63,644 nucleotides of DNA from an uncultured Lachnospiraceae bacterium. Lineage in GTDB: Bacteria > Bacillota > Clostridia > Lachnospirales > Lachnospiraceae. The stretch lies in assembly GCA_902793995.1 (NCBI GenBank), contig CADBFP010000008.1:1-63644 (forward strand), given 5' to 3'. A program made the position numbers and the translations under genes. Of the stretch, positions 1 through 63,644 are shown in pieces. Numbering within the stretch: the stretch's first letter is position 1; each line of letters begins with the position of its first letter. Below the pieces are notes generated by a model. It worked only from the letters and a program-made list of their open reading frames with translations, was not told the origin of the DNA and made no database searches.

Positions 1-79
1 TTTTATGTGCTATGCACAATGCGATGACAGCTACAATCAGCAGACCTAATTGGATCAGGTCGCCAAAACTAACATTCAT
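1..79 (-). CDS. Holin-like small membrane toxin peptide (partial, runs off window)
   Basis: Reading leftward from the ATG at 77-79, the first 26 residues begin MNVSFGDLIQLGLL, continue as one hydrophobic helix and end in AHK at the window edge. The ATG is preceded by a near-perfect ribosome binding site (AGGGGGTGAT, 4 nt away). A short acidic or polar start, a single membrane helix and a basic tail match the putative holin-like toxin family of Firmicutes (Hol_Tox, type I toxin-antitoxin like). A strong promoter lies about 130 bp upstream, with a hairpin in the long leader, as is usual for type I toxin mRNAs. The antitoxin RNA is not identified. The family assignment is inference from one helix and the context; any other small membrane peptide is possible. 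Confidence 0.5.
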   Translation of the reverse strand, partial: MNVSFGDLIQLGLLIVAVIALCIAHK

Positions 80-121
80 GGCATCACCCCCTTTCCCTTG
101 GATTCCCGAAGGTTTCCTTGG

Positions 122-147
122 GAGGAGGCTTTCAAACAGGCCTCCTC
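122..147. repeat. Inverted repeat in leader of the small toxin gene
   Basis: GAGGAGGC (122-129) and GCCTCCTC (140-147) form a perfect 8-bp stem with a 10-nt loop. The hairpin lies in the predicted 5' leader of the leftward toxin mRNA, about 45 nt upstream of its start codon. One arm resembles a Shine-Dalgarno sequence, so the stem could affect ribosome access. That role is inference. Confidence 0.5.
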
Positions 148-210
148 GCTCGTACGCGCGAGAAATAACCGCTTAGTTCCGGTAAGCCTTATCCCCGAAG
201 GGATGTCATT

Positions 211-239
211 TTTATATCAAAACCTACCGGAAAACTCAA
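211..239 (-). promoter_or_regulatory. Sigma-A promoter for the small toxin gene
   Basis: On the minus strand TTGAGT (234-239) is followed after 17 bp by TATAAA (211-216). The predicted transcript starts near 204 and leaves a leader of about 125 nt before the toxin ATG at 79. Confidence 0.5.
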
Positions 240-270
240 TCGAACAAACTGTGAATTCGGCCTTTTCGAT

Positions 271-307
271 GTGTCATTTTGACACAAAAATCTCTTCAAA
301 TTTGAAG
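271..307. promoter_or_regulatory. Two adjacent perfect palindromes, operator-like
   Basis: GTGTCA-TTT-TGACAC (271-285) and CTTCAAATTTGAAG (294-307) are both perfect inverted repeats, 8 bp apart, in an AT-rich intergenic stretch between the leftward toxin promoter and the rightward HTH gene. They are plausible binding sites for the adjacent HTH regulator. No protein-binding evidence can be read from sequence alone. Confidence 0.4.
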
Positions 308-502
308 CTTTTCACAATTTGGGCTGCTTGTTTATCACAAGCTCTTCTATTCTACTTGCCTGAGAGTTTTTGTTCCCGGCGGGCTTACATTAGTTCCTTT
401 TTACGATTTATATTTATAGTCTTTATATTCATCACAATATCATCTTTAATCTATGGTTAATATGTTTCCGTGCTCTTAAACTCTATACCAAGGAGATTCA
501 GG

Positions 503-883
503 ATGAATACCAAAGCGACAACTTCCAGAAAAGAGAAGAAAGAGTTATCTTTGATTATCGGTACACGGATTCGTTTGGCGCGCAAAAAGGCCGGCTTATC
601 CCAGGAAAAGCTGGCGGAACTGGCGGATGTGCATCCCACCTATATCGGACAACTGGAACGAGGCGAGAAAAACGCCACTTTGGAAAGCGTTCACAAGATT
701 TCTTCCGCCCTCAACATTCCTCTGGAAAAGCTTTTTGAAAAAATCGATCTCCTGTCAGATTCTATTGACACAAAAAGAAATATGCCGCTGGAATGCTATG
801 ATTATCTGCTTTCATTGCCTGTTTCCAAGCAGGAAATGGTTGTGGAATTGCTGTCACTCATTCATCGCCTCGGCGAATCCTGA
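503..883 (+). CDS. XRE-family HTH transcriptional regulator
   Basis: A 126-residue protein with a classical lambda-repressor-like helix-turn-helix at about residues 18-72 (core GLSQEKLAELADVHPTYIGQ, then GEKN). The remaining 50 residues form a short helical tail with no recognised effector domain. The start is the ATG at 503, because AAGGAG lies 7 nt upstream. A longer reading from 470 lacks a ribosome binding site. It probably binds DNA as a dimer and may regulate itself or the divergent small toxin gene, since two perfect palindromes lie 200 bp upstream. It resembles the single-domain SinR/phage-type regulators. The target is unknown. Confidence 0.85.
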   Translation: MNTKATTSRKEKKELSLIIGTRIRLARKKAGLSQEKLAELADVHPTYIGQLERGEKNATLESVHKISSALNIPLEKLFEKIDLLSDSIDTKRNMPLECYDYLLSLPVSKQEMVVELLSLIHRLGES

Positions 884-921
884 TAATCCCGATTTTCTTT
901 TTATTTTCTCTCTTTTTTCCC

Positions 922-950
922 TTGATTATTCCTCCGAAAAGTGCTACAGT
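922..950 (+). promoter_or_regulatory. Promoter for cation/proton antiporter gene
   Basis: TTGATT (922-927), a 17-bp spacer and TACAGT (945-950) precede the antiporter ATG by 55 bp. Both boxes match consensus at four of six positions. Confidence 0.4.
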
Positions 951-1005
951 CGGCTCTTGTGGGATAAAGTTTTCCCAACAAAAACAGGAAGAAGGTTTTC
1001 TTTTT

Positions 1006-2322
1006 ATGCATACCCTTTTATCCATTGCCGTGGCTTTGTTGGCGGGACTGTTGATGACCCGTCTGCTCTCCCGTTTCAAGCTGCCGGATGTAACAGCCTA
1101 TTTGATTGCCGGCGTGCTGATCGGTCCCTTTGTGCTGGGCCGGCTGGGGGTGGATGGCCTGGGCTTTATCTGCACGGAAAGCGTAGATCGGCTCAGTTAT
1201 TTCTCGGACATGGCCCTGGGCTTTATCGCCTTTTCCATCGGTTCCGAGTTTAACCTGGCCGCCTTGAAGCACACCGGACGCCAGGCGGCGGTCATAGGCG
1301 TGGCCCAGGCTTTAGTCACTACCCTGCTGGTAGACCTGGCCCTGGTGGGGATCCATCTGGCGGCCCCGCAGGCCCTTTCTCTGCCGGCCGCTATTACCCT
1401 GGGGGCCATTGCCTCCGCTACCGCCCCCGCCGCCACTTTGATGGTAGTGCGGCAATACAAGGCCAAAGGCGAACTTACTTCCCTGCTGCTGCCCATTGTG
1501 GCCCTGGATGATGCGGTAGGTCTGGTGCTTTTCGCCGTCTCCTTCGGCATTGCCCGGGCAGTGGGATCCGGCAGTGCGGACATCATTTCCATCCTGGTGA
1601 ATCCGCTGCTGGAGATCCTCTTCTCCCTGGTTTTGGGGGCCCTGGCCGGCTTTGTATTAAAGCAGCTGGAAACCATGTTCCATTCCAATACCAATCGTCT
1701 GGCCATGACCATTGCCTTTATATTCCTGACAGTGGCCCTTTCTATGCTGAAGATAGAAATTGGCCCCGTCACCATTGGCTTCTCCTCCCTTTTGGTCTGT
1801 ATGATGCTGGGCACTTTATTTGTGAATATCTCGCCCCTGGCGGAGGATTTGATGGACAGGGCCAACCAATGGTCCTCCCCTTTGCTGGTGCTGTTTTTCG
1901 TGCTCAGCGGCGCTGATTTGAACTTGACAGTTATCTCCCAGGGCACTATTATATGGGTTGGAATTGTTTACATTGTTGTGCGTTGCATCGGCAAATACTT
2001 AGGGGCTTATTTCTCCGCCAGGGCCATGGGCTGCAGTGATCAGGTGGTCAAATACCTGGGCATCACCCTCTTCCCCCAGGCCGGGGTGGCGCTGGGCATG
2101 TGCGTGACGGCTTCCCAGCTGCCGGGAGACGGGCTCTTTATCCGGAATATCATTCTCTTTGCAGTGCTGGTCTATGAAGTGTTCGGTCCTTTGATGACCA
2201 AGTGGGCTCTCACCAAGGCAGGAGATATTACGCCGAAGCCGCAGGAAGTGATAAACCGCCGGCAGCGGAAGCTGGAAGAGGCGAAAAACAAGAAACTGCT
2301 GAAGAAAAAATCTCACAAATGA
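1006..2322 (+). CDS. Cation:proton antiporter (CPA2 / Na+/H+ exchanger family)
   Basis: A 438-residue polytopic membrane protein with about 12-13 predicted hydrophobic segments. It begins MHTLLSIAVALLAG and shows the family features: the N-terminal LPDVTAYLIAGVLIGP segment, a DDAVGLVLFAV stretch carrying the paired acidic residues expected of the ion-binding site, and a late QAGVALGM segment. The length fits a transporter core without the C-terminal RCK/TrkA-N domain found in KefB/KefC, so gating is not by a fused nucleotide-binding domain. The tail is strongly basic (KKLLKKKSHK). The start at 1006 follows a GAAGG ribosome binding site; the longer upstream reading is not supported. It is expected to exchange Na+ or K+ for H+ at the cytoplasmic membrane. 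The substrate is not determined. Confidence 0.85.
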   Translation: MHTLLSIAVALLAGLLMTRLLSRFKLPDVTAYLIAGVLIGPFVLGRLGVDGLGFICTESVDRLSYFSDMALGFIAFSIGSEFNLAALKHTGRQAAVIGVAQALVTTLLVDLALVGIHLAAPQALSLPAAITLGAIASATAPAATLMVVRQYKAKGELTSLLLPIVALDDAVGLVLFAVSFGIARAVGSGSADIISILVNPLLEILFSLVLGALAGFVLKQLETMFHSNTNRLAMTIAFIFLTVALSMLKIEIGPVTIGFSSLLVCMMLGTLFVNISPLAEDLMDRANQWSSPLLVLFFVLSGADLNLTVISQGTIIWVGIVYIVVRCIGKYLGAYFSARAMGCSDQVVKYLGITLFPQAGVALGMCVTASQLPGDGLFIRNIILFAVLVYEVFGPLMTKWALTKAGDITPKPQEVINRRQRKLEEAKNKKLLKKKSHK

Positions 2323-2349
2323 TCGGACTGAGTTTGTGAAAGGAATAGA

Positions 2350-3552
2350 ATGATGGACGAGCATAACCATTCCCCGGAGCAAAAGGGGCAGTCTTTGGTA
2401 ACGCCCCTGGTTTTTCTTACCCTTTTAATCGCGGTCATCGCTGTGTTTTCCGTGATTATGGGGCTGCCGAATTTCCTCAAGACCACCATGAATACCGCCT
2501 TCGCCCTTTTGATTGACACCTGTTTTTACATTATGGCTATTGCGGTGATAATGGGGGCGCTGGATTCCCTGCTGACGGAATTCGGGGTGGTGGCGTTGCT
2601 GAACAAGCTGCTGGATCCTTTGATGAAACCCCTTTATGGGCTGCCGGGGGCCGCTGCTCTGGGTCTGGTTTCCACTTATTTATCCGATAACCCCGCCATT
2701 TTATCCCTGGCGGAGGAACGGGGCTTCCGGAAATATTTCAAAAAGTATCAATTCTATGCCCTCACCAACCTGGGCACCGCCTTCGGCATGGGCATTATTG
2801 TTTCCACCTTTATGCTGGGTCTTTCCATCCCCGGGGGGCATGTGGTTGGCGCCGTGCTGATCGGCAATTTAGGGGCCGTCATCGGCAGTATCGTCAGTAC
2901 CCGTTTGATGATCCACCAGACCAAAAAGGAGTTTGGAGAAGATGAATATGCGGAAGATGTGCATGTGACCATGGAGGAGCATTTTCCTCTGATGCATCAT
3001 GTAAGCCGCCGCAAAAAGAAAAGACCCAGCCTGGGAATGCGGGTCTTAAACTCTGCGCTGCACGGCGGAAAGGGCGGCGTGGAAATCGGCCTTTCCATCA
3101 TTCCCGGTGTGCTGGTAGTGTGCACCATCGTGATGCTGCTGACCAAGGGGCCGGCGGCGGACGGCACTTATACCGGCGCCGCTTATGAAGGCATCGCGCT
3201 GCTGCCCCGGATTGCAGAAAAGCTGAATTTTATTCTGCAGCCTCTCTTCGGTTTTGCCTCCACGGAGGCCATTGCCGTCCCCATTACCGCCCTGGGCTCC
3301 GCCGGCGCCGCCACGGGCATCGTCAGGGATATGGCTTTTGAAGGCCTGGTGAATGCCCACGATATTGCGGTATTTACCGCCATGTGTATGTGCTGGAGCG
3401 GGTATCTCAGCACCCACGCCTCTATGATGCAGGCCTTAAAGCGGCCGGATCTGACGGGCAAGGCCATTCTCAGCCACACCATCGGCGGTCTGGCCGCCGG
3501 CATCGCCGCCAACTGGCTGTTCAGATTGTTTTTGGTGATTGTGGGCGGGTGA
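2350..3552 (+). CDS. Gate/nucleoside-recognition domain membrane protein (CD0519/CD1768-like)
   Basis: A 400-residue integral membrane protein with about nine hydrophobic segments and a polar loop near residues 195-240. Characteristic pieces are LLDPLMKPLYGLPGAAALGL, YLSDNPAIL and TALGSAGAATGI, which resemble the Gate (nucleoside recognition) family found in spore maturation proteins SpmA/SpmB and in the C. difficile CD0519/CD1768 family. The substrate and role are unknown for this group. It follows the antiporter by 27 bp, probably in one operon, and starts at the first of two ATGs behind AAAGGA. Its last 32 bp overlap the 3' end of the convergent EcfA fusion gene, so both transcripts are antisense to each other there. 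Confidence 0.75.
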   Translation: MMDEHNHSPEQKGQSLVTPLVFLTLLIAVIAVFSVIMGLPNFLKTTMNTAFALLIDTCFYIMAIAVIMGALDSLLTEFGVVALLNKLLDPLMKPLYGLPGAAALGLVSTYLSDNPAILSLAEERGFRKYFKKYQFYALTNLGTAFGMGIIVSTFMLGLSIPGGHVVGAVLIGNLGAVIGSIVSTRLMIHQTKKEFGEDEYAEDVHVTMEEHFPLMHHVSRRKKKRPSLGMRVLNSALHGGKGGVEIGLSIIPGVLVVCTIVMLLTKGPAADGTYTGAAYEGIALLPRIAEKLNFILQPLFGFASTEAIAVPITALGSAGAATGIVRDMAFEGLVNAHDIAVFTAMCMCWSGYLSTHASMMQALKRPDLTGKAILSHTIGGLAAGIAANWLFRLFLVIVGG

Positions 3553-5431
3553 TTCTCTCCACGGCCTCTTCCACCGTCAGGGCGTCGGTTTGGACAGACA
3601 TGCCTTTTTCCTTCAGCTTCAATAAAACCCGGCTGACCGCCGGCAAGTCCAGGCCCAGAGCCTGGATTTTTTCAGCCTGGGCAAACACTTCCCGGGGAGT
3701 GCCTTCCATCTTCTTTTCCCCATGGCTTAACACCAGGATTCGGTCTGCCAAAGCCGCCACATCGTCCATGCTGTGGGATACAATGACAATGCCCATGCCC
3801 TTCTCATCTCTCAGACGCCTGAACTCCTCCAGTAGATCCCGCCGGCCTTCCGGATCCAGACCCGCCACCGGCTCATCCACCACCAGGATATCCGGCTCCA
3901 TGGCCAGCACTCCGGCAATGGCGGCCCGGCGTTTTTCCCCGCCGGATAAATCAAAGGGGGAGCGGTTTTCATATTCCGGTCCCAGACCTACGGCAGCCAT
4001 GGCAGCCCTGGCCCGGACCAGGCACTCCTCTTCACTCAGGCCCTGGTTTTTGGGGCCGAAGCAAATGTCTTTCAGAATATCCGCTTCAAACAGCTGATAT
4101 TCCGGATATTGAAATACCAAACCAACGCGGCTGCGGAGCCGCCGGCGGTCATAGCCCTCGGAGAAGATATCTTCCCCTTCCCAGAGCACCTGGCCGGAGC
4201 TGGGTTTGTTCAGGCCGTTCATCATTTGGATGAGGGTGGATTTACCGGAGCCGGTGGCGCCGATGATAGCTAAAATCTCTCCTCTTCGTATATCCAGTGA
4301 TAAGGGTTTGAGGCCCTGGGTTTCCATGGGGGTGTCTGGTTCGTAGGTGTAGGAAACGGAGTCAAGGCGAAGGGGAGGGGGGTGCAGCAAGTCGCCCGCA
4401 CCCGTCACGGCTGGCGCCGTGCCTCCCTCCATCGTCATCGAAAAAGCGTCCCTCATCGCTTGCTTTTTCGGACGATGTCGCCAAAATCGTCTCGCTTTCT
4501 CTGCCACTGGCAGCGCTTCGACGATTTTGCCCCTCTCCGCGTCCGGGAGAGGGCAAGGGGCGTCTTCTCCGTTTCCCGCAAAAGGCAAGGCCAAAATAGC
4601 CTCCGCCAGTTCCTCCTCCGCATAAATGCCCTGGGGCAAATCAAAGCCTGCCGCCCGCAGCGCTTCCGCCAGGGCCGTCACCGGCGGCAGGTCCAATCCA
4701 TAGGAGCGAAGCACCTCCCCCTGGGAGAAGATTTCCCGGGGCGTTCCGTCCATCACCAGCCGGCCCCTGCTCATCACCAGAATCCGCCCTGCCAGGGCAG
4801 CCTCTTCCATATGATGGGTAATCAGCAATACGGTTATGCCTGCCGCCCGGTTCAGTTCCCGGATGCTCTCCAGCACCTCCTGCCGGCCCAAAGGATCCAG
4901 CATGGCGGTAGATTCATCGAATACGATGCATTTGGGCCGCATGGCCAGCACCCCGGCGATGGCCACCCGCTGCTTCTGTCCCCCGGACAGCCGGTTAGGT
5001 GCGGTTTTGGCATAGGCCGCCATCCCCACCTGGGCCAGGCTTTTCTCCACCCGCTGCCAAATCTCCGCTGTGGGCACCCCTATGTTTTCCGGTCCGAAGC
5101 CCACATCCTCTTCCACCACCGTGGCCACGATCTGGTTGTCCGGATTCTGAAAAACCATGCCCGCCCGGGAGCGGATCTCCCAGAGATGGGCCTCCTCTGC
5201 CGTATTCATACCCTCAATCCAAATAGCCCCCTCCGTGGGAGTCAAAAGAGCGTTGATATGTTTGGCCAGGGTAGATTTTCCGGATCCGTTCCGGCCCAGA
5301 ATGGCAATGAATTCCCCTGGCTCCACGGTCAAATCCAGGCCCTTTAAGGCCCGATGGGTTTCCGTGGTTTCGCCATCCTCGTTAGTGACGGAGAATTCGT
5401 AACTCAAATCTTCGGTGCGAATAATAGACAT
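3521..5431 (-). CDS. Fused energy-coupling factor ATPase (EcfA1-EcfA2)
   Basis: A 636-residue protein with two complete ABC ATPase domains in one chain. The first has Walker A GRNGSGKST (46-54), an RLSGGQKQR signature and FDESTAMLDP. The second has GATGSGKST, DLSGGEKRR and VVDEPVAGLDP. In most Firmicutes these are separate genes, ecfA1 and ecfA2, that power a vitamin or metal ECF importer together with EcfT and an S component. Neither partner gene is in the window. The gene follows rpoC by 44 bp with its own AAGGAAG site, so it may be read from the rpoBC promoter. The interdomain linker (about residues 290-349) encodes a palindromic repeat element read in frame. The 3' end overlaps the convergent membrane protein gene by 32 bp. 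Confidence 0.85.
   Translation of the reverse strand: MSIIRTEDLSYEFSVTNEDGETTETHRALKGLDLTVEPGEFIAILGRNGSGKSTLAKHINALLTPTEGAIWIEGMNTAEEAHLWEIRSRAGMVFQNPDNQIVATVVEEDVGFGPENIGVPTAEIWQRVEKSLAQVGMAAYAKTAPNRLSGGQKQRVAIAGVLAMRPKCIVFDESTAMLDPLGRQEVLESIRELNRAAGITVLLITHHMEEAALAGRILVMSRGRLVMDGTPREIFSQGEVLRSYGLDLPPVTALAEALRAAGFDLPQGIYAEEELAEAILALPFAGNGEDAPCPLPDAERGKIVEALPVAEKARRFWRHRPKKQAMRDAFSMTMEGGTAPAVTGAGDLLHPPPLRLDSVSYTYEPDTPMETQGLKPLSLDIRRGEILAIIGATGSGKSTLIQMMNGLNKPSSGQVLWEGEDIFSEGYDRRRLRSRVGLVFQYPEYQLFEADILKDICFGPKNQGLSEEECLVRARAAMAAVGLGPEYENRSPFDLSGGEKRRAAIAGVLAMEPDILVVDEPVAGLDPEGRRDLLEEFRRLRDEKGMGIVIVSHSMDDVAALADRILVLSHGEKKMEGTPREVFAQAEKIQALGLDLPAVSRVLLKLKEKGMSVQTDALTVEEAVERITRPQSPKTI
4386..4562. 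repeat. Family E palindromic repeat (long form) inside the EcfA fusion gene
   Basis: The stretch starting AGCAAGTCGCCC and containing CCGTCACGGCTGGCGCCGTG matches, in opposite orientation, the intergenic copy at 33473-33536. A second hairpin, CCCTCTCCGCGTCCGGGAGAGGG at the right end, corresponds to the GGACGCGGG arm of that copy. About 100 bp of extra sequence lie between, with its own inverted repeats (AAAATCGTC/GACGATTTT and CTGCCACTGGCAG). The whole block is open in the EcfA frame. Confidence 0.75.
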
Positions 5432-5449
5432 AGGCTTCCTTATAAAACA

Positions 5450-5473
5450 GGGCGGCCAATGGCCGCCCCTACG
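5450..5473. repeat. Family C palindromic repeat between rpoC and ecfA
   Basis: The inverted repeat GGGCGGCCAATGGCCGCCC is followed by CTACG, the family signature. It occupies most of the 44-bp rpoC/ecfA gap, just after the rpoC stop codon. With no T-tract it is not a standard terminator. Confidence 0.8.
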
Positions 5474-5475
5474 AT

Positions 5476-8400
5476 TTAGTTTAATCCGTTTTTGTAGGCT
5501 TCCGCCGCCGTGATGGGGCTGTTCTCCGGTTCCTCGTAATCCGAGGTGAGGGCCACATTCTGGTAGCGTTTCATGCCGGTGCCGGCCGGAATCAGCTTGC
5601 CAATCAGCACATTTTCCTTCAGGCCCCGCAGGTTGTCCTTCCGGCCGTTGATAGCGGCCTCCGTCAGTACCTTGGTGGTTTCCTGGAAGGAGGCGGCGGA
5701 GAGGAAGGAATCCGTGGCCAGGGAGGCCTTGGTAATGCCCAGCATCACCCGCTTGCCTTCCATAGGCGCCTTCTCCTCTGCCAGCAGAGCATCGTTCATA
5801 TCCAGGTAGTCCAGATAATCCATGGTGGTGCCCACCAGCACATCGCTGTCGCCGGCTTCCTCAATGCGGACCCGCTTCATCATCTGGCGTACAATCACCT
5901 CCAGATGCTTGTCGTTGATGTCTTCGCCCACCATACGGTAAACCTTCTGCACTTCCCGGAGCATATAGTCCTGGGCAGCCCGGTCGCCTTTAATCCGCAG
6001 CAGATCGTGAGGATTCACGCTGCCATCGGTAATGGCATCCCCGGCATTTAAGAAATCTCCGTTGGACAGATTGCTCTTAATCCGCATATTGTAAGGAATC
6101 AGGTAGGTCTTGGATACCCCGGTATCAGTATCCGTAACGATCACTTCCCGCCGTTCCCCGTCTTCCTTAATAAATACCTCGCCGGCAATATCCGAGATAA
6201 TGGCCACGCCCTTGGGTTTACGGGCCTCGAAAATCTCTTCCACACGAGGCAGACCGCCGGTGATATCCTCCACGCCGGCCACGCCGCCGGTATGGAAGGT
6301 ACGCATGGTCAGCTGGGTCCCGGGTTCCCCGATGGACTGTGCCGCGATAATGCCCACGGCCTCGCCGATCTGCACCGGTTCTCCGGAAGCCATGTTGGAG
6401 CCGTAGCACTTGGAGCAGATGCCCCCCTTGCAGCGGCAGGCCAGCACATTGCGGATCTTGACGGATTTCACCCCGGTACGGGCCACCGCCGCCGCCTTCA
6501 GCGGATAAATCAACTCGTTCTTCGGAACAATGATTTCCCCGCTTTCAGGATCCACGATATCCTCCGCCGCCGTACGGCCGGTGATACGCTCCTGCAGGCT
6601 TTCCACCACGTCTTCTTCCGTGTTGTTGGTAAAAGCGGAAATCTCCATAAAGGGAATCACGCCGTTTTTGGCGCAGTCTTCCTCCTGGATGATCACATCC
6701 TGGGACACATCCACCAGACGGCGGGTCAGGTAGCCGGAGTCGGCGGTCCGAAGGGCCGTATCCGACAGACCCTTCCGGGCGCCGTGGGCGGAAATGAAGT
6801 ATTCCAACACGTCCAGGCCTTCCCGGAGGTTGGATTTGATGGGCAGCTCGATGGTACGGCCGGAAGTATCCTGCATCATGCCACGCATGCCCGCCAGCTG
6901 CTTGATCTGCTTTTCGGAACCACGGGCGCCGGAGTCCGCCATCATGAAGATGTTGTTATAGCGGTCCAGGCCGTCCATCAGCTCCCGGGTCAGGCGCTCG
7001 TCCGCCTTGCCCCAGGTCTCGATAACGCCCTTATAGCGCTCTTCTTCCGTATATTCGCCGTAGCGGAACCGCAGGTTGATATCGTCCACCGTCTCCTGGG
7101 TTTCCCGCAGAATGTCGTTCTTGCTGGAGGGCACCGTCATATCGGAAATGGACACGGTCATGGCCGCCCGGGTGGAATACTTGTTGCCGATGGCCTTGAT
7201 ATTATCCAGCACCTCGGCGGTTTTGGTGGTGCCGTGGACTTCGATGACCTTTTCCAAGATCTTCTTTAAGTCCTTCTTCACCACATGGAAGTCGATCTCC
7301 AGCTCTAATTCATTGCCCGGAATGGTCCGGTCCACAAAGCCCAGATCCTGGTCGATGATCTCGTTGAAAATAAAGCGTCCCACGGTGGAATACACCAGCC
7401 GCTGAATGGGCCTGCCCTGGGCGTCCTTCCCCTGGCAGCGCACGCCTACCTTGGCATGCAGATCCACCTGCCGGTTATCGTAGGCCAGGATGGCTTCATT
7501 CACGCTGCGGAACACCCGGCCCGTGCCTAAGGCCTCCGGCCGTTCCTGGGTCAGATAATAAATGCCCAGCACCATATCCTGGGAAGGCACCGCCACAGGG
7601 CCGCCGTCCGAAGGCTTTAAGAGGTTGTTGGGGGACAAAAGCAGGAAGCGGCATTCCGCCTGGGCTTCCACACTTAAGGGCAGGTGCACCGCCATCTGGT
7701 CCCCGTCAAAGTCCGCATTGAAAGCGGTACATACCAGGGGATGCAGGCGGATGGCCTTGCCTTCCACCAAAATGGGTTCAAAGGCCTGAATACCCAGACG
7801 GTGCAGGGTAGGTGCCCGGTTTAACATAACAGGATGTTCTTTGATGATATCTTCCAGCACATCGAACACTTCCGACTGAGCCCGGTCCACCATCTTCTTG
7901 GCATTCTTCACATTGTTGGCTTTTCCTAAGCTGATCAGTTCCTTCATCACGAAGGGCTTAAAGAGCTCAATCGCCATTTCCTTAGGCAGACCGCACTGGA
8001 AAATCTTCAGATCCGGTCCTACCACGATAACGCTTCGGCCGGAATAGTCCACCCGCTTGCCCAGAAGGTTCTGGCGGAAACGGCCCTGCTTGCCCTTCAG
8101 CATACTGGAAAGGGACTTTAAGGAACGGTTCCCCGCGCCGGTGACGGCCCGGCCCCGGCGGCCGTTATCGATCAGGGAGTCCACGGCTTCCTGCAGCATG
8201 CGCTTTTCGTTCCGCACAATGATTTCCGGCGCGCCGTCCATTTTGCCCAGACGGTTGTTCCGGTTGATAATCCGGCGGTACAGGTCGTTTAAGTCCGAAG
8301 TGGCGAAACGGCCGCCGTCCAGCTGCACCATGGGGCGCAGATCCGGCGGAATCACCGGCAAAACATTTAAAATCATCCATTCCGGCCGGTTTCCGGAATT

Positions 8401-9081
8401 GCGGAAGGCTTCCACCACTTCCAGCTGCTTCATGATCTTAGCCCGCTTCTGGGCAGAAGCGCCTTCGTATTCGGCTCTTAAATCCGTGTATTCCTTTTCC
8501 AGATCCACCTTTTTCAGGAGTTCCTCCACGGCTTCCGCCCCCATGCCGGCCCTAAAGGAACCGATGCCTTCCAGGGCAATGGTCTCCCGGTATTTGGCGT
8601 CGGTAATCACCTCTGCCACCTTCAGGTTGGTGTTGCCCGGATCCAGCACGATATAGGAGGCGAAATACAGCACATCCTCCAGGGAACGGGCGGAAATCTT
8701 CAAAATGGTGGCAATCCGGCTGGGAATCCCTTTGAAATACCAGATATGGGAAACAGGGGAGGCCAGGGAAATATGCCCCATTCTCTCCCGGCGCACGCTG
8801 GACTTGGTGACTTCCACGCCGCAGCGGTCGCAGACTGTGCCTTTTAAGCGGGGTTTCTTCTTGAACTTGCCGCAGTGGCACTCCCAGTCCCGGCTGGGCC
8901 CGAAGATCCGTTCGCAGAACAGGCCGTCCCGCTCCGGCTTCAGGGTGCGGTAGTTGATGGTCTCCGGCTTTTTGACTTCGCCGTGGGACCAGCTTAAGAT
9001 CTTTTCGGGAGACGCCAGTCCGATCCGAATGGCATCAAAGACTAACGGCTGATAAATGTCCTCATGAATCTGCATCGGCAT
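5476..9081 (-). CDS. rpoC: DNA-directed RNA polymerase subunit beta'
   Basis: A 1201-residue beta' subunit of the core RNA polymerase. The N-terminal zinc site (C68-x-C70 ... C83-x2-C86), the catalytic NADFDGDQM motif at 455-463 that binds the active-site magnesium, and the second zinc cluster [11 protein letters not shown] are all intact. The length is typical of Firmicutes. The start codon is the ATG at 9079-9081, with AAGGGAG nine nucleotides upstream. The gene follows rpoB by 18 bp and is clearly cotranscribed with it. Downstream lies the EcfA fusion rather than the usual rpsL-rpsG-fusA cluster. Confidence 0.98.
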
Positions 9082-9099
9082 ATGCTTGCTCTCCCTTCT

Positions 9100-12000
9100 T
9101 TACGCTTCATCGCTGGAAAAATCGGTATAATCATCCGTCAGATAATCATCCTCTTTCTCCTCATAGACTTCGGGTTCCGTATCTTCCAGCTCGCCCTTGT
9201 CGTTAAAGGCCTGGGTGCTGTAGCCGTACTGACCGTAATTCTCATTGGATTTGCTTAAGAAATCCCGGTTTCCTTCGATCACGGCCTTGAAATCCCGATC
9301 GGTATATTCAATGTTTTCCTTTACTTCCACTTCCGTGCCGTCATCCAGCAGGAGGGTCATATCCAGCCCCAGGGACTGGAGCTCTTTCAGCAGCACCTTA
9401 AAGGATTCCGGTACGCTGGGAGTCGGGATGTTGGTCCCCTTGACAATGGCTTCGTAGGTCTTCACACGGCCCACGATATCGTCGGACTTCACCGTCAGGA
9501 TTTCCTGCAGGGTGTAAGCCGCGCCGTAGGCTTCCAGGGCCCACACTTCCATTTCTCCGAAACGCTGGCCGCCGAACTGGGCCTTGCCGCCCAAAGGCTG
9601 CTGGGTTACCAGGGAGTAAGGGCCGGTGGAACGGGCATGAATCTTATCGTCAACCAGGTGGTGCAGTTTTAAGTAGTGCATATGACCCACGGTGACCCGG
9701 TTGTCAAAAGGTTCGCCGGTGCGGCCGTCTCTGAGTTCCACCTTGCCGTCTGCGGAAATGGGCACGCCCTTCCACAATTCCCGGTGTTCCAAATGGCTTC
9801 CCAGATACTCCAGCACTTCCGGCAGCAGCACCTTCTTGTATTTCTTTTCAAACTCTTCCCACTCGGTATTGGCATAATCGTTGGCCATTTCCAGGGTGTC
9901 CGCAATATCGATTTCCTTGGCGCCGTCGAAAACGGGGGTAGCCACCTTAAAGCCTAAGATCTCGCCCGCCAGGGACAGGTGGGTTTCCAGCACCTGGCCG
10001 ATATTCATACGGCTGGGCACGCCCAGAGGATTCAGCACGATATCCAGAGGCCGTCCGTTGGGCAGGAAAGGCATATCCTCTTCCGGCAGGATCCGGGACA
10101 CCACGCCCTTGTTGCCGTGGCGGCCGCTCATCTTATCGCCCACGGAGATTTTACGCTTCTGGGCCACATACACCCGGACGCTCATATTTACGCCGGGGGG
10201 CAGCTCGTCGCCGTTTTTGCGGGTGAAGACCTTGGTATCCAGCACCACGCCGTAGGCCCCGTGCGGCACCTTCAGGGAGGTATCCCGCACATCCCGGGCT
10301 TTTTCCCCGAAAATGGCCCGCAGCAGGCGCTCTTCCGCCGTCAGCTCCGTTTCGCCCTTGGGCGTCACTTTCCCCACCAGGATATCCCCGGTACGGACTT
10401 CCGCCCCCACATGGATAATGCCCTGCTCGTCCAGATCCTTTAAGGAATCATCCCCCACGCCGGGCACATCCCGGGTGATTTCCTCCGGTCCCAGCTTGGT
10501 ATCCCGGGCGGAGGTTTCATATTTTTCAATATGGATTGAGGTGAAAACATCATCCTTCAGCAGTCGCTCGCTCAGCAGCACCGCGTCTTCGTAGTTATAG
10601 CCTTCCCAGGTCATGAAACCGATGAGGGGGTTCTTCCCCAGACCGATTTCGCCGCCGCTGGTGCAGGGGCCGTCCGCAATCACATCCCCGGCTTTCACCT
10701 GGTCGCCCTTGTTGATGATGGGCTTCTGGTTGTAGCAGTTGCTCTGGTTGGATCGTTTGAACTTGGCCAGAGCGTATTCCTCGATATTGCCGTCCTTTAA
10801 GCGCAGCACGATCTTATCCGCGGAAACATAAATGGCTTCCCCGTCGTTCTTCGCCACCACGCAGACCCCGGAGTCCACCGCCGCCTTGTTTTCCATACCG
10901 GTGCCTACCACAGCGGATTCCGTTACCATCAAGGGCACGGCCTGACGCTGCATGTTGGAACCCATCAGGGCCCGGTTGGCGTCGTCGTTTTCCAGGAAGG
11001 GAATCATGGAGGTAGCCACGGAGAATACCATCTTCGGGGACACGTCCATCAGGTCGATCCGCTGCTTGTCAAACTGAGCGGTTTCGTCCTTGTAACGGCC
11101 GGTAACCGTATCTTCGATAAAGTAGCCCTTTTCATCCAGCGGCGCATTAGCCTGGGCCACGATATAAGTATCTTCTTCATCCGCCGCCAGATACACCACT
11201 TCGTCCGTTACCCGGGGATTCTCCGGCTTGCTCTTGTCCACAATACGGTAGGGGGCTTCCACAAAGCCGTACTCGTTGATGCGGGCATAGGAAGCCAGGG
11301 AGTTGATCAGACCGATATTGGGACCTTCCGGCGTCTCAATGGGACACATACGGCCGTAATGGGAGTAGTGCACGTCCCGAACCTCGAAACCGGCCCGGTC
11401 ACGGGAAAGGCCGCCGGGGCCCAGAGCGGACAGACGCCGCTTGTGGGTCAGCTCCGACAGGGGGTTGTTCTGATCCATAAACTGGGACAGCTGGGAACTG
11501 CCGAAGAATTCCTTCACTGCCGCCGTCACCGGCTTGATATTGATAAGGGACTGGGCCGTGATACTGTCCTGATCCTGGGTGGTCATCCGGTCCCGCACCA
11601 CCCGTTCCAGACGGGTCAAACCGATGCGGTACTGGTTCTGCAAAAGCTCGCCCACGGCGCGGATGCGGCGGTTGCCCAGATGGTCGATATCGTCCACATT
11701 GCCCAGACCGAACTGCAGGGTGCAGCAATAGCTGACGGAAGCAAAAATATCCTCCTCCGTCACATGCTTGGGAATCAGGGTACGGATGTAGGAAGGCAGT
11801 TTTTCCTTCTGCTCTTCTTCCTCGGGATAAGCCTCCAAAAAGCCCATGAGCGCTTCGTAATGCACCAGCTCCTTCACGCCGTAATCCCGGGGATTGTAGG
11901 TCACATAGCCGCTCATATCCACAAAGCGGTTGGACAGCACCCGCACGGGGGTTTCGTCCACTTCCACCAGGATGGATTCCACGCCGGAGTTCTGGATCTC

Positions 12001-12957
12001 GTCCGCCCGCTCCGCCGTCAGCACTTCCCCGGCTTTGGCCACCACTTCGCCGGTATCGGGGCCGATAACATCCTCCAGCAGCATGCGGCCGGTAACCCGG
12101 CGCTTTAACTGCAGCTTCTTATTGAACTTATAACGGCCTACCCGGGCCAGGTCATAGCGGCGGTCCTCAAAGAGCATATTGTGGAACAGGCTCCGGGCGT
12201 TTTCCACCAGCAGACGCTCACCGGGACGGATCTTATCATATAACTTAAGGAGGCCATCGTCCACGCCGGTGGCGTTATCCTTGGCCAAAGAACCGCGGAT
12301 CAGGGGCAGATCCCCGAACTTCTCCAGGATTTCCTCATTGGTGCCCACACCCAGGGCACGGATCAGCGTGGTCACCGGCACTTTCCGGGTGCGGTCCACA
12401 CGGGCCCAGAACACATCATTGGAGTCGGTCTCGTATTCCAGCCAGGCGCCCCGGTTGGGAATCACCTGGGAGGAGAACAGAGCCTTTCCCAGCTTATCGT
12501 GGTCCAGGCTGTAGTAAATGCCGGGAGAACGAACCAGCTGGCTGACGATAACACGCTCCGCTCCGTTAATCACGAAGGAGCCGCTATCCGTCATCAGAGG
12601 CATGTCGCCCATGAAAATCTCCTGGGTTTTCAGCTCTTTGTTAGGGGATTTCAGAGTGACCCGCACCCGCATAGGGGCCGCGTAGGTAGCATCCCGCTCC
12701 TTGCACTCTTCTATGGTGTATTTGGTTTCCTCACGGTAAAGGTGAAAATCCTCAAAACTCAGACTAATGCTTCCGCTGTAGTCCGTGATAGGGGAAATAT
12801 CCTCGAAGACCTCTTTTAAGCCTTCACTCAGAAACCACTCATAGGATTTCTTCTGGATATCAATAAGATTGGGTAGCTCCAGCACCTCGCGCTGCTTGGA
12901 ATAACTCATACGAGTATTCTTTCCGGAAGTCAGCGGATGCATTCTGTTTTTTTCCAT
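9100..12957 (-). CDS. rpoB: DNA-directed RNA polymerase subunit beta
   Basis: A 1285-residue beta subunit. The rifampicin-region sequence [29 protein letters not shown] is present (positions 11402-11500 on the plus strand) and looks drug-sensitive in type. C-terminal motifs [15 protein letters not shown] and [21 protein letters not shown] are intact, and an acidic tail follows. I chose the ATG at 12957, giving [11 protein letters not shown], because AGGGGAG precedes it; the longer reading from 13029 would begin at the predicted transcription start. It has its own strong promoter and no rplJ/rplL upstream, which is unusual. It forms the core enzyme with RpoC. Confidence 0.98.
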
Positions 12958-13034
12958 AGATGCTTCTCCCCTGTAAGAATTGTTGCGCCTTAAAAGGCAT
13001 AGTAATGCCAATACCCCACAATGGCGCATTCTTC

Positions 13035-13064
13035 ATACTAACAAAAAGAGCCGCCGGCTGTCAA
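13035..13064 (-). promoter_or_regulatory. rpoBC promoter
   Basis: On the minus strand TTGACA (13059-13064) is followed after 18 bp by TAGTAT (13035-13040). The leader to the rpoB ATG is about 70 nt. It lies back to back with the rightward promoter at 13128. Confidence 0.75.
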
Positions 13065-13127
13065 GAGCATAAACGGCTTATTTTCGTAGGTTTTTGAGCT
13101 TTTTCTCCGAATTTTTACGATTATTTA

Positions 13128-13156
13128 TTGACAAATACTTAACACTCGTCTAAAAT
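13128..13156 (+). promoter_or_regulatory. Promoter of ArpU/sigma-like gene
   Basis: TTGACA (13128-13133), 17 bp, TAAAAT (13151-13156). The -10 box overlaps the first ATG of the downstream reading frame, so that ATG cannot lie in this transcript. Confidence 0.7.
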
Positions 13157-13526
13157 GGAGCCTTGTCACACCGTTCCCCCGGAAGGACAAGCCATTTCTG
13201 AGATTAAAACCCTGCTCATGCACTATCGCGATACCCAGGCGGAAATCCTGGGTCTGGAAGCGAGTCTGGCCCTGCAAGCGCCGGACAGCCCCGCTGCGCT
13301 CTTAAGCAGGCGCCGGATTCTGAAAGCCCGGCTGGATTGCTTAAAAGCCGAAAAGGCCATTGCTTCTTTGCCCTCCCCCCGTTTGCGGAGGATTCTAAGC
13401 CTGCGCTACCTGGAGGGCTTAAGCTGGCGGGAAATAACGGACCCCCTCGCTTTAAGCGAAAGCAGTCTGTACCAACTCCACCGGAAAGCCCTGGCCATGC
13501 TGGAGCAGCAGTCCCCCGCTCCCTGA
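13155..13526 (+). CDS. ArpU/sigma-70 region 4-like HTH protein
   Basis: The open frame encodes up to 123 residues. The C-terminal half (LRRILSLRYLEGLSWREITD... SSLYQLHRKALAML) is a sigma region 4-like helix-turn-helix as in phage ArpU/RinA/DUF1492 late-gene regulators. The N-terminal half is a coiled-coil-like helix. No phage genes lie nearby. The start is uncertain: the ATG at 13155 sits in the -10 box of a strong promoter. An ATT at 13194 has GGAAGG with ideal 7-nt spacing, and the next ATG is at 13218. The stop codon and last residues fall at the edge of a family D repeat. It is divergent from rpoB, so a role in transcription near this locus is possible but unproven. Confidence 0.65.
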   Translation: MEPCHTVPPEGQAISEIKTLLMHYRDTQAEILGLEASLALQAPDSPAALLSRRRILKARLDCLKAEKAIASLPSPRLRRILSLRYLEGLSWREITDPLALSESSLYQLHRKALAMLEQQSPAP

Positions 13527-13579
13527 GCCTGTCGAAGGGCTGAGCTTGTCGAAGGGTGGTCCCTGAGCCTGTCGAAGGG
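13521..13579. repeat. Family D repeat, three copies
   Basis: CCCTGAGCCTGTCGAAGGG occurs at 13521-13539 and 13561-13579, with a variant (GCTGAGCTTGTCGAAGGG) between. They fill the gap between the convergent ArpU-like gene and rho. The first copy supplies the TGA stop of the former. The same element, in inverse orientation, is inside htpG. Confidence 0.85.
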
Positions 13580-13592
13580 CAGGGCAAATAGA

Positions 13593-15320
13593 TTAAAACC
13601 GCATCTTCCTCACTAACGCACAGAACTCCCGGTTGGTCCGGGTATGGCGCATTAAATCCAGCACTTTTTCCAGGGCCTCTTCCCCCTTTACCGGGTTGCT
13701 GATGGCCTGGCGGATATACGCCACCGTTTCCATCTCCTCCCGGGCCAGAAGCAGATCGTCCCGCCGGGTGCCGGATTTTAAGATATCAATAGCCGGGAAA
13801 ATCCGCCTCTCGGAAAGCTTCCGATCCAGCACCAGTTCCATATTGCCGGTGCCCTTAAACTCTTCGTAAACCACATCGTCCATACGGCTGCCCGTGTCCA
13901 CCAAGGCGGTAGCCAGCACCGTAAGGCTTCCCCCCTCCCGCATGCAGCGGGCGGAGCCGAAGAACTTCTTGGGCATATGCAGCGCTGCCGGATCCAGGCC
14001 GCCGGAAAGGGTCCGGCCGCTGGGAGCCACCGTCAGGTTGTAAGCCCGGGAAAGGCGGGTAATGCTGTCCAGCAAAATCACCACATCCCGGCCATGCTCC
14101 ACCAGCCGCTGAGCCCGGCCCAGCACCATTTCCGCCACCCGTTTGTGGTGCTCCGGGGTCTCGTCAAAGGTGGAATAAATCACTTCCACATTGGGTCCTT
14201 CGATATCTTCTTTGATGTCCGTCACTTCCTCCGGCCGCTCGTCGATCAGCAGAATAATCAGCTGCATATCCGGATGATTCTTGGTTATGGCCTTGGCTAC
14301 ATCTTTAATCAAGGTGGTTTTGCCTGCTTTGGGAGGCGATACGATCATGCCTCGCTGTCCCTTGCCCACGGGAGCCATCAGATCCACAATCCGCATGGCC
14401 CGGGCCTCCGGCTGGGTCTCCAGATGGATGCGCTCATGGGGGAACACCGGGGTCAGCTCTTCAAAACTCTTCCGGGCCCGCACCGTTTCCGGAGATTCAT
14501 TGTTGACGGAATTGATATAAAGCAGGGCCGGGAACTTTTCCGTACCCGTTTTGATTTTGGTAACACCCGCCAGAATATCCCCGGTTTTTAAGCCAAAGCG
14601 GTGAATCTGGGCTGGGGAAACATAAATATCATTATCCCCGGGCATATAATTCTCGCAGCGGATAAATCCGAATCCCTCCGGCATCACTTCCAGGATGCCT
14701 TCTCCCTCGGGGCCGGCCAGAGCGTCCGGATAGGCAGGCGCCTTCTCTACCGGAGTTTCGCTGCGCTCTCCGTAGGACTGGTTTCTGTCGCCGTAGGACG
14801 AAGTCTTTTCGCCGTAGGAAGGGTTCTTTTCCCCATAGGAGTTCTTTTCGCCATAGGAGAAGGAACGGTCGCCGTAGCTACGGTCTCCGTAGGAGTTCTG
14901 TTTCTCTCCTGCCGTCTGCTTCCGGTCCGGAGACGGCATCTCATAATGGGTGCGGCCGGCCCTTTCCTGGGTTTCCACCGCTTCCGCCTGCGCCCGGTAG
15001 GAAGGGGCATAACTGCCGAAGCCTCCCCGGCCGCCGCTGCGGGGAGCCGGGGCCATATCCCCGCCCCGCCGGTAATTCGGCCGCTGGGCCGGTGCCTCCT
15101 CACTCCGGGGCTGGGGCGCCGCTTCCGGAGGGGTTTCCGGCTTGGCAGGCTTCTTTTTTTCTTCCAGCAGCTTTATGGCATGCTCAATCCGGGCCTCGCC
15201 CACCTGGGACAAAAGGTTGATCAGCTCCGCCTTCCGGGCATTGCTCATGCCGCGGATGCCCAGAGCCTGGGTCCATTCTTTCAAAGTTGCCAGGGATTGC
15301 TTCTCTAACTCCACACTCAT
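13593..15320 (-). CDS. rho: Transcription termination factor Rho with long disordered insert
   Basis: A 575-residue Rho hexameric RNA helicase. The order is: Rho_N helical domain (about 5-55), a low-complexity region rich in Pro, Arg, Gly, Ser and Tyr (about 57-205), the cold-shock-like RNA-binding domain ([17 protein letters not shown]), and the RecA-like ATPase with [25 protein letters not shown] and [11 protein letters not shown]. The insert contains seven SYG(D/E)(R/K) repeats, similar in composition to prion-like RNA-binding proteins. Insert-bearing Rho proteins are known in Clostridium and Bacteroidetes, where the insert affects RNA binding and phase separation. The start at 15320 follows AAGGAG; the 8 extra codons upstream are not supported. 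A promoter lies about 100 bp upstream. Confidence 0.95.
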
Positions 15321-15418
15321 TTCATAAACTCCTTGCTTTGGCAATCGGCACTATTCACTTGCAAATCAAACATCAATTGAATCCTCTGATATCCTTCTGC
15401 TGTGCATGCACTGTTTTG

Positions 15419-15447
15419 ATTATAAAAGGGAAAAACAGACAGGACAA
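15419..15447 (-). promoter_or_regulatory. rho promoter
   Basis: On the minus strand TTGTCC (15442-15447), 17 bp, TATAAT (15419-15424). The leader to the rho ATG is about 95 nt, long enough for the autoregulation known for some rho genes. Confidence 0.55.
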
Positions 15448-15554
15448 AGACGGGAGAAAGGAGTTTTCTCCGCCGCACGATCTGCTGTTACGCATAAGCC
15501 TAAACGATTTTTTTCGAAAAAGCAAGCAAAAAAGTGTGAAAAACGGGTTGTTTC

Positions 15555-15583
15555 TTGCTTTTTTTCTTTCTTCTTGGTAAAAT
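15555..15583 (+). promoter_or_regulatory. Promoter of DUF4364 gene
   Basis: TTGCTT (15555-15560), a 17-bp T-rich spacer and TAAAAT (15578-15583), 30 bp before the ATG. Confidence 0.55.
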
Positions 15584-15612
15584 AAGGGCGAAATCACTCC
15601 GGGAGGCCACTT

Positions 15613-16137
15613 ATGATTACCGATCCTCAGGTTTTGTACAAGCTGATGGTTTTATATTTGCTGCAGCAGGCCAATCTGCCCATCAACAGCGAGAAAATAT
15701 CCGAGTTTTTCCTGAGCGCCGAATATACCAATTATCTGTCCCTGCAGCAGGCATTAAGCGAACTGCTGGACGCGCACCTGATTAAATCCTCCACCCTGCG
15801 GGGGGCCATCCGCTATGAAATCACCCGGGAAGGGGAGGAATCCCTGGGCTTTTTCGGGGAAGATATTCCGGAAGCCGTCCGGGAAGACATTCATGCTTTC
15901 CTGAAAGCCCACAAGATCCGCCTGCGGAACGAAATGGGGATTACGGCGGATTACCGGAAAAGCGCCGGCACGGATTTTGATGTGACCTGCGAGGTCAAGG
16001 AAGGAAAGCTGCAGCTGATGAAGCTGACTCTCTCCGTCCCCAGCGAGGAGCAGGCCCGTATTATCTGCGACCGCTGGCAAAGCGCCTCCCAGGAAATATA
16101 CAGTCATATCATGCATTCCCTGCTGCAGGATGAGTAA
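15613..16137 (+). CDS. DUF4364 family protein
   Basis: A 174-residue cytoplasmic protein that starts MITDPQVLYKLMVLYLLQQ. The first 75 residues form a winged-helix-like fold (short helices, then SSTLRGAIRYEITREGEESL). The second half is a beta-rich domain. This is the DUF4364 family, conserved in Clostridia as single-copy genes and often described as transcriptional-regulator-like; no function is established. The start follows GGGAGG by 8 nt. It has its own promoter and a strong terminator directly after it, so it is probably monocistronic. Confidence 0.85.
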   Translation: MITDPQVLYKLMVLYLLQQANLPINSEKISEFFLSAEYTNYLSLQQALSELLDAHLIKSSTLRGAIRYEITREGEESLGFFGEDIPEAVREDIHAFLKAHKIRLRNEMGITADYRKSAGTDFDVTCEVKEGKLQLMKLTLSVPSEEQARIICDRWQSASQEIYSHIMHSLLQDE

Positions 16138-16143
16138 GCGATG

Positions 16144-16168
16144 GGGCGGCTTCGGCCGCCTTTTATTT
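16144..16168 (+). terminator. Rho-independent terminator after DUF4364 gene
   Basis: GGGCGGC-TTCG-GCCGCC followed by TTTTATTTTA: a tetraloop hairpin with a U-rich tail, starting 7 bp after the stop codon. Confidence 0.85.
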
Positions 16169-16203
16169 TATCATATTTTTTGCCCAGGCAGAAAGGAGTT
16201 ATT

Positions 16204-17340
16204 ATGCTGCTGAAAAACGGAATGATTCACGATGCGGTGCACCCCCAGCCCTTCCGTGGCGACATTTGGGTGGAAAGAGGCAAGATCAAAGCCATCGGCC
16301 CCAAGGTGGAAGGAAAGGGGAAGGTTATTGATCTGGAGGGCTTCCATGTCTATCCCGGCTTTGTGGAAGCCCACTGCCATCTGGGCCTGGACGGCTACGG
16401 CATCGGCTTTGAAGGCCACGATTACAACGAAATGGGGGATGTATGCACCCCGCACCTGCGGGCCATCGACAGCTTTAATCCCCTGGATCCCAGTGTGAGA
16501 AAAGCGGCCATGGCCGGCGTCACCACCGTGGCCACGGGCCAAGGCAGCGCCAATGCCATAGGCGGCACCTGGATTGCCGTCAAGACCACCGGCATTTGCG
16601 TAGATGATATGATTATCAAAGACCCCATTGCCATGAAGTGCGCCCTGGGAGAGAATCCCAAACGGGTCTACCGGGAAAAGGGCAACGCAGCCCGGATGTC
16701 CACGGCATCCGTCATCCGGGGCATGCTCTTTAAAGCGAAGCAATACCTGGCGAAAAAGGAAGCTGCGGAAGGGAACCTGGAAAAAGAGCCCGCCTTTGAT
16801 TTTAAGTGCGAGGCCATGATTCCGGTGCTGAAGAAAGAGATTCCGCTGAAGATTCATGCCCACCAGGCTAATGATATCCTGACCGCCCTCAGAATCGCCC
16901 GGGAGTTCGATGTACTGGTGACTTTGGAGCATGTGACAGAGGGCCACCTGATTGCAGACATTCTGGCCAAGAGCGGTGTACCCATGGCGGTGGGCCCTAC
17001 TTTGACCCATGCTACCAAATTCGAGTTGCAGAACAAGAGCTGGAAGACCCCGGGGGTACTGGCGGCCAAGGGTTGCCAGGTATCCATCATTACGGATTCC
17101 CCGGTGATTCCCCAGGAATATCTGCCCCTCTGCGCCGGTCTGGCGGTAAAGGCGGGCATGGATGAATTCGAAGCTTTAAAGGCCATCACCATTAATCCTG
17201 CCGCCCTGATGGGAGTGGCGGACCGGGTGGGTTCCCTGGAAGTAGGAAAGGATGCGGACATCGCCGTATTCGAAGGCAATCCCATGGTATCGGATTCCGT
17301 CTGCCGCCGGGTATTCATCAATGGGGAAGAGCTGAAGTAA
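16204..17340 (+). CDS. Amidohydrolase family protein (imidazolonepropionase-like)
   Basis: A 378-residue metal-dependent hydrolase of the amidohydrolase superfamily. It begins MLLKNGMIHDA, has the N-terminal beta-sandwich, the HxH metal site in VEAHCHLG, internal HAH and LEHVTEG histidines, a TDSP aspartate near residue 298 and the typical end VGSLEVGKDADIAVFEGNP. The start at 16204 has AAAGGAG upstream; the reading from 16141 runs through the preceding terminator and is rejected. Such proteins hydrolyse cyclic amides or related C-N bonds; the substrate cannot be read from the sequence. It is not part of a histidine degradation cluster. It ends directly against the convergent deaminase-like gene with no space for a terminator. 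Confidence 0.85.
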   Translation: MLLKNGMIHDAVHPQPFRGDIWVERGKIKAIGPKVEGKGKVIDLEGFHVYPGFVEAHCHLGLDGYGIGFEGHDYNEMGDVCTPHLRAIDSFNPLDPSVRKAAMAGVTTVATGQGSANAIGGTWIAVKTTGICVDDMIIKDPIAMKCALGENPKRVYREKGNAARMSTASVIRGMLFKAKQYLAKKEAAEGNLEKEPAFDFKCEAMIPVLKKEIPLKIHAHQANDILTALRIAREFDVLVTLEHVTEGHLIADILAKSGVPMAVGPTLTHATKFELQNKSWKTPGVLAAKGCQVSIITDSPVIPQEYLPLCAGLAVKAGMDEFEALKAITINPAALMGVADRVGSLEVGKDADIAVFEGNPMVSDSVCRRVFINGEELK

Positions 17341-19806
17341 TTAAATGGATTGTACCAGGCGGATGATTTCCTCCGCCACCGTATCACCGGGCTCAAAGAG
17401 GCGCACATAGCCTTTGAGAGCCCGGGTTTTTTCTTTCAGAACCCGACAGCGGCTGCTGACAAAGATATGGCATTTCTTCCGGCCGTTTTTCGCTTCCTGG
17501 ATCAGATTGGCCCCCGCCGCATTGCCGTCCAGGGCCAAAAGCAGGGATTCCCGCTCCCGGAATATTTCATAGGCCACGCTTTTATAAAGCCCCAGTCCGT
17601 AGGGCTCTATGGAAAGACGGATGCCAACCCCCGCCTCCTTTAAGCGCCGGGCTTCCCGGGGCGTCAGCAGGGTGGGCACCACTGCCCGGATATCAAAACG
17701 GCCCCGGGCCTTTTCCGCCAAATATCCTTCATAAGCCTTTAAGCTGTGGCCGATTACAAAGAAAACTTTCTCCGGATCCAGCTCCGCCAAAAGTTGGTCC
17801 AGAAGCGCCAAAGGGGAATCCTTTAAGGGAGTGCGGTGGCGGTCGCTGTTAAAACTGCCTCCGGCTAAAATAATAGGGATTTTGCCTTCAGGCAAAGGCA
17901 GAATCTGTTCCCGGAGCAGGGTTTCTGCCGGCAGCCGGCCGTCCGAAGGAAGACTCAGAGGGTTTGCCATTGCCAGTTCCAGGGCCTCCCGGAAATAAAC
18001 CAGAAGGCTTTTCCCCTTCCGTTTTTGGTTCAGGACTCTGCTCTTAAACTGAAACGCCTTTTGCCCGGCTTCCATCACCCGGCCTTCCGCCTCCCGCATC
18101 CGCTTTAAATCCCGGACGCTCAGGCCCAACAGCCGTTCCAGGGCCAGTTCCTCATCAATGGAATTGGTGCCGTACAGGGCGCCGCCGTCCGTGCCCTGCA
18201 CGCATTGGACGCCCCCCCGGAGATATTGCTTTAAGGGATGATTCTCCACCCGGCTTAAGTTATTGAGCCGCACATTGGAGCTGATCTGGAATTCCAGCAC
18301 CGCGCCGCTTTCCTTTAGTTCCTTTAAGAGTTTCTTCCCCTGAGGGCTGTTCAGATTGGAGGTATATAAGCCGTGGCCGATGCGCAGAGCCGGCATGGGC
18401 TGGCCGGGCAAAAGGGCCTCCTGCACGCAATGCAGGCTTTCCGCCACATTGCTCCTTAAGCTGTCGCTTTCTCCCGCATGAATGCGGATCACAAAGGAGG
18501 GAATCCGGGCCGCCAGCTGTACCAGACGGCTGATAAAGGGCCTCAGTTCCCGTATATCATTGATTTCCTCCCCCAGAATATCGCAGCCCGCCAGGTAAGG
18601 ATCCTCCCCCAGCACTTCCAGAGTGCGGATGCTTTCCTGGAGGTAATCCCGGGGATCCAGCTGATGCTTGAGAATGGTTAATGGCGTGCGGCGCACCCCC
18701 GCCAGAAAGCGGAGCATCACCCCCGTCTCCCGCCGGATGGCAGGCATGGCTTCATGGATTTCCTGAAGCCGCTCCGGTCCCTCCTGGGCCTTGGCCAGGG
18801 TGGTATCGGATATCTCCGCATACTGCACACCGGCGGCGGCATAGCTGCGGGCGATCCAAAGAAGCTTGTGCTGAAAAAGACTGAAGTCTCCGTAGGCCCG
18901 GGAGTCCTGATCCTTCAGCATTTGTCCGGCAAAACGGGCAATTTCCGAATCCGGCAGCTTTCCGGCCCCTTCCCTGAGCCTTTCCCGGGGCATTCTGTCC
19001 TCCGAGGGCTGGCCCTTGGTAAAAACATAGCGGTATAAATATACCTTTTCCAGATTGGAAAAAACCGCCTGGCCGTCCTTCAAAATAGCCAGAGAGGCCC
19101 GGATTCTGGCGATATTCTCCCCGGCCCCCGCCGGGTTATCCAGGAGCAGTTCCGCCAGGTTTATAAAGCAATTATCATCAATCCGCCGGTCCCGATATTT
19201 ACCGGAAAGGCCCGTTAAATCCAAGCTTTCTTCTGCCTTCCGCCGCCGTGCGGCCATGGTCTTTTCCTGGGCAGGCGTCAAAGAAAGCTCCAGTTTTTTG
19301 ATATAATACAAAGGATAGCGGATCTGATGGGCAATGCCCAGGGCAATCAGGATATCCGGCGCCAGAATAGCATTCATATGGGTATGCAGATCCGTCCGGA
19401 ATTTGCACTCGCTTAAGATATAGGTTTTCACCAGGGTTTTGAAGAGACTTAAGGGATAATCCTTGGTCTGGCTCATGAAGGTTTTGGCAATAGCCGGCAC
19501 CGCCGCTTTCCGCTCTATGCTTCCGTCCGGATAGATATTGGCCACCTTGGTACCTCCCAGACGCAGGATGAAAATCTGCCGGTTTTCACCGTCCACATAG
19601 GAATGAACGGGCCCTGTCATAATTTTCAGACCCGTTTCTTCTTCTGTTTTCAGTTCCGCCCCGCAGAGACGGGCCAGATTGGTGATTAAATTCCCGCTGT
19701 GGTGGTTGGGGGTGCGGAGGACATACTCCATGGTCTCTCCCTGCCGGTACAGCTCTACCAGCATATCCTTTTCCCTGTCCAGATAAAAATGTCCGAAGTA
19801 ATTCAT
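17341..19806 (-). CDS. Large adenosine deaminase-like hydrolase with extra N- and C-terminal domains
   Basis: An 821-residue protein, more than twice the size of a normal adenosine deaminase (about 340). The deaminase barrel shows all zinc and catalytic motifs: DLHTH (139-143), HAGE (444-447), RIGHGL (475-480) and GTDGG (539-543). About 130 residues precede it, and a helical insert lies at 170-310. The last 180 residues (GKIPIILAGGSFNSDRHRTPL onward) look like a Rossmann-type nucleotide-binding domain, perhaps SLOG/TIR-like; that part is inference. Its start overlaps the queH stop by 4 bp (ATGA), so it is translated from the queH-containing operon. It could be a nucleoside or nucleotide-derivative deaminase. 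The RADAR protein RdrB is also a long deaminase, but no RdrA ATPase is present. Confidence 0.7.
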   Translation of the reverse strand: MNYFGHFYLDREKDMLVELYRQGETMEYVLRTPNHHSGNLITNLARLCGAELKTEEETGLKIMTGPVHSYVDGENRQIFILRLGGTKVANIYPDGSIERKAAVPAIAKTFMSQTKDYPLSLFKTLVKTYILSECKFRTDLHTHMNAILAPDILIALGIAHQIRYPLYYIKKLELSLTPAQEKTMAARRRKAEESLDLTGLSGKYRDRRIDDNCFINLAELLLDNPAGAGENIARIRASLAILKDGQAVFSNLEKVYLYRYVFTKGQPSEDRMPRERLREGAGKLPDSEIARFAGQMLKDQDSRAYGDFSLFQHKLLWIARSYAAAGVQYAEISDTTLAKAQEGPERLQEIHEAMPAIRRETGVMLRFLAGVRRTPLTILKHQLDPRDYLQESIRTLEVLGEDPYLAGCDILGEEINDIRELRPFISRLVQLAARIPSFVIRIHAGESDSLRSNVAESLHCVQEALLPGQPMPALRIGHGLYTSNLNSPQGKKLLKELKESGAVLEFQISSNVRLNNLSRVENHPLKQYLRGGVQCVQGTDGGALYGTNSIDEELALERLLGLSVRDLKRMREAEGRVMEAGQKAFQFKSRVLNQKRKGKSLLVYFREALELAMANPLSLPSDGRLPAETLLREQILPLPEGKIPIILAGGSFNSDRHRTPLKDSPLALLDQLLAELDPEKVFFVIGHSLKAYEGYLAEKARGRFDIRAVVPTLLTPREARRLKEAGVGIRLSIEPYGLGLYKSVAYEIFRERESLLLALDGNAAGANLIQEAKNGRKKCHIFVSSRCRVLKEKTRALKGYVRLFEPGDTVAEEIIRLVQSI

Positions 19807-20423
19807 ATAGAAAACTCACATCCGCAATATTCCTGCCGGTACATGCCGCAGGCTTTACTGATTTCAATGGATCTTAAATATCCATTCCGCTTTTTAAAAT
19901 CCGAAGGCAGATAAAGGGGGGCCTTCTCTCCCATTTTCTCCCGCAGGAGGGCCGCCTCTTCCCTCCCGATTTGATTAAGCCGCGCCGCATCCTTTAGGGG
20001 GCTTAAGGTCAGAGTAGTGGCAAAATAGTCGTAGCCGCCGGCTGCCGCCTCCCGGGCCGCGCGGGAAAGCCTAAGCCGGTAGCAGACCGTGCAGCGACTC
20101 CCCCGCTCCGGCTCTCGTTCCAGCCCCTTTGCCGCCTCGTAAAACTGAGCCGGTTCGTACTCACAATCCAGAAAATCCACCGGATTGGCAAAGGGATATT
20201 CCGCAATAAAGCGCTTTTGCTCTTCTTTGCGGAATGTGTATTCCTCCCGGGGATAAATATTGGGATTGTAATACAAAACCGTAACCCTGAAATGCCGGGA
20301 GAGCTGCTCCAGCACCGAAGAGGAGCAGGGAGCGCAGCAGGAATGCAATAAAAGCCGGGGCGGTTCCAAAGGATCCAGCCCGGCAATCACATCCAGCATT
20401 TGTTGATCGAAGCCGTGAGACAT
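19803..20423 (-). CDS. queH: Epoxyqueuosine reductase QueH
   Basis: About 206 residues of the QueH (DUF208) family, the iron-sulfur enzyme that reduces epoxyqueuosine to queuosine in tRNA. The motif LLLHSCCAPCSS with its adjacent cysteines, RCTVCYRLRL and a late CGMYRQEYCGCEFS give the cysteine set expected for the metal sites. I chose the ATG at 20423 (MSHGFDQQ). An ATG at 20456 would add MAAPTGGDARH, but those residues are encoded by a family C repeat element. It lies between the beta-CASP gene and the deaminase-like gene and overlaps the latter by 4 bp. Confidence 0.9.
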   Translation of the reverse strand: MSHGFDQQMLDVIAGLDPLEPPRLLLHSCCAPCSSSVLEQLSRHFRVTVLYYNPNIYPREEYTFRKEEQKRFIAEYPFANPVDFLDCEYEPAQFYEAAKGLEREPERGSRCTVCYRLRLSRAAREAAAGGYDYFATTLTLSPLKDAARLNQIGREEAALLREKMGEKAPLYLPSDFKKRNGYLRSIEISKACGMYRQEYCGCEFSI

Positions 20424-20441
20424 ATGACGCGCATCCCCACC

Positions 20442-20467
20442 CGTAGGGGCGGCCATTGGCCGCCCGC
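20442..20467. repeat. Family C palindromic repeat upstream of queH
   Basis: CGTAGGGGCGGCCATTGGCC then GCCCGC. It sits between the beta-CASP stop and queH and offers an in-frame ATG (on the minus strand) for queH. Confidence 0.85.
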
Positions 20468-20468
20468 T

Positions 20469-22088
20469 TTAAGTATACTTGTTTATTATCTTATCAATAT
20501 CAGAGATCATCTTCTTGATCTCCTTATTGCTCCTGTCCTTCATGCCCTTGATCAGGCCAAGCAGCCGCTCCCCGGCAGAAAGCAAAGAGGCATACAGGGA
20601 TTTTTCCTTCTTCTCTCCTTCTTTTCCGCCGCTTTCCTTTTTCTCCACCGGAATGCCCACCGCCTGCACCAGACATTCGCCGGTCAGCAGATCATACACG
20701 GCGCCGCTGTAAGGAGCCAGGGTATCATAGCCGAATTCCTCCTTCAGCCAGGCGGCAAAGCTGTCGCAGACTTCAGGGTCCCCGTGATTGATAAAGACCC
20801 GCTCCGGCTTCTCTTTTAAGCCATTCAGCCAGGCCGCCAGACCGTCCCGGTCCGCATGGCCGCTGATGCCCTGCATGGTAATCAACTCCGCCTGCACGGA
20901 TATTTCCTCCCCGAAGAGCTTTACGGTTTCCGCCCCGTCCAAAAGCAGCCGCCCCAAAGTTCCTTCCGTCTGGTATCCCACAAAGAGAACCCCGCTTTCC
21001 GGCCGCCAGAGATTGTGCTTTAGGTGATGGCGGATCCGCCCCGCCTCGCACATGCCGCTGGCGGAGATAATCACCTTGGGTTCCGGATCGAAATTAATTT
21101 CCTTGGACTCCTCCGAGGAAACGGAAAGATAGAAATCATCGAAGAATACCGGGTTGATGCCCTGAGCCAGCAGGGCCCGGGCCTCATCATCAAAATATTC
21201 CGGCGGGGTCTGCTGAAATACCGCCGTGGCCTCCACCGCCAGGGGAGAGTCCAGCACCACCTTAAAATGGGGCAGTTCCGGCACCAGGTTTTCCTCTTTG
21301 ATCTGGCGGATAAAATACAAAAGCTCCTGGGTGCGCCCCACCGCAAAGGCCGGCACCACCAGATTTCCTCCCCGGCCCAGCACCCGGCTGATGGCCCGGG
21401 AGAGCTGCAGCACATAAGCATCGTGACCTTCATGAGGCTCATGGAGCCGGTTGCCGTAAGTAGATTCCAGCACCACATAATCCGCCTCCTCCACCGGCTG
21501 GGGGTTCTGGATCAAAGGCCTGTCCAGATTGCCCACATCCCCGCTGAAAAGCAGTTTCTTCGTGACGCCTTCCTCGCTGACCCAAAGCTCTATATGGGCG
21601 GCGCCCAGTAAATGCCCCGCATCTCCGAAGCGGACCTCCATATTTTCCAGCACCTGCTTTTGTTCCCCGTAGGACAAAGGGATGAACTGCTGCAGAACTG
21701 CCTTGGCGTCCTCCTGGGTATAAACCGGCTCCACCATGGGGCGGCCGGCCCTGTCGTTTTTGCGGTTCTGCCATTCCACTTCGGATTCCTGGATGGCAGC
21801 GCTGTCCAGCAGCATAATCTGGCACAGATGCAGGGTAGCTTCCGTGGTATAGACCGGCCCCCGGAAGCCATGCTTGTACAAAAGGGGCAGGTTGCCGGAA
21901 TGGTCGATATGGGCATGGGTCAGAAAGACCGCCTCCACCTCCGAAGCGGGGATGGGCAGGCTTTGGTTTACAAAGATATCCTTCCCCTGCTCCATGCCGC
22001 AGTCCACCAACACCCGGTGGCCGCCGGCCTCAATATAGGTCATGGACCCCGTCACCTCATGGGCGGCGCCTAAAAATGTAATCTTCAT
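20469..22088 (-). CDS. MBL-fold beta-CASP ribonuclease-like protein
   Basis: A 539-residue metallo-beta-lactamase-fold protein with the HxHxDH motif (LTHAHIDHSGN), GDAGHLLGAA, FSGDVGN, the beta-CASP insert, SASGMCEAGR and the final ISGHADRDGL, as in CPSF73/YhfI-type RNA exonucleases. A lysine-rich C-terminal extension of about 60 residues (KKESGGKEGEKKEK, then a helical tail) is unusual and could bind RNA. The ATG at 22088 overlaps the trpS stop (ATGA), so the two are translationally coupled. It is expected to process or degrade RNA; its substrate is unknown. It is distinct from RNase J, lacking the J-type C-terminal domain. Confidence 0.85.
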   Translation of the reverse strand: MKITFLGAAHEVTGSMTYIEAGGHRVLVDCGMEQGKDIFVNQSLPIPASEVEAVFLTHAHIDHSGNLPLLYKHGFRGPVYTTEATLHLCQIMLLDSAAIQESEVEWQNRKNDRAGRPMVEPVYTQEDAKAVLQQFIPLSYGEQKQVLENMEVRFGDAGHLLGAAHIELWVSEEGVTKKLLFSGDVGNLDRPLIQNPQPVEEADYVVLESTYGNRLHEPHEGHDAYVLQLSRAISRVLGRGGNLVVPAFAVGRTQELLYFIRQIKEENLVPELPHFKVVLDSPLAVEATAVFQQTPPEYFDDEARALLAQGINPVFFDDFYLSVSSEESKEINFDPEPKVIISASGMCEAGRIRHHLKHNLWRPESGVLFVGYQTEGTLGRLLLDGAETVKLFGEEISVQAELITMQGISGHADRDGLAAWLNGLKEKPERVFINHGDPEVCDSFAAWLKEEFGYDTLAPYSGAVYDLLTGECLVQAVGIPVEKKESGGKEGEKKEKSLYASLLSAGERLLGLIKGMKDRSNKEIKKMISDIDKIINKYT

Positions 22089-23170
22089 AACAGTTTTTCC
22101 CACTCCTGAATAATAGACCGATCCTTCAGGTAATCGATCCGCATGGCGCTGCGCACCTTTTCCAAAGTTTCATCCGTAACGGCCCGGGCCCGGGCGGTGC
22201 CTTCCTTCAGGATATCATACACCGCATCGATATCCTTTTCCCACTTGGCCCGCTCCTCCCGGATAGGGTCCATCAGCTCATTTAAGACATTGATTAAAAA
22301 CTTCTTGCAGGTTCCGTCTCCCAGACCGCCTTTTCTGTAGTGCTCCTTCATTTCCTCCAGGCAGGCATACTCCGGCAGATAGGAGGCAAAATGCTCCGGC
22401 CGGGAGAAGGCGTCCAGGTAGGTAAAGACTACATTTCCTTCGATATGCCCCGGATCCTCAATCCGCAAATGCTGGGGATCCGTAAACATCTTTCCGTTGA
22501 TCTGCTTTTTCACGGCAGCGGCAGAATCGGACAGATAAATGCAATTTCCCAGGGACTTGCTCATTTTGGCGTTGCCGTCCACCCCGGGGAGCCGCCGCTG
22601 CACCGCATTTTCCGGAATAATGGCCTTGGGCAGTATCAGGGTTTCCCCGTAAATCCGGTTGAATTTCTCTACGATTTCCCGGGTCTGCTCAATCATGGGC
22701 AGCTGATCCTCCCCCACCGGCACGATATTGGCGTTAAAGGCCGTAATATCCGCCGCCTGGGACACGGGATAGGTGAAAAAGCCCGCCGGCAGGCCCTCGT
22801 CCTCAAAACCCCGCATCTGGATCTCCGCCTTCACCGTAGGGTTCCGGGAAAGTCTTGCGGTGGTCACCAGATTCAGATAATAAAAGGTCAGGGCATGCAG
22901 TGCCGGCAGAGCAGACTGGATGCAAATGGTGGATTTGGCCGGATCAATGCCCACAGACAAATAATCCAGCACTACCTGGATGATATTGTCCCGGATTTTT
23001 CCGGGGTTATCCGCATTGTCCGTTAAAGCCTGATCGTCCGCAATCAGGATGTTGATCTCGTCATATTCCCCGGAGTTCTGCATCTGAACCCGGCGCTGAA
23101 GCGACCCCACATAGTGGCCCAAATGGAGGCGGCCGGTGGGTCTGTCCCCCGTTAAGATGATGTTCTTCAC
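22085..23170 (-). CDS. trpS: Tryptophan-tRNA ligase
   Basis: A 361-residue class I aminoacyl-tRNA synthetase that charges tRNA-Trp. The HIGH-like motif is HLGH (16-19) and the KMSKS loop is KMSKS in GNAKMSKSLGN. The divergent sequence (DRPTGRLHLGHYVGSLQ) is the type found in Clostridia and Lactobacillales. The start codon is GTG at 23168-23170 with AGAGGACA directly upstream. It follows the flavodoxin gene by 6 bp and is coupled to the downstream beta-CASP gene. No T-box is seen before it, and transcription probably comes from further upstream. Confidence 0.95.
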   Translation of the reverse strand: MKNIILTGDRPTGRLHLGHYVGSLQRRVQMQNSGEYDEINILIADDQALTDNADNPGKIRDNIIQVVLDYLSVGIDPAKSTICIQSALPALHALTFYYLNLVTTARLSRNPTVKAEIQMRGFEDEGLPAGFFTYPVSQAADITAFNANIVPVGEDQLPMIEQTREIVEKFNRIYGETLILPKAIIPENAVQRRLPGVDGNAKMSKSLGNCIYLSDSAAAVKKQINGKMFTDPQHLRIEDPGHIEGNVVFTYLDAFSRPEHFASYLPEYACLEEMKEHYRKGGLGDGTCKKFLINVLNELMDPIREERAKWEKDIDAVYDILKEGTARARAVTDETLEKVRSAMRIDYLKDRSIIQEWEKLL

Positions 23171-23176
23171 TGTCCT

Positions 23177-23809
23177 CTATTCCTTTCCGTCCATAAAACT
23201 GGTGAAATTCTTCCGTTCCACCTCCGGCAGACCGGCCCTTTCCTTTTCCGCCTCAATAGCCCGGATCAGAAATGCCATATTACGCCCCAGATTCCGCATG
23301 ATCTGCAGGCCCTCCAGGTCCTTTATCGCCTGTTCCGGGGTGCAGCCGTGAATCTGGTTCCAATAAGTTGAAGAAGCCAGAGGCATGCCGCTGATGGTGA
23401 AATACTTGTTCAGCACATCAAAGCTGGCGGTATTGCCCCCCCGGCGGCAGCTCACCACGGAGGCCCCCACCTTCATCTGCAGGGAGTAGGGAACGCTGTA
23501 AAACAGGCGGTCCAGAAAGGCCAGGAGGCTGCCGTTGGGGGAGCCGTAGTACACGGGGCTGCCCACTACCAGGCCCGCCGCCTCTTCCAGTTTCTCTGCC
23601 ACCTCGTTTACCGGGTCGCCTTCCACGATGCAGCGCCCCTGTTCATTGCAGTAGCCGCAGGCCACGCAGCCCCGGGCCGCCAGGCCGCCTACCTGGAGCA
23701 ATTCCGTTTCCAGCCCTTCTTGTTCCAGGGTTTTCTGAACTTCGTGTAAAGCCACCCAGGTACAGCCCTTCGGGTGGGGGGACCCGTTTAATAATATGAC
23801 TTTTGCCAT
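23177..23809 (-). CDS. Flavodoxin family / NADPH-dependent FMN reductase
   Basis: A 210-residue flavodoxin-fold protein. The N-terminal phosphate-binding loop LLNGSPHPKGCTW, a ferredoxin-like or redox cysteine cluster CVACGYCNEQGRC and the GSPVYYGSPNGSLLAFLDR motif identify the multimeric FMN-dependent NADPH reductase group (IsdG/WrbA-like iron-sulfur flavoprotein relatives). It begins at the ATG at 23809 with AAAGGA. It probably reduces small quinones, nitro compounds or metals; the physiological substrate is unknown. It lies between the repeat array downstream of thrS and trpS and likely belongs to the same leftward operon. Confidence 0.85.
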   Translation of the reverse strand: MAKVILLNGSPHPKGCTWVALHEVQKTLEQEGLETELLQVGGLAARGCVACGYCNEQGRCIVEGDPVNEVAEKLEEAAGLVVGSPVYYGSPNGSLLAFLDRLFYSVPYSLQMKVGASVVSCRRGGNTASFDVLNKYFTISGMPLASSTYWNQIHGCTPEQAIKDLEGLQIMRNLGRNMAFLIRAIEAEKERAGLPEVERKNFTSFMDGKE

Positions 23810-23842
23810 GATGCTTCCTTTCTGTGTCATTCTGAGGCTTAT

Positions 23843-23996
23843 GCGGGCGCATGAGGGCATGCGCCCCTACAAGCTAGCTTGCAGCCTGATCCGTAGGGGT
23901 CGATCCCCTGATCGACCCGCAGGCGCATGAGGGCATGCGCCCCTACAAGGTAGCTTGCAGCCTGATCCATAGGGGTCGATCCCCTGATCGACCCGC
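23843..23996. repeat. Dimer of B+A repeats downstream of thrS
   Basis: A family B element (GGGCGCATGAGGGCATGCGC then CCCTAC) and a family A element (GTAGGGGTCGAT...ATCGACCCGC), joined by a 21-bp spacer (starting AAG and ending TTGCAGCCTGATC), occur twice in tandem with a period of about 76 bp (23843-23918 and 23919-23996). They fill the 195-bp gap between thrS and the flavodoxin gene. Confidence 0.85.
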
Positions 23997-24004
23997 GGGC
24001 GCCC

Positions 24005-25936
24005 TTACGACCGACTCCTGCCCGCGATCTCAGCCAGCACTTTTTCCTTAAACTCCATCAGGTCCTGGCTGCCCATATCCCCTTCCGAGCGGGAGCGGAC
24101 GGCCACCGTGCCTTCTTCCTCTTCCTTTTGGCCTACCACCAGCATATAGGGGATCTTCTGGCTCTGGGCTTCCCGGATCTTATAGCCGATCTTTTCGCCC
24201 CGCTCGTCCAGCTCCACCCGGACACCGGCGGCCAGCAGTTCCTGGGTCACCTTCCGGCCGTACTCCAGGTATTTTTCAGAGATGGGCAGCACCTTTACCT
24301 GCACCGGCGCCAGCCAGGTAGGGAAGGCTCCCATGGTTTCTTCAATCAGGTAAGCCATAAAGCGGTCCAAAGAGCCCAAAATGGCCCGGTGCAGCACCAC
24401 CGGAGTCTGCTCGGAATTATCCCGGTCGATATAGCTGAGCTGGAATTTAGCCGGCAGGCAGAAGTCCAGCTGACAGGTGGATAGGGTAATCTCCGCTCCC
24501 ACCGCCGGTTTCACATTCACATCCAGTTTGGGACCGTAGAAGGCCGCCTCGCCGATTTCCTCCGTATAATCCAGCCCCAGGTCCTTCAGCACTTCCCGAA
24601 GAGCATTTTCCGCCGCATCCCACATGGCGTCGTCATCATGATATTTTTCTTTATCCGCCGGGTCCCTAAGGGACAGCACGCAGCGGTAATCCGTAATGCC
24701 GAAGTCCTTGTAGGTATCAAAAATCAGATCCACCACCTTGGAGAATTCTTCCTTGATCTGGTCCGGCGTCACGAAAAGGTGAGCATCATTCTGGCAGAAA
24801 TGCCGACCCCGCTCAATGCCCTTTAAGTTGCCGGAGGCTTCGTAGCGGAAATCGTGGGCAATCTCTCCGATCCGCACCGGCAGGTTCCGGTAGGAATGGG
24901 GCTGGGCGGCAAAGATCCGCATATGGTGGGGGCAGTTCATGGGCCGCAGCACGTAAACCTCGTCCTCCACCTCCATAGGGGGGAACATATTGGCCTGGTA
25001 ATGATCCCAGTGGCCGGAGGTCTTGTACAATTCCACCGTGCCTACGCAGGGGGTCAGCACATGCTGATAACCCAGAGTAATTTCCTTATCCCTAATATAA
25101 TCCTCCAGAATCCGCCAGAGGGTATAGCCCTTGGGCAGGAACATGGGCATGCCTTTTCCCACCAGTTCGTCGCTCATAAAGAGCTGCAGTTCCTTGCCGA
25201 TTTTCCGGTGATCCCGGAGCTTGGCCTCCTCCAAAAGCCGCAGATGCTCCTCCAATTCCTCCTTTTTGTTGAAGGCCGTGGCATAAATACGGGTGAGCAT
25301 TTTGTTTTTGGAATTGCCCCGCCAGTAAGCCCCCGCCAGATTCATTACCTTAAAGGCCTTGCCTACGCCCTTGGTGCTCATTAGGTGGGGCCCGGCGCAG
25401 AGATCCACAAAGTCTCCCTGCCTGTAGAAGCTGATAATGGAATCCTCCGGCAGGTCGGAAATCAGTTCCACCTTATAGGGTTCCTCTTCTCCCCTGGCCC
25501 AGGCCAGAGCCTCCTCCCGGGGTAGGATATAGCGCTCTAAAGGCAAATCTTCCTTGATGATTTTCTTCATCTCTTCTTCGATTTTCGGCAGTTCCTCCTC
25601 GGAAAGGGGCTCCTTGAAATCGATATCGTAGTAGAAGCCGTCGGCTATGGCAGGGCCGATGGCCAGCTTGGCATCCGGGTGAAGCCGCAGCACCGCCTGG
25701 GCCATCACATGGGCCGCCGTGTGGCGCAGGGCCCTTAGTCCCTCGGGATCTCGGGCGGTAAAAATGTTCAGGGTCGCATCCTGATTGATTTCCGTCCGCA
25801 GGTCCTTGCTTTCTCCGTTGATCTCCGCCAGGCAGGCCATCCGGGCCAGGCCTTCGGAAATGTCTGCCGCAATGTCAATGGCCCGCATGGGGCGGTCGTA
25901 TTCCTTGATACTGCCGTCTTTTAAAGTGATTTTCAT
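24005..25936 (-). CDS. thrS: Threonine-tRNA ligase
   Basis: A 643-residue class II synthetase with the full domain order: TGS (MKITLKDGSIKEYDRPM), the editing/SAD domain with HTAAHVMAQAV and CAGPHL, the catalytic core with motif 2 RIGEIAHDFRYEASG and HFCQNDAHLF, motif 3 HRAILGSLDRF, and the anticodon-binding domain. The start is the ATG at 25936 after GGAGGAG; an upstream in-frame ATG at 25966 lies in a family C repeat. It is regulated by the T-box leader upstream (specifier ACC). The TAA stop is in a stretch that resembles the end of the repeat family. Confidence 0.97.
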   Translation of the reverse strand: MKITLKDGSIKEYDRPMRAIDIAADISEGLARMACLAEINGESKDLRTEINQDATLNIFTARDPEGLRALRHTAAHVMAQAVLRLHPDAKLAIGPAIADGFYYDIDFKEPLSEEELPKIEEEMKKIIKEDLPLERYILPREEALAWARGEEEPYKVELISDLPEDSIISFYRQGDFVDLCAGPHLMSTKGVGKAFKVMNLAGAYWRGNSKNKMLTRIYATAFNKKEELEEHLRLLEEAKLRDHRKIGKELQLFMSDELVGKGMPMFLPKGYTLWRILEDYIRDKEITLGYQHVLTPCVGTVELYKTSGHWDHYQANMFPPMEVEDEVYVLRPMNCPHHMRIFAAQPHSYRNLPVRIGEIAHDFRYEASGNLKGIERGRHFCQNDAHLFVTPDQIKEEFSKVVDLIFDTYKDFGITDYRCVLSLRDPADKEKYHDDDAMWDAAENALREVLKDLGLDYTEEIGEAAFYGPKLDVNVKPAVGAEITLSTCQLDFCLPAKFQLSYIDRDNSEQTPVVLHRAILGSLDRFMAYLIEETMGAFPTWLAPVQVKVLPISEKYLEYGRKVTQELLAAGVRVELDERGEKIGYKIREAQSQKIPYMLVVGQKEEEEGTVAVRSRSEGDMGSQDLMEFKEKVLAEIAGRSRS

Positions 25937-25954
25937 TTGCTCCTCCTTCTGTTT

Positions 25955-25980
25955 GCGGGCGACCAATGGTCGCCCCTACG
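25955..25980. repeat. Family C palindromic repeat in thrS leader
   Basis: GCGGGCGACCAATGGTCGCC then CCTACG, about 20 bp upstream of the thrS ATG. It lies downstream of the T-box terminator and thus is in the read-through transcript, close to the thrS ribosome binding site. Confidence 0.85.
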
Positions 25981-25998
25981 TTACCTGCCCTCCCCCAT

Positions 25999-26031
25999 GG
26001 GATCCTTCGGCCTTTGGCCTCAGGATGACAC
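25999..26031. repeat. Family F repeat downstream of T-box terminator
   Basis: GGGATCCTTCGGCCTTTGGC then CTCAGGATGACAC. It is the inverse of the copy at 26119-26164. The outer arms of the two copies are perfectly complementary (13 and 11 bp). Confidence 0.8.
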
Positions 26032-26037
26032 AAGTAC

Positions 26038-26081
26038 CAAAAAACGTCCCTGACGCATCCAAAGACGCTGTCAGGGACGAA
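26038..26081 (-). terminator. T-box terminator of thrS
   Basis: On the minus strand CGTCCCTGAC ... GTCAGGGACG followed by TTTTTT. The 10-bp stem directly follows the T-box sequence and is alternative to the antiterminator. Confidence 0.9.
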
Positions 26082-26118
26082 TAATAATCCGCGGTTCCAC
26101 CCTGCTTCCCCATCGATG

Positions 26119-26164
26119 TGTCATCCTGAGCGAAGCCGCATTTGCGGCGAAGTCGAAGGATCCC
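26119..26164. repeat. Family F repeat inside the T-box leader
   Basis: TGTCATCCTGAGCGAAG, a central GCCGCATTTGCGGC stem, and CGAAGGATCCC. It occupies the linker region of the thrS T-box. Confidence 0.85.
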
Positions 26165-26345
26165 ATCATCGACAAGGCACTTCTTTTGACGTGTCACGGC
26201 GTCACCCGGGCCGGATTAGGGCCGCTCCGAGCTGGTTTTCAGCAGGGTTTCCACAAGGGGCTTCCAGCCAAGGCCCCTCTCTCTGGGGAAGAAAGCTCCC
26301 GCCTACTGGTCTCATCAACGCTTTATTCCCTTGCGGGATAAAGCT

Positions 26346-26373
26346 ATTGTAGCATGAAATCCGCGCGTGTCAA
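26346..26373 (-). promoter_or_regulatory. thrS promoter
   Basis: On the minus strand TTGACA (26368-26373), 16 bp, TACAAT (26346-26351), directly before the T-box leader. Confidence 0.75.
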
Positions 26374-26392
26374 GGGAAAATCACAAGTATGT

Positions 26393-28321
26393 CTATTGGG
26401 CATACTCTTTATGCAGGACGGCGATGCGCAAAACCTCCTCCGAAGGTTCATAATCCTCCTGGGGATAGAGGGAACGGTGAAGCTCCCGCACATCCTCTGC
26501 ATAGTTTTCGGAGCAGCACACCCATGGAAGGGCAGAACACCAATGCGCATTGAAAGAAAAACGCTTCGTATCCGATATCCTGTATTGCGTGGCATGGGTG
26601 ACAAAGTATAGGATTTCAGACCTTTCCATATTGGTTCTGCTATTCTGGCTCACCTTGTCCACTATTTCTGCCAGGGTATCCATACGGACATTCCGGACCA
26701 GCCCCTGCATCCCCTCCCAAAGGGCGGCCATCAGCTTCTGCTGCCGCTCCGCCCTGCCGTCATTTTCGTCCGCAATGTCGCGAAGGCGGGCGTAGGCTAC
26801 CGAATGGACACCGTCCAGGTGCTTCCTGCCCGGGGCGTCATCCAACTCCAGGGTACTCTGCCGGCCGGTAGCCTGAATGGTCTCGAAAAGATAGTCGTTC
26901 ATGGTCCCGGCCTCTGCTTTGGAAAGCTCCAGATCAATTCCGCCCAGCATATCCGTCGCATCCGCCAGAGCGGTCCAGTTCAGCGCCAAATAATGCGTGA
27001 TATTCAAATCCATGGTCCGATTCAGCCCTGCCATCACTGTCTCCGCCCCATAACGGGCATAGGCATCCGAAAGTTTGCAGTATTGGCCGGAAGCATCTTC
27101 AAACAGGAAATCCCGGCGCAGGGATGCTGTACGGATCATCCCGCTTTCTTTTTCGATGGATACGATGATACACACATCTCCCTGGGCATGCTTCTCCAGG
27201 GAGGGATTATTCCCGGTTCCCTCGCCGAACAAGACAAAGCTGCGGTATACTTCCTTATTATCCGTCCTCTCCCCGGTCCCGCTGCCGGACTGTCCGGCCG
27301 TTTCACTTCCCCCCGGGCTGCTCTCTTTCCCGTTGGTCAGGGCGCACCCAGCTGTGATAAGCCCGATCAAAAGAGTCGCCAGCAGCATCCAAAAGGCGGG
27401 CTTTTTATAATGCAGCACGGACTTCACCCGGCCCGGCACCCCTGTTTCTCCAAAAGCCAGGGGACAGGCGCTGATAAGCCGCCGGGACATACTGCAATTC
27501 ACCAAAGCCAGGGAATAGGCCTTCCGGTAATCCGCCGTTTCCCCCTTCACCACCTTTTCGTCGCAGGCCCCTTCGATATCCCGGCAAAGAAGCACATAAC
27601 CCAGCCAGAAAAGGGGATTGAACCAATAAAGGGAAAGCAGGAAGAAGCCCAGCGGTTTCCAGATATGATCCAGGCGCCTTAGGTGGGCCCGCTCGTGGGC
27701 CAGCACATAGGCTTCATCCGCAGGATCCAGATCCGAAGGCAGATAGATGCGGGGCCGGATCAGGCCCAGGATAAAGGGGGCTTCCAGCTCATCGCAGCGG
27801 TAGATATTATCCGCCTGGCGGATGGAGGCCCGCACCTTAAAGCGCAGTTTCAAAAAGCTGTACAGCATATAGCCCAGCATGAGCACCGTTCCCCCCAGCC
27901 ATATCCAGGCCAAGACAGGCAGGATGCTGGTCTTCACGGTCTTCGGGGCTTCCAGGGTCCGGGCGCTTACCACTACATAGCGGCTGCCGCCCGCCTCCCG
28001 CCGCACCGGAACTTGGGGGCTGCGGCTGAGGATTTCCCGGTAAACGGGCTCCTCCTCGCTGACGGTCCGGGTCTCTTCCACTGCCAGCCCTGCCACCTGT
28101 TCCAACACCTGGCCGCTTCCCACAGGCTGGGGCACCAGGGAAACGCTGCTGGAAGGAAAGGCGGGAATCAGAAGCCGAAGGCCCACTAGGGCCCACAGGC
28201 ACAGGGAAAGAATCTTCGGCGCCCGGAGTCTGGCAAACAGCAGCCGCAGCAACAAGACTGCCGCCAATACAATGCTGGCGGAAAGGCACAGCCGCAAAGC
28301 GGTCATAAACAGCTCTTTCAT
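26393..28321 (-). CDS. M56 (BlaR1-type) metallopeptidase fused to an LCP domain
   Basis: A 642-residue membrane protein. Residues 1-325 are a BlaR1/MecR1-type M56 peptidase: four hydrophobic segments (about 10-28, 36-54, 132-155, 308-326), zinc motif HERAH (209-213) and a downstream ligand region EGACDE (250-255). In place of the usual penicillin-binding domain, residues about 380-540 form a LytR-CpsA-Psr (LCP) domain: SLRRDF, ALADATDMLGGIDLEL, LDGVHSVAYARLRD, DGRAERQ. Its gene overlaps blaI by 4 bp. The expected circuit is that the outer domain senses a signal, the M56 domain is activated and BlaI is cleaved. The LCP domain suggests that the signal is a cell-wall lipid intermediate rather than a beta-lactam; this is inference. 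Confidence 0.85.
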   Translation of the reverse strand: MKELFMTALRLCLSASIVLAAVLLLRLLFARLRAPKILSLCLWALVGLRLLIPAFPSSSVSLVPQPVGSGQVLEQVAGLAVEETRTVSEEEPVYREILSRSPQVPVRREAGGSRYVVVSARTLEAPKTVKTSILPVLAWIWLGGTVLMLGYMLYSFLKLRFKVRASIRQADNIYRCDELEAPFILGLIRPRIYLPSDLDPADEAYVLAHERAHLRRLDHIWKPLGFFLLSLYWFNPLFWLGYVLLCRDIEGACDEKVVKGETADYRKAYSLALVNCSMSRRLISACPLAFGETGVPGRVKSVLHYKKPAFWMLLATLLIGLITAGCALTNGKESSPGGSETAGQSGSGTGERTDNKEVYRSFVLFGEGTGNNPSLEKHAQGDVCIIVSIEKESGMIRTASLRRDFLFEDASGQYCKLSDAYARYGAETVMAGLNRTMDLNITHYLALNWTALADATDMLGGIDLELSKAEAGTMNDYLFETIQATGRQSTLELDDAPGRKHLDGVHSVAYARLRDIADENDGRAERQQKLMAALWEGMQGLVRNVRMDTLAEIVDKVSQNSRTNMERSEILYFVTHATQYRISDTKRFSFNAHWCSALPWVCCSENYAEDVRELHRSLYPQEDYEPSEEVLRIAVLHKEYAQ

Positions 28322-28689
28322 GATTCTTCTCCTTCCTCATAAGCTTCAATCATCTGCCTTAGGCCCTCTGCCTCCTCCCGGGTAAGCCCCCGGCCGGCGG
28401 TAAAGGCGTTGATAAAAGCAGGCAGGGATCCGCCAAAGCGTTCCGCCACATACTCCCGGCTTTCCCGGGTCTGTACTTCCTCCCGGGGCACCAGGGAGCG
28501 AACCAGGCCGCCTTCATTCACAAAAAAGCCCTTATCGCAAAGTTTTTTCAAAACGGTATAGGTGGTGGATTTCTGCCAGCCCAGTTCCTCTTTGCACAGC
28601 TTCACCAGTTCCCCGGAGCCCAAGGGCTCGTGGTCCCAGATCAGCTCCGCAAAATTGGCTTCCACCTGGCCTAAACGATAGTCGATCAT
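28318..28689 (-). CDS. blaI: BlaI/MecI/CopY family transcriptional repressor
   Basis: A 123-residue winged-helix repressor. The N-terminal half has the family pattern QVEANFAELIWDHEPLGSGEL and KSTTYTVLKKLCDKGF; the C-terminal half is the dimerisation and cleavage region. It is encoded just upstream of the M56-LCP sensor, with a 4-bp overlap, so the two form a repressor-sensor pair. The promoter is covered by two near-palindromic boxes that fit a BlaI operator, so the operon probably regulates itself. The start ATG follows AGGAGG. No beta-lactamase or transpeptidase gene is adjacent. Confidence 0.93.
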   Translation of the reverse strand: MIDYRLGQVEANFAELIWDHEPLGSGELVKLCKEELGWQKSTTYTVLKKLCDKGFFVNEGGLVRSLVPREEVQTRESREYVAERFGGSLPAFINAFTAGRGLTREEAEGLRQMIEAYEEGEES

Positions 28690-28706
28690 ATCATCCTCCT
28701 GGTTTG

Positions 28707-28764
28707 GTCTATTGCAGTAAACCTTTTATGTGGTGAGTCTATCACAGTAGACCCGCTCTGTCAA
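28707..28764 (-). promoter_or_regulatory. blaI promoter with two BlaI-type operators
   Basis: On the minus strand TTGACA (28759-28764), 17 bp, TAGACT (28736-28741). Box 1 GTCTACTGTGATAGAC (28737-28752) overlaps the -10 and spacer; box 2 GTTTACTGCAATAGAC (28707-28722) lies 30 bp downstream, centre to centre. Both fit the ACTG..A-type dyads bound by BlaI/MecI proteins. Confidence 0.75.
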
Positions 28765-28774
28765 GCACTTTTTT

Positions 28775-28800
28775 TCACCAAGGGGCAGGTCCCTTGGTGA
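28775..28800. repeat. Family G inverted repeat
   Basis: TCACCAAGGG-GCAGG-TCCCTTGGTGA, with a T-run before it and no T-run after it on either strand, so it is not a standard terminator. It separates the divergent blaI and htpG promoters. Related copies are at 33924 and 55902. Confidence 0.75.
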
Positions 28801-28816
28801 ACTATGAGCCCGGTTG

Positions 28817-28843
28817 TTAGCACTCTTTTTGATTGAGTGCTAA
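28817..28843 (+). promoter_or_regulatory. CIRCE operator (HrcA binding site) of htpG
   Basis: A perfect TTAGCACTC-N9-GAGTGCTAA inverted repeat, the CIRCE element bound by HrcA. It lies 7 bp upstream of the -35 box of the htpG promoter. This places htpG in the HrcA heat-shock regulon. Confidence 0.95.
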
Positions 28844-28850
28844 AAAGTGC

Positions 28851-28879
28851 TTGACGAAGGTTTACTGGCTGTCTATAAT
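28851..28879 (+). promoter_or_regulatory. htpG promoter
   Basis: TTGACG (28851-28856), 17 bp, TATAAT (28874-28879). The predicted leader is about 355 nt long and consists mostly of a tandem repeat array. Confidence 0.85.
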
Positions 28880-28887
28880 GATACCAA

Positions 28888-29175
28888 GCGGGCTCATGAA
28901 GGCATGAGCCCCTACGAAATGCGCTGAACCTGTCTTCGTGGCATCAAGCGGGCTCATGAAGGCATAAGCCCCTACGAAATGCGCTGAACCTGTCTTCGTG
29001 GCATCAGCGGGCTCATGAAGGCTTGAGCCCCTACGAAGTGCGATGAACCTGTCTTTGTGGCATCAAGCGGGCTCATGAAGGCATGAGCCCCTACGAGATG
29101 CGCTGAACCTGTCTTCGTGGCATCAAGCGGGCTCATGAAGGCATGAGCCCCTACGAAGTGCGCTGAACCTGGCTT
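28888..29175. repeat. Tandem array of five family B elements, 60-bp unit, in htpG leader
   Basis: Unit starts at 28888, 28948, 29007, 29067 and 29127. Each carries the inverted repeat GGGCTCATGAAGGCATGAGCCC followed by CTACGA and a 30-bp spacer (ends CTTCGTGGCATCAA). The copies differ at only a few positions (one lacks 1 bp; the last is truncated). All lie inside the transcribed leader of htpG, so the RNA would carry a row of five hairpins. Confidence 0.9.
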
Positions 29176-29204
29176 CGTAGGGGTCGATGCCCACATCGAC
29201 CCGC
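29176..29204. repeat. Family A repeat closing the htpG leader array
   Basis: CGTAGGGGTCGAT-GCCCAC-ATCGACCCGC, directly following the truncated last B unit, 36 bp before the htpG start codon. Confidence 0.85.
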
Positions 29205-29240
29205 AAAAATACAAAAACAATATAGAAAGAAGGTATATAC

Positions 29241-31277
29241 ATGTCCAAAAAATCACGCGGCAAACTATCCATACATTCGGAAAACATCTTTCCCATCATC
29301 AAAAAATGGCTTTACAGCGACCATGACATTTTCCTGCGGGAGCTGGTTTCCAACGGCTGCGACGCCATTACCAAGCTGAAAAAACTGGCTCTGATGGGCC
29401 AGACGGAAATCCCGGAGGGGCAGGAGCTGTGCCTCAAAGTGACCGTTTCTCCCGAGGCCAAGGTGATTCAGGTGGAGGACAACGGCCTTGGCATGACGGC
29501 GGAGGAAGTAAAAACCTACATCAACCAGATTGCCTTCTCCGGCGCGACGGATTTCCTGGAAAAATATAAGGACAAGGCCAATGAGGATCAGATTATCGGT
29601 CATTTCGGCCTGGGCTTTTATTCCAGCTTTATGGTGGCGGACAAGGTCACCATCGATACCCTCTCCTGGGAAGAAGGGGCCGAAGCGGTGCACTGGGAAT
29701 CCGACGGCGGCACCACTTACACCATGGAAGCCGGAGACCGAACGGAGCGGGGCACCCTGATTACCCTTTATCTCTCCGACGATTCCCGGGAATTCTCCAA
29801 TGAATACCGGGTGAAAGAAGTGCTGGAGAAATACTGCGCCTTTATGCCTTATCCCATTTATTTTGAAAATGCGGATACCCCCGTAGGGGCGACTATCAGT
29901 CGCCCGCAAAGCGAGGATGACGGCCCTTCGACAGGCTCAGGGACCGGGGTGGATGGCCCTTCGACAGGCTCAGGGACCGGGGTGGAGCCCGCCGCCCCCG
30001 TCCCGGTGAACGATGTCAGCCCTCTTTGGCTGAAAACTCCTTCGGAATGCACGGAGGAGGAGTACAAAGCGTTTTACAAAAAGCTCTTCCGGGATTGGAA
30101 GGATCCCCTCTTCACCATCCACCTGAACATGGATTATCCTTTCAATTTGAAGGGCCTGCTCTATTTCCCCAAGCTGAATCTGGAAACGGAGCCGGCGGAA
30201 GGCACCATCAAGCTTTTTGCCAACCAGGTCTTTATTGCGGACAATATCAAAGAGGTAATCCCGGAGTTTCTGCTGCTCTTAAAAGGCGTCATCGACTGCC
30301 CGGATCTGCCCTTAAATGTATCCCGCAGCGCCTTGCAGAACGACGGCTTTGTGCGGAAGATTGCAGACTATATCACCAAAAAAGTGGCGGACAAGCTGAC
30401 AGGTATGTTCAATGTGGAGCGGGAAAACTACGAGAAATACTGGGAGGATATTTCTCCCTTTATCAAGTACGGCTGCCTGAAGGATGACAAGTTCAGTGAA
30501 AAGATCCGCAAGGCGGTGATTTACAAGAACCTGGAAGGCAAGTATGTGTCCCTGGATGAGTATCTGGAGGCCTCTCCCGTAGGGGTCGATCCCCAGATCG
30601 ACCCGCAGGAAGAGGACGCCCCCGTAGGGGTCGATCCCCAGATCGACCCGCAGAAAGAGGATGACCCATCCAATGCCGACAAGCGCTCCGTCATCTATTA
30701 TGTGACGGATCCCGTTCAGCAGGCCACCTATGTGGAGATGTTCAAGGCCGCCGGCCAGGAAGCCCTCCTCTTCACCCATGCCATCGACGAGCCCTTTATC
30801 ACCCGCCTGGAAATGCGCTACCCGGATTATAAATTCTGCCGCATTGACTCGGATGTAAACGAGGCCCTGGCGGAAAACCTCAGCGAGGAGGAAAGCAAAG
30901 AAAAAGAGGAAGCGCTGAAAGCCGTCTTCAACAAAACCCTGGGGAAGGAGCTCCACGGCATCAAGCTGGCCCGGTTTAAAGATGCCGGCACGGCCGCCCT
31001 GATGACCTATGCGGAGGAAAGCCGCCGGATGCAGGATATGTTCAAGATGTACGGCATGGATCCCGGCCAGTTCCCCACGGAGGAAACCCTGGTATTAAAC
31101 AGCGAAAATAAGCTGGTGCAGTACCTGGAAAAGAGCGGGGAAGGCGAAAAAACAGAGCTGGTAGCCCGGCAGCTTTACGATCTGGCCCTGATGGCTCACA
31201 AGCCTTTAAGCGCCGAGGAATCCACGGCCTTCGCCGCCCGGAGTCTGAAAGTGCTGGAGCTGCTGATCCAGGCATAA
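29241..31277 (+). CDS. htpG: Chaperone HtpG (Hsp90) with in-frame repeat insertions
   Basis: A 678-residue Hsp90. The GHKL ATPase domain (residues 1-210) is intact: ELVSNGCDAITKL, VEDNGLGMT, GHFGLGFYSSFMV. The middle and C-terminal domains follow. The protein is longer than typical HtpG because of two stretches that match intergenic palindromic repeats: residues about 214-245 (element C plus two copies of D, giving PVGATISRPQ and GPSTGSGTGVD twice) at the N-M domain border, and residues about 446-471 (two copies of A, giving PVGVDPQIDPQ twice) in a middle-domain loop. Both keep the frame. The start ATG follows AGAAGG. It is under CIRCE/HrcA control with a long repeat-filled leader. Client-protein folding in the cytoplasm is the expected role. 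Confidence 0.95.
   Translation: MSKKSRGKLSIHSENIFPIIKKWLYSDHDIFLRELVSNGCDAITKLKKLALMGQTEIPEGQELCLKVTVSPEAKVIQVEDNGLGMTAEEVKTYINQIAFSGATDFLEKYKDKANEDQIIGHFGLGFYSSFMVADKVTIDTLSWEEGAEAVHWESDGGTTYTMEAGDRTERGTLITLYLSDDSREFSNEYRVKEVLEKYCAFMPYPIYFENADTPVGATISRPQSEDDGPSTGSGTGVDGPSTGSGTGVEPAAPVPVNDVSPLWLKTPSECTEEEYKAFYKKLFRDWKDPLFTIHLNMDYPFNLKGLLYFPKLNLETEPAEGTIKLFANQVFIADNIKEVIPEFLLLLKGVIDCPDLPLNVSRSALQNDGFVRKIADYITKKVADKLTGMFNVERENYEKYWEDISPFIKYGCLKDDKFSEKIRKAVIYKNLEGKYVSLDEYLEASPVGVDPQIDPQEEDAPVGVDPQIDPQKEDDPSNADKRSVIYYVTDPVQQATYVEMFKAAGQEALLFTHAIDEPFITRLEMRYPDYKFCRIDSDVNEALAENLSEEESKEKEEALKAVFNKTLGKELHGIKLARFKDAGTAALMTYAEESRRMQDMFKMYGMDPGQFPTEETLVLNSENKLVQYLEKSGEGEKTELVARQLYDLALMAHKPLSAEESTAFAARSLKVLELLIQA
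29882..29975. repeat. Family C and D repeats inside htpG
   Basis: 29882-29907 is a family C element (CGTAGGGGCGACTATCAGTC then GCCCGC). 29924-29942 and 29957-29975 are two family D elements (CCCTTCGACAGGCTCAGGG) with a 33-bp period, so the duplication is a multiple of three. All are in frame in htpG. Confidence 0.92.
30578..30651. repeat. Two family A repeats inside htpG
   Basis: CGTAGGGGTCGAT-CCCCAG-ATCGACCCGC at 30578-30606 and 30623-30651, 45 bp apart (15 codons). The sequences are identical to the copies in the intergenic array at 42453-42738. Confidence 0.93.
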
Positions 31278-31336
31278 ACCTGTGCAATAAGGCGCTTGTC
31301 CTTATAACTCTTTTCTATACATTTTTAACCACAAAA

Positions 31337-31375
31337 GTCCCCTTTTCCCCTTGCAAAGGAGAAGGGGGCTTTTTA
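31337..31375 (+). terminator. Rho-independent terminator after htpG
   Basis: GTCCCCTTTTCC ... GGAGAAGGGGGC followed by TTTTT, 60 bp after the htpG stop. Confidence 0.8.
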
Positions 31376-31436
31376 TAATATCAGCAGGATTTTCTGCAGT
31401 ACTTGACTACACAAACGATTCGGAGCCTGCATCGGA

Positions 31437-32948
31437 ATGATTGAATATAAAAGAAATATTGGCTTATATGTTTTGCTGGCGCTGCTGCTGGCTTTTTTTG
31501 CGTTTTTGGGCAGCGGCTGCAGCGCCGATCCCCCTGCCACAACAGCAGCCACGATGCCAGCCACGGAGGCTTCGGAGGCATTTTTGCCCACCACAAGCCT
31601 GATCCCCTCCGGAGAAAGCGCCTCCGCGGCAGACAGCAGCGCCGCCCCCACGGAAACCGAGGCACAAAGCACGGAAACCGAGGTACAAACCACGGAAAGC
31701 GAGACGCAAACCACGGAAACCACCACTCTGCCTCCGAAAACAACCACCTCCGCGCCGCCTGAAACCACTGAAGCCCCCCGCCCGCCGGAAATCCTGCTTT
31801 TGGGAGATTCGGACATGGAATTGAGGGATGACGAGTTGTTTCTGGAGCCGGGCTTTTCTGCCTGGGATGCCCAGGGAAACAGCCTGACCCAGCAGGTGGA
31901 GCTGGAAATTGACGCCCTGCCGGGAGCGCCCCATTGTTATCAATACCGCTACACCGTGTCCGATGCCGCCGGTCTGACGGCGGAAGCTTACCGCGTTATC
32001 AGATGGCAGGATACCCATCCGCCGGAACTGATCCTCCTGGGGGATGCCCATATGACTTTGGAATACCATCAGGATTTCCGGGATCCCGGGGCCAGGGCCA
32101 CCGATGTTTTCGACGGAGATCTCAGCGACAAAATCCAGGTGGAGGGCAGCGTGGATCCTCATCAAACAGGCCGCTATACTTTGACTTATTCGGTTACGGA
32201 TGCCCGGGGCAATACAGCCAGTCTCAGCCGCACCGTGGTGGTGAAGGAGGCTCCTCCGCCCACTACCGCAGCGCCCCCGGAAACCACGGCCGCTCAGCCT
32301 GCCACACCGCCTGCCCCCGTCGGCAACCGTGTTGTCTATCTGACCTTTGACGACGGCCCTTTCATCTACACGGAACGCCTCCTGAACATATTGGCCCGGT
32401 ACAATGTGAAAGCCACCTTCTTTATCACCGCCTTTTCCCCGGAGCATGCCTATCTGATCGGCCGCGCGGCGTCGGAGGGACATACCATAGGCCTGCACAC
32501 TGCCAGCCACCGCTACAACGAGATATATCAAAGCGAGGAGGCCTATTTCCGGGATTTGTCTATCATCGCCGATTTATACCGCCGGCATACAGGCCAGGAG
32601 CCCTGGCTCATCCGTTTCCCGGGGGGCAGTTCCAATACGGTGAGCCGGGAATACAATGCCGGCATTATGACCCGGCTGACGCGGGCCGTTCAGGAACGGG
32701 GCTATCGCTATATGGACTGGAACGTGTCCAGTTCGGACTCCGCCACCTGGATGAGTCCGGACACCGTATTTCAGAATGTGATCCGGGGGATCTCCGGCCG
32801 TGATATGTCCATGGTGCTGATGCACGATATTAAAGAACACACAGTCAACGCCATAGAATCCATTATCCAGTGGTGCCAAAGCAACGCTTACACGCTGCTG
32901 CCCATCACCTATTCCACGCCGGATGTGCACCACAATGTTCAAAACTAA
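31437..32948 (+). CDS. Polysaccharide deacetylase with two Ig-like domains, secreted/anchored
   Basis: A 503-residue exported protein. Residues 1-28 are a basic N-terminus, a hydrophobic segment and a cysteine (FLGSGC), so it is a signal anchor or an atypical lipoprotein. A Thr/Glu/Ser-rich linker (30-115) is followed by two Ig-like modules of the DUF5011 type (about 116-190 and 195-270), a second Pro/Thr linker and a NodB-type deacetylase domain (299-490). The catalytic and zinc residues are present: TFDDGP (303-308), HTASH (354-358), RFPGGSSN and VLMHDI. It probably removes acetyl groups from peptidoglycan or another wall polysaccharide, such as N-acetylglucosamine. The start ATG has only a weak upstream GGAG. 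It is monocistronic, flanked by terminators. Confidence 0.88.
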   Translation: MIEYKRNIGLYVLLALLLAFFAFLGSGCSADPPATTAATMPATEASEAFLPTTSLIPSGESASAADSSAAPTETEAQSTETEVQTTESETQTTETTTLPPKTTTSAPPETTEAPRPPEILLLGDSDMELRDDELFLEPGFSAWDAQGNSLTQQVELEIDALPGAPHCYQYRYTVSDAAGLTAEAYRVIRWQDTHPPELILLGDAHMTLEYHQDFRDPGARATDVFDGDLSDKIQVEGSVDPHQTGRYTLTYSVTDARGNTASLSRTVVVKEAPPPTTAAPPETTAAQPATPPAPVGNRVVYLTFDDGPFIYTERLLNILARYNVKATFFITAFSPEHAYLIGRAASEGHTIGLHTASHRYNEIYQSEEAYFRDLSIIADLYRRHTGQEPWLIRFPGGSSNTVSREYNAGIMTRLTRAVQERGYRYMDWNVSSSDSATWMSPDTVFQNVIRGISGRDMSMVLMHDIKEHTVNAIESIIQWCQSNAYTLLPITYSTPDVHHNVQN

Positions 32949-32977
32949 AAATGCGCCACGGCACGGATTCCTTGGCA

Positions 32978-33003
32978 CAAAAAAGGGGCCTTTGCCCCTT
33001 TTT
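32978..33003. terminator. Bidirectional terminator between deacetylase and smpB
   Basis: AAAAAAGGGGC-CTTT-GCCCCTTTTT is symmetrical and can serve both convergent genes; its right edge touches the smpB stop codon. Confidence 0.85.
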
Positions 33004-33458
33004 CAGTCGCCCCGCTCCCGTTCAGCCTGGCGCTTGATATCTCTTTCTTTGATGCTCTCCCGCTTATCGTACAGCTTTTTGCCCTTAGCCAGGCCGATTT
33101 CCAGCTTCACCAGCTGGCCTTTCAAGTAAACCTTTAAGGGCATAATGGTATAGCCCTCCCGCTCCACCCCTGCCTGGAGTTTGCGGATTTCATAATCATG
33201 CAGCAGGAGCTTGCGGATCCGGAGGGGATCCCGGTTGAAGATATTGCCTTTTTCATAAGGACTGATATGCATGCCGTGAATCAGGCACTCCCCCTTTTTG
33301 ATCTGGATATAAGATTCCTTCAGGGAGCATTTTCCCATGCGAAGAGACTTCACTTCGGTTCCCACCAGAGCGATGCCCGCCTCGTAGGTGTCCTCGATGA
33401 AGTAATCATGATAGGCTTTTTTATTGTTGGCAATCAGTTTAACAGCATCTTTTCCCAT
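33003..33458 (-). CDS. smpB: SsrA-binding protein SmpB
   Basis: A 151-residue protein that binds tmRNA and delivers it to stalled ribosomes for trans-translation. The family sequences [37 protein letters not shown] and the basic C-terminal tail ([10 protein letters not shown]) are present. The start is the ATG at 33458, preceded by AAGGA; the longer reading from 33503 runs through a family E repeat. The common partner gene rnr (RNase R) is not between secG and smpB here, and the tmRNA gene ssrA is not in this window. Confidence 0.97.
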
Positions 33459-33472
33459 ATTTACTATTCCTT

Positions 33473-33536
33473 GCCTTCCCCCGGACGCGGGGGAAGGTGG
33501 CACGGCGTCAGCCGTGACGGATGAGGGCGACTTGCT
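33473..33536. repeat. Family E palindromic repeat upstream of smpB
   Basis: GCCTTCCCCCGGACGCGGGG (hairpin arm) and CACGGCGTCAGCCGTG (palindrome), then GGATGAGGGCGACTTGCT. It lies in the secG-smpB gap and is the short form of the element inside the EcfA fusion gene. Confidence 0.85.
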
Positions 33537-33548
33537 CCGGCCTTATAC

Positions 33549-33574
33549 ATAAAAGGCCGGACTTTCGCCCGGCC
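33549..33574 (-). terminator. Terminator of secG
   Basis: On the minus strand GGCCGGGC-GAAA-GTCCGGCC followed by TTTTAT, 22 bp after the secG stop. Confidence 0.75.
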
Positions 33575-33595
33575 ACCATGCATCCCAAACAGATC

Positions 33596-33850
33596 TTATA
33601 CGTACTTCTGCAGTACCCCGATAGCCAGGGCCAGAACCATAAAGGCCGCCAGGGCGATCCGGGTATACTTCTTCAGCTGCCCTTCTTTGGTGCGGCCGCT
33701 GTTCTTCACCGCAAAGCTGGTTTCGGACATACCGCCGGCGATACTGCCGGAAAGGCCCTTTTCATTGCCCTCCTGCAACATAACCAGAACAATCAGCACC
33801 ACACTGATAATAGCCAGTAAAATTGTTAAAATTGTAATCAATACATCCAT
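33596..33850 (-). CDS. secG: Preprotein translocase subunit SecG
   Basis: An 84-residue inner-membrane protein with two hydrophobic helices (about 3-24 and 60-80) and the conserved cytoplasmic loop VLMLQEGNEKGLSGSIAGG. It supports the SecYEG channel. The start ATG at 33850 follows AGGAGG. It has its own promoter and is separated from smpB by a terminator and a repeat element. Confidence 0.95.
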   Translation of the reverse strand: MDVLITILTILLAIISVVLIVLVMLQEGNEKGLSGSIAGGMSETSFAVKNSGRTKEGQLKKYTRIALAAFMVLALAIGVLQKYV

Positions 33851-33882
33851 TTTGCTATATCCTCCTGAACAAGCGCCTTGAT

Positions 33883-33911
33883 ATGATAGCACTCCCACAG
33901 GGCAAATGCAA
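33883..33911 (-). promoter_or_regulatory. secG promoter
   Basis: On the minus strand TTGCAT (33906-33911), 17 bp, TATCAT (33883-33888). Confidence 0.6.
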
Positions 33912-33923
33912 GTATTTTTTTGA

Positions 33924-33961
33924 TTTTTGCACCAAGGGGCCTTTCCCTATGGTGCAAAAAA
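33924..33961. repeat. Family G inverted repeat between pheT and secG
   Basis: TTTTTGCACCAAGGGG-CCTTT-CCCTATGGTGCAAAAA. The T-run is 5' and the A-run 3' on both strands, so it makes a long hairpin but not a standard terminator. Confidence 0.75.
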
Positions 33962-33966
33962 CTTAT

Positions 33967-36396
33967 CTAACTCCGCAATTCCACCCCGATCTGGCCAAGG
34001 CCGTTCAGCACCTTGCTCATCACCCCGGCGATATCCTTCTCCTCCAGGGTCCGATCCTTCGCCCGCAGCACCAGCTTGTAAGCCACGGATTTTTTGCCTT
34101 CGCCCACCTGGGTGCCTTCGTATATATCAAAGAGCTCCAGGGATTCCAGGAGCTTGCCGCTGCGCTGGCGGAGCACCTTCTCCACCTCCCCCACAGGCAT
34201 GGCCTTATCCATCACCATGGCCAGGTCCCGGCTCACCGCCGGGAAGCGGGCGATGCCCTCGAACTTCTGATGATCCAAATTGGTAAAGGGCAGCAGCGCC
34301 GGCAGATCCAGCACCGCCGCGTAAGCCCGCTCATTCAGGCCGAAGGCCTCTCCCACCAGGGGGTGGATCTCTCCCAAATATCCCAGCTCCGTGCCTTCAT
34401 AGCGCAGCACTGCCTGGCGGCCGGGATGGAAGAAGGGATAGGCTCCGGTATTCTCGTACTCCGGCAGGCCCTTCATCCCCGCCTTATTCAAGAGTTCCTC
34501 CGCCGCTGCTTTCAGGGTGAAGAAATCTCCTTCCCCGTAAAAGCCGAAGCAGAGCTGGCGCCGCTCATCCGGCAGCTCCGTAAGTGGCAGGGCCTTCGGT
34601 AAATAGATATTGGCCAGCTCATACAATTTCGCATTTTTATTCCGGCGGTTGGCATTGAAAGCCAGGGAGGTGAGCATCCCTCCTAAGGGCAGGGTCCGCA
34701 TAATGCTGTAATCCTCTCCCAAGGGATTGGCAATGGTCACCGCCTGTCTTAAAGGCGAATCTGCCGGCAACCGCAGCTTATCCCACACCTTGGGACTTTC
34801 AAACGAGAAGTTCATGGACTCGCTGAAGCCCGCATATTCCATCACCTGGCCCATCAGCTTTTCCACCCGGTTTTTGTAAGACAATTTGCCTGCGGTGGCT
34901 TCCCCCCGGGGCAGGGTTACGGGAATCTTGTCGTAGCCGTAGAAACGGGCCACTTCCTCTGCCAGATCCGCCTCGCCTTCCAGATCCTGGCGGAAGCTGG
35001 GCACCTTCACCACCCGACGGGCGGAGTCGTATTCCAGGCCCAGCACCGGGAAATAGCCCAGCATGGTCTCCTGATCAAGATCCGTGCCCAGAAAACTATT
35101 AATCCAATCCGGCCGGAAGGGAATCTCCCGGCTTTCCGGCTTTTTGGCATACACATCCACGCAGCCCCCTACCACCTCGCCGCAGCCCAGTTCCTCTACC
35201 AAGGCGCAGGCCCGGTTGATGGCCGCCAGGGCGTTTTCCGGATCCAGGCCCTTTTCGAACTTGCCGGAGGCATCGGTCCTAAGGCCCAGCCGCTTGGCGG
35301 AAAGGCGGATATTCACCCCGTTAAAGCAGGCAGATTCAAAGACCATGGTATGCACATCTTCCGTGATTTTGGAGTTTTCGCCCCCCATAATCCCGGCAAT
35401 GCCGATGGCTTTTTCGCCGTCGCAGATCATCAGCATATTTTCATCCAGCTGCCGCTCCTGGCCGTCCAAGGTCACAAACTTTTCCCCGGCGGCGGCCCGC
35501 TTCACCACGATCTTCTTTCCGGCAATTTCGTCATAATCAAAGGCGTGCATGGGCTGGCCGTACTCTTCCATCACATAATTGGTGATATCCACCAGATTGT
35601 TGATGGGGCGGATGCCGCTGGCCCGCAGCCGCTGCTGCATCCAGGCCGGGGAAGGGCCGAATTTGATATTTTTCACCACCCGGGCCACATAGCGGGGGCA
35701 AAGATCTTCGTCTTTTACTTCCACCGCAATATAATCCGAGGCCTGCTCGCCGTTCCCGGTCTCCGGCACCGCCGGCGGGTTGAAGGGCAGGCGGAAGGTG
35801 GCCGCCGCTTCCCGGGCAATGCCCAGCACGCTGTAGCAGTCCACCCGGTTGGAGGTGATTTCATATTCAAACACCGTATCATGCAGACCCAAGGCTTCCA
35901 GGGCGTCATCCCCCGGCTTCACGCTGCTTCCCTCCGGGAACACATAAATGCCGTATTCCGGGGCTTCCGGGAAGAAGTTGCGGTCGAAGCCCAGCTCCTC
36001 CACGGAGCACATCATCCCCTGGGAGGGCACGCCCCGCAGGGCGCCGGCCTTGATCACCACCCCCTCTTCCGGCAGATTGCCGTCATGATCCCCGGCCACC
36101 TTGCCGCCGTCTAAGACCACGATCACCGTCTGGCCCTGGGCCGCATTGGGAGCTCCGGTGACAATCTGGATAGGAGCCTCCTGCCCCACATCCACCTGGC
36201 AGACCACTAACTTGTCCGCATCCGGGTGGCGCTCCAGCTTGTCGATATGCCCCACCACGATTTTCTCCAGGTTCTTATCCAGGGCTTTAAAGCCCTCCAC
36301 CTTGGTGCCGGAAAGGGTCATTTTGTCGAAGTATTCCTGGTCACCGGCCTTAAGGCCCGGCACATAAGATTTGATCCAATTATAGGAAGTGTTCAT
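33967..36396 (-). CDS. pheT: Phenylalanine-tRNA ligase subunit beta
   Basis: An 809-residue beta subunit of the heterotetrameric PheRS. The N-terminal tRNA-binding (EMAP-like) domain (about 40-150), the B3/B4 editing domain, B5 and the C-terminal ferredoxin-fold anticodon-binding domain (RFPAVSRDLAMVMD... to the end) are all recognised. The length is typical. The ATG follows AGGAG, 14 bp after the pheS stop, so the two are one operon. Confidence 0.97.
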   Translation of the reverse strand: MNTSYNWIKSYVPGLKAGDQEYFDKMTLSGTKVEGFKALDKNLEKIVVGHIDKLERHPDADKLVVCQVDVGQEAPIQIVTGAPNAAQGQTVIVVLDGGKVAGDHDGNLPEEGVVIKAGALRGVPSQGMMCSVEELGFDRNFFPEAPEYGIYVFPEGSSVKPGDDALEALGLHDTVFEYEITSNRVDCYSVLGIAREAAATFRLPFNPPAVPETGNGEQASDYIAVEVKDEDLCPRYVARVVKNIKFGPSPAWMQQRLRASGIRPINNLVDITNYVMEEYGQPMHAFDYDEIAGKKIVVKRAAAGEKFVTLDGQERQLDENMLMICDGEKAIGIAGIMGGENSKITEDVHTMVFESACFNGVNIRLSAKRLGLRTDASGKFEKGLDPENALAAINRACALVEELGCGEVVGGCVDVYAKKPESREIPFRPDWINSFLGTDLDQETMLGYFPVLGLEYDSARRVVKVPSFRQDLEGEADLAEEVARFYGYDKIPVTLPRGEATAGKLSYKNRVEKLMGQVMEYAGFSESMNFSFESPKVWDKLRLPADSPLRQAVTIANPLGEDYSIMRTLPLGGMLTSLAFNANRRNKNAKLYELANIYLPKALPLTELPDERRQLCFGFYGEGDFFTLKAAAEELLNKAGMKGLPEYENTGAYPFFHPGRQAVLRYEGTELGYLGEIHPLVGEAFGLNERAYAAVLDLPALLPFTNLDHQKFEGIARFPAVSRDLAMVMDKAMPVGEVEKVLRQRSGKLLESLELFDIYEGTQVGEGKKSVAYKLVLRAKDRTLEEKDIAGVMSKVLNGLGQIGVELRS

Positions 36397-36410
36397 ATTA
36401 TCTCCTGTAT

Positions 36411-37430
36411 CTAAAACTGCCTCAAAAACCGCACATCATTCTCATACAAAAGCCGCATATCGTCGATCTCGTACTTCAGCAGGGTGATCCGCTCCAGGCC
36501 GATGCCGAAGGCAAAGCCGGAATACTCCTCCGGGTCGATGCCGCTCATGGTGAGCACCTTGGGGTGGACCATGCCGCAGCCTAAAATCTCGATCCAGCCG
36601 CTGCCCTTGCACATGCGGCAGCCCTTGCCTCCGCACTTAAAGCAGCTTACATCCATTTCCGCACTGGGCTCCGTGAAAGGGAAATGGTGGGGGCGGAACT
36701 TCACCTGAGTTTCCGGGCCGAACATTTCCCGGGCAAACTGGGCCAGGGTGCCCTTTAAGTCCGCAAAGGTGATATTTTTGTCGATGACCAGCCCCTCCAC
36801 CTGGTTAAAGCAGGGAGAATGGGTGGCATCTACATCATCAGAACGGAACACCCGGCCGGGCGCCAGAATGCGGATGGGGGGCTTTTGCTTCTCCATGGTC
36901 CGCACCTGCACCGGAGAGGTCTGAGTCCTGAGCAGGATCTTGTCCGTGATATAGAAGGTGTCCTGCTCATCCTTGGCGGGGTGTCCCTCCGGAATATTCA
37001 GGGCCTCGAAATTATAATAATCATATTCAATTTCCGGGCCTTCCACCACCTCGTAGCCCATGCCCACAAAAACCCTCTCCAGCTCCTCCAGAGCCAGGGT
37101 ATTGGGATGGGGATGCCCCAGGCCGGCCTTTTTCGCCGGCAGCGTCACATCGATGGTTTCGGCCTCCAGCCGCAGGGCCAGGGCCGCTTCCGCCGCCTTT
37201 TTCTGCACTTCTTCCAGTTTATCCTCTATGGCTTTCCGGGTATTGTTGACCCATTCCCCCACCTTGGGGCGGTCCTCCGGGGCCACCTCCCGCATGCCCT
37301 TTAAGACTTCGGTAAGCTGGCCCTTCTTCCCCAGATAGGCCAGGCGGATCTCATTGATTGCATCGGAATCGGCCGCCGCACTTAGCCGCGCCAGGGCCTC
37401 CTCCCGTATTTTTGCCAGTTTTTCCTGCAT
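36411..37430 (-). CDS. pheS: Phenylalanine-tRNA ligase subunit alpha
   Basis: A 339-residue catalytic alpha subunit, class II. The N-terminal coiled coil, motif 2 (RVFRSDDVDATHSPCFNQVEG), the zinc-ribbon-like insert CFKCGGKGCRMCKGSGW and motif 3 (FAFGIGLERI) are intact. It starts at the ATG at 37430 after GGGAGG. The leader of about 45 nt is too short for a T-box, unlike thrS. Confidence 0.97.
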   Translation of the reverse strand: MQEKLAKIREEALARLSAAADSDAINEIRLAYLGKKGQLTEVLKGMREVAPEDRPKVGEWVNNTRKAIEDKLEEVQKKAAEAALALRLEAETIDVTLPAKKAGLGHPHPNTLALEELERVFVGMGYEVVEGPEIEYDYYNFEALNIPEGHPAKDEQDTFYITDKILLRTQTSPVQVRTMEKQKPPIRILAPGRVFRSDDVDATHSPCFNQVEGLVIDKNITFADLKGTLAQFAREMFGPETQVKFRPHHFPFTEPSAEMDVSCFKCGGKGCRMCKGSGWIEILGCGMVHPKVLTMSGIDPEEYSGFAFGIGLERITLLKYEIDDMRLLYENDVRFLRQF

Positions 37431-37477
37431 AAATGCCTCCCGGAGGCCGCCGCCTCCTAATTTCTCGTCGAATCCTT

Positions 37478-37506
37478 ATTATAATTACAATAACGGGGAA
37501 ATGCAA
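37478..37506 (-). promoter_or_regulatory. pheST promoter
   Basis: On the minus strand TTGCAT (37501-37506), 17 bp, TATAAT (37478-37483). Confidence 0.75.
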
Positions 37507-37775
37507 GGAAAAGGTTTTTATTTGTATAACTAACTTCCAGTAAATCCTCCCTTGATTTCTGCTCTTTCTCCCCCCAATTGGAACTAACTTTTTCAATTTA
37601 CTGGGATGCACCGATGTACACCGGGGTGTATCAGCTTCTTGTTATTGTCCGCTTCATATTTTGACGCATCATCGGCATAGAACCCATGGATATCGCGATG
37701 GATCGACCTTAATTCGGACATTTGGAAGCAATAGATAAAGCAGGGGAACCAATCGTGAAAGTTTTTAGTTTGTAA
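37507..37775. other. AT-rich intergenic stretch, no gene recognised
   Basis: Between the leftward pheS promoter and the rightward hipB operators. Base composition is lower in G+C than the surroundings. I see no open frame with a ribosome binding site and no RNA structure I can name. It may be the remnant of acquired DNA together with the orphan hipB-like gene. Confidence 0.4.
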
Positions 37776-37879
37776 AATACCCCCGATAGGGTGTATTTTT
37801 AAGACAACACCAACAAATATACCTTTTCGGGATTATTTCCGAACATAGACTTGCAATTATACCCTTAAGGGTATATAAT
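37776..37879 (+). promoter_or_regulatory. hipB promoter with three phased operators
   Basis: TTGCAA (37851-37856), 17 bp, TATAAT (37874-37879). The spacer is almost wholly the perfect palindrome TATACCC-TTAA-GGGTATA (37858-37875). Two similar boxes lie upstream: AATACCC...GGGTGTATT (37776-37797) and TATACC-TTTTC-GGGATTA (about 37816-37837). The three centres are about 40 bp apart, i.e. near four helical turns each, as expected for co-operative binding on one DNA face. Confidence 0.75.
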
Positions 37880-37907
37880 AATATCACTTCAGTTAAAGGG
37901 GGATGAT

Positions 37908-38120
37908 ATGAACAAAATTGCCGAATTCATCAAAACAAACCGCCGGGAAGCCGGACTGACGCAGCAGGAGTTTGCCATGCGTTCCGGTCTGGGGCTCCGT
38001 TTTGTGCGTGAACTGGAGCAAGGCAAGGAAACCGTCCGGATGGACAAGGTCAATATCGCCCTTGCAATGTTCGGCATGGAAGCTGTCCCCGGCAAATACA
38101 CGGGAAAGGATTCTGAATAG
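37908..38120 (+). CDS. HipB-like antitoxin/repressor (orphan)
   Basis: A 70-residue XRE-type protein beginning MNKIAEFIKTNRREAGLTQQ, with the HipB/y4mF pattern (EFAMRSGLGLRFVRELEQGK, then DKVNIALAMFGMEAVPG). In complete modules it represses hipBA and neutralises the kinase toxin HipA, whose gene usually follows or overlaps. Here no hipA follows: the next gene (from 38190) is a GTPase on the other strand. The gene has an excellent ribosome binding site (AAAGGGGGATGAT), a strong promoter and three operators, so it looks functional as an autorepressor. It could be the survivor of a lost toxin. Confidence 0.85.
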   Translation: MNKIAEFIKTNRREAGLTQQEFAMRSGLGLRFVRELEQGKETVRMDKVNIALAMFGMEAVPGKYTGKDSE

Positions 38121-38189
38121 GGAAGCAAAGACCTCCTCATGAGACAGTCTGACAGGATTCATCTGCGCTTCACTGTCCCCCTGGTGCAC

Positions 38190-40796
38190 TTACCATTGAA
38201 TCCGGCTGCCGATGCGGCTTTCTCCGTCGGTTTTTTCTTTCAGGGAGGCCATAGCCTCCTCATATTCGGCGATAAACTCCTCGCAGCGGATGCGCCGGGC
38301 CCCCAGGCGGATGGCAGCCAGACGAATCAGATTATCATTGCTGACCACCGCCAGGAACTCTTTTTTGTCCCGTTCCGCCAGGCGGCGCTCGATAAACATA
38401 TCCGCCGTTTCATGCTCTTTGGTATAGGCCAGGGTGAGGTGAGGCAGTTCCTGCATTTCCCCGGGATTTCCTCCTACCCGGTAGCCGTCAAAGACCAAAC
38501 ACATTTGTATATCCCGATATGCGGCAAAGTTCTGCAGCCGGCGGATCAATTGCTCCCGGGCGTTTTCGATGCCCTTTTCAGCCAGCTCCTTTAATTCCTC
38601 CCAGGCAAAAATCAAATTGTAGCCGTCCACCAGATAGAGGCGGGCGGATTCCAGCTGCACCGGGTCATAAAATACCGCCGGGGCCGGTCCATGGCTCACC
38701 CCGCTGATTACCGGCCGTTTGATGGGGCCGAATTCCCGCAGCATAATGGCCTCCAGTTCTGCTTCCGACGCCCGGGGATCTTTGGTCTGACGAAGTTTTC
38801 CGCCTTGAAGGGGCTCCGCCTCCGCCGCCTGCTTGTTCTCCTCCTTCATCAGCCAGGGCAGATGCATATAGTCCGGCACCTGGTGCCAGGGAACCGAAAA
38901 GCCCGCACCGTGGGCGCAGAAGACGGAATCGCAGGGATCCTCCCGGTCGCTTTCCGCCTGATAGGCCGCCGCTCCAATCACCTCCTCCGGGTTGTGGCAG
39001 ATATCGTAACCATCCTGCCAGATCATCAGTCGGCCCCGCCCCCCGGTGTAGGCTGCCAGCTCCCGCTCGTAGCCCCGAAAAGAAGCGGCAGGCACCCGGC
39101 CCTCCAGCAGGGCCATGTCTTCTTCCACCCCTGTTTGCAGGGCATCCCCGGCCCGGGCTTTGATATCCGACAGGGCCCGTCCCAGCCTGTCCTGTGGCAG
39201 ACGGATCTGAAAGGCCTGCATGGGCTCCAAAAGCTTCGCCTCTCCCCGGGCGGCGGATTGCATCAGCCCTTGGCGAAGGGCCCGGAAAGCCGCCTCTTTT
39301 AAATCGCCTCCTTCGGTATGCTTTTCATGATCTTTAACACCTAAGAGGGCGATTTCCACATCCGTGAGGGGTGCCCCCGTCAAAACGCCTTTAAACTCTT
39401 TCAGGGATAGCAGCTTCAGTATCCCCTCTGCCACCGCCGGTTCCAGGCTGCGGGCATCCGTCTCGTTTTTCAGCAAAATGCCTGCCCCCCGAGGCAGGGG
39501 GCGAAGAGCCAGGTGCACCTCCGCATAGTGGCGGAGAGGTTCGTAATGCCCCACCCCTTCCACCGGCGCCGCTATGGTCTCGCGGTACAGGATACGGCCT
39601 TCCTCGATATGCGCTTCCCAGCCGCATTTTTCCCGGATCCGTTCTTCCAGAATCTCCTGCTGTACCGGCCCCATCAAATCAACGAAGAGGCCGCTTTTGG
39701 CAGGACCGAAATGCAGATTTAAAGAGGGATCCTCCTCGCACAGGGGCCGCAGCTCTATAAATGCCGCATCGGCATCCATCCCCGGGGGCAGGGAAAGAGA
39801 ATAGCGCATGATGGGTTCGAAAAAGCGCTCTCCGCTGCTTTCTCCCAGTCCAAGCCAGCTGCCGGGGGCTGTGTTTTTCAAGCCCATCAGCACGCCGATA
39901 CTGCCGGCCGCAAGCGCCTCTGTCTGCTGAAAGCGGGCTCCGGTATAGCGGCGGATAAAAGAAACCTTCTCCGCTTCACTGCCGCTTTGAATCTCGTCCC
40001 GGGCACGCACCTTCCCCGCCAGCACTTTCACATGGCTTTGCCTGGCTCCCTTTTCGTCAAAATCAATCCTATATACCAGGCCCCGGAAGGCCTCCTGTTC
40101 TTGCGCCTCATACTCCTGCGCCAATTCGCCAAGGGCCGTCAACAGTGGGTCCAGCCCCTCTTCTTTAAGACCGCTGCCAAAGAAAACAGGAAAGGCCAAA
40201 CGGCGGCGGATAAGGCTTATCAGCTCCCCCAAATCAGGGGCGTGCCCGACCAGAAAGGCCTCCAGAAGGGCTTCGTCCAAAAGGGCGGCTTCTTCGCCTC
40301 CTGCCGTCAAATCCGTCCAAGGCAGACAGGCATCGCCCCACTCTTTTCTGATCTCTTTCAGGAGCTCTGCCTGGGTACGCCGGCCGCTGTCCATTTTAGA
40401 CACAAAAATCAAAACGGGCAGTCCTTTGTTTTTCATCAGCTGCCACAGAGCGCGGGTATGGGCCTGAATGCCGTCCAGGCCGCTGAGTATCAAAAGGCCT
40501 GCATCCGCAGCCAAAAGAGCCCGTTCCGCCTCCGGAGAAAAGTCCACATGGCCGGGGGTATCCAAAAGGGAAATCTCCGTCCCCGCCCATTCAAAAGCGG
40601 CTTCTCCGGCAAATATGGTAATCCCCCGCCGCCGCTCGGTCTCATGGGCGTCCATCACGGTATTGCCCTGATCTACCCGGCCGGGCACCCGAAGGAGCCC
40701 CGCCTTATGCAGCAGGGCTTCCGCCAGGGTGGTTTTTCCCGCATCTACATGGGCCGCCAGGGCCAAGGTGATTTTTTTCATAGTGGTGCTCATCAT
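38190..40796 (-). CDS. Tet(M)/EF-G-like translational GTPase fused to a NYN (Rae1/YacP-like) nuclease domain
   Basis: An 868-residue fusion. Residues 1 to about 640 form a ribosomal-protection-type GTPase (EF-G/TetM family): P-loop AAHVDAGKTTL, DTPGHVDF, and a G4 motif SKMD (Ser in place of Asn). Residues 721-850 form a NYN domain of the YacP/Rae1 type: YLVDGYNLIF, VFDGYRVGG, HETADMFIERRL, VVSNDNL. Its acidic residues (about D724, D770, D799, D821) fit the nuclease site. B. subtilis Rae1 cuts mRNA in the ribosomal A site, where EF-G/TetM binds, so a GTPase-delivered A-site nuclease is an attractive reading, but inferred. The start is unclear: three ATGs (40796, 40793, 40781), none with a good ribosome binding site. 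An extended -10 promoter lies close upstream. Confidence 0.85.
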   Translation of the reverse strand: MMSTTMKKITLALAAHVDAGKTTLAEALLHKAGLLRVPGRVDQGNTVMDAHETERRRGITIFAGEAAFEWAGTEISLLDTPGHVDFSPEAERALLAADAGLLILSGLDGIQAHTRALWQLMKNKGLPVLIFVSKMDSGRRTQAELLKEIRKEWGDACLPWTDLTAGGEEAALLDEALLEAFLVGHAPDLGELISLIRRRLAFPVFFGSGLKEEGLDPLLTALGELAQEYEAQEQEAFRGLVYRIDFDEKGARQSHVKVLAGKVRARDEIQSGSEAEKVSFIRRYTGARFQQTEALAAGSIGVLMGLKNTAPGSWLGLGESSGERFFEPIMRYSLSLPPGMDADAAFIELRPLCEEDPSLNLHFGPAKSGLFVDLMGPVQQEILEERIREKCGWEAHIEEGRILYRETIAAPVEGVGHYEPLRHYAEVHLALRPLPRGAGILLKNETDARSLEPAVAEGILKLLSLKEFKGVLTGAPLTDVEIALLGVKDHEKHTEGGDLKEAAFRALRQGLMQSAARGEAKLLEPMQAFQIRLPQDRLGRALSDIKARAGDALQTGVEEDMALLEGRVPAASFRGYERELAAYTGGRGRLMIWQDGYDICHNPEEVIGAAAYQAESDREDPCDSVFCAHGAGFSVPWHQVPDYMHLPWLMKEENKQAAEAEPLQGGKLRQTKDPRASEAELEAIMLREFGPIKRPVISGVSHGPAPAVFYDPVQLESARLYLVDGYNLIFAWEELKELAEKGIENAREQLIRRLQNFAAYRDIQMCLVFDGYRVGGNPGEMQELPHLTLAYTKEHETADMFIERRLAERDKKEFLAVVSNDNLIRLAAIRLGARRIRCEEFIAEYEEAMASLKEKTDGESRIGSRIQW

Positions 40797-40820
40797 TCAC
40801 AGGGGAATTATTCTTGTCTC

Positions 40821-40853
40821 ATTATAGCATTTATCCGCCGCATATGGTATAAA
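40821..40853. promoter_or_regulatory. Divergent promoters of GTPase-NYN and M32 genes
   Basis: Leftward: extended -10 TGC-TATAAT (minus strand, -10 at 40821-40826). Rightward: extended -10 TGG-TATAAA (-10 at 40848-40853). Neither has a good -35 box. Confidence 0.5.
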
Positions 40854-40888
40854 AGAATCAGAAAAGAAACAACATCAGGAGGTCCCTT

Positions 40889-42391
40889 ATGCAGCTTCAG
40901 GAAGCCCGTGAACAACTCCAAAAACTCCAGTCTCAAATGGCGGCCTATCGCCATGCCCAGGGCCTACTCAGCTTTGACGGTTCCACCACCGCCCCGAAGA
41001 ATACCACCGCCAACCGGGCTAAAACCCTCTCCGTGCTGGGGGAAGTCAGTTACAAACTCTCCACCGGAAAGGATACGGTAGATTTATTGGAATACCTGGA
41101 TGCCCGCAAGGAATCCCTTTCCGAAAAGGAGCAGCGCCAGGTTTTTCTGATGCTGAAAAGCATCCGTTTTATGCAAAAGATTCCCATGGATGAATTCCTG
41201 GCTTACCGCCGGCTGCTGGTGGAGTCCGGGGATGTATGGCGCCGAGCCAAGGAGCAGAATGATTTTGCCTCCTTTGAGCCCTATCTGGAGCAGATCATCA
41301 AGACCAAAAAACGTCATGCCGCCTACGAAGACCCGGCCATGGATCCCTATGATTACTGGCTGAATGAATATGAAACCGGTCTGAATCAGAAGACCTGCGA
41401 TACCTTCTTCGCTGCGGTGCGGGAGGGCATTGTTCCCCTGCTGCAGAAGGTTCAAAGCAGGGAGCAGGTTTCCGATGCCTGCCTGAAGGGGGACTTCCCG
41501 GAGGCGGATCAGGAAGCCCTTGCCTATTATCTCATGGACCGCCTGGGGCTGGACCGGGGTCATGTGGGTCTGGCCACCACAGAGCACCCCTTTACCACCA
41601 GCCTGGGCTCTCATTTTGACACCCGCATCACCACCCATTACCACCGGGAGGATGTATCCTCTTCCCTTTACAGCGTGATTCACGAAAGCGGCCACGCCCT
41701 CTATTCCACCGGTTCCGCCCCGGAGCTGGCCTACACGGTGCTGGACGGGGGCGTTTCCATGAGCATTCATGAAAGCCAGAGCCGCTTTTACGAAAATTAT
41801 ATCGGCCGCAGCCTGCCCTTTATCCAAAGCATTTTCCCCAAAATCCGGGAGCTCTTCCCGGCGCAGATGGAAGGGGTGACAGCGGAGGATTTCTGGAAGG
41901 CGGTGAACCGGGCAGAACCTTCCCTCATCCGCACCCAGGCAGATGAGCTCACCTACTGCCTCCATGTGATGGTGCGCTACGAGCTGGAAAAGCAGCTGAT
42001 GCACGGAGACCTGAAGGTGTGCGACCTGCCCGCCGCCTGGAATGCTTTGTATCAGGAATACCTAGGGGTGACGGTGCCGGATGACACCCGGGGCGTGCTC
42101 CAGGATATGCACTGGGGGGGCGGCATGATCGGCTACTTCCCCTCCTACGCCCTGGGCAGCGCTTACGGCGCCCAGATTCTGGCTAAAATGAAGGAGAGCC
42201 TGGATGTAGAGGCCTGCCTGGCTAAAGGGGAGCTGGAACCCATCAATGCCTGGAACCGGGAGCATATCTGGCAGTTCGGCTGCCTGTATCCCCCGGAAGT
42301 ACTGCTGCAGCGGGTATTGGTCGCTCCCTTTGACCCCGGATATTACATCCGATATTTGGAGGAGAAGTACACGGAGATATACGGGCTGTAA
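40889..42391 (+). CDS. M32 family metallocarboxypeptidase
   Basis: A 500-residue cytoplasmic zinc carboxypeptidase of the Taq carboxypeptidase 1 family. The zinc motif is HESGH in SVIHESGHALYSTG, followed by the third-ligand region SIHESQSRFYEN, and the characteristic AEPSLIRTQADELTY, DTRGVLQDMHWGGGMIGYFPSYALG segments are present. The length matches the family (about 500). It removes C-terminal residues from peptides, with broad specificity. It starts behind AGGAGG and has a divergent promoter shared with the GTPase-NYN gene. Confidence 0.95.
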   Translation: MQLQEAREQLQKLQSQMAAYRHAQGLLSFDGSTTAPKNTTANRAKTLSVLGEVSYKLSTGKDTVDLLEYLDARKESLSEKEQRQVFLMLKSIRFMQKIPMDEFLAYRRLLVESGDVWRRAKEQNDFASFEPYLEQIIKTKKRHAAYEDPAMDPYDYWLNEYETGLNQKTCDTFFAAVREGIVPLLQKVQSREQVSDACLKGDFPEADQEALAYYLMDRLGLDRGHVGLATTEHPFTTSLGSHFDTRITTHYHREDVSSSLYSVIHESGHALYSTGSAPELAYTVLDGGVSMSIHESQSRFYENYIGRSLPFIQSIFPKIRELFPAQMEGVTAEDFWKAVNRAEPSLIRTQADELTYCLHVMVRYELEKQLMHGDLKVCDLPAAWNALYQEYLGVTVPDDTRGVLQDMHWGGGMIGYFPSYALGSAYGAQILAKMKESLDVEACLAKGELEPINAWNREHIWQFGCLYPPEVLLQRVLVAPFDPGYYIRYLEEKYTEIYGL

Positions 42392-42402
42392 GTTTGTGAT
42401 GT

Positions 42403-42431
42403 GGCGGGCGCATGAGGGCATGCGCCCCTAC
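42403..42431. repeat. Family B repeat
   Basis: GCGGGCGCATGAGGGCATGC then GCCCCTACG, directly upstream of the family A array and 12 bp after the M32 stop. Confidence 0.85.
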
Positions 42432-42452
42432 GAAGAAGACGGATGATTTCTC

Positions 42453-42738
42453 CGTAGGGGTCGATCCCCAGATCGACCCGCCATTCCAGAGATACAGAAG
42501 ACGGATTATTTTTCCGTAGGGGTCGATCCCCAGATCGACCCGCCATTCCAGAGATACAGAAGACGGATGATTTCCCCGTAGGGGTCGATCCCCAGATCGA
42601 CCCGCCATTCCAGAGATAACAGAAGACGGATGATTTCTCCGTAGGGGTCGATCCCCAGACCGACCCGCCATTCCAGAGATACATAAGACGGATAATTTCC
42701 CCGTAGGGGTCGATCCCCAGATCGACCCGCCATTCCAG
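42453..42738. repeat. Tandem array of five family A elements, 62-bp unit
   Basis: Copies start at 42453, 42515, 42577, 42640 and 42702. Each unit is the 29-bp element CGTAGGGGTCGAT-CCCCAG-ATCGACCCGC (one copy has a base change) plus a conserved 33-bp spacer (CATTCCAGAGATAC... AAGACGGAT...). The spacers are repeated too, so this is not a CRISPR array. It fills the 42392-42817 gap up to the promoter of the cofE-like gene. Confidence 0.93.
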
Positions 42739-42747
42739 AAAAAACAG

Positions 42748-42776
42748 TTGTATATTTCCCCAAACCTTATTATAAT
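42748..42776 (+). promoter_or_regulatory. Promoter of cofE-like gene
   Basis: TTGTAT (42748-42753), 17 bp, TATAAT (42771-42776), immediately after the last repeat. Confidence 0.75.
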
Positions 42777-42817
42777 GGGAATGTTGAAAATCCGCTTTCC
42801 AAGGAGGACCAAAAACC

Positions 42818-44011
42818 ATGAGCCGTATGGTAGGAACTATATCCCGGGGCATCCGCTGTCCCATCATCCGTCAGGGAGATGACCTGGCGCAGATCGTCAC
42901 GGACAGCGTGCTGGAAGCGGCCGCTTCCGAGGGCTTTTCCTTAAGAGACCGGGATGTCATCGCCATTACGGAATCCGTGGTGGCCCGGGCCCAGGGCAAT
43001 TACTGCAGCGTGGAAAATATCGCGGCGGATATCAAAGCCAAATTAGGGAGCGATACCATCGGGATCCTGTTTCCCATCCTCTCCCGGAACCGCTTTGCCA
43101 TCTGCCTCAGAGGCATTGCCAAGGCCTGCAAAAAGCTGGTGATCCTCCTCTCCTATCCCTCGGATGAAGTGGGCAACGAGCTCATCACCCTGGATCAGTT
43201 AGATGAATCCGGCGTGAATCCCTACTCGGATGTATTGACAGAGGCACAGTTTATAGAAACCTTCGGCCGGCCCCGCCACCCCTTTACCGGTATGGATTAT
43301 GTGGCCTATTACCGGGAACTGGCGGAAAGCTGCGGCGCCCAGGTGGAGATTCTCTTCGGCAACCATGCCCATCAGATCCTGCCCTATGCGGATCATTTGA
43401 TCAACTGCGACATCCACACAAGGCGCCGCACCAAACGCCTGCTGGAAAAAGCCGGCGCAAAAAAGGTGCTGAGTCTGGATGAGATTATGGACGCCCCCAT
43501 AGAAGGCAGCGGCTACAATGCGGATTTCGGCCTTCTGGGCTCAAACAAAGCCACGGAGGACACGGTGAAACTTTTCCCCCGGGATGCCCAGCCCCTGGTA
43601 GAGGATATCCAGAACCGGGTGTTGCAAGCCTGCGGGAAATATGTGGAAGTCATGGTTTACGGGGACGGCGCCTTCAAAGACCCCCAGGGCAAGATCTGGG
43701 AGCTGGCGGACCCCATGGTGGCCCCCTTCTTTACGGAAGGCTTAAAGGGCACCCCCAACGAACTGAAATTAAAGTATCTGGCGGATAATGATTTCGCCGG
43801 CCTCTCCGGCCAGGCCTTAAAGGACGCCATCAGCGAAAGCATCCGGAAAAAGGACGCGGATTTGGTGGGGAATATGGCCTCGGAAGGCACCACCCCGCGG
43901 CAGCTGACGGATCTCATCGGTTCTCTCTGCGATCTGACCAGCGGCTCCGGAGACAAAGGAACCCCGGTGGTGCTGATCCAGGGATACTTTGACAATTATA
44001 CCAACGAGTAA
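42818..44011 (+). CDS. Coenzyme F420-0:L-glutamate ligase-like protein (CofE family)
   Basis: A 397-residue protein with the CofE/FbiB-like fold: SRGIRCPIIRQGDDL, RDVIAITESVVARAQG, and a late VMVYGDGAFKDP with AQPL nearby. True CofE adds glutamate to F420-0 using GTP. The clostridial branch is longer than the canonical enzyme (about 250 residues) and is found in organisms without F420, so the true substrate is unknown. The start follows AAGGAGG. It has its own promoter, and the aminotransferase gene lies 122 bp downstream. Confidence 0.85.
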   Translation: MSRMVGTISRGIRCPIIRQGDDLAQIVTDSVLEAAASEGFSLRDRDVIAITESVVARAQGNYCSVENIAADIKAKLGSDTIGILFPILSRNRFAICLRGIAKACKKLVILLSYPSDEVGNELITLDQLDESGVNPYSDVLTEAQFIETFGRPRHPFTGMDYVAYYRELAESCGAQVEILFGNHAHQILPYADHLINCDIHTRRRTKRLLEKAGAKKVLSLDEIMDAPIEGSGYNADFGLLGSNKATEDTVKLFPRDAQPLVEDIQNRVLQACGKYVEVMVYGDGAFKDPQGKIWELADPMVAPFFTEGLKGTPNELKLKYLADNDFAGLSGQALKDAISESIRKKDADLVGNMASEGTTPRQLTDLIGSLCDLTSGSGDKGTPVVLIQGYFDNYTNE

Positions 44012-44062
44012 AACAAGCTCGCGGCATTGTACCACGCAGACGAGTGGATACGGTATCCCATC

Positions 44063-44087
44063 CGTAGGGGCGGGCATTGCCCGCCCG
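44063..44087. repeat. Family C palindromic repeat
   Basis: CGTAGGGGCGGGCATTGCCC then GCCCG, in the gap between the cofE-like and aminotransferase genes. Confidence 0.8.
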
Positions 44088-44133
44088 TTCCCGGAATGAG
44101 AACAACAAATACAGACAAACACAGGAGACTGCC

Positions 44134-45405
44134 ATGAAAAAGTATCAGGATATGAACTCTGCCGAACTGGCTCAGGAAAAAGCCCGGGTGCAGGAGCATT
44201 ATCAGAAACTGAAAGATTTAAACCTGAAGCTGGACATGTCCCGGGGCAAACCCGGCAAGGATCAGCTGGATGCGGTCTCGGATCTATTAACGGCACTACA
44301 GGATCCGGCGGATTGCAAAGTGGACGGCATGGATGTGCGGAACTACGGAAATCTGCGGGGCCTGCCCGCTGCCCAGCGCCTTTTTGCGGAGCTTCTAGGC
44401 TGCCGGCCGGAGGAAGTGATTATGGGCGGTTCCAGTTCCCTCACCCTGATGTACGATCTGGTGATGCGGGGCTACTGCTTCGGTCTGACCCATTCCCCCC
44501 GCCCCTGGAGCCAGGAAGCGGGCCGGAAATGGCTCTGCCCGGTGCCCGGCTATGACAGGCACTTTAAGATCACCGAAGCTTTCGGCTTTGAGATGATTCC
44601 TGTCCCCCTGCTGCCGGATGGCCCGGATATGGACCGCATTGAAGATCTGGTAAAGGATCCCCTGGTGAAGGGCATCTGGTGTGTCCCCAAGTACTCCAAC
44701 CCCGACGGCGTTGTGTACAGTGAGGAAACCCTCCGCCGCTTCGCCCGCCTGGAAGCCGCCGCCCCGGACTTCACCATCATCTGGGACAACGCCTACTGCG
44801 TCCATGAATTCGAGGGAGACTATCTTCCCTTCCCGGACATCATCGGCCTGTGCCGGGAAGCGGGACACCCGGACATGGTGTACGAGTTTGCTTCCACCTC
44901 CAAGGTAACCTTCCCCGGCGCCGGAGTGGCGGTGATGGCCGCTTCCGAAGCCAACCTGGCTTATCAGGCCAAACTGATGGATGTGCAGCTTATTTCCTAC
45001 GACAAAGTGAACCAGCTGCGCCATGTGAAGCTCCTGCAGGATAAGGAACACACCCTGGCTTTGATGAAAAAACACGCTGCCATTTTGAAGCCCCGCTTCG
45101 ATTCGGTATTAAACTGGCTGGAGAAGGAAATCGCCCCCCGGGGCATCGGCCGCTGGCAGACCCCCAAGGGCGGCTATTTCATCTCCCTTTATACCCTGCC
45201 CGGTCTGGCCAAGCGCACCGTGGCACTCTGCAAAGAGGCCGGTGTAGTATTAACCGGCGCCGGTGCCACCTGGCCCCTGGGTCTTGACCCAGAGGACAGC
45301 AATATCCGTATTGCCCCTTCCCTTCCCCCTGTGGAAGAATTGGAGGCCGCCATGGAGGTGCTCTGCACCGCCCTGGAGCTGGCCGCTTTGGAGAAGATAA
45401 ATTAA
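44134..45405 (+). CDS. PLP-dependent aminotransferase (MocR-type aspartate aminotransferase, subgroup Ic)
   Basis: A 423-residue fold-type I aminotransferase. The features YGNLRGLPAAQRLFAELLG, IWCVPKYSNPDGVVYS (active-site asparagine), WDNAYCVHEF, and FASTSKVTFPGAGVAV with the PLP-binding lysine fit the group formerly placed with MocR proteins but lacking the DNA-binding domain. It probably transfers amino groups between aspartate or alanine and a 2-oxo acid. The start at 44134 follows CAGGAG; the longer reading from 44077 begins within a repeat element. The MecA-like gene starts 3 bp after its stop, so the two are cotranscribed. Confidence 0.9.
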   Translation: MKKYQDMNSAELAQEKARVQEHYQKLKDLNLKLDMSRGKPGKDQLDAVSDLLTALQDPADCKVDGMDVRNYGNLRGLPAAQRLFAELLGCRPEEVIMGGSSSLTLMYDLVMRGYCFGLTHSPRPWSQEAGRKWLCPVPGYDRHFKITEAFGFEMIPVPLLPDGPDMDRIEDLVKDPLVKGIWCVPKYSNPDGVVYSEETLRRFARLEAAAPDFTIIWDNAYCVHEFEGDYLPFPDIIGLCREAGHPDMVYEFASTSKVTFPGAGVAVMAASEANLAYQAKLMDVQLISYDKVNQLRHVKLLQDKEHTLALMKKHAAILKPRFDSVLNWLEKEIAPRGIGRWQTPKGGYFISLYTLPGLAKRTVALCKEAGVVLTGAGATWPLGLDPEDSNIRIAPSLPPVEELEAAMEVLCTALELAALEKIN

Positions 45406-45408
45406 ATT

Positions 45409-46062
45409 ATGAAAATCGAAAGAATCAATGATAATCAGTTCCGCTGCATTATGAGCATGGGTGAATTGCTGCAGCGGCGTCTGACCATAAAAAAACTCAG
45501 TTCCAGCCCGCCGGAAGCCACCCGGCTGGTGCGGGAGCTGATTGAGCGCTCCTCTCACGAGGTGGGCTTTGTTCCCAATGAGCTGCCGGTGATGGTGGAA
45601 GCTACCCAGACCGCAGAAGGAGAAGTGATTTTTACCGTTACCAAAATCAACTCCCCGGAAGAACTGCCCGGCGGGATGCAGCCCCCCACGGATTTGCTGC
45701 GCATGCTCCATAGCTTTGCCCATGCCATCAAAACCCAGCAGGAGGAGTACAAGATACGCCAGCCCAAACCTCTGGCGGTTTTCGCCTTTTACGGCAAGGA
45801 CAATCTAAGGGTGCCGCCCCGGCTGAAAAAACTGCCCGCCGGCATTCAATCCTCTTTATATTACCTGAAGGAGCAGGGTATTTACTACCTGATTGTTTCA
45901 GCCTCCCCGAAACAATGGGAGTCCTTTAATCAGATCTGCCTGCTGCTGGCGGAGTACGGGCACCGGGTGCCCTCCACCACCGCCTCCCAGGCCTACTATG
46001 CCGAGCAGGGGGAATGCATTTACGCCACCCATGCCATCGAGCAGATGGGCGCGGAGGCTTGA
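45409..46062 (+). CDS. mecA: MecA family adaptor protein (ClpC adaptor)
   Basis: A 217-residue protein with the MecA pattern: N-terminal domain MKIERINDNQFRCIMSMGEL ... EVGFVPNELPVMVEA, then an acidic/proline-rich linker, and a C-terminal domain (SLYYLKEQGIYYLIVSAS, FNQICLLLAEYGHR) that in MecA binds ClpC. It is expected to deliver substrates (such as ComK in Bacillus) to ClpCP. It is translated 3 bp after the aminotransferase stop. The stop codon overlaps the -35 box of the following tRNA promoter. The clpC gene is not in the window. Confidence 0.8.
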   Translation: MKIERINDNQFRCIMSMGELLQRRLTIKKLSSSPPEATRLVRELIERSSHEVGFVPNELPVMVEATQTAEGEVIFTVTKINSPEELPGGMQPPTDLLRMLHSFAHAIKTQQEEYKIRQPKPLAVFAFYGKDNLRVPPRLKKLPAGIQSSLYYLKEQGIYYLIVSASPKQWESFNQICLLLAEYGHRVPSTTASQAYYAEQGECIYATHAIEQMGAEA

Positions 46063-46087
46063 CATAAGCTGAGGGATTTGCTACAAT
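46059..46087 (+). promoter_or_regulatory. tRNA promoter
   Basis: TTGACA (46059-46064), 17 bp, TACAAT (46082-46087). The -35 box overlaps the stop of the mecA-like gene, and the tRNA starts 12 bp after the -10. Confidence 0.85.
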
Positions 46088-46099
46088 CCCTCTTTGCAC

Positions 46100-46173
46100 G
46101 GACCCTTAGCTCAGCTGGTCAGAGCAGTCGGCTCATAACCGATCGGTCCCGGGTTCGAATCCCTGAGGGTCCA
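46100..46173 (+). tRNA. tRNA with CAT anticodon (Met or Ile2)
   Basis: A 74-nt cloverleaf: acceptor GGACCCT/AGGGTCC, D-arm GCTCAGCTGGTCAGAGC, anticodon loop CTCATAA (CAT), T-loop TTCGAAT. The 3' CCA is not encoded. The acceptor-stem opening GG and the AGCTCAG...GAGCAG...CTCATAA pattern resemble bacterial tRNA-Ile2 (lysidine-modified) as much as elongator Met; it is not the initiator. The T-stem CCGGG/CCCTG has one C-T mismatch. Confidence 0.9.
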
Positions 46174-46185
46174 CTTCATTCACAC

Positions 46186-46213
46186 GGGGGCGCCATTGGC
46201 CGCCCCCCCTTTT
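46186..46213 (+). terminator. Terminator after the CAT tRNA, a family C-like hairpin
   Basis: GGGGGCG-CCATTGGC-CGCCCCC followed by CCTTTTT. The core CCATTGGC and flanking G/C arms match family C, but the end is altered to a T-tract. It ends 15 bp before the nitroreductase start codon. Confidence 0.7.
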
Positions 46214-46228
46214 ATAGGAGACCGTACC

Positions 46229-47047
46229 ATGTCCCTTCCAATTTCCGAAACCATCCGTTACCGCCGCAGCGTCCGGGCCTTTGACGGCACGCCCCTCATG
46301 GAAAACGACAAAAAGGCCTTGCTGGATTATGCCGGCTCCGTGTCCAACCCTTATGGGCTGGCCATTGAATGGCATCTGCTTGACGCCGCCGCCCGGGGGA
46401 TTGGCAGCCCGGTCATCACCGGCGAGGATACATACATAGCCGGCAAGATGAAAAAAGCCCCCCACGCGGAGGAGGCCTTTGGTTTCGCCTTCGAGAAAAT
46501 CCTTCTGCATGCGGCTGCCGAAGGCATCGGCAGTACCATAATCGCCGGCACCATGGACCGCAAGACTTTTGAAAGGGCCATCGATTTGCAGGCAGACGAG
46601 GTGATGCCCTGCGTCAGTCCTCTGGGCTATCCGGCTTCCCGCATGTCCCTGCGGGAAAGCCTCATGCGGAAGGGCATCAAGGCCGCCACCCGCCTTCCTT
46701 TCGAAGCCCTCTTCTATCACGGAGACTGGAGCACGCCTCTCAATCCGGAAGGCATCGGCGCCCTAGGGAAGGTGCTGGAACTGGTACGGCTGGCGCCTTC
46801 TGCCGTCAATAAGCAGCCCTGGCGGGTCTTGGTGACGGAGCAAGGTGCCCATTTTTATGAAAAGCCCGGTAAGGGCTACAAGAGCGCCGATGGCTGGGAT
46901 ATCCAGAAGATTGATATGGGCATCGCCCTGTGCCACTTTGACCTGGGCATGGAGGAATATGGCCTGCCCTGCCGCTTCAGCCTTGAGGATCCGGGACTTC
47001 CACACCCGGAAGAGCTGTCCTACATTGCTTCCTATCTCCTTGCGTAG
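46229..47047 (+). CDS. Nitroreductase family protein (putative TM nitroreductase type)
   Basis: A 272-residue FMN-dependent oxidoreductase-like protein. ISETIRYRRSVRAFDGTPL and the late APSAVNKQPWRVLV segment are FMN-site signatures of nitroreductases; the sequence is a two-part form in which both halves contribute (PF14512-like). The start at 46229 follows TAGGAG; the reading from 46196 starts inside the terminator hairpin and is rejected. It probably reduces nitro or flavin substrates; physiological role unknown. It is the last typical G+C-rich gene before the low G+C helicase module. Confidence 0.85.
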   Translation: MSLPISETIRYRRSVRAFDGTPLMENDKKALLDYAGSVSNPYGLAIEWHLLDAAARGIGSPVITGEDTYIAGKMKKAPHAEEAFGFAFEKILLHAAAEGIGSTIIAGTMDRKTFERAIDLQADEVMPCVSPLGYPASRMSLRESLMRKGIKAATRLPFEALFYHGDWSTPLNPEGIGALGKVLELVRLAPSAVNKQPWRVLVTEQGAHFYEKPGKGYKSADGWDIQKIDMGIALCHFDLGMEEYGLPCRFSLEDPGLPHPEELSYIASYLLA

Positions 47048-47096
47048 CGTTTGGAAAGACTTGATTGATAAAAACTTTCCCGATATACAATCATTT

Positions 47097-47834
47097 TTAC
47101 AGCTCCGTATATTTTTTGGCGTTCCCTTTAGCTTTCTCAGCGGGATACTTTTTCTCGTTCTTATCCATCTTAGCGTTGATAATCTCATCCGCGTCCAGTC
47201 CAAGCTTGTCCAGCATATCAATGCAGTAAACCAGCACATCAGCCAGCTCATCCCGGACGTCTTCGATTTTGTAGTTATCATCGCTCCACTGGAAACATTC
47301 CAGCAGTTCATTGGCTTCGATGGATATAGACTTAGCCAGATTGGCCGGTGTATGGAACTGATCCCAGTCCCGGTCGATTGTAAATTGCAGAATACGATCT
47401 ATCGTCTCTTTTTTCATAAGGCATTCCCCTTTCAGACCCGCTTTACTATTCCAGGCTCTTTTAATCTTTTCAATCAGGCCATAATCAGCCGGCAGCCAAT
47501 TTACGCTGTACAGCTCATCAAACCCGAGCCACCTTGCGTCTTCCGCTTCCAGAAGCTTAAAATCATCTCCCATCAAGCTGCACCAGAAACATTGCATGGA
47601 AAGGTGAAACTGCGGATAGTCATATTCCACTACATCAATTAATTTTCCAACAGTGATCTCTGCTGCCATCTCTTCCCGTATTTCTCTCTTTAGAGCCTCT
47701 TGAGGAGACTCCCCCGGTTCTATCTTTCCGCCGGGGAATTCCCACCAACCTTTATAGTCGCCATAGCCTCGCTGTGTTGCAAAGACTTGTTCTCCATCGC
47801 AGATCACAGCTGCCACCACTTTGATTTCTTTCAT
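47097..47834 (-). CDS. Nudix (MutT-like) hydrolase fused to MazG-like pyrophosphohydrolase
   Basis: A 245-residue fusion of two nucleotide clean-up enzymes. Residues 1-130 are a MutT-type Nudix domain with box GGKIEPGESPQEALKREIREE (one Gly replaced by Ala after it). Residues 140-245 are a MazG/iMazG-type domain: KSISIEANELLECFQW and EDVRDELADVLVYCIDML carry the EExxE/ExxD metal ligands. Both domains would hydrolyse unusual dNTPs. The ATG at 47834 overlaps the stop of the DUF3427 fragment (ATGA), so it is coupled to the helicase. Its base composition is clearly less G+C-rich than the flanking housekeeping genes. Confidence 0.88.
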   Translation of the reverse strand: MKEIKVVAAVICDGEQVFATQRGYGDYKGWWEFPGGKIEPGESPQEALKREIREEMAAEITVGKLIDVVEYDYPQFHLSMQCFWCSLMGDDFKLLEAEDARWLGFDELYSVNWLPADYGLIEKIKRAWNSKAGLKGECLMKKETIDRILQFTIDRDWDQFHTPANLAKSISIEANELLECFQWSDDNYKIEDVRDELADVLVYCIDMLDKLGLDADEIINAKMDKNEKKYPAEKAKGNAKKYTEL

Positions 47835-48151
47835 GTATTCACTCCGTAATCATATTGTAGATAATCCGGAAGGGCGTTTTCCATCCGGATGTCAAAAAGC
47901 CAGGTTGTCCCCTCGGGTTTTTCCTGAATTCTAGGGTTGGTCAGAATCCCTTTTCCAACATATGTAAATGGAAGCACAATCCCGTGTTCCGATGCCACTT
48001 TACGGACAAAGACATAGGCATAGTCACTATCTATGAGCCCCTGCAGCTTTTCCCGACGGATATTATTCTCACATTCCCATTGAAAGACAGATTCTGTGAG
48101 AAAACGATCTTTGTAGTTCAGCCGTTCCTCCGTGGAGGCATCCTTTTTCAA
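47831..48151 (-). pseudogene. C-terminal DUF3427 part of the helicase, split off by a frameshift
   Basis: A 106-codon open frame, from a TTG, that continues the helicase in another frame: before it, the bases read ...GKTVVIFASLKKDAS in the correct frame. It carries the end of DUF3427 (LTESVFQWECENN, GTTWLFDIRMENALPDYLQYD). One G appears to be missing in the run at TTAAGG (about 48178-48184), where GTYVKGKTVV would be expected. Whether this is a real mutation or a sequencing error cannot be decided from the window. Confidence 0.75.
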
Positions 48152-48162
48152 AGAGGCAAAGA

Positions 48163-50610
48163 TTACAACCGTTTTGCCTTAACATATGTCCCCAATTGAT
48201 TATAGCCCGGGTTCTTCAGCAGCTTTCTTTGGACGCCATCCATACTGTAACTATGCCAGAGGAGGAAATCCGATTCTTCCTGGTAGTCTGTCTGATACTT
48301 CGTAATCCCATATTGAAGAAGATCCTCCAGATGTTCCCGGAACTGCTCGTCCAGCGTGACATCAATGGAATACTGATCATCAAACAGTCTGACCTTGCCT
48401 TCTTCCAGCATATATTTTAGTGCATGATTCAGCTGCTCCAATCTTTTGTCGCTCAGTATCTGGTATTTCAGCAGATCATCCAATGCCTCATAAGACTTTG
48501 GTCCGGTGAGGAGCTCCTTGAGAATCAGGTATTCATGTGGGCGGACTAAAGGAAGCAGGGAAGAAGCATATTTCAGAAAATCAACTTGCTCAGTTGTAAA
48601 AAGCGGAAGTTCACCTTCTCCAGCGCCAATTCCGATAAGAAAATTATAATAACACGCCGTCTTTTTCCCGCCAATCCTAATGCTCATAAACCGCTGCAAA
48701 TCCGGTGCGCAGTCATTGTTCAAATAATCCATGTGCTTTGGTGGATATTCGGAACCGATGTATTTTCTGAAATTCTCATAGTCCTGCTTCATGTAAGCAA
48801 GGCTGTTGAAGTTTTCCTGCTCGAGGTAATCAATGATTTCTTCTTTGCTGAGATCATCGATGTGGATTTCCACCCCGTATTCCGCAAGCCCCAGAGCGAC
48901 AAAGTTATCGCGGACAAGGGCCATCATCAAATGCCTTTCCAGGACCAGGTTCTGGGCAAGACTTCCCAGCGCCAACGCAATCTGAACACTTCTCTTATAA
49001 CCGTTCCCGATAAAATCAAGCACTGTTACGTATGGCTTGTTGTCATATTTTCGAAGACCTCGTCCAAGCTGCTGGATGAAGATAGTCGAGGACTCTGTAG
49101 GCCGGAGAAATAAGACCATATTGACACCGGGGATATCGACACCTTCATTTAGGATATCCACAGAGCAGAGGACTTCCAGGTCTGTCTGGTCGCTTTGCAA
49201 GTCATTATAGGCACGAATGCGTTCACCAACCGTATTCTTCCCAGTGAGATAGGCTGTCTGATAATACTCACTCAAAGCTTCAGCCATCTGCCTTGCATGC
49301 GTCACGTTGCGGCAGAATACCAACGCCTTCAACTTTCCTGCAGGTCGGTGGCTCTCGATTTCATCACGGATAAAAACACAATGATCTACGTCTGCCAGCT
49401 GAGCGAGCATTTTTCGCTCCTGTGCCTTGGGCAGTCCGTAATCCACCAGCTGATCCCGGATTCCATAATAATGGAATGGTACGACGAGGTCATTAATGAT
49501 CGCATCACGCAGGCGCAGTTCATACGGAACATTCCGGTCAAACAGTTCCAGCACGTCCTGATTGTCCATCCGCTCCGGGGTGGCGGTCAGGCCAAGGAGA
49601 AATTCCGGCCTAAAATACTCGATGATCTTCTTATAGCTGTCAGCCACTGCGTGATGGCACTCATCGATCACAATATAGTCAAAGGCTTCCGGATCAAACA
49701 ACTCCAGGTCCCGGGCCATGAGGATATTGGTGGCAAAAAGGAAATCCGCATCGAGATCTTTACTCTCACCGGTATATAGTCCGCAATATACGTCCGGTCC
49801 GAATACTGTCTGAAAAGTCTCCAGGGATTTTTTCAAAATAGAGCTCTCATGTACAACGTAAAGAAGCCGTTTAGGATCAAAATTCAAGGCATCGAAAGCA
49901 GCCAGATATGTTTTTCCGGAGCCTGCAGAACAGACCGTAATAGCGCGACTAATCCCCATAGTCCGATACCGGTTAAGCTCCTTCAGGGCGGCCCGCTGCA
50001 TATAGTTGGGCTTAATCCTCACTTCCGCGCGGTCATAATCCATGTCCCACCGTTCAATAGAATATTGCAGCTGGCTCTCATAGTGCCGGATATGTTCTCT
50101 GTCGAGAAGGCTGGTCCCCTCCCAAAGCTTGGCAAATTCTGTGAGCGCATCCTGATACACCGGATCGACAGTGCCGACACGCAACAGCAGGTCCCACTCC
50201 ACGTTCTTCAGCAGAGCATACCGCGTAATATTGGAAGATCCGACAATCAGCTCAGCGTCATCGTTTTCAAAAGTGAAAATATAGCCTTTGGAATGAAACC
50301 CGATTGTCGAATACTGCTGGTCGTGGAAGCTGTTGTAGTCCAGGTGACAGACAAAGTTTGGAAACCGGTCCATCATTTGCCGGAAAATCTTCAGGGACTC
50401 AATGTCTGTAAAGTTCTGATAGGTAGAAGTAATGAGCCTTCCCAATACGCCCCTTTCAAGTGCTGCCTCAATATCTTTCAGCAGCAAAACCAGGCCAGCC
50501 TTTTTGATAAAGCTTACCGAAAAACAGAAGCCGTTACATCTGCGAAGCGATTGCCGGATTCTGTCTAAGAAGGTCTCTTTTGAGTAATTTGTTAAAAAAA
50601 CGTTCGACAT
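48163..50610 (-). CDS. PLD-nuclease / SF2 helicase / DUF3427 protein (frameshifted near its end)
   Basis: About 815 codons of a multi-domain DNA-processing protein. The order is: phospholipase-D-like nuclease (residues about 1-165; HSKGYIF and GSSNIT), a SF2 DEAD/DEAH helicase core (Walker A CSAGSGKT, DECHH, LTATPER, QLGRGLRKY), and the start of DUF3427. The chain ends early at AKRL because of a frameshift; the rest is in the 47831-48151 frame. The ATG at 50610 has GAGGAAC. Proteins of this layout are linked in several genomes to Nudix enzymes and are suspected of phage defence or DNA repair. Here it is coupled to a Nudix-MazG fusion. Its composition is AT-richer than the rest of the window. 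Confidence 0.85.
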   Translation of the reverse strand: MSNVFLTNYSKETFLDRIRQSLRRCNGFCFSVSFIKKAGLVLLLKDIEAALERGVLGRLITSTYQNFTDIESLKIFRQMMDRFPNFVCHLDYNSFHDQQYSTIGFHSKGYIFTFENDDAELIVGSSNITRYALLKNVEWDLLLRVGTVDPVYQDALTEFAKLWEGTSLLDREHIRHYESQLQYSIERWDMDYDRAEVRIKPNYMQRAALKELNRYRTMGISRAITVCSAGSGKTYLAAFDALNFDPKRLLYVVHESSILKKSLETFQTVFGPDVYCGLYTGESKDLDADFLFATNILMARDLELFDPEAFDYIVIDECHHAVADSYKKIIEYFRPEFLLGLTATPERMDNQDVLELFDRNVPYELRLRDAIINDLVVPFHYYGIRDQLVDYGLPKAQERKMLAQLADVDHCVFIRDEIESHRPAGKLKALVFCRNVTHARQMAEALSEYYQTAYLTGKNTVGERIRAYNDLQSDQTDLEVLCSVDILNEGVDIPGVNMVLFLRPTESSTIFIQQLGRGLRKYDNKPYVTVLDFIGNGYKRSVQIALALGSLAQNLVLERHLMMALVRDNFVALGLAEYGVEIHIDDLSKEEIIDYLEQENFNSLAYMKQDYENFRKYIGSEYPPKHMDYLNNDCAPDLQRFMSIRIGGKKTACYYNFLIGIGAGEGELPLFTTEQVDFLKYASSLLPLVRPHEYLILKELLTGPKSYEALDDLLKYQILSDKRLEQLNHALKYMLEEGKVRLFDDQYSIDVTLDEQFREHLEDLLQYGITKYQTDYQEESDFLLWHSYSMDGVQRKLLKNPGYNQLGTYVKAKRL

Positions 50611-50680
50611 TGAGTTCCTCTGCAAACTCCAGATCTCGCATCCCTCACGTCTGGCGGAATCGTAGACCGGAAGGCTCTCT

Positions 50681-50818
50681 CTACGGCCGCAGTCTCTCCA
50701 GTTTCTCATAGCTGGGAATCTCTATACAAACATTTAGATACGTACCATTTTTATCAGTCTGGCCATCATAGTCTCCTGAAATGATTTCGAGCCTTTTTCG
50801 ATTATAGCGTACCACAAA
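50681..50818 (-). other. Possible coding remnant upstream of the helicase gene
   Basis: A 45-codon open stretch without a convincing start reads as a protein-like sequence (RKRLEIISGDYDGQTDKN, then YLNVCIEIPSYEKLERL) and stops at 50681. I do not recognise it. It is probably the end of a gene whose front was lost between the tRNAs and the helicase, or a small unrecognised ORF. The surrounding 50611-50950 stretch otherwise contains only a weak TATAAT-like box. Confidence 0.3.
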
Positions 50819-50950
50819 TCACCACGTGGTTCAACCATTCAGGGAATAAACAAATGCATGGCTGGAATTGGCGCCCTTCGGCCGCTCCGTCGCCGGCGCG
50901 CAGCCCTGCGGGCTGCCGGGCCATTTCTCCTATGGACCAACTCATATACA

Positions 50951-50985
50951 AAACAAAACTGCCCCAAAGGGCAGTTCCGTTTTGT
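50951..50985 (-). terminator. Terminator of tRNA-Asp/tRNA-Leu operon
   Basis: On the minus strand AACTGCCC-TTTG-GGGCAGTTTTGTTTT, just after tRNA-Leu. Confidence 0.85.
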
Positions 50986-50986
50986 A

Positions 50987-51070
50987 TGCGGGTGGCCGGA
51001 CTCGAACCGGCACGCCTGTGAGGGCGAGGGATTTTAAGTCCCTTGCGTCTACCTGTTCCGCCACACCCGC
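50987..51070 (-). tRNA. tRNA-Leu(TAA)
   Basis: An 84-nt class II tRNA: acceptor GCGGGTG/CACCCGC, anticodon loop ACTTAAAAT (TAA), a variable arm, T-loop TTCGAGT. It follows tRNA-Asp by 23 bp on the same strand. CCA is not encoded. Confidence 0.95.
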
Positions 51071-51093
51071 GAAAAAGGGCAGAAAAGGAAAAG

Positions 51094-51167
51094 CGACCCG
51101 AATGGGACTCGAACCCACGACCTCCGCCGTGACAGGGCGGCGCTCTAACCAACTGAGCCATCGGGCC
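51094..51167 (-). tRNA. tRNA-Asp(GTC)
   Basis: A 74-nt cloverleaf: acceptor GGCCCGA/TCGGGTC (one G-U pair), D-arm with GGTTAGAGC, anticodon loop CTGTCAC (GTC), T-loop TTCGAGT. It is the first gene of the two-tRNA operon, with discriminator G as expected for tRNA-Asp. Confidence 0.95.
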
Positions 51168-51187
51168 TTGCTGCAACCAGCTCATTT

Positions 51188-51216
51188 AATATAATGCTTT
51201 TTTTCCTCTGCGTCAA
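51188..51216 (-). promoter_or_regulatory. Promoter of tRNA-Asp/tRNA-Leu operon
   Basis: On the minus strand TTGACG (51211-51216), 17 bp, TATATT (51188-51193), 20 bp before tRNA-Asp. Confidence 0.8.
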
Positions 51217-51317
51217 GCAGTTTTTCAAAAAAGCCCGTGGTTCTAATCCTTTCTTTGGTTTCCGGAGCCAGTATAGCCGACTCCGGACTGTTTGTTATCC
51301 AACCGGTGGTTGGACTA

Positions 51318-52553
51318 TTACCGGTTCTTCTTCCACGGCAGCTGATCGTCAGATGCCTTAAAGTTATAGACCGGCTTCAGGATGTCGATGATATCCACGG
51401 AATCCCGGATTACATCAATGATGTCTTCCAGCGACTTGTAGGCCATAGGCGCTTCATCCAGCGTCTCTGCGCTGACCGAGGTAGTAAAGATCCCCTTCAT
51501 GGTCTCTCTGTATTCTGCCAGGCTAAGCTGCCTTTTTGCTGCCGCACGGGACATGATGCGTCCCGCCCCGTGAGGAGCGGAGTAGTTCCATTCCGGGTTG
51601 CCTTTGCCGACGGCCAGAACAGAGCCGTCTCTCATATTGATGGGTATCAGCACCTTCTCCCCTTCGTGGGCGGCGATAGCGCCCTTCCGCAGAATCATCT
51701 CCTCTGTATCGATGTAGTTATGGATCGTATGGAAGGACTCCAAGGCCTTCATCCCGGTGCGCTCCAGAATGATTGCCGCCATCTTTTCGCGGCTGCGGCG
51801 GGCAAAGCGCTGGCAAATCTCCACATCGTGCAGATAATCCTCCAGATAGCTGCCCCACAGCCAGCAGATATCCTTCGGGGCATCCAGATCCTGCGTCTTA
51901 TATTCATGCTCCAGCTGCTTTATTGCAGACTGAATCTCGCTGCGGCGCCCTTCCTCTTTGTAGCTGCGGATAATCTCGTCCCGCTGCTTGAAGTATTCTT
52001 CCTTCCCCATGTGCAGGTCGATGGCCAGCTGCTGGTAGATTTCCGCCACTTGCTTGCCCAGGTTGCGGCTGCCGGAGTGGATGACCAGGTAGTAGGTTCC
52101 GTCGGAAGATTTTTCCACTTCAATGAAGTGGTTTCCGCCGCCCAGGGTTCCCAGGGAACGCTCTAGACGCTTTGTATCCTTCAGAGAGCGGTAACACTTT
52201 AAGCCAGTCAGATCAAACGGCTCCTGTCGCCCCTCCCAGACTGCCATTCCGGAGGGAATGTAGTAGCAAGCCGCATCAATGAGCTTAAAATCCGGTTCTT
52301 TCACATCCAGCTTTACGGTATACATACCGCAGCCGATGTCTACGCCCACGATGTTTGGGCAAGCCTTATCAATAATTGTCATGGTGGTCCCGATGGTGCA
52401 GCCCTTTCCGGCATGCACATCCGGCATGATGCGCACCCGGCTGCCCTCTGTTAAGGCATAGTCGCACATGCTGCGGATCTGCTCAATCGCCTCGTCCTCC
52501 ACCACCTTAGCGTAGCAGATAGCCGTGGCTACTTTTCCCTTTATCTCGAACAA
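51318..52553 (-). CDS. rtcB: RtcB family RNA ligase
   Basis: A 411-residue RtcB-type RNA-splicing ligase, which joins 2',3'-cyclic phosphate or 3'-phosphate ends to 5'-OH ends with GTP and Mn. The motifs PDVHAGKGCTIGTT, GVDIGCGMY, GTLGGGNHFIEV, HSGSRNLG and the guanylated histidine in YSAPHGAGRIMSR are present. The start codon is TTG (52551-52553), with GGGAGG ten nucleotides upstream. It has its own promoter. RtcB in bacteria repairs RNA cut by toxins or restriction nucleases, which would suit its place next to an accessory defence-like region. Confidence 0.93.
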   Translation of the reverse strand: MFEIKGKVATAICYAKVVEDEAIEQIRSMCDYALTEGSRVRIMPDVHAGKGCTIGTTMTIIDKACPNIVGVDIGCGMYTVKLDVKEPDFKLIDAACYYIPSGMAVWEGRQEPFDLTGLKCYRSLKDTKRLERSLGTLGGGNHFIEVEKSSDGTYYLVIHSGSRNLGKQVAEIYQQLAIDLHMGKEEYFKQRDEIIRSYKEEGRRSEIQSAIKQLEHEYKTQDLDAPKDICWLWGSYLEDYLHDVEICQRFARRSREKMAAIILERTGMKALESFHTIHNYIDTEEMILRKGAIAAHEGEKVLIPINMRDGSVLAVGKGNPEWNYSAPHGAGRIMSRAAAKRQLSLAEYRETMKGIFTTSVSAETLDEAPMAYKSLEDIIDVIRDSVDIIDILKPVYNFKASDDQLPWKKNR

Positions 52554-52583
52554 TTCTTGGTATCCTCCCTGTTATTTCCGGCT

Positions 52584-52612
52584 ATTATGCCATATCCTGA
52601 TGGGCTTGTCAT
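52584..52612 (-). promoter_or_regulatory. rtcB promoter
   Basis: On the minus strand ATGACA (52607-52612), 17 bp, CATAAT (52584-52589). The -35 box overlaps a palindrome TGTCA-TT-TGACA (52607-52618). Confidence 0.5.
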
Positions 52613-52654
52613 TTGACACGCAGTTAAGGAGGCTCTGATTTAAATCCACAGAGT

Positions 52655-52996
52655 TTACTCCCACTTCTTCCAGACCTCCGGCTGATATCCCAGCGTGGCC
52701 TGCTTGCCGTTTCGGACAATTGGTTGTTTGAGCACCGTCTGGTTCTCCATCACCTTCTCTACGCGGTCTTCCGCGGCAATATACTTTATCATCGCCAGAA
52801 GGTCTTTGTCCTTGCAGTCCTGGTCAATCATAGCATCCAGACCGCCGACGGCCTGGGAAACGCTTTGAAACTCCCCCTTGCTGAGGCCCTTTTCCTTCAA
52901 ATCCACCGACTGAAACTTAATACCCCGTTCCTTGAAGAATCGTTCCGCCTTCCGGGTTTCCGCACTTTTTTTGGTCCCAAATATCTGAATGTTCAT
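52655..52996 (-). CDS. ArsC/Spx-family thioredoxin-fold protein lacking the active-site Cys
   Basis: A 113-residue protein of the ArsC/Spx family, starting MNIQIFGTKKSAETRKAERF. Relatives carry a cysteine at the position of the Ser/Ala in GTKKSAET; here it is absent, so a thiol-based arsenate reductase reaction is unlikely. The rest (KEKGLSKGEFQSV, LKQPIVRNGKQATLGY) is well kept, including the cis-proline region QPIV. It may be a regulator or a lost-function enzyme. It follows the HD gene by 6 bp in a leftward operon. Confidence 0.8.
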   Translation of the reverse strand: MNIQIFGTKKSAETRKAERFFKERGIKFQSVDLKEKGLSKGEFQSVSQAVGGLDAMIDQDCKDKDLLAMIKYIAAEDRVEKVMENQTVLKQPIVRNGKQATLGYQPEVWKKWE

Positions 52997-53002
52997 AGAA
53001 GC

Positions 53003-53476
53003 TCATACCTCTTCTTTCCTAGAATCCTGGAACTTGTCCGCACCGCATTCCCCTTCCAGCAATGCCAGCGCCTTGCGGTATTTTTGTATGCGCGCCATAT
53101 CTTTCTCCGTGGGAGAATCAAGGCGGGACAAATCGCTATTGTGCCTGAGATCGGCCAACTTTACGCACTTCGCCACGGGATTATACTTCAACGCCGCCAC
53201 ATATTCCATGTATGGAACAGACGCCTCGTGGGTCAGCAATGCCAATGCCTCTGTCACCGCCTTCGGAAAGCCTGCGGCAGCGATATCCTCCATTGTAAAG
53301 GCGGTATCCTCCACCACATCATGCAGCAAAGCAACCACCGTTGTGGTCTCGTCCGGCATCTGTTCCGCCAAATGCAGCGGATGGGTGACATAAGGAAGCC
53401 CGCTCTTATCCAGCTGATCCTTGTGTGCCTCAAAACATAGCTTTATCGCCTTCTTCGTTAATTCAGTGTAAATCAT
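53003..53476 (-). CDS. HD-domain protein, SpoT/Mesh1-like hydrolase
   Basis: A 157-residue HD-superfamily hydrolase. The metal motifs are THPLHLAEQ, LLHDVVEDT (HD pair) and VKLADLRHN, the pattern of the hydrolase half of RelA/SpoT and of Mesh1. It lacks the synthetase and regulatory domains, so it could be a small (p)ppGpp hydrolase or act on NADPH or another nucleotide. I chose the ATG at 53476; the long upstream extension in this frame overlaps the zinc-ribbon gene in another frame and is not protein-like. It begins 4 bp after that gene's stop. Confidence 0.85.
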   Translation of the reverse strand: MIYTELTKKAIKLCFEAHKDQLDKSGLPYVTHPLHLAEQMPDETTTVVALLHDVVEDTAFTMEDIAAAGFPKAVTEALALLTHEASVPYMEYVAALKYNPVAKCVKLADLRHNSDLSRLDSPTEKDMARIQKYRKALALLEGECGADKFQDSRKEEV

Positions 53477-53480
53477 TTCA

Positions 53481-53684
53481 TCACTCTTCCCAGATATCCA
53501 GTATTTCCGCCTCATCCACCCAGGAGGGATCATGCTTCGACCCGCGCATAATCCGCCCGCAGTTCGGGCACTGGACCGACGGCCTTTTATAGCGGCTCCC
53601 GCAGGCGGAGCACTCATACTCATCGGCCCGCAGCAGGTGCGTCCGGCGGATCCAGGCGGCGGATTGTTTCTTCTTTCCAAACAT
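53481..53684 (-). CDS. Small zinc-ribbon protein
   Basis: A 67-residue protein with a rubredoxin-like or zinc-ribbon motif ECSACGSRYKRPSVQCPNCGR (two CxxC pairs, 14 residues apart). It starts at the ATG at 53684, behind AGGGGA, 9 bp after the flavodoxin-like gene. The function is unknown. It belongs to the leftward operon with the HD and ArsC-like genes. Confidence 0.75.
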   Translation of the reverse strand: MFGKKKQSAAWIRRTHLLRADEYECSACGSRYKRPSVQCPNCGRIMRGSKHDPSWVDEAEILDIWEE

Positions 53685-53693
53685 AATCCCCTA

Positions 53694-54332
53694 TCATTCC
53701 TTTAGCATTTTCGCCCCCAGAGCAAAAGCCTCACGGCAATGCTCCGGAAAAACAGTTTCATGGCGCTCTATCTTGGCCGCCGGATTAAACATGGACCATT
53801 CCCAATCCGTCTTGCTGTAATCTTTTAACTGTAAGGTATCTCCGCTGACAAAAACCGTGGTCGGCCCCACAAAGGCGCTTAAGGTTCTACAGTAGCCCTC
53901 CAGCAATTCCTTGTACATCTGATCCGGCGCATTGCTGGTCATTATCAGCAGCACCGGAATCAGGCGCTCATTGCAGCAGGGCGTCTCCCGGTTGTAGGTA
54001 AGATACTGAAAAATCAGCCGCTCATACAAGGCCCGGAAGGAGGCAGTCAGCTCTGAAAGGTAATTGGGAGAACCGATAATCAGTCCGTCTGCCTCCCGGA
54101 TAGCATCCAGCACCGGTGTCAAGCCGTCTCGGCAGACGCAGTGCCCCTTAAACTTTTCTTTTTTGCATCCGAAACATGAAATGCAGCCGGCATATTTCTC
54201 CAAACGGAACAGGTCGAAGCGCTCTATAACAGCCCCTTCCGATTCTGCCCCCCTTGCAGCCTCCCGAATTAAGCTGCCTGTATTCCACGCGGTCCGGGGG
54301 CCAGCGTTTACCACCACTATTTTCTTACCCAT
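53694..54332 (-). CDS. Flavodoxin family / NADPH-dependent FMN reductase
   Basis: A 212-residue flavodoxin-fold protein. It begins MGKKIVVVNAGPRTAWNTGSL (phosphate loop), has a cysteine cluster CISCFGCKKEKFKGHCVC and the GSPNYLSELTASFRALYERL motif. This layout is the iron-sulfur flavoprotein-like FMN reductase group, often redox or detoxification enzymes. The start is the ATG at 54332. It is the first gene of the leftward 54.3-52.7 kb operon. Confidence 0.85.
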   Translation of the reverse strand: MGKKIVVVNAGPRTAWNTGSLIREAARGAESEGAVIERFDLFRLEKYAGCISCFGCKKEKFKGHCVCRDGLTPVLDAIREADGLIIGSPNYLSELTASFRALYERLIFQYLTYNRETPCCNERLIPVLLIMTSNAPDQMYKELLEGYCRTLSAFVGPTTVFVSGDTLQLKDYSKTDWEWSMFNPAAKIERHETVFPEHCREAFALGAKMLKE

Positions 54333-54416
54333 TATTGTCGCTCCTTTCCGTCATCCTGGCCACATAGCGCAAAAAGATGACAATCAGTAGAATATAACAA
54401 ACCGTATTTCATAACA

Positions 54417-54826
54417 TCACTTTAATCCCTTCATGGCTTCCTTCATCATCTCCCTGTAGCCGACCTTCACTTCCTCCGGCCCTTCTATCTTCACCTTCCC
54501 GCCGAAGCCGAAGATCCAGCTGAAGAACACGCTATTCACAAACACCGGTACCGCAAACCGGAAATGCGCTTCATCCGCCTCTTCCGTTTTACCTTCTCCC
54601 CAAAACGGTCTATCATAGCATCCATCATTTCATTTTCGCACAGCAGCGACACCTCCACCTGCTCTCCGTCTCCGGAATACATGCGGAAGGTGGTGCGGAG
54701 GGACTTGTCCAGCTTAAAGGAACGGGGCATCTGCTTTGCCTTTTCTTCCACGATTACCGGTCGCCCTACCATTCTATCTACCCGATAACTGACGATGGAT
54801 TGATACTTCTCATAATAGCCAAGCTT
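54417..54826 (-). pseudogene. WYL-domain transcriptional regulator, truncated and frameshifted
   Basis: Only the C-terminal part of a WYL-type regulator remains. The first frame reads YYEKYQSIVSYRVDRM ... SLLCENEMMDAMIDRFGEKV; after a single base loss in an A-run (about 54597-54602) the protein continues in the other frame as ADEAHFRFAVPVFVNSVFF ... VKVGYREMMKEAMKG and stops at 54417. The N-terminal helix-turn-helix half is missing, and a family H repeat lies at the break. Confidence 0.8.
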
Positions 54827-54831
54827 AACTG

Positions 54832-54858
54832 GATGACAAGGGACATATCTCTGTCATC
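54832..54858. repeat. Family H inverted repeat
   Basis: GATGACA ... TGTCATC with AGGGACATATCTC between, at the broken 5' edge of the WYL pseudogene. A second copy lies at 55596. Confidence 0.65.
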
Positions 54859-54878
54859 TGTGCTCCGCGGCAGCCGTC

Positions 54879-55160
54879 TCACCTTATCACGCCCGCTAAC
54901 CACAGGCCCAGTCCAAGATGAATCAGCAGCAGGAGCGGCAGGCCGTAGCGGAAATACCAATGCTTCGTTTTATGGCGAAACAGATGCATGCCGCACAAAG
55001 CGCCAAGACTGCCTCCCAGAATAGCCGGCAGAAACAGGGCTCTTTCCGAGAGCCGCCATGCCTTATTCCGGGCCCGTCTTTTATCAATACCAAACATAGC
55101 AAAGGCCACCGCATTGATTATCAGCAGCCAAATAATCAATATCACTGTCAGGACGGGCAT
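54879..55160 (-). CDS. DUF1294 family membrane protein
   Basis: A 93-residue protein with a first hydrophobic helix (VLTVILIIWLLIINAVAFAMF), the conserved GIDKRRA motif and a second helix near the end (YGLPLLLLIHLGLGLWL). It matches the small membrane DUF1294 family; function unknown. The start is the ATG at 55160 after AAAGGAG; a 16-codon longer reading is unsupported. Confidence 0.8.
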   Translation of the reverse strand: MPVLTVILIIWLLIINAVAFAMFGIDKRRARNKAWRLSERALFLPAILGGSLGALCGMHLFRHKTKHWYFRYGLPLLLLIHLGLGLWLAGVIR

Positions 55161-55249
55161 TTTCACTCCTTTATTTCTCTGCCCATTTGCAGAGATTGCT
55201 TTTCGCAATTAAACGATACTCCATCGCTTTCGCCTAAGCAACAAGCAAA

Positions 55250-55522
55250 TCATACCATAAAACAAGCCAAATCAAAAGGATTTTCCCGGCCCCGCCCTTT
55301 TTCCCCGTCCCCGGCAAGCATCAAAAAAGCAGCCGTCGTTTCATTTCTGAAATCCCTGCTGCTTCTTCGCTCATCCGCCTTCATCTTCTTCCGATTGTAT
55401 GCCTTGCCGTTTGGCACTGTTCTGGTCAGCGGGCTGATGCCTTCCCAGCTTCGCCGCTGCCTGGCGTGGAACTCTTTTTGCGCTTTCTTGCTCTTTTTGT
55501 CCAGCGGTACAAATTTATCCAT
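55250..55522 (-). CDS. Small conserved basic protein of unknown function
   Basis: A 90-residue, strongly basic protein starting MDKFVPLDKKSKKAQKEFHA and including TRTVPNGKAYNRKKMK. Similar short basic proteins of about 60 residues occur in Clostridia; the last 30 residues here (from SSRDF) may be extra. An AGGAGG site precedes the ATG. I cannot assign a function; the composition suggests nucleic-acid or ribosome contact, which is inference. Confidence 0.6.
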   Translation of the reverse strand: MDKFVPLDKKSKKAQKEFHARQRRSWEGISPLTRTVPNGKAYNRKKMKADERRSSRDFRNETTAAFLMLAGDGEKGRGRENPFDLACFMV

Positions 55523-55595
55523 AGCTGCCTCCTTTTAAATAAACGGTTCAGCACACACTATACCGCTTTTCGCCTCTTCTGGCAAGAAGAATCTG

Positions 55596-55622
55596 GATGA
55601 CAGAGATACGTCCCCTGTCATC
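55596..55622. repeat. Family H inverted repeat at end of GIY-YIG gene
   Basis: GATGACAG ... CTGTCATC. It supplies the TGA stop of the leftward GIY-YIG gene. Confidence 0.7.
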
Positions 55623-55872
55623 TATCTCCCTCAATCAGCTTCTCTTTCTCCCTCCGGCTGAGCTGCTTAATGGCATATTCCCGGCGCTGGGCGGCAATCT
55701 TATCGTCAAATGCCTCGCTGTAAACCAGTTCCACCGGCCGACGGGACCGGGTGTATTTCGCCCCTTTACCGGCATTGTGAGCCGCCGCCCGCTTTTCCGG
55801 GTCTGTAGTCCATCCGGTATAGAGACTGCCATCGGCGCAGCGCAGCATATAGATATAATATTTCTTTTCCAT
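55618..55872 (-). CDS. GIY-YIG nuclease superfamily protein (YhbQ-like)
   Basis: An 84-residue single-domain protein: [18 protein letters not shown] (the GIY...YIG pair as YIY...YTG), the R/H region [20 protein letters not shown] and the E ([14 protein letters not shown]) catalytic set. It belongs to the UPF0213/YhbQ group, of unknown but probably DNA-related function. The ATG follows AGAGAGG. Confidence 0.9.
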
Positions 55873-55893
55873 GCCTCTCTCTTTCTCGCCGGG

Positions 55894-55931
55894 AAAGAAA
55901 AGTGCACCAAGGGATCTGTCCCCCGGTGCAC
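55894..55931 (-). terminator. Terminator of the ABC operon, a family G element
   Basis: On the minus strand GTGCACCGGGGGACAGATCC then CTTGGTGCAC, followed by TTTTCTTT. A palindromic repeat with a U-tail, just after the second permease. Confidence 0.75.
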
Positions 55932-55949
55932 TTTCTGCCGCTTTTTGCT

Positions 55950-57197
55950 TTATTCTGCGGCGGCTTTCGCCTTCTTCCTTTTCTGGATGCCGCTCCAGGC
56001 GTGCATGACCAGAGCCAGAGCGATAACGCCGTAGGAAATGAATACGCGGAAATACTCGCCGATGGCGGCGTCGCCGAAGAGGTTCTTCCCGGCGGAAGGC
56101 GCCATAATGAACAGCAGGTGGAACAGGATACAGCCTAAAATGGCCTGCTTGTTGTTGGCCTTCCGGATGGAAGCGCCGCCCACCAGAATGGCGGCACCGG
56201 CATAGAGACCCACCTGCTCATGGGCACCGTAGGTCTGGAAGGAACCCATATTCTGGACAAAGATGAGCTGCCCCCAGCCCGCCAGGACGGTGGAGATCAT
56301 CACTGCAATCAAGCGGGTGCGGTCCACATTGATACCGGAGGCATTCGCCACGGTACGGTTCTGACCCACAGCTCTGAACTGCTGCCCCAGACGGGTTTTC
56401 ATAATGCCTACATTGAAGAGGCAAAGCAATCCCACTACCATAAAGGTAACCATAGGTATGTTAACCATGGAGAACAGCTTGGCCACCGCAGGAATCTGAT
56501 ACAGCAGACAGGCTGCGGCGGCGGCCACGGCCGTGATAATCAGCTTGTTCAGCTTGATCTTCTTCAGGATAAACATGACCGCCATTGCCACTACCAGAGC
56601 TCCGCAAACAATATACAGCGCCGTGCCGAAGGGCAGCCGCCAAATGCCGTCCAGAGCGTATTTGAAGCCTCTCTCCGTGGACAGGTCAATGGTGTTTGCC
56701 ACACCGGTGGAGCCCTTGATTACCAGGCCTGGGGCCTTTAAGGGAATCAGGTTGCCGAAAACGAAGAGGAACAGCAGCTGATATAAACCGTTGGCGAAAT
56801 AGCCCAGAATCAAGCCGCCGATCATCTCCTGCCCTTTCATTTTGTTCTGAAGTTTTCCGATAAGGAAGCCGAAGAAGGCTGCGATGGGCACAGTCATAAG
56901 GGCTGCCACGCCGAAACCTCCCAGGCCGCCGACGCCCCATTCCACTACCCACAGGGCGGCAATCTGGGCAGCCATAGCGCCTATGGTCATGGCAAAGTTA
57001 ATGCCCATGCCTGCCACAATGGGCAGAATCAGGGCCAACACCAGGAAGGCGTTCCGGCTAAGCCGTCCGAAGAGCTCAAACATCACGTAGGCCACCGTCT
57101 GACCGGAATAGCACAGGCAGATGATGCAGAGCACCACGAACATGATGGTCACCGCATTATTGCGGAGAATAGATCTGAAATCAAACTCTTTACGCAC
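55950..57197 (-). CDS. ABC transporter permease (BMP/DUF3798 type), second permease
   Basis: A 415-residue integral membrane protein with about ten hydrophobic segments and the branched-chain/ribose-type permease pattern ([38 protein letters not shown]). It forms the transmembrane channel with the larger permease. The start codon is taken as GTG at 57195-57197 (MRKEFDFRS), 8 nt after AGGAGG; a GTG at 57206 sits directly on the ribosome binding site. It overlaps the preceding permease by 8 bp and is the last gene of the operon. Confidence 0.88.
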
Positions 57198-58929
57198 GGG
57201 AAGCACCTCCTGATTTAGTCAGCGCATACAGAATGATTCCGTTGGAAATCAGGATGCGCAGCGTCTCGGAAATGGTGGATCCGGGCACCAGCACATTGGC
57301 CACCGGCATGCCCAGGGTCAGCACGCCCTGGAACAGGAAGGTGCCGATCAGCACATGGCTGATCTTGCAGCGGCTGGTGGTGGCTCCGCCGATCAGGATG
57401 GCGGAGGCGGCGATAAAGCCCATCTGACGGGGGGCGGTATAAAGCTGCATAAAGCCGTAGCTCTGGGAATATACCAGAATACCTACCGCGCCCAGCACCG
57501 TGGAAAGCACCGTCCCGATAATACGCATTTTGTTGACATTGATACCGGCAGCCTCCGCAAAGCGGGGATTATTACCCACGGCCTGCATGGCCACGCCGGT
57601 TTTGCTGCGGGAAAAGAGCCAAACCAGGAAACAGCTCAGAATCATAAACAGGAGCAGGCCCGTAGGCACCACAAATTTGCCGATCTTAAAGGAGGCAAAG
57701 TTGTTTAAGATATGCCGGAAGTTTCCGGAATCCAGGCCTATGGTGTTCCGAAGCCCCGTGCCCAAAGGCCAGCGGAGCTTCAAAGAAGTAAAGGGCAGCA
57801 CCAGCCAGGCAATGCACATCAGGGACACAATGGAAAAGCCCACATAGGTGGTCACCGACATTTCCTCGCCCTTTAAGCGGTTTAAGAGCTGGGCGTACAA
57901 ATAGCCGCAAACGGCGGCAATGGCCACCCCCACCGCAATGGCGAAGAGGAAGCCGCCCCAGCCGGGAATGCCGAACTCAATGGTCAGGAGGCCACCGATA
58001 AGCCCCGCCACCAAACCGATGGGCAGACCCAGGTTCAGGCTGATGCCGCACTGAATGCCCGGCACCATGGCCAGCACCATCACTGCATTCATGCCCATGC
58101 GCACCACTGTATTGCTCAGCAGGGTGGGCAGGGAAAGGTCGCACCACAGGGTCATAAAGCAAAGCAGGATAAAGAACAGGCCGATGATGACCCGGGGGAT
58201 CCCCAGCTTCTTAACAAGCCATTCGCTGTACAGCAGCATGGCCGCCACCACCAGCAGGGCAAAGCCCGCAAATACGATGTCGTCCGCGTGGCGGATAAGG
58301 AAAGCGGAAAAGGTTCCTTTGGCGCCGCTGACTTCCCGGTAGCGGTCGTACTGTTCGGCAAAGCCGTCATCCGGCTGATACAGCATCTTCCGGAATCCGT
58401 CCCGCATGGCCTCCCCTTTTTCCGCATCCAGGGAAGGATAGATGGCCGCCAGAGCATTCCGCAGGACATCATAGGCTTCGCCTTCCTTGACTTCTGCGGC
58501 CTTCACCTCGGCGGGGGCTTCGTAGCCGGACATATCCACTTCCACCGTGTAGTTGTCCGGAATATCCTGGCCGGCTTCCGACATCTTCCGGTGTTTTTCC
58601 TCCAGTGCTGCCTCGGCTTCGGCATAATGTTCCTCTCTATAGCGTTCTCTGGCCTCATTGTCCAGCCGTTCGAATTCGCTGAGGGCGTCCATATAGGAGG
58701 CTGTTACGGTTCTGAGCGCAGGCGTGTCCTTTTCCGCATAAGCCGCCGGCGTTTCCCCCGCGGCATCCGCCGCATGTTTCAGGATGGCCTGGATCCGGTA
58801 ATTCTCCAGCACCTTCAGTCCCGATTCACTGCCCCGTTTGGGCAGGTTGATGAGGCCCACGGCAAAGAGCACCAGGGCCAGAACGCAGGCCACGATGGCC
58901 AGCATCTTTCTTATCTTATTGTTCGTCAT
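57190..58929 (-). CDS. ABC transporter permease with large extracytoplasmic N-terminal domain
   Basis: A 579-residue permease. After one helix (MLAIVACVLALVLFAVGLINL), about 200 soluble residues follow (rich in Glu, Ala and Arg; ALEEKHRKMSEAGQDIPD), then about ten hydrophobic segments with the family pattern GNNPRFAEAAGINVNKMR and ILIGGATTSR. The extracytoplasmic domain is not found in ordinary sugar permeases and may contact the binding protein. It starts at the ATG at 58929 with GGAGG, overlapping the ATPase gene by 14 bp. It pairs with the second permease. Confidence 0.88.
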   Translation of the reverse strand: MTNNKIRKMLAIVACVLALVLFAVGLINLPKRGSESGLKVLENYRIQAILKHAADAAGETPAAYAEKDTPALRTVTASYMDALSEFERLDNEARERYREEHYAEAEAALEEKHRKMSEAGQDIPDNYTVEVDMSGYEAPAEVKAAEVKEGEAYDVLRNALAAIYPSLDAEKGEAMRDGFRKMLYQPDDGFAEQYDRYREVSGAKGTFSAFLIRHADDIVFAGFALLVVAAMLLYSEWLVKKLGIPRVIIGLFFILLCFMTLWCDLSLPTLLSNTVVRMGMNAVMVLAMVPGIQCGISLNLGLPIGLVAGLIGGLLTIEFGIPGWGGFLFAIAVGVAIAAVCGYLYAQLLNRLKGEEMSVTTYVGFSIVSLMCIAWLVLPFTSLKLRWPLGTGLRNTIGLDSGNFRHILNNFASFKIGKFVVPTGLLLFMILSCFLVWLFSRSKTGVAMQAVGNNPRFAEAAGINVNKMRIIGTVLSTVLGAVGILVYSQSYGFMQLYTAPRQMGFIAASAILIGGATTSRCKISHVLIGTFLFQGVLTLGMPVANVLVPGSTISETLRILISNGIILYALTKSGGASRA

Positions 58930-60535
58930 GCCCGGCCGCCTCCTTTCTCCTTTGTTCGGATGGATTAATGCCCGACATGGCCAGACCATAGTCCGCATCC
59001 GCCGCGTCAGGCGCCAGAATATCCACCAATTTCCCTTCCGAGACAATGGCTATACGGTCGGAAATGCTGCGCAGCTCCTGCAATTCGGAAGAGACCATCA
59101 CAATGGTCATACCTCTCTCCCGGTTCAGCTTCGCCAGGGTCTCCAGCACCAGTTTTTTCGCCCCGATATCAATGCCCCGGGTGGGCTCGGAAACGAAAAG
59201 GAAGCGGGGATTCATACAAAGGGCTCTGGCAATGCAGACCTTCTGCTGATTCCCTCCGGAGAGCGTCCCGGAGAGCTGCAGGGGGCCGGTGCAGCGGATA
59301 TCCAGATCCTTGATCATCTGCTTTGCCGTTTCCTTGATTTCCTTGGAATTCTTCAGGCTAAAGGGGCCGATTTTTCTCAGGAATTCCCCCCGCACCTGCA
59401 TGGCGTTGAAGACAATATTATCCTCTATGGCCTGATCCAGCAGAAGCCCTACCCGCTTGCGGTCTTCGGACACCATGGCAATGCCGGCCCGCAGGGCGGC
59501 GGAGGTATCTCCGATCTTTAAGGGCTCTCCGAAAAGGGCCACTTCTCCCTCGGCCTCATACAAGCCCATGATTCCATTGGGAATACCCAGTTTTCCCTGG
59601 CCCGCCAGGCCGCCGATTCCCAGTATTTCCCCCTCATAAACATCCAGATCCAGGCCGTTAACCCGCTCGCCGGGCATTTCCACCCGAAGATCCTTGATAT
59701 GAAGCGCAACCGTCTCATGGGGATTTTCCCGTTTCTCCAAATCCACCATGGATTCGCCCTTGCGGCCGATCATCCGCTCCGCCATTTCCACGATATTGGT
59801 CTCGCTGGTTCTTAAGGTGGAAACCAGTTTGCCGTCCCGCAGAATGGTAATGCTGTCCGAAGCGGCCATCACTTCGTCCAGACGGTGGGTAATAAAGATC
59901 ACAGCGATGCCGCTTTCCGCAATCTTCTTCATCACGGAAATCAGCTGGGTGGCCTCCGACTCCGTCAATACGGCGGTAGGCTCGTCAAACACCAGCAGTT
60001 TCACCCCGGATTTATCAATCTCCCGGGCGATTTCTACAAACTGCATATACCCTACGGGAAGGCCATGGACCATGGTATATTCGTCTATATTCATCCCCAC
60101 GCTGTCCAGCGCCTTGCGGGCATCGCTGGACATGACTTTCATATCCAATGATTCCAGATTTTTGCCGAAAATCCGGCTGAAAAAGTGGGGATTGGAGATT
60201 TCTCTGTTCAGTTTGATATTCTCGGTAATGGTAAAGCCCGGCAGCAGCATGAATTCCTGGTGAACCATACCGATGCCCTTCATCATGGCGTCGTGAGGAG
60301 AGAATATCCCAGCCTCTTCGCCATCCAGCAGCACCTTGCCTTCAAACCCTCCGGTATCATGAATCACGGGCATGCCGAAGAGAATATTCATCAAGGTGGA
60401 TTTCCCCGCCCCGTTTTCTCCCAAAAGCGCATGAATCTCGCCGGGTTTTATGGACAGAGAAACATCACTGAGCACCGTATTCTCGCCGTAGCGCTTTGTG
60501 ATATTCTGCATTTCTAGAACGTATTCTGAATGCAC
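58916..60535 (-). CDS. ABC transporter ATP-binding protein with two nucleotide-binding domains
   Basis: A 539-residue double ATPase of the ribose/BMP type. The first domain has GENGAGKST (Walker A), a degenerate signature LPVGYMQFV and VFDEPTAVLT. The second has a degenerate Walker A (GLAGQGKLG) but an intact signature TLSGGNQQKV and FVSEPTRGID (Asp replaced by Ser). The start codon is GTG at 60535 after AAGGAGG. One site is therefore probably catalytic and one degenerate, as is common in this family. A strong hairpin separates it from the binding-protein gene. Confidence 0.92.
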   Translation of the reverse strand: MHSEYVLEMQNITKRYGENTVLSDVSLSIKPGEIHALLGENGAGKSTLMNILFGMPVIHDTGGFEGKVLLDGEEAGIFSPHDAMMKGIGMVHQEFMLLPGFTITENIKLNREISNPHFFSRIFGKNLESLDMKVMSSDARKALDSVGMNIDEYTMVHGLPVGYMQFVEIAREIDKSGVKLLVFDEPTAVLTESEATQLISVMKKIAESGIAVIFITHRLDEVMAASDSITILRDGKLVSTLRTSETNIVEMAERMIGRKGESMVDLEKRENPHETVALHIKDLRVEMPGERVNGLDLDVYEGEILGIGGLAGQGKLGIPNGIMGLYEAEGEVALFGEPLKIGDTSAALRAGIAMVSEDRKRVGLLLDQAIEDNIVFNAMQVRGEFLRKIGPFSLKNSKEIKETAKQMIKDLDIRCTGPLQLSGTLSGGNQQKVCIARALCMNPRFLFVSEPTRGIDIGAKKLVLETLAKLNRERGMTIVMVSSELQELRSISDRIAIVSEGKLVDILAPDAADADYGLAMSGINPSEQRRKEAAGHDEQ

Positions 60536-60552
60536 CCGTTTGCTCCTCCTTC

Positions 60553-60588
60553 CTATAAAGAGAACTCGCCGCGCAAGGGCGAGTTCTC
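60553..60588 (-). terminator. Intra-operon hairpin after the binding-protein gene
   Basis: On the minus strand GAGAACTCGCC-CTTGCGC-GGCGAGTTCTC followed by TTTATA: an 11-bp perfect stem between the binding protein and ATPase genes. It is expected to stop or process most transcripts and keep the binding protein more abundant. Confidence 0.75.
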
Positions 60589-60613
60589 AGGGAAATGACT
60601 ACTGGATAACCGC

Positions 60614-61813
60614 TTATTTGTTCAGATAATCCGCAAAGTTCACGGGAGCCAGCAGGATGGTGTAGTAGTTATCATACTTGTTGCCCTTCACATCGGTATA
60701 AGTGGATACCTTGGCGCCTTTGATCTTATCATCAAACATCTTGGCCAGGGTGGCGGCGTCGTTGCGGGAAGTGATGGTTCCATCTACAAAGCCCTTGGCG
60801 TATTCCACACCGATCTCAATGATGGTCATGGCAATAGGAGAAGCCCAGGTGGAGAAACGGCCCACAGCGTTGTGGTCGTTCAGCTTGGCAGCGATCTGCT
60901 TTAAGGCCTCGGTGTCGTCTCCGCCGATCTGCAGTTCAAGACCCAGGGTGGCGGGGAAGGCATGGTAAGGGCTGGGGCAGCAAGGCTGAGGATAGTAAGC
61001 ATTGGGCTGATCCAGACAGGCCGTCTGCAGGGAAGGCTGCATGCCGCAGTTGGTGGTGAAGAAGGCTACCTTCTTGCCGGGATACTTGGCCAGCTGCTGA
61101 GGCACGTCTTCCAGAATGAACTGCTGGGAGGCGGAAAGGCCGGCTTCTGCCGTGGGGTCGGGAGCGGTCACATCCACCATCTCGATGCCGTACTTTTCAG
61201 CATTCTTCTTCAGAAGCTCATGACGGGCAACGATCAGCTCCATAGCCATGTGGCGGGGGAAGGAGTAGTGGATGAATACATCAATGCCCCAGCCCTTCAG
61301 GGTATCCATAATGGTATCGCCCTGGGCGGCTTCATCGGCATACATCACGATATCGGCGGCTTTGGAAATAACCTCGGGGTCTTCCTGAGGCGTTCCGGCA
61401 ATCAGCAGGATATCGTTCCGGCCCATTTCGCGGATCTTATCAAAAGCAGCCTTGGCGCCGGGAACGGCCTGGCACATCACGATGGCCTTCACATCCGGGT
61501 CGGATGCAAAATTGACCAGGGCGGAAACGGTGGTTTCCATTTCGGACATGAAGTTGTCCGGGTAAGTAGCGGTAACGATATGATCTTTGCCGTAAAGGGC
61601 AACTGCCTTTTCCGCAGCGCGGAATTCTTCTTCGCCCTGGGATACGGTACCGGTCATGATGGCGATTTTCCATTTGCCATCAGTCTTGGGGGCGGTGGTG
61701 GTGGCAGTTCCTGCATTGCCACCGGCAGTGGTGGTTTCGGCGGGCTTCTGTCCACATCCAGCCAGGCCTGCAATCATCACAAGCACCAGCAGCAGACTCA
61801 TCAGTTTTTTCAT
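60614..61813 (-). CDS. DUF3798 family substrate-binding lipoprotein
   Basis: A 399-residue exported lipoprotein: signal MKKLMSLLLVLVMIAGLAGC with a lipobox LAGC at residue 20, a Thr-rich linker, then a periplasmic-binding-protein fold (WKIAIMTGTVSQGEEEFRAAE, AIVMCQAVPGAKAAFDKI). It matches DUF3798. Such proteins accompany ribose/BMP-type ABC transporters; the ligand is unknown. The start ATG at 61813 follows GGAGG. It is the first gene of the operon and has a strong promoter. Confidence 0.93.
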   Translation of the reverse strand: MKKLMSLLLVLVMIAGLAGCGQKPAETTTAGGNAGTATTTAPKTDGKWKIAIMTGTVSQGEEEFRAAEKAVALYGKDHIVTATYPDNFMSEMETTVSALVNFASDPDVKAIVMCQAVPGAKAAFDKIREMGRNDILLIAGTPQEDPEVISKAADIVMYADEAAQGDTIMDTLKGWGIDVFIHYSFPRHMAMELIVARHELLKKNAEKYGIEMVDVTAPDPTAEAGLSASQQFILEDVPQQLAKYPGKKVAFFTTNCGMQPSLQTACLDQPNAYYPQPCCPSPYHAFPATLGLELQIGGDDTEALKQIAAKLNDHNAVGRFSTWASPIAMTIIEIGVEYAKGFVDGTITSRNDAATLAKMFDDKIKGAKVSTYTDVKGNKYDNYYTILLAPVNFADYLNK

Positions 61814-61879
61814 TTTCAGTCCTCCGTTTCTTCTTCGTACGGCAAATAAGCTGTTTTTCTGCCGCACACTATTTTTCTC

Positions 61880-61908
61880 ATTTTAACACAATATCTTGTA
61901 TGTGTCAA
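61880..61908 (-). promoter_or_regulatory. Promoter of the DUF3798 transporter operon
   Basis: On the minus strand TTGACA (61903-61908), 17 bp, TAAAAT (61880-61885). Confidence 0.85.
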
Positions 61909-61961
61909 CAATCCGCACATTTTTTTCCATTTTCGATTTTCTTATATAAGAGAACGCAATA

Positions 61962-62219
61962 TCAACAAAAATGCACTTTGGGACAGGTCTCCTGCTGCCC
62001 TATTTCAGCACCTTCCGAAAAGTCTCTTCTCCGGATCACCGGCCCCTTCCATTCCCAGACCGGCCAGTCGTCGCTGCCCTTTTTATACCACACCGCCGGC
62101 ACCGCATGCTCCTCCACGGAAAAGCCGGGGATAGCCCCGGCAAATAAAGGTACAAAGCCGTAGCGCTGTACCGCATCTATCAGATCCTGCTTGCTTCGAA
62201 TGATGAAATCGTAGGTCAT
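61962..62219 (-). pseudogene. AlkZ-related protein, N-terminal fragment
   Basis: An 85-codon frame. The first 64 residues (SKQDLIDAVQRYGFVPLF ... IPGFSVEEHAVPAVWY ... WEWKGPVIR) resemble the start of a clostridial winged-helix/AlkZ-related family of about 200 residues. From RRRDFSEGAEI on the similarity ends, and the frame stops at 61962. It looks truncated. A GAGGAG site precedes the ATG, so a short product may still be made. The family assignment is from memory and not checked. Confidence 0.5.
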
Positions 62220-62245
62220 AACGCTCCTCGTCCCGTCCTGTCCCC

Positions 62246-63025
62246 TTAAAACTCAAAAGGAGGCAGGTCCTTCACCAGGGGCAGTAAATCCCGGATATAA
62301 TCCGCCATGGCGCTAAGCATGGCCTCCCCCCACTCTATGGTGGCGGTATCCGGCGCATCCGGTCCTACCCAGCCGTTGCCGCTGTGGCTGGCGGTGGGCC
62401 GGGCCGCCCGGATGGTGGCCCCCTGGAAACTCAAGGTCTGGAAGCCGGTGGTGGGCAGTGCCTCGCCGTAATCGTTAATCAGCTGCTGGCCTTCGTGGAG
62501 ATGGTTTTGATCCACCAGGTCTGGATTCACCGCCAATATGGCGGCGGTCTCCTCTCCGCCCCCGTGGCCCCCCTTCCAGGCCGGATTCAGTTCTCCGGCC
62601 ATAGTCCACCAGTTGAGGCAAAGGCAGCGGGCCCCTTTTTTGTGCAGGGTCAGGCTCACGGAATCGATGGGAACCGTATTGCCTCCGTGGCCGTTCAGGA
62701 TGATGAATTTGCGGAATCCGTCTGCAAAGAGGGAGAGGCAAATCCGCTCCAGAACCTGAACCAGCAATTCATTGCCCAGAGAAATGCTGCCGGGGAAGCT
62801 TTCCAGAAAATCCGTGGAGCCGTAAGGCAGGGTGGGAGCAATCATCAGCTCCTCCGGGCCGATCCGTTCCTCCAAAAGAGTCAGGATTCGATCCGGGATC
62901 AGGGTATCCGTCCCCAAGGGCATATGCCGTCCGTGGTTTTCCAGACTGCCGATGGGGATCAGGATCATATCATTGGTTTTCAGGTATTCCTGAACCTGTA
63001 AAGGGGTAATATGGGCTAAGCGCAT
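62246..63025 (-). CDS. Creatininase family protein
   Basis: A 259-residue metal-dependent amidohydrolase of the creatininase family. The metal ligands are in GSLENHGRHMPLGTD, NGHGGN and a late GGHGGGEETAA. Creatininases and related enzymes open cyclic amides (creatinine, FAPy) or remove formyl groups; this substrate is unknown. The start at 63025 follows AAGGAGG. It lies upstream of the DUF3798 operon (same strand) and just downstream of the cell-wall protein, with its own short gap. Confidence 0.9.
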   Translation of the reverse strand: MRLAHITPLQVQEYLKTNDMILIPIGSLENHGRHMPLGTDTLIPDRILTLLEERIGPEELMIAPTLPYGSTDFLESFPGSISLGNELLVQVLERICLSLFADGFRKFIILNGHGGNTVPIDSVSLTLHKKGARCLCLNWWTMAGELNPAWKGGHGGGEETAAILAVNPDLVDQNHLHEGQQLINDYGEALPTTGFQTLSFQGATIRAARPTASHSGNGWVGPDAPDTATIEWGEAMLSAMADYIRDLLPLVKDLPPFEF

Positions 63026-63073
63026 AGCTGCCTCCTTCCAAATGCGTGCTGCGGCAGGCAGCTGTTTCATGGC

Positions 63074-63644
63074 TTACCGGCTGCGCCGCTTTGATTCTTT
63101 TTTGTCCGTACCGGGCCAAATGACCGCCAGTCCCAGCAGAGAGATGCTCATCAAGGCAATCCACTTCGTCAAGCTGTTTCCATCCCCCATGGCAGGAATG
63201 CTCTTCCCGGGCATGTTCTGAGTCGGATCTTCCTGGGTAGGGGCTTCCTGGGTAGGGGCTTCCTGGGTAGGGTCACTGCCGCCGGGTTCATTGCCACCAG
63301 GCTGGTCGCCGCCGGGCTGGTCTCCGCCGGGCTCATCTCCACCGGGTTGGTTGCCGCCGGGCTGGTCTCCGCCGGGCTGATCACCGCCGGGCTCATCGCC
63401 ACCGGGCTCGTTGCCACCAGGTTCATTACCACCGGGCTCATTGCCGCCAGGCTCATTGCCACCAGGCTGGTCGCCGCCGGGGTCATTGCCGCCAGGCTGG
63501 TCGCCGCCGGGCTGGTCGCCGCCGGGTTCATTCCCACCGGGCTCATTCCCACCGGGCTGATCGCCGCCGGGCTGATCGCCACCAGGCTGGTCGCCGCCGG
63601 GCTGGTCTCCACCGGGTTGGTCGCCACCGGGTTGGTCGCCGCCA
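63074..63644 (-). CDS. Cell-surface repeat protein with sortase-type C-terminus (partial)
   Basis: The C-terminal 190 residues of a larger protein that begins outside the window. It has about 125 residues of a (G-G-[DN]-[QE]-P) repeat, then PTQEAPTQE, and ends in SIPAMGDGNS, a hydrophobic helix (WIALMSISLLGLAVIW) and a basic tail KKESKRRSR. This is the layout of a sortase substrate, although the motif is IPAMG rather than LPxTG. Other frames across the repeat are open too (for example 63169-63627), as the repeat has a 15-bp period, but only this one has the anchor. Presumably a surface adhesin or structural protein; function unknown. Confidence 0.8.
   Translation of the reverse strand, partial: GGDQPGGDQPGGDQPGGDQPGGDQPGGDQPGGNEPGGNEPGGDQPGGDQPGGNDPGGDQPGGNEPGGNEPGGNEPGGNEPGGDEPGGDQPGGDQPGGNQPGGDEPGGDQPGGDQPGGNEPGGSDPTQEAPTQEAPTQEDPTQNMPGKSIPAMGDGNSLTKWIALMSISLLGLAVIWPGTDKKESKRRSR

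Follow-up and report, generated by a model that had tools for sequence, protein, structure and literature searches.

In-frame dispersed repeats occupy two variable linkers of an HtpG chaperone

The htpG gene of an uncultured bacterium carries, within its reading frame, short repeats that are also dispersed through the genome, which raises the question of how such DNA came to stand in a conserved chaperone and whether the protein tolerates the encoded residues or makes use of them. A sequence-only reading had claimed that positions 29882-29975 of the window (the whole stretch of 63,644 nt analysed here, contig C8 of the 2.17-Mb, 64-contig source genome, G000) hold three palindromic repeats that had been inserted, in frame, where the N and M domains of HtpG meet. 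We found the segment to consist of one GTAG-type element and two D repeats with a 33-bp period, as had been claimed; it is translated as PVGATISRPQSEDDGPSTGSGTGVDGPSTGSGTGVE and lies in the N-M linker (linker 1) of an intact 678-aa frame, which in a profile search gives a near full-length match to the HtpG profile NF003555 (655.4 bits, with a cut-off of 371). Moreover, a second site, absent from that reading, lies at 30579-30649, where two GTAG repeats stand in frame in another linker (linker 2). The features of the gene are:

29241..31277, + strand: htpG, 678 aa, frame intact across both repeat sites
29862..30020, + strand: linker 1, at the N-M border, codons 208-260 (53 aa), the alignment columns between YPIY and PLW
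29883..29905, + strand: GTAG-type REP (family C of the sequence-only reading), GTAG tag, 8-bp stem and 3-nt loop, frame PVGATISRP
29924..29942, + strand: D repeat core, copy 1 (CCCTTCGACAGGCTCAGGG), frame GPSTGSGT
29957..29975, + strand: D repeat core, copy 2 (CCCTTCGACAGGCTCAGGG), 33 bp after copy 1, frame identical
30567..30692, + strand: linker 2, codons 443-484 (42 aa), aligned to E. coli HtpG residues 421-429
30579..30604, + strand: GTAG-type REP with TCGA stem, linker 2 copy 1, frame VGVDPQIDP
30624..30649, + strand: GTAG-type REP with TCGA stem, linker 2 copy 2, 45 bp after copy 1

The two kinds of element differ in their folding, and the earlier description of all of them as palindromic stands for the GTAG type and fails for D. 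By folding, the GTAG-type elements form an 8-bp stem with a 3-nt loop and a 9-bp stem with a 4-nt loop, and they fold better than shuffled sequences (z -3.60 and -3.25, and -4.48 for the linker 2 pair), with the GTAG tag preceding the stems at 29883, 30579 and 30624 and unpaired in the predicted folds. In the D element 12 of 19 positions are self-complementary and folding gives z +0.36 for the element alone and +2.14 for the pair, which rules out a strong palindrome; the fold of site 1 as a whole (117 nt) is likewise not better than that of shuffles (z +1.23). A constant end tag on D was looked for by eye in 30 sequence contexts and none was seen. Having neither a strong hairpin nor a tag, D is assigned to neither the GTAG nor the CGTC REP superfamily.

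Both kinds are present in many copies, and in this respect the claim that the repeats are dispersed was borne out. With up to 2 mismatches allowed, a search of the 2.17-Mb genome gives 79 copies of the D core and none of a reversed control pattern. The exact core (AAG or AGG form) has 74 copies in G000 and none in the 15 congeners searched, and we therefore take it to be recent in the G000 lineage; in a sample of 398 genomes from the phylum it was found in three, G000 included (74, 2 and 1 copies), and at least 120 stretches of viral contigs contain it as well. Five of the six reading frames of D are open. The exact TCGA-type GTAG element has 22 copies in G000 (control 0), one in the congener G011 and none in the other 14 genomes, and the linker 2 copies are letter-identical to copies at other places in the genome. 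GGGCG-type GTAG elements have many copies in the retrieved loci, one of which (L026) also contains the core found at 29883. Elsewhere in the window, at 42370-42743, lies a tandem array of units of about 62 bp with four TCGA-type GTAG elements identical to those of HtpG linker 2. A composite repeat, GTCGCCCTCACCCG...CACCCTC, stands at 10 places in G000, its inner hairpin stems varying with complementary changes, and in 3 of these 10 copies D takes the place of the inner hairpin.

To place the two sites within the protein family we used an alignment of 93 rows, comprising 12 HtpGs of the genus, the best 80 related loci (among them L051, a duplicate of G008) and E. coli HtpG; these best 80 relatives come from named genome records, largely Lachnospiraceae or other Clostridia, with one Synergistes. 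The genus sample was of 16 genomes, 12 of whose HtpGs enter the length table, G002 by way of a larger piece that holds both sites. The HtpG of G001, in two pieces, stands outside that table, with both sites visible in the congener alignment; three genomes were left unused, namely G013, where nothing matched, G014, with only a fragment of the C-terminal end, and G009, whose match has 34% identity. Linker 1 has 53 aa here, 35-69 aa in 91 other rows, 35-54 aa in the congeners and 22 aa in E. coli, and these lengths rule out the earlier statement that HtpG normally has no linker at the N-M border. Linker 2 has 42 aa here, 8-82 aa in the other rows, 34-52 aa in the congeners and 9 aa in E. coli. 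The repeats thus fill pre-existing, hypervariable linkers of HtpG. Since linkers of 53 and 42 aa are not longer by the length of the repeats, we assume that they replaced linker sequence or were offset by a compensating deletion. The aligned congeners do not have these repeat-encoded residues; the four congeners compared are 76-85% identical to this HtpG outside the linkers. In an AlphaFold2 model of the protein (32 sequences, mean pLDDT 75.6, pTM 0.66), pLDDT falls below 50 in four stretches (9-23, 115-123, 216-250 and 447-478), of which 216-250 and 447-478 coincide with the two repeat sites.

The same two linkers have received repeats in other members of the genus. Four of the 12 genus HtpGs (G000, G008, G002 and G007) have repeats in them, and these belong to several families: a hairpin element, CCCTCCCCC / CCCTCCCCCGCGTCCGGGGGAGGG, is found at both sites in G008 (with one mismatch at site 2) and at site 1 only in G002, and a TGTCATCCTGAGCGGAG element at site 1 in G008 and at site 2 in G007. 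With up to 3 mismatches allowed, the hairpin element CCCTCCCCCGCGTCCGGGGGAGGG has 52 copies in G008, 38 in G000 and 30 in G011, 2-9 copies in five other genomes and none in 8 of the 16. The HtpGs of G008 and G002 are 95.8% identical outside the linkers (381 aligned positions), with the site 2 repeat present in G008 and absent in G002; the site 2 lengths, 39 aa and 34 aa, respectively, show that in G008 the repeat took the place of linker sequence and did not just add to it. Hairpins number 21 in 27,201 linker bases versus 18 in 161,763 other bases, counts that take in nested matches and include G008 twice (again as L051). Three other relatives (L077, L101 and L125) have one unrelated linker hairpin each.

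HtpG is not the only protein of G000 to encode these repeats. When all 74 exact D copies were placed against the open frames, 16 of them fell inside 7 ORFs, where 'lipoprotein' and 'membrane' are descriptions by eye:

HtpG: 2 D copies
PurL: 3 D copies
Solute-binding lipoprotein: 3 D copies
Nuclease-domain lipoprotein: 1 D copy
DUF2344 protein: 1 D copy (two matched stretches counted, the one displayed preceding the repeat)
Surface protein with Listeria-Bacteroides repeats: 1 D copy
Membrane protein without a family match: 5 D copies

Several of the remaining copies are in long frames for which nothing indicates a gene, a further one is close to the C-terminus of a GNAT/2'-5' RNA ligase ORF, and a locus without a family match (L187) was left out of the intragenic count. 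ThiI (L011) and a GAF-domain ORF (L142) were considered as intragenic cases and rejected, the repeat being upstream of the likely start in both. Counted by gene, with the junction and C-terminal cases included, D is read as PSTGSGT in 4, as VPEPVEG/VPELVEG in 3, as ALRQAQGP in 2 and as SLSLSKG in 2, all small numbers; the frame PFDRLRD is used by none of the D-bearing genes counted. The junction case is an open frame on contig C44 (L190:1260-2720, + strand) in which D stands where a NadD-like and a HAD domain meet, possibly a gene fusion through the repeat. We also noted that a lipoprotein on contig C36 (L196) and window positions 29883-29921 have in common a GTAG-like element and a similar RPQ(S/N)EDD stretch, with mostly synonymous differences.

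PurL shows a like pattern. The PurL of G000 (contig C49, L195:1163-5116, - strand; TIGR01857, 1774 bits) has composite repeats of about 110-130 bp (by eye) in both of its linkers, in different reading frames. Repeats in both linkers were found in the PurL of 3 of 14 genus genomes (G000, G008 and G011), where the call for site 2 of G011 rests on a reading of the letters, without a hairpin match, and lone inverted repeats of 7 bp seen in G003 and G015 are not counted; the comparison leaves out G009, whose row is an unrelated long frame, and G001, which has no PurL match.

GTAG repeats also stand in front of the gene, where the upstream leader, which the sequence-only reading did not describe, has these features:

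28817..28843, strand not assigned: CIRCE-like inverted repeat upstream of htpG, by motif pattern
28851..28879, + strand: promoter-like site, TTGACG-N17-TATAAT
28890..29202, both strands: GTAG-type REP array of the htpG leader, four on the - strand and one on the + strand by pattern, with a variant sixth near 28949 by eye

The inverted repeat resembles CIRCE, the element linked to HrcA. The array sits between it and the start codon of htpG, and the distance from motif to start is 424 nt here. A CIRCE-like motif was found in 7 of 11 other congener loci, and there the distance is 101-143 nt.

A gene that is likely to be the mover of the GTAG elements lies on contig C7 of G000 (64289-64816; L002:1354-1881, - strand). 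This RAYT-like gene scores 62.6 bits with NF047646, below the cut-off of 80, and 21.8 and 23.2 bits with Pfam Y1_Tnp (cut-off 23), and its best solved match is TnpArep (4ER8, E 0.00049). It is flanked by GTAG elements, five on each side by pattern, which are of the GGGCG type like the element at 29883 and not of the TCGA type of linker 2. Of the 16 genomes, G000 alone has a close form of this gene, and homologues of about 40% identity are found in G006 and G013. A better-scoring Y1_Tnp gene on contig C4 (L001; 81727-82053), a second RAYT-like gene, was rejected as the mover because the inverted repeat at its ends is another one, of the GGGACGG...CCGTCCC type by eye. No mover for the D elements was found in our search.

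These observations have clear counterparts among known systems. As described by Di Nocera et al. 2013 (PMC3733652), GTAG REPs have GTAG at one end, a stem of 6-13 bp and a short loop, occur in high copy number, in dimers and in clusters, and accompany RAYT genes flanked by repeats; some copies lie in frame inside ORFs, and some genes hold two inserts. The tag, the stem length, the short loop and the high dispersed copy number are all present here, and the C7 gene with GTAG repeats on both sides fits the REPtron arrangement described there. The same paper reports different REPs at about one site of recB in two Xanthomonas species, a precedent for a shared insertion site. What the present case adds to those described there is its host, of a genus close to Lachnospiraceae, the presence of HtpG and PurL among the target proteins, and the filling of both linkers of each with repeats of more than one family in several congeners. 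Rickettsia palindromic elements (RPEs), as portrayed in the review PMC10969869, are palindromic repeats that lie in frame in unrelated housekeeping genes, and the in-frame insertions in HtpG, PurL and other protein-coding genes resemble them. However, by that account an RPE measures about 150 bp and contains an ORF that encodes a conserved peptide, whereas the units here are of about 20-30 bp and D is read in four frames. Among the matches listed from the open-licence PMC literature no title describes repeats inside HtpG, and the repeat letters used as a query gave no match in that literature. The in-frame repeats of HtpG thus represent an event of a type already known, clear and recurrent in this instance, and belong with REPs and RPEs.

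Taken together, we consider it highly probable that REP-type repeats were inserted in frame, and are tolerated, in two disordered linkers that HtpG already possessed. The GTAG-type elements would probably have been mobilised by a RAYT transposase, and the D elements would represent a separate high-copy family; local tandem duplication of the 33-bp and 45-bp units, each a multiple of three in length, may then have multiplied the repeats. Selection would have removed those copies that disrupted folded domains or the frame, so that surviving copies would lie in linkers, mostly with a reading frame that yields Pro/Gly/Ser/Thr or acidic peptides. Arrival by transposition, neutral tolerance combined with selection on frame, and the presence of the repeat-encoded residues in the mature chaperone are each presumed in this scheme. 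We favour tolerance over a function specific to HtpG because different families occupy the linkers of congeners and repeats occupy the linkers of PurL as well, and it is the simplest reading of the repeat residues.

Transposition may nevertheless not have acted at htpG itself. Both tandem units include non-repeat linker codons, HtpG and the solute-binding lipoprotein have in common a GTAG-like element with a similar QxEDD stretch downstream, and the two linkers of PurL contain similar composites of about 100 bp (by eye), all of which would fit recombination or gene conversion with other copies together with replication slippage. We regard this route as possible but somewhat doubtful, as G000 does possess a RAYT-like gene with flanking GTAG elements, and GTAG elements stand at many sites with unrelated flanks (in the G000 loci and in L147 from G011). 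That the assembly or the gene is at fault through artefact, contamination or decay of htpG is hardly credible: although the genome is in 64 contigs with completeness 93.05 and contamination 2.26, the 678-aa frame is intact with its near full-length family match, the protein shares 66-79% identity with 10 congeners and 56-62% with 21 other relatives, and repeats recur in other assemblies, in the HtpG of G008, G002 and G007 and in the PurL of G008 and G011.

Alternatively, the inserted peptide might be used, as a regulatory linker that would tune the N-M contacts of HtpG by analogy with the charged linker of eukaryotic Hsp90, which according to PMC11687934 modulates function through contacts of the N domain. 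The likeness to that linker, which the sequence-only reading had drawn, survives in position and in a charge that is still net negative (-7), and breaks down in composition, since linker 1 is a 53-aa stretch built from repeat DNA with only 17% charged residues, where the median of 79 related loci is 46%. With congeners having unrelated repeats or none at both sites, and with like repeats in the PurL linkers, we think such a role unlikely. Less likely still is that the elements act mainly as RNA, with hairpins in the htpG message slowing inter-domain translation or stabilising the transcript; the strong folds of the GTAG elements and the array in the leader are consistent with it, but neither the D copies nor site 1 as a whole fold better than shuffles, and in 9 of the 12 genus HtpGs both linkers lack any perfect stem of at least 8 bp.

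More broadly, we tentatively suggest, while holding it less likely than not, that across the genus the disordered linkers of conserved enzymes serve as standing landing pads, in which successive families repeatedly replace the linker sequence of HtpG and PurL while length and negative charge stay roughly fixed, and that mobile DNA is a main source of new linker sequence. If so, effects on the chaperone cycle would be possible. The repeats show how selfish or semi-selfish DNA can turn into the protein sequence of core enzymes and, since at these positions related species differ in their repeats or lack them, they offer a natural experiment on whether a linker needs a particular sequence or only length and charge. 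Finally, we observed a further tandem array, of 15-bp period, at the very end of the window (63218-63644).
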